Assembly (NCBI GenBank): GCA_016188625.1
Contig: JACPHL010000191.1
Location: 1 to 7,563, forward strand
DNA: 7,563 nucleotides
Source of the DNA: Candidatus Rokuibacteriota bacterium
GTDB taxonomy: Bacteria; Methylomirabilota; Methylomirabilia; Rokubacteriales; JACPHL01
Direction of reading: 5' to 3'
Numbering within the stretch: position 1 is the stretch's first letter; every line of letters begins with the position of its first letter. The notes beneath the pieces are model-generated. The model saw nothing but the letters and a program-made list of their open reading frames with translations. It did not search any database and was not told where the DNA came from. Both the position numbers and the translations under genes were made by a program. Of the stretch, positions 1 to 7,563 are shown in pieces.

Positions 1-102
1 CCGGCCGCTCTGATGGGGAGCCTCTCCATGGGCGTTGCGAGCGATCTCATCTGGGTGGCCCTGGGCCTGCTCGCGGTGGCGGCTGTCTGGCTGATCTCCT
101 GA
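1..102 (+). CDS. small hydrophobic peptide or C-terminus of a cut-off membrane protein
   Basis: The frame is open from the window edge to a TGA at 100-102 and ends in one strongly hydrophobic helix (about LIWVALGLLAVAAVWLIS), so the product should sit in a membrane. Two readings are possible. It may be the tail of a longer protein that starts outside the window. It may instead be a tiny gene starting at ATG 13 (29 residues, no clear ribosome site) or ATG 28 (24 residues). The ATG 28 start has GGGGAG at 15-20 with seven bases of spacing, which favours it. I recognise no family. The lipoprotein gene follows 39 bases later with its own ribosome site, so the two could be cotranscribed. Confidence 0.35.
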   Translation, partial: PAALMGSLSMGVASDLIWVALGLLAVAAVWLIS

Positions 103-141
103 CGGGGAGAGGCCCCGCGCCGCAAAGGGAGGAGGAAAGCC

Positions 142-546
142 ATGCGGAAGGTCATCGCTCTGACGGTCGCTCTGAGTCTCGTCACCCTCACCCTGGGTGC
201 CTGCGCCACGGACTCCATGAGCCCGAGGACGGGCCAGGGCGCCGCGGTGGGCGGCGGGCTCGGCGCGGTGGCGGGGGCCCTGATCGACAAGAACAACCGC
301 TGGCGGGGCGCGGTCCTCGGGGGGGTCATCGGCGCGGTGGCCGGGGGGACCCTGACCGAGATCAGCGCCCGGGCGGGGCGGGAGGCGGCCCAGACCGGCA
401 AGCCCGTTCAGTACGAGTCCACCGACGGCTTCCAGCGGGTGGAGGCCGAGCCCGCGGGGACGACCACGAGCGGGTGCAAGCAGGTCCGCGAGCGGATCTA
501 CCAGGAGGGCAAGCTCGTCCGGGAGCAGACGAGGGAGATCTGCTAG
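142..546 (+). CDS. glycine-zipper lipoprotein
   Basis: This is a 134-residue predicted lipoprotein. Residues 1-20 form a signal peptide (charged MRK, then a hydrophobic stretch) ending in a lipobox-like LGAC, with Cys21 as the expected lipidation site. Residues about 31-71 carry two glycine/alanine-rich segments (GGGLGAVAGAL and GAVLGGVIGAVAGG) separated by a charged turn (DKNNRWR). This is the glycine-zipper pattern of small outer-membrane or periplasmic proteins, in which helices pack tightly in membrane. The C-terminal domain has two cysteines, Cys112 and the last residue Cys134, which could form a disulfide around an EGKLVREQT segment. The start is supported by GGGAGGAGG about 7 bases upstream. 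A perfect hairpin follows 7 bases after the stop. Known for the family: envelope structural or stress roles. Not known: the exact function here. Confidence 0.85.
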   Translation: MRKVIALTVALSLVTLTLGACATDSMSPRTGQGAAVGGGLGAVAGALIDKNNRWRGAVLGGVIGAVAGGTLTEISARAGREAAQTGKPVQYESTDGFQRVEAEPAGTTTSGCKQVRERIYQEGKLVREQTREIC

Positions 547-553
547 GTGCCTC

Positions 554-576
554 GGAGGGGGGCTCTGCCCCCCTCC
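554..576 (+). terminator. perfect 10-bp G/C hairpin after lipoprotein stop
   Basis: GGAGGGGGGC (554-563), loop TCT (564-566) and GCCCCCCTCC (567-576) form a perfect 10-bp stem starting 7 bases after the TAG. No T-run follows, so it is not a textbook intrinsic terminator; it may stop transcription with Rho or protect the 3' end. The same arm sequence recurs after two other stop codons in the window (3100-3127 and 7005-7029), which supports a 3'-end role. It also lies just upstream of the next ribosome binding site. Confidence 0.55.
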
Positions 577-593
577 CGCTCGAGGGGAGCAGG

Positions 594-1406
594 ATGACGA
601 TTGAGGCCTCGCCCGGGAGCCGCATGAAACTCGGCCTCGCCCTGGGCCTCCTGCTCGTCCTGGTGGCGGCCGTCCCGGCCGTCGCGGAGGAGCGGGTGTC
701 GCTCTCGGGCTCGGTGAACTACTCGCGCGGCGATTACGGGACCGACGAGGACACTACGCTCCTCTACGTCCCGTTCACGCTCCGGGTGAGGCCGACCGAG
801 CGGCTCACCCTGGGGGTGACCGTGCCGTATATCCGGCAGACCACCCAGGCCGTCGTGTTCACCGGCGGCGGGGTCGCCAGGCGCGGAGACCAGGAGCGCC
901 GGGTCGAGCCGCGCCGGACCGAGGAGGGGCTGGGGGACATCCTGGTGAAGGGGGAGTACGTCCTGCTCCGGGAGGGGCTGGTCCTCCCCGAGATCGCCGG
1001 CGCGGTCAAGGTCAAGGTCCCGACCGCCGACGAGGATCGCGGGCTCGGGACCGGCGAGTTCGACGAGACCATCGGCCTGGGCCTCGGCAAGACCCTCCTC
1101 CCGCGCCTGGTCGGCTATCTCGATCTGGCCTACACCTTCGTCGGGTCGCCGCCCGGGGAGCAGTTCGACAACGTCTTCGCCTGGAGCGTCGGGGCCGCCT
1201 ACCTGCTCGCCCAGCCGGTCACCCTGTTCGCGTTCCTCGACGGAGCCACGGCCGTCGCCCCGGACCAGGACGACCCGCTGGAGCTCCGGGCCGGGGCCGA
1301 GTTCAAGCTCACCAGGGCGGTACGGCTCACCGGCTCGGGGAGCGTCGGGCTGAGCGACGGGGCGGCCGACTACGGCGCCTCGGCGGGGCTCGCGTTTCGC
1401 TTTTGA
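594..1406 (+). CDS. predicted outer-membrane beta-barrel, meta-pathway transporter-like
   Basis: With this start the protein has 270 residues. It opens with a signal peptide (hydrophobic core from about residue 13, AVA|EE cleavage near residue 31). The mature part has many alternating-hydrophobicity strands, for example a YVPFTLRVRP strand followed by RLTLGVTVPYIRQT, and later LGDILVKGEYVLL. It ends in aromatic AFRF, the typical C-terminal signature for barrel assembly. The 'GLGDI' segment and the strand pattern fit the phenol-degradation meta-pathway family (PF13557-like) of outer-membrane proteins, usually annotated as transporters without a proven substrate. ATG 594 is preceded by GAGGGGAG. 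ATG 624 (MKLGLALG) has GGGAG upstream and would give a more compact signal peptide, so either start is possible. The gene follows the lipoprotein by 47 bases, separated by a hairpin. Confidence 0.75.
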   Translation: MTIEASPGSRMKLGLALGLLLVLVAAVPAVAEERVSLSGSVNYSRGDYGTDEDTTLLYVPFTLRVRPTERLTLGVTVPYIRQTTQAVVFTGGGVARRGDQERRVEPRRTEEGLGDILVKGEYVLLREGLVLPEIAGAVKVKVPTADEDRGLGTGEFDETIGLGLGKTLLPRLVGYLDLAYTFVGSPPGEQFDNVFAWSVGAAYLLAQPVTLFAFLDGATAVAPDQDDPLELRAGAEFKLTRAVRLTGSGSVGLSDGAADYGASAGLAFRF

Positions 1407-1430
1407 CGATGCCCTGCGTCTTCGAGACCT

Positions 1431-1450
1431 GGCCCGCCAGCCTGCGGGCC
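1431..1450 (+). terminator. 7-bp GC hairpin after barrel gene
   Basis: GGCCCGC (1431-1437), loop CAGCCT and GCGGGCC (1444-1450) form a perfect 7-bp stem, 25 bases after the stop of the barrel gene. No T-run follows. It could end transcription of the barrel gene, but in DNA this GC-rich such stems also arise by chance. Confidence 0.3.
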
Positions 1451-1589
1451 GCGCGACGACAGGAGCTCGTTCGGGAGGTTCAGCCGCTGTGCAGTGAGCG
1501 GGTGACCGTCCACCCGGCGGCGACCTCGCCGGCGAAGGAGGGGGTATAACCGGCGCGGTCACGGAGGATGACCGGAAAAAGGAAAAGGG

Positions 1590-1763
1590 ATGGAGCAGAT
1601 TCTCCCGAGGGGATTCCTGTGGGGCTTTGCCGTCGCGCTGCAGTTGCTGGGCGTGGTCTTGATGCTGTGCCTTTTCGAGAGCACCAAGGGGGGCGTCTGC
1701 GACTGGGTCGTGGACCCCGTCTGGTTGGTCGTCAGGTCGATGAGGCGCTTCCTTAGCGGGTAG
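1590..1763 (+). CDS. small single-helix membrane protein
   Basis: This is a 57-residue reading frame with a convincing ribosome site (AAGGA at 1579-1583, six bases before the ATG). The N-terminus MEQILPRGF leads into one transmembrane helix of about 20 residues (roughly residues 10-29: LWGFAVALQLLGVVLMLCLF). A soluble part with CDWVVDP and a basic tail (RSMRRF) follow. The amphipathic layout is what a real small membrane protein shows. An overlapping frame starting at 1568 encodes only a charged, low-complexity peptide and is the less likely one. I do not recognise a family. It has no obvious partner: the barrel gene ends 183 bases upstream, and a new promoter starts about 36 bases downstream. 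Confidence 0.55.
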   Translation: MEQILPRGFLWGFAVALQLLGVVLMLCLFESTKGGVCDWVVDPVWLVVRSMRRFLSG

Positions 1764-1798
1764 GGCTCAGCGCGCCACGACCTCCATCTCCAAGAATG

Positions 1799-1807
1799 TG
1801 CTATATT
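1799..1807 (+). promoter_or_regulatory. extended -10 promoter for the PA2779-like gene
   Basis: TGC (1799-1801) followed by TATATT (1802-1807) forms an extended -10 element. No good -35 hexamer lies 17 bases upstream (GACCTC at 1779-1784), which extended -10 promoters tolerate. Transcription would begin near 1814, giving a leader of about 57 bases. That leader has an imperfect hairpin at 1809-1829 (CGCTC/GAGCG closing GGG/CCC). Two other promoters in the window share the TGCTA core. Confidence 0.5.
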
Positions 1808-1870
1808 ACGCTCGGGATGCCCGGGAGCGTGAGAACCCGAAACGCTGCTGACCATTGGAGGGTGCGCACC

Positions 1871-2266
1871 ATGGCTCGTGAACGGTTCCTCCGACCCCGC
1901 TGGCTCGCGTACCCCCTCATCGCCTGGGGGCTCCTCTTCTGCCTGCTCCCCAACCCCGCCCTGGGGGCGCCGCTGCCGTCCCAGGTCACCGAGGGCGGGA
2001 GCGCCGGCGACCTGGACCGGCTCCGCCAGGCCCTCGAGCTCCAGATCGTCAAGGAGCAGCTCGGCCAGCTCGGGCTCACCCCTGAGGAGGCCCAGGCCAA
2101 GCTGGCCTCCCTCGCCCCGGACGAGATCCACCAGCTCGCGGTCCGGGTCCAGGAGGTCCAGGCCGGCGGGAACGGCGTCGAGCTGGTGGCGGTCGTCCTC
2201 CTGGCGGTCATCCTCTTCATCGTCATCCTGGAGCTCCTCGGACGGCGGGTGATCTCGCGCGGATGA
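1871..2266 (+). CDS. PA2779-family small membrane protein
   Basis: This 131-residue protein has three parts. A basic N-terminus and hydrophobic segment (about residues 11-33, ending ALGAPLPS) look like a signal peptide or first membrane helix. A charged helical middle (about 47-97) contains EQLGQLGLTPEEAQAKLASL and DEIHQLAVRVQEV. A C-terminal membrane helix (about 104-124, VELVAVVLLAVILFIVIL) ends the protein. The 'L-G-(hydrophobic)-P-E-E-A-Q-A-K-L-x-x-L' helix followed by a Gly-rich turn and terminal helix is the signature of the PA2779 family (DUF6627), whose function is unknown. The start is set by GGAGG at 1857-1861, nine bases before ATG 1871. An ATG at 1796 in the same frame lies upstream of the likely transcription start and is unlikely. 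In other bacteria this family often sits beside a PA2778-type C39-like peptidase. Here the next gene is a metal receptor, 22 bases on. Confidence 0.8.
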   Translation: MARERFLRPRWLAYPLIAWGLLFCLLPNPALGAPLPSQVTEGGSAGDLDRLRQALELQIVKEQLGQLGLTPEEAQAKLASLAPDEIHQLAVRVQEVQAGGNGVELVAVVLLAVILFIVILELLGRRVISRG

Positions 2267-2288
2267 CGGCCGTGTCCTCGGGCGCGCC

Positions 2289-3098
2289 GTGAGCACCCGG
2301 ATCCTCCGGGACGCCAGCGGAGCGGACGTCACCCTCCCCGACCCGCCCCGGCGGATCGTCTCCCTGATCCCCTGCATCACCGAGATCCTCTTCGCCCTCG
2401 GCCTCGACGAGGCCGTGGCCGGGGTCACCCGCTACTGAACCGAGCCCAGGGCCCGGGTGGCCTCCAAGCCGAAAGTCGGAGGGGAGAAGGACCCGGACCT
2501 GGAGGCGATCCGGGCCCTCGCGCCTGACCTCGTCATCGCCAACATCGAGGAGAACCGGCGCGAGGACGTCGAGCGGCTGCGGGCGTGGGGGATCCCGGTC
2601 TACGTGACCTACCCGCGGACGGTGTGGGAGGGCATCCAGCTCGTCCGGCAGCTCGGGGAGGTGACGGGGAGGCTCGAGGCGGCCGAGCCGCTGGCCCGCG
2701 ACCTAGAGCGGCGCTACCGGGAGATCGTGGCGCAGGCCGGGGCGCGCGCGAAGCTCCGGGTCTTCTGCCCGATCTGGCGCCGCCCCTACATGACGATCAA
2801 CCGGGACACCTACGTCCACGACATGCTCGCCCTCGCCGGCGGCGCCAACGTCTTCGCCGACCGCCCCGAGCGCTACCCGACGGTGACCCTCGACGAGGTG
2901 GCGGCCGAGCGTCCCGAGGTGATCCTCCTCCCCGACGAGCCGTACCGGTTCCGCAAGGCCCACCTCGCCGACTTCGAGCCCTACCCGGGGATCCCGGCGG
3001 TGCGGGACGGGCGGATCCACCTCGTGGACGGCAAGCTCCTCTGCTGGTACGGCCCGCGGATCGGTGAGGCCCTCGAGGCCCTGCCCCCCCTCTTTTAA
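2289..3098 (+). CDS. helical-backbone metal receptor (BtuF-like) with in-frame TGA: candidate selenoprotein or nonsense allele
   Basis: Read through one TGA at 2436-2438, this frame gives a 269-residue protein of the helical-backbone metal receptor / cobalamin- or siderophore-binding family. Before the TGA come RRIVSLIPCITEILFALGL and VAGVTRY, the standard opening of the family. After it come TEPRARV, KPKVGGEKDPDLEAIRALAP, DLVIANIEENRREDVERLR and VYVTYPRTV. Further on are VFCPIWRRPYMTINRDTY, ILLPDEPYRF and IHLVDGKLLCWYGPR. Remembered relatives have Cys at the TGA column (TRYC-TEP). Codon use stays normal to the end and no frameshift is seen. No signal peptide is present, which is common in this subfamily. 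The GTG start at 2289 has no strong ribosome site and probably depends on coupling to the gene 22 bases upstream. Alternatives are an inactivated gene, a sequencing error, or a shorter product restarting at GTG 2457. Family assignment is strong; the status of the TGA is undecided. Confidence 0.7.
2453..2496 (+). promoter_or_regulatory. possible SECIS-like stem-loop downstream of the TGA
   Basis: CCGGGT (2453-2458) can pair with ACCCGG (2491-2496), and CCTCC (2461-2465) with GGAGG (2478-2482). These enclose a 12-base apical loop that contains AAAGT, with an internal loop between the two stems. The loop begins 27 bases after the TGA, within the spacing seen for bacterial SECIS elements. Stems this size are common by chance in DNA of this GC content, so it is compatible with selenocysteine insertion but is not proof. 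Confidence 0.2.
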
Positions 3099-3099
3099 C

Positions 3100-3127
3100 T
3101 CGGAGGGGGGCTTCGCCCCCCTTCCGA
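3100..3127 (+). terminator. G6/C6 hairpin after metal-receptor stop
   Basis: TCGGAGGGGGGC (3100-3111), loop TTC, and GCCCCCCTTCCGA (3115-3127) form a 12-bp stem with one bulged T. It starts two bases after the TAA. A C-rich, G-poor stretch ending in AAATT (to 3145) follows. That composition resembles Rho-loading sequence more than an intrinsic terminator tail. It is the first part of a longer dispersed repeat. Confidence 0.6.
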
Positions 3128-3220
3128 ACCTCCCCCCCCAAATTGCGCGGGCCGGGTACCCCCTGTGAGGGTGCGCGCTCGGAGCGGACCATTCTGGCCG
3201 CGAGCCGAGGGTCGAGGGCG
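3100..3220 (+). repeat. dispersed 3'-end element, copy A
   Basis: This copy matches 6926-7029 on the - strand in the same order. Shared blocks are: the GGAGGGGGGC hairpin with right arm GCCCCCCTTCC; a C7-C8 run followed by AA; GCGCGGGCC; CGCTCGGAGCGGACCA; and CCGCGAGCCGAGG then TCGAG. Copy A has about 16 extra bases near 3157-3172, themselves a small hairpin (ACCC/GGGT). The rest of 3099-3272 contains no gene I can support. A short CTCGG/CCGAG dyad at 3241-3256 lies 17 bases beyond the end of the facing RidA-family gene and might terminate it. Confidence 0.65.
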
Positions 3221-3272
3221 AGTGATCCAGACTTGCGTTACTCGGACCGGCCCGAGCCCGGCGCTGGCGCGA

Positions 3273-3839
3273 TCAGTGCCGCCGGGAGCGCGCGCGTCGC
3301 GCCGCCGGGCGCTTCGGCGCCGGCACGGTCCTCCGCCGAGGTGGGGCGGCCGCCCGCCGCGTCGCCCCGGCCCCGGCGGCGTCGGCGACCTCGAGGATCG
3401 CCTCCACCTCCACGGCGACGCCCATGGGGAGGCCGGCCATGCCCACCGCGGAGCGGGCGTGGCGTCCCGCCTCGCCGAAGACCTCCACCATGAGGTCGGA
3501 GAAGCCGTTCACCACCTTCGGCTGGTCCCCGAACCCCTCCGCCGAGTTGACCATCCCGAGGACCTTGACGACCCGTTTGACCCGATCCAGGCTCCCGAGG
3601 GCGTCCCGCGCCGAGGCCAGCAGGTTCAGTCCCACCAGGCGCGCGGCCTGGTAGCCCTCCTCGACGGAGAGGTCCTTCCCGAGCCTCCCGATGTAGGTGA
3701 GCTGCCCGTCCCTGACCGGGACATGCCCGGCCAGGAAGAGGAGGTTGCCCGTCCGAACGGCCCGGACGTAGTTGGCCACGGGTTGGGGGGTGGCGGGGAG
3801 AACGATGTCCAGCTCCACGAGCCGCGCCTCAGCGCCCAT
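3273..3839 (-). CDS. RidA/YjgF-family enamine/imine deaminase with basic tail
   Basis: With ATG at 3839-3837 the protein has 188 residues. AAGGAGG lies at 3855-3849, nine bases upstream, and decides this start over an upstream in-frame ATG at 4034 whose extra residues do not look like RidA. Residues about 1-152 are a YjgF/YER057c/UK114-like domain. It shows LLFLAGHVPV, GKDLSVEEGYQAARL, VKVLGMVNSAEGF and HARSAVGMAGLPMGVAVEVEAI. Arg129 corresponds to the conserved arginine that binds the substrate carboxylate in RidA, while the usual Cys two residues on is Ala. RidA proteins hydrolyse reactive 2-aminoacrylate-type enamines/imines in the cytosol. Residues about 153-188 are an odd Ala/Pro/Arg-rich tail. 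The gene diverges from the NUDIX/reductoisomerase pair. This is the broader subfamily rather than a proven RidA orthologue. Confidence 0.85.
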   Translation of the reverse strand: MGAEARLVELDIVLPATPQPVANYVRAVRTGNLLFLAGHVPVRDGQLTYIGRLGKDLSVEEGYQAARLVGLNLLASARDALGSLDRVKRVVKVLGMVNSAEGFGDQPKVVNGFSDLMVEVFGEAGRHARSAVGMAGLPMGVAVEVEAILEVADAAGAGATRRAAAPPRRRTVPAPKRPAARRARSRRH

Positions 3840-3878
3840 GCGATGCGGCCTCCTTGGGGGGGATTGCGATCTCGCGTC

Positions 3879-3907
3879 ATCCTGGCATACGGGGTCGGAA
3901 CTGTCAA
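3879..3907 (-). promoter_or_regulatory. promoter for the RidA-family gene
   Basis: On the - strand a perfect TTGACA (3907-3902) is followed after 17 bases by CAGGAT (3884-3879), a weak -10. Initiation would be near 3872, leaving a leader of about 33 bases that carries the AAGGAGG ribosome site. Confidence 0.5.
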
Positions 3908-3910
3908 CGG

Positions 3911-3924
3911 GCACCGAGGGGTGC
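3911..3924. promoter_or_regulatory. candidate operator dyad between divergent promoters
   Basis: GCACC-GAGG-GGTGC is a perfect 5+5 inverted repeat. It fills the gap between the -35 hexamer of the leftward promoter (3902-3907) and that of the rightward promoter (3925-3930). This position would let one regulator control both directions. Only position and symmetry support this. Confidence 0.35.
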
Positions 3925-3953
3925 TTGTGGGCCCCAGGCCCCGCTGCTAGAAT
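3925..3953 (+). promoter_or_regulatory. promoter for the NUDIX/reductoisomerase pair
   Basis: TTGTGG (3925-3930), a 17-base spacer and TAGAAT (3948-3953), preceded by TGC, form a good promoter with extended -10. Initiation near 3960 would put an in-frame ATG at 3952 outside the transcript. This supports the ATG at 3985 as the start of the NUDIX gene. Confidence 0.55.
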
Positions 3954-3984
3954 GACCTCGCTTCCCGCGTCGCCGGGGGCCGCG

Positions 3985-4770
3985 ATGCCATCGCCCAAGG
4001 ACGCCGCCACCCTGATCCTGACCCGCGACGGCACGGCGGGGCTCGAGGTCCTCCTCCTCGAGCGCCACCCCGCCAGCCGGTTCGCCCCGGGGGCCTTCGC
4101 CTTCCCCGGGGGGCGGATCGAGGCCGACGACGCCCCGTCCGACGCGGCGCGCTTCTGCTGCGGCCTGACGGCGACCGACGCGGCACAAGCGCTCCGGGAT
4201 GTCTCCCCGCCGGGCCGGGCGCTCGGCTTCTGGGTGGCGGGGATCCGCGAGGCCTTCGAGGAGGTGGGACTCCTCCTGGCCTACGAGCGGACCGGCGAGC
4301 CGCTCCGACTGGAGGGCGAACCCGGCGCCCGCTTCGCGGCGCACCGCCAGGCCTGCCGGCGCGACCCCCGGGCCTTCTGGCGGATGGTCCGCGACGAGCA
4401 GCTCCTCCTGGCCACCGATCGGCTGGCCTACTTCGCGCACTGGATCACCCCGGAGGAGCGGGCCATCCGCTACGACACGCGCTTCTTCGTCGCCGCGACC
4501 CTCCCCGGCCAGGTCCCCGACCCCGACGGCGTCGAGGTGGTGAGCTGGCGCTGGCTCGCCCCGCGCCAGGCCCTGGCGCTCCATCGAGAGCGGCGCTTGC
4601 TCCTCCCCTTCCCGACCATGAAGAGCCTCGAGGTCCTGGAGGGCTTCGACGGGCTCGCCCCGCTCCTGGCCGCGGTCCGACGCCGGGAGGTCCGGGCCGT
4701 CCGCCCGCGGCTCATCGTCGAGGACGGGGAGGAGCGGCTGCTCCTGCCCGGCGATCCCGGCTACTACTGA
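3985..4770 (+). CDS. NUDT19-like NUDIX hydrolase
   Basis: This 261-residue protein begins MPSPKDAATLIL. Residues 41-49 (PGGRIEADD) are the first half of a NUDIX box and residues 88-95 (REAFEEVG) the second half. They are split by about 40 extra residues, the arrangement known from the NUDT19/RP2 group of acyl-CoA/CoA diphosphatases. The glutamates in REAFEEVG would hold the Mg ions. Later blocks are LAYFAHWITPEERAIRYDTRFF and VEVVSWRWLAP. Substrate is likely a CoA ester or other nucleoside diphosphate derivative, acting in the cytosol; the substrate is inferred from family. A G-rich stretch precedes ATG 3985, which fits the promoter position. The next gene starts 10 bases after the stop, so the two form an operon. 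Confidence 0.85.
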   Translation: MPSPKDAATLILTRDGTAGLEVLLLERHPASRFAPGAFAFPGGRIEADDAPSDAARFCCGLTATDAAQALRDVSPPGRALGFWVAGIREAFEEVGLLLAYERTGEPLRLEGEPGARFAAHRQACRRDPRAFWRMVRDEQLLLATDRLAYFAHWITPEERAIRYDTRFFVAATLPGQVPDPDGVEVVSWRWLAPRQALALHRERRLLLPFPTMKSLEVLEGFDGLAPLLAAVRRREVRAVRPRLIVEDGEERLLLPGDPGYY

Positions 4771-4780
4771 GGAGGCCGCC

Positions 4781-5773
4781 ATGGCGCGGGTCTATTACGA
4801 CCAGGACGCGGATCTCGCCGACCTTGCCGGCGAGACCGTGGCCGTCCTCGGCTACGGGATCCAGGGGCGAGCGCAGGCCCTGAACCTCCGCGACTCGGGG
4901 GCCACGGTGGTGGTGGGGAACCGCGAGGACGCCTACCGCGCGCAGGCGGTCACCGACGGCTTCGAGGTCCTCCCGATCCCCGAGGCCGCCGCCCGCGGCG
5001 ACCTCATCCTCCTCCTCGTCCCCGACGAGGTCCAGGGGGAGGTGTACGAGCAGGCGATCCGGCCGGCCCTTGCCCCGGGCAAGGCCCTGGTCTTCGCCCA
5101 CGGCTTCGCGGTCCGCTACGGGGTCATCCGCCCGCCCGAGGGCGTGGACCTCCTCCTCCTGGCGCCCCGGCTCCCGGGGAAGTACGTCCGCGACCTCTAC
5201 CTCCGCGGGAGCGGGGTCCCGGTCTACGTCGATGTCGGCCACGACGCGACCGGGCGGGCCCGCCGGCGGGTCCTGGCCCTGGCCAAGGCGATCGGGGCGA
5301 CGCGGGTCGGGGCGATGGAGGTCTCCTTCGCCCAGGAGACCGAGCTGGACCACTTCTCGGAGCACTTCCTCTACCCCCTGATCTTCACCGCGCTCCGCGT
5401 CGCCTACGAGGTGCTGGTGGAGGAGGGGTACGACCCCGAGGCGGCGCTGATGGAGCTCCACGGCTCGGGGGAGGTGGGCGAGGTGCTCCTCGAGGCGGGC
5501 CGGGTCGGGCTTGACCGGATGATCGAGACCCTCGCCTCGCCGGCCTGCCAGTACGGGATCTACGCCTACGCGCCCCGGGTGGTCCCCGAGGGGACGCGCC
5601 GGCTCATCCGGGAGATCCTCCGCGAGATCCGCGACGGCTCCTTCGCCCGCGAGCTCCTGGCCGAGCAGCGGCAGGGCTACCCCAGGCTCCGGGCGATGCG
5701 GGAGGCGGCGCGGGCCCACCCCCTCGCCGCCACCGAGGCGCGCCTCCGGGAGCTGATCCGGCTCCCGCGCTGA
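4781..5773 (+). CDS. divergent ketol-acid reductoisomerase homologue
   Basis: This 330-residue protein is the length of a class I ketol-acid reductoisomerase (IlvC) and starts like one (MARVYYDQDADL). The Rossmann motif is GYGIQGRAQALNLRDSG (residues 24-40), where true IlvC has GYGSQGHAHA. His107 in AHGF and the metal ligands Asp190 and Glu194 (ELDHFSEH) are kept, as is the C-domain Ser253. However, the catalytic Lys of 'APKGPG' is Arg130 (APRLPG). The second pair of metal glutamates is disturbed: Glu225 has no Glu four residues on, with Glu231 instead. The NADPH-phosphate serines after Arg48 are replaced (REDAYR). The fold is clear, but branched-chain synthesis is doubtful and another 2-keto or 2-hydroxy acid is possible. 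GGAGG at 4771-4775 fixes the start, in an operon with the NUDIX gene. Automated pipelines may call it ilvC; I leave the symbol blank. Confidence 0.8.
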   Translation: MARVYYDQDADLADLAGETVAVLGYGIQGRAQALNLRDSGATVVVGNREDAYRAQAVTDGFEVLPIPEAAARGDLILLLVPDEVQGEVYEQAIRPALAPGKALVFAHGFAVRYGVIRPPEGVDLLLLAPRLPGKYVRDLYLRGSGVPVYVDVGHDATGRARRRVLALAKAIGATRVGAMEVSFAQETELDHFSEHFLYPLIFTALRVAYEVLVEEGYDPEAALMELHGSGEVGEVLLEAGRVGLDRMIETLASPACQYGIYAYAPRVVPEGTRRLIREILREIRDGSFARELLAEQRQGYPRLRAMREAARAHPLAATEARLRELIRLPR

Positions 5774-5787
5774 AGGGCGCGCCCCCC

Positions 5788-6816
5788 TCACGGGATCAGC
5801 ACGAGCTTCCCGAACTGCCTCCCCTCCGTCAGGCGCCGCTGGGCCTCGGCGCCGTCCCGGAGGGGCATGGTGCGGTCGATGATCGCCCGGAGGCGGCCCT
5901 GGAAGAGCTGCCCCATCACCGCGCGGAACTCGGGGCGGCTCGCCATCGTGGAGCCGAGGATCCGGAGCTGCCGCCAGAAGACAAGTCGGATGTCGGTCTC
6001 GCCGATCGGCCCGGTCGTGGCCCCGCAGGTGACCAGCCGCCCCCCGTTGGCCAGGCTCCGGATCGACCCCTTCCAGGTGGCGGCCCCGACGTTGTCGAGG
6101 ACCACGTCCACGCCCCGCTTGGCCGTCAGCTCGCGGACGGCCTGGACCCAGTCCTGCTTTGAGTAGTTGATCAGCTCATCAGCCCCAAGCTCCTTTGCTT
6201 TTTGGAGTTTTTCTTCAGAGCTCGAGGTCACCACCACCCGGGCGCCGCACAGCTTCCCGATCGGGACCGCCGCAGAGGAGACGCCCCCGCCGACCCCGAG
6301 GATCAGGAGGTCCTCGCCGGGGCGCAAGGCCGCCTGGGTGACGAGCATCCGCCAGGCGGTCATGTTCACCAGGATGAAGGCGGCCGCCTCCTCGTAGCCC
6401 ACGTGGTCGGGGAGGGGGAGGCAGTTGGCGGCCGGGACCGTGACGAGCTCCGCCAGCCCGCCCCGGATGTGCTCGCCGATGATCCCGTACCGCTCGCACA
6501 TCGAGTCCTCGCCCCGGAGGCACCACTCGCAGCCCCCGCAGGCCAGGCCCGGGTTGACGGCCACGCGGGTCCCCGGCTTGAGCCCGGTCACCTCGCGGCC
6601 CACCTCCACCACGTCCCCGGCGATGTCCGAGCCGGTCCAGAAGGGGAGGGGGGTCTTGAGGGCGGGGATCCGCTCGCGGACCCAGAGGTCCAGGCGGTTC
6701 AGGGCGCAGGCCCGGACCCGGACGAGCGCCTCGCCGGGGCCGGGGGCTGGGTCGGCGACCTCCTCGTAGCGGAGGACCTCCGGCCCGCCGAATTCGTGGA
6801 AGAGGAGGGCCTTCAT
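5788..6816 (-). CDS. zinc-lobe medium-chain dehydrogenase/quinone oxidoreductase family
   Basis: This 342-residue protein belongs to the medium-chain dehydrogenase/reductase superfamily. An N-terminal GroES-like domain (MKALLFHEFGGPEVL, then PGPGEALVRVRACALNRLDLW) precedes the Rossmann domain with GVGGGVSSAAVPIGKLCGA (about 174-192). Cys93, Cys96, Cys99 and Cys107 form the structural-zinc lobe. The catalytic-zinc site is missing: the usual GHE is GSD (residues 62-64) and the early Cys/His pair is replaced by ALNRLD, as in quinone reductases. TSSSEEKLQKAKELGA after the second beta strand suggests NADPH. Likely a cytosolic NAD(P)H-dependent reductase of an enone, quinone or aldehyde; substrate unknown. 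The ribosome site is weak. The gene converges on the reductoisomerase with a 14-base gap containing the palindrome GGGCGCGCCC (5775-5784). About 70 bases of the cofactor region have unusual codons. Confidence 0.88.
   Translation of the reverse strand: MKALLFHEFGGPEVLRYEEVADPAPGPGEALVRVRACALNRLDLWVRERIPALKTPLPFWTGSDIAGDVVEVGREVTGLKPGTRVAVNPGLACGGCEWCLRGEDSMCERYGIIGEHIRGGLAELVTVPAANCLPLPDHVGYEEAAAFILVNMTAWRMLVTQAALRPGEDLLILGVGGGVSSAAVPIGKLCGARVVVTSSSEEKLQKAKELGADELINYSKQDWVQAVRELTAKRGVDVVLDNVGAATWKGSIRSLANGGRLVTCGATTGPIGETDIRLVFWRQLRILGSTMASRPEFRAVMGQLFQGRLRAIIDRTMPLRDGAEAQRRLTEGRQFGKLVLIP
6155..6223 (-). other. low-GC patch with atypical codons inside the dehydrogenase
   Basis: This stretch encodes roughly residues 198-220 (SSSEEKLQKAKELGADELINYSK). 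It uses GAA, AAA, CAA, GCA, CTT, GAT and TCA codons, while the sequence on both sides uses almost only G/C-ending codons. The frame stays open and the protein reads normally, so it is not an error region. It may be a recombined segment from a lower-GC homologue. Confidence 0.5.
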
Positions 6817-6841
6817 CGTCCGATCGTGCCCAGAAAAGGCT

Positions 6842-6871
6842 CAGGGCCTGCAGCCGAAGCGACAGGCCCTG
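6842..6871 (-). promoter_or_regulatory. 30-bp inverted repeat at the dehydrogenase transcription start
   Basis: On the - strand CAGGGCCTG (6871-6863), a 12-base loop with C(TTCG)G, and CAGGCCCTG (6850-6842) form a perfect 9-bp dyad. It starts immediately after the TATAAT hexamer. Each arm is itself an odd palindrome (CAGG-N-CCTG), and the arm centres are 21 bases apart, about two helical turns. That suggests a tandem operator. As RNA it would be a stable hairpin followed by AGCCTTTT, so attenuation is an alternative. Confidence 0.45.
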
Positions 6872-6900
6872 ATTATAGCACCCGGCAGGGGCGGGAAAGA
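6872..6900 (-). promoter_or_regulatory. extended -10 promoter for the dehydrogenase
   Basis: On the - strand TGC (6880-6878) precedes a perfect TATAAT (6877-6872). The -35 position 17 bases upstream is TCTTTC (6900-6895), which is weak. Initiation near 6865 would fall inside the inverted repeat, with a leader of about 50 bases. Confidence 0.6.
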
Positions 6901-6925
6901 GCCGGTCCGCGTCACGCCACCCGCG

Positions 6926-7029
6926 CGCTCTCGATCCTCGGCTCGCGGATTGCTGGTCCGCTCCGAGCGCGGGCTTGGCCCGCGCCCCCTTGGGGGGGAG
7001 GCCCGGAAGGGGGGCGCCAGCCCCCCTCC
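6926..7029 (-). repeat. dispersed 3'-end element, copy B
   Basis: Second copy of the element at 3100-3220, on the opposite strand but in the same orientation relative to its upstream gene, starting 7 bases after that gene's TAA. It keeps the G6/C6 hairpin, the C7-AA run, GCGCGGGCC, CGCTCGGAGCGGACCA and CCGCGAGCCGAGG. It lacks about 16 bases found in copy A. The small hairpin in the distal half differs in loop sequence (GCGGA/TCCGC here, GCGG-CCA/TGG-CCGC in copy A), yet pairing is kept. That hints at selection for structure. Confidence 0.65.
7005..7029 (-). terminator. G6/C6 hairpin after His/Gly-rich gene
   Basis: On the - strand GGAGGGGGGC (7029-7020), loop TGGC, and GCCCCCCTTCC (7015-7005) form a stem with the same extra T in the right arm as the hairpin at 3100-3127. 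It is followed by a C-rich run and no T-tract. It lies just past the stop codon, so a 3'-end role is likely. Confidence 0.55.
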
Positions 7030-7036
7030 TGGTCAG

Positions 7037-7462
7037 TTAGCGCCAGTACCCGGGGATCCAGGCCCAGGTGGAGCCGGTCCAGTGCCAGCCGCCGGGGACC
7101 CAGGTATAGCTCGGGTAGGGGTTGACGACCACCGGCGGGGGGACGATCACGACGTGGTGGCCGAAGCCTGGGTGCCCGATGAAGTGCCGGGGCCTGAAGT
7201 GGCCGAAGGGGTGGGGCTTGAAGTGGCCGAAGCCGGGGTGCCCCACGAAGCCGTGATGCCTGAAGCCGGGGTGGCCCGCGAAGCCGCGGTGCCTGAAACC
7301 GGGGTGCCCCACGAGGCCGTGACCCTTGAAGCCGGGGTGGAACCCCGAGCCGACGAAGACCCCCACGCTCACGTGCCCGGCGAGGGCCTGCGCCGGGATG
7401 GCCAGGATGAGCCCCAGCAAGGCGACCAGGATCCCGCCCCACCGACGAATCTGACGTCTCAT
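7037..7462 (-). CDS. secreted His/Gly-rich repeat protein with YxWxPG tail
   Basis: This 141-residue protein starts with a signal peptide (MRRQIRRWGGILVALLGLIL, cleavage near AQALAG). The centre repeats HPGF-centred 11-residue units such as HPGFRHRGFAG and HPGFRHHGFVG, then a degenerate stretch with HFKPHPFGHFRPRHF. The C-terminus is VPPPVVVNPYP followed by aromatic YTWVPGGWHW and WAWIPGYWR, resembling the YXWGXW-type repeat tails of exported bacterial proteins. The many histidines could bind metal, but this is inference and no function is established for such proteins. A complete AAAGGAGGT lies eight bases before the ATG, implying strong translation. The gene is followed by the G6/C6 hairpin element. 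No upstream partner is visible before the window ends, and 7480-7563 shows no promoter I would defend. Confidence 0.8.
   Translation of the reverse strand: MRRQIRRWGGILVALLGLILAIPAQALAGHVSVGVFVGSGFHPGFKGHGLVGHPGFRHRGFAGHPGFRHHGFVGHPGFGHFKPHPFGHFRPRHFIGHPGFGHHVVIVPPPVVVNPYPSYTWVPGGWHWTGSTWAWIPGYWR
7232..7330 (-). repeat. three tandem 33-bp units within the His/Gly-rich gene
   Basis: Units 7232-7264, 7265-7297 and 7298-7330 are near-identical 33-bp repeats (each starting CCGGGGTG on the + strand after one base). They encode 11-residue HPGF units in frame. A fourth partial unit begins at 7331. Such tandem repeats can change copy number by slippage or recombination without breaking the frame. 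Confidence 0.75.
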
Positions 7463-7470
7463 ATGTCGAG

Positions 7471-7479
7471 ACCTCCTTT
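7471..7479 (-). promoter_or_regulatory. full-length Shine-Dalgarno of the His/Gly-rich gene
   Basis: AAAGGAGGT on the - strand is a nine-base complement to the usual 16S 3' end, eight bases before the ATG at 7462. It is the strongest ribosome site in the window. Confidence 0.8.
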
Positions 7480-7563
7480 CCGTCGCTTACCTCTAAGACG
7501 TCTCTCGCTCCTTGGACGGTGCACCGGGGCCTCCCATTCGCGCCCGGCCGTCTCAACGGGCTC

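Follow-up and report, generated by a model that had tools for sequence, protein, structure and literature searches.

A predicted selenocysteine at an invariant cysteine position of a BtuF-fold receptor protein in Rokubacteria

Residue 50 of a receptor-fold protein from Candidatus Rokuibacteriota, encoded by an in-frame TGA, is very probably selenocysteine (Sec), which would make its gene one for a selenoprotein. The gene lies on the 7,563-nucleotide stretch of DNA analyzed here (the window; contig C318 of a 2.6 Mb, ~84% complete genome in 344 contigs), which comes from a soil or groundwater bacterium. The cysteine column, the recurrence of TGA in it, the selection that continues after it and the Sec machinery are each apparent from the sequences. 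The initial annotation had suggested selenocysteine at this codon, and the suggestion is supported by the recurrence of the TGA, by cysteine in the homologues and by the sel genes of the genome, with no test that we ran refuting it. The features to which we refer are the following.

2289..3098, + strand: helical-backbone receptor gene (TroA/BtuF-like), 269 aa, GTG start, one in-frame TGA, without signal peptide
2436..2438, + strand: TGA codon for residue 50, a predicted selenocysteine in an invariant Cys column (from the frame translation and homologue codons)
2449..2463, + strand: best SECIS candidate, weak; stem GGGCC / GGCCU, loop CGGGU (2454-2458)
2457..2465, + strand: codons GTG-GCC-TCC (V-A-S), of which GCCTCC at 2460-2465 is the 3' arm of the relatives' hairpin
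2766..2768, + strand: codon of Cys160, the second Cys accompanying Sec (from the homologue alignment)

An in-frame TGA in an otherwise intact receptor gene

Translation of 2289-3098 contains a single TGA, flanked by TRY and TEP, and a match to Pfam PF01497 (residues 23-247, E 2.1e-27) runs across it; the full-length frame and this match bear out the earlier view that the in-frame TGA at 2436-2438 is real. The protein also scores 186.5 bits against the NCBIfam family NF038402 (TroA_like; curated cut-off 30), covering positions 1-219 of the 219-position profile. It shares with the Cys form of this family full-length orthology (57-68% identity within the order), the T-x-[YFW]-C column and the lack of a signal peptide, but has predicted Sec rather than Cys at residue 50. 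The original description as a metal receptor holds as far as this family match, although the family name alone does not fix the ligand. Annotation pipelines would cut the receptor gene off at residue 49.

If the codon were due to a recent TGC-to-TGA nonsense change or an error in sequencing, confined to this one genome, then either the gene would be dead or the base wrong. The window's genome is the only one of its family in our sample set, such that its own TGA base rests on one assembly, and the weakness of its own SECIS candidate would also fit such an accident. However, the frame stays open for 219 codons downstream of the TGA without a second stop or frameshift, and GC at codon position 3 is 97% there compared with 98% before it, in agreement with the initial claim that no frameshift or codon decay follows. 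Together with three results described below, namely TGA at the same codon in an independent four-genus clade, a whole Sec pathway in the genome, and V-A-S codons common to the window and the four other TGA forms, this leaves mutation or error improbable.

An open reading frame with a GTG start does exist at 2457-3098, and the locus could be imagined to produce two proteins, one a peptide of 49 residues and the other of 213 aa, starting at GTG 2457. Such a division would, however, break up the first beta-alpha unit of a fold whose two lobes are predicted in one piece with high confidence, and the Cys relatives are uninterrupted; we regard two proteins as barely conceivable.

TGA recurs at an invariant cysteine column

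In all 110 other homologous loci that were read, spanning Methylomirabilota, Chloroflexota, Binatota, Myxococcota, Actinomycetota and others (some being one genome in two collections), the codon at this column was TGC or TGT, confirming that the TGA replaces Cys exactly. The initial annotation had also advised looking for TGA in other genomes of the lineage, and it was found at the same column in four further Rokubacteria genera from another family of the order (G028; G039, JACQWA010000028; G019, JACPCF010000033; and G025). Among the order's orthologues, in-frame stops occurred as TGA at the Cys column only, in 5 genomes; the chance of a stray nonsense mutation striking that codon is about 1 in 269. 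The loci of the TGA clade and the window have the same neighbours (RidA-type, NUDIX and quinone-oxidoreductase-like genes), supporting the orthology of the TGA relatives. No Sec form turned up in the remaining families of the phylum to which the window belongs, nor in any of the 63 family-holding genomes out of 188 sampled from the phylum of G098 (titled Deltaproteobacteria). The window genome also holds a receptor paralogue (L055, G000 C11:2414-3196; 39% identity) with a longer open frame and Cys at the column (TGC; TTNCDYP).

In a maximum-likelihood gene tree the four TGA relatives form one clade (support 100/98), and the window sequence falls outside it, beside a Cys form (92/78). The minimum number of Cys/Sec changes on this tree is two, which would fit either two gains or a single gain followed by several losses. 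Downstream of the TGA, three full-length members of the clade show dN of 0.07-0.08 versus dS of 0.52-0.55 (dN/dS about 0.13), indicating that coding selection goes on past the TGA within the clade; a dead tail would not show such a ratio.

Selenocysteine machinery and the meaning of UGA

A search of the genome for selA, selB, selC and selD, which the initial annotation had recommended, returned all four. SelB scores 380.7 bits (cut-off 242), selA lies 4 bp before selB, and a tRNA-Sec gene with anticodon TCA is located upstream of selA/selB on the same contig. The selD gene (L036, G000 C179:1347-2267) holds its own in-frame TGA in the Sec loop (GAG-U-ACK) and is therefore whole only with UGA read as Sec; an in-frame TGA was present in selD of all 8 genomes of the order that were checked. 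All five TGA genomes possess selB, selD and tRNA-Sec. Across the order selB exceeds the cut-off in 52 of 59 genomes, and since selB, selD and tRNA-Sec are nearly universal there, the machinery alone is no predictor of the Sec form.

The KARI, NUDIX and oxidoreductase genes of the window have TGA as their stop codon. Because these three genes end at TGA, UGA is an ordinary stop here and the code is standard, as had been proposed from the start. The presence of Cys elsewhere at the column would accord with UGA being read as another residue, through a suppressor tRNA, a tRNA-Cys reading UGA or an altered code, but this is highly unlikely given the TGA stops of the other window genes, the one UCA-anticodon tRNA gene inspected, which is a canonical tRNA-Sec adjoining selA and selB, and the occurrence of in-frame TGAs only at Cys/Sec columns (receptor and selD). 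Considering the recurrence of the TGA, the selection after it, the sel genes, the TGA of selD and the TGA stops elsewhere, Sec is much likelier than mutation, error or a changed code.

In the mechanism that we propose, SelA would make Sec-tRNA(UCA) using selenophosphate from SelD, and SelB would deliver it to the UGA at 2436-2438, aided by a hairpin just downstream. Translation would then continue to the TAA at 3096-3098, yielding a cytoplasmic protein of BtuF/TroA fold.

A hairpin and shared codons downstream of the TGA

Bacterial SECIS elements are modelled as hairpins with a small apical loop and an early G, 16-37 nt after the UGA (PMC13188914), and we applied this as a G early in the apical loop, a spacing of 16-37 nt and a stability of about -7.5 kcal/mol. 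The window candidate at 2449-2463 reaches -6.7 kcal/mol with its loop starting 15 nt past the UGA, 1 nt short of the published range; it is equalled by 12% of synonymous shuffles, and a hairpin as stable occurs in 9 of the 110 Cys forms. The stem-loop originally pointed to at 2453-2496 was dropped, as it is out of step with the relatives' hairpin and no early G is present in its apical loop (AAG or AAAGT).

Three of the TGA relatives carry the textbook hairpin GGAGGC-GGUC-GCCUCC at -10.4 kcal/mol, with the loop 17 nt after the UGA, a spacing within the published model, and the fourth has a 5-bp version of this GGUC-loop hairpin; synonymous shuffles are as good in about 5% of cases for the three and in 31% for the fourth. 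The selD gene of the window genome has a hairpin, GCUGGGUCC-GGA-GGACCUGGC, with the same 17 nt spacing as in the TGA relatives, and selD of G028 has a CGGGU loop similar to the window's. Our simple hairpin search came up empty for the selD genes of three TGA relatives, in which Sec is undoubted. The search is thus insensitive, and because the model fails on undoubted selD genes, the window's weak hairpin is weak evidence either way. An Rfam scan of 2380-2700 gave chance matches only, and SECIS covariation was uninformative since the four clade hairpins are nearly identical.

A second signature, which does not depend on folding, was found in the codons themselves. GTN-GCC-TCC occupies codons +7 to +9 in all five TGA forms, and no V-A-S occurs there among the 110 Cys forms. 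The V-A-S codons tie the window's TGA to that of the clade, via a shared SECIS arm or by descent.

Structure and possible ligand

An AlphaFold model of the receptor (mean pLDDT 93, pTM 0.90) has as its best structure matches the BtuF proteins of Vibrio and E. coli (5YSC, 1N4A; Z 26.6-27.5, 25-26% identity), with Z 27.5 and an rmsd of 1.9 over 248 residues for Vibrio, and Z 26.8 and 2.2 over 241 for E. coli. Tyr beside the Sec column is a further likeness; the two BtuF proteins differ in having Ser at that column, in being periplasmic and in an aromatic B12 cage that is mostly lost in the window protein. No signal peptide was found in the window protein, whose reading frame extends about 12 aa upstream of the start, or in the orthologues, which begin at DASG without a hydrophobic leader; the receptor is therefore most likely cytoplasmic. 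Within the window there is no permease or ATPase gene beside it. Against the BtuF equivalog NF002894 the protein scores 89.1 bits, below the cut-off of 234.

Residue 50 aligns with Ser51 in E. coli BtuF. The residue preceding this serine, Tyr50, is one of six that pack against the corrin (Y50, W66, W85, F162, F168 and W196, the aromatic cage; PMC5269720). By this alignment Sec would lie in the ligand cleft, beside the residue matching the corrin-contacting Tyr50, a position occupied by Tyr49 in the window protein and by Phe in the TGA clade. The six cage positions hold Y, E, N, I, M and Y in the window protein, and with only 2/6 of them aromatic, cobalamin is not an obvious ligand. Residues N85, E87, E88, N89, W163, Y175 and E217 are invariant or nearly so, and these conserved residues suggest a different, conserved ligand.

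Cys160 sits two residues from the position of BtuF Phe162. Every TGA form of sufficient length to judge (4 of 4) has it, compared with 2 of 32 Cys-form loci within the order. This pairing with Sec (p = 0.0003 within the order) is only suggestive, since the test counts non-independent lineages and Cys160 occurs frequently in loci from outside the order (overall, 51 of 110 Cys-form loci have it). A Sec50/Cys160 pair in the cleft appears plausible from the alignment. We infer that Sec is inserted and that its selenolate would bind or react with the metal of the ligand, possibly paired with Cys160. In BtuM, a protein thiolate can bind the corrin cobalt as an axial ligand (PMC6072759), an analogy of mechanism only, as BtuM is an unrelated membrane protein without Sec. 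We put forward, as a tentative and rather doubtful extension, that in this cytoplasmic BtuF-fold protein Sec50 and Cys160 may face each other across the cleft as a selenolate/thiolate site binding or altering a metal cofactor or metalloid, and that Cys-to-Sec exchange may have happened more than once within the order.

Relation to known selenoproteins

Reviews list 119 prokaryotic selenoprotein families, including BtuF (cd01144, CxxU), SaoX and SaoB (PMC13188914; PMC9312934), and the BtuF entry (MDE0719563.1) is credited to Peng et al. 2016, as cited in PMC13188914. The superfamily is thus not without selenoprotein precedent. The listed BtuF selenoprotein has the fold superfamily and a predicted Sec for Cys in common with the window protein; it differs in its listed motif, CxxU, where the window has TRYU and the relatives T-T-F-U, with Thr at -3. 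The initial remark that no selenoprotein is described in this family consequently stands for the signal-less T-x-[YF]-U-x-E-P subfamily, which is absent from these reviews, and fails for the superfamily, of which BtuF is present. SaoX and SaoB (NF040735, NF040727) likewise have predicted Sec in ABC substrate-binding proteins, but are other families, and neither model matched the window protein at E <= 0.01. The most fitting description of the protein is a new selenoprotein subfamily in a superfamily already having one. PMC13188914 cites a Methylomirabilota genome for which 63 selenoproteins were predicted, and an unnamed earlier listing of the gene, for example among those 63, is possible.

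Read as Sec, the codon brings a signal-less receptor-fold protein into a selenoproteome made up mainly of thioredoxin-fold enzymes, and singles out the invariant Cys of the receptor family as functional. As the order holds near-universal machinery and both gene forms, the exchange between Cys and Sec, and the hairpin it needs, can be traced on the tree.

Other features of the window

The window protein has a Cys at residue 29 (2373-2375), a position at which Ser is found in 109 of the 110 Cys forms as well as in the remaining TGA forms. Upstream, a DUF6627-type small membrane protein gene (1871-2266, + strand) ends 22 bp before the receptor start, making co-transcription possible. Downstream, a RidA-like gene (3276-3839, - strand) is convergent with the receptor gene, and the same neighbour adjoins the receptor gene in the TGA relatives L008, L009 and L012. 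Further along, 7037-7462 (- strand) encodes a small protein that looks secreted and contains repeated HPGF(R/K)H units.
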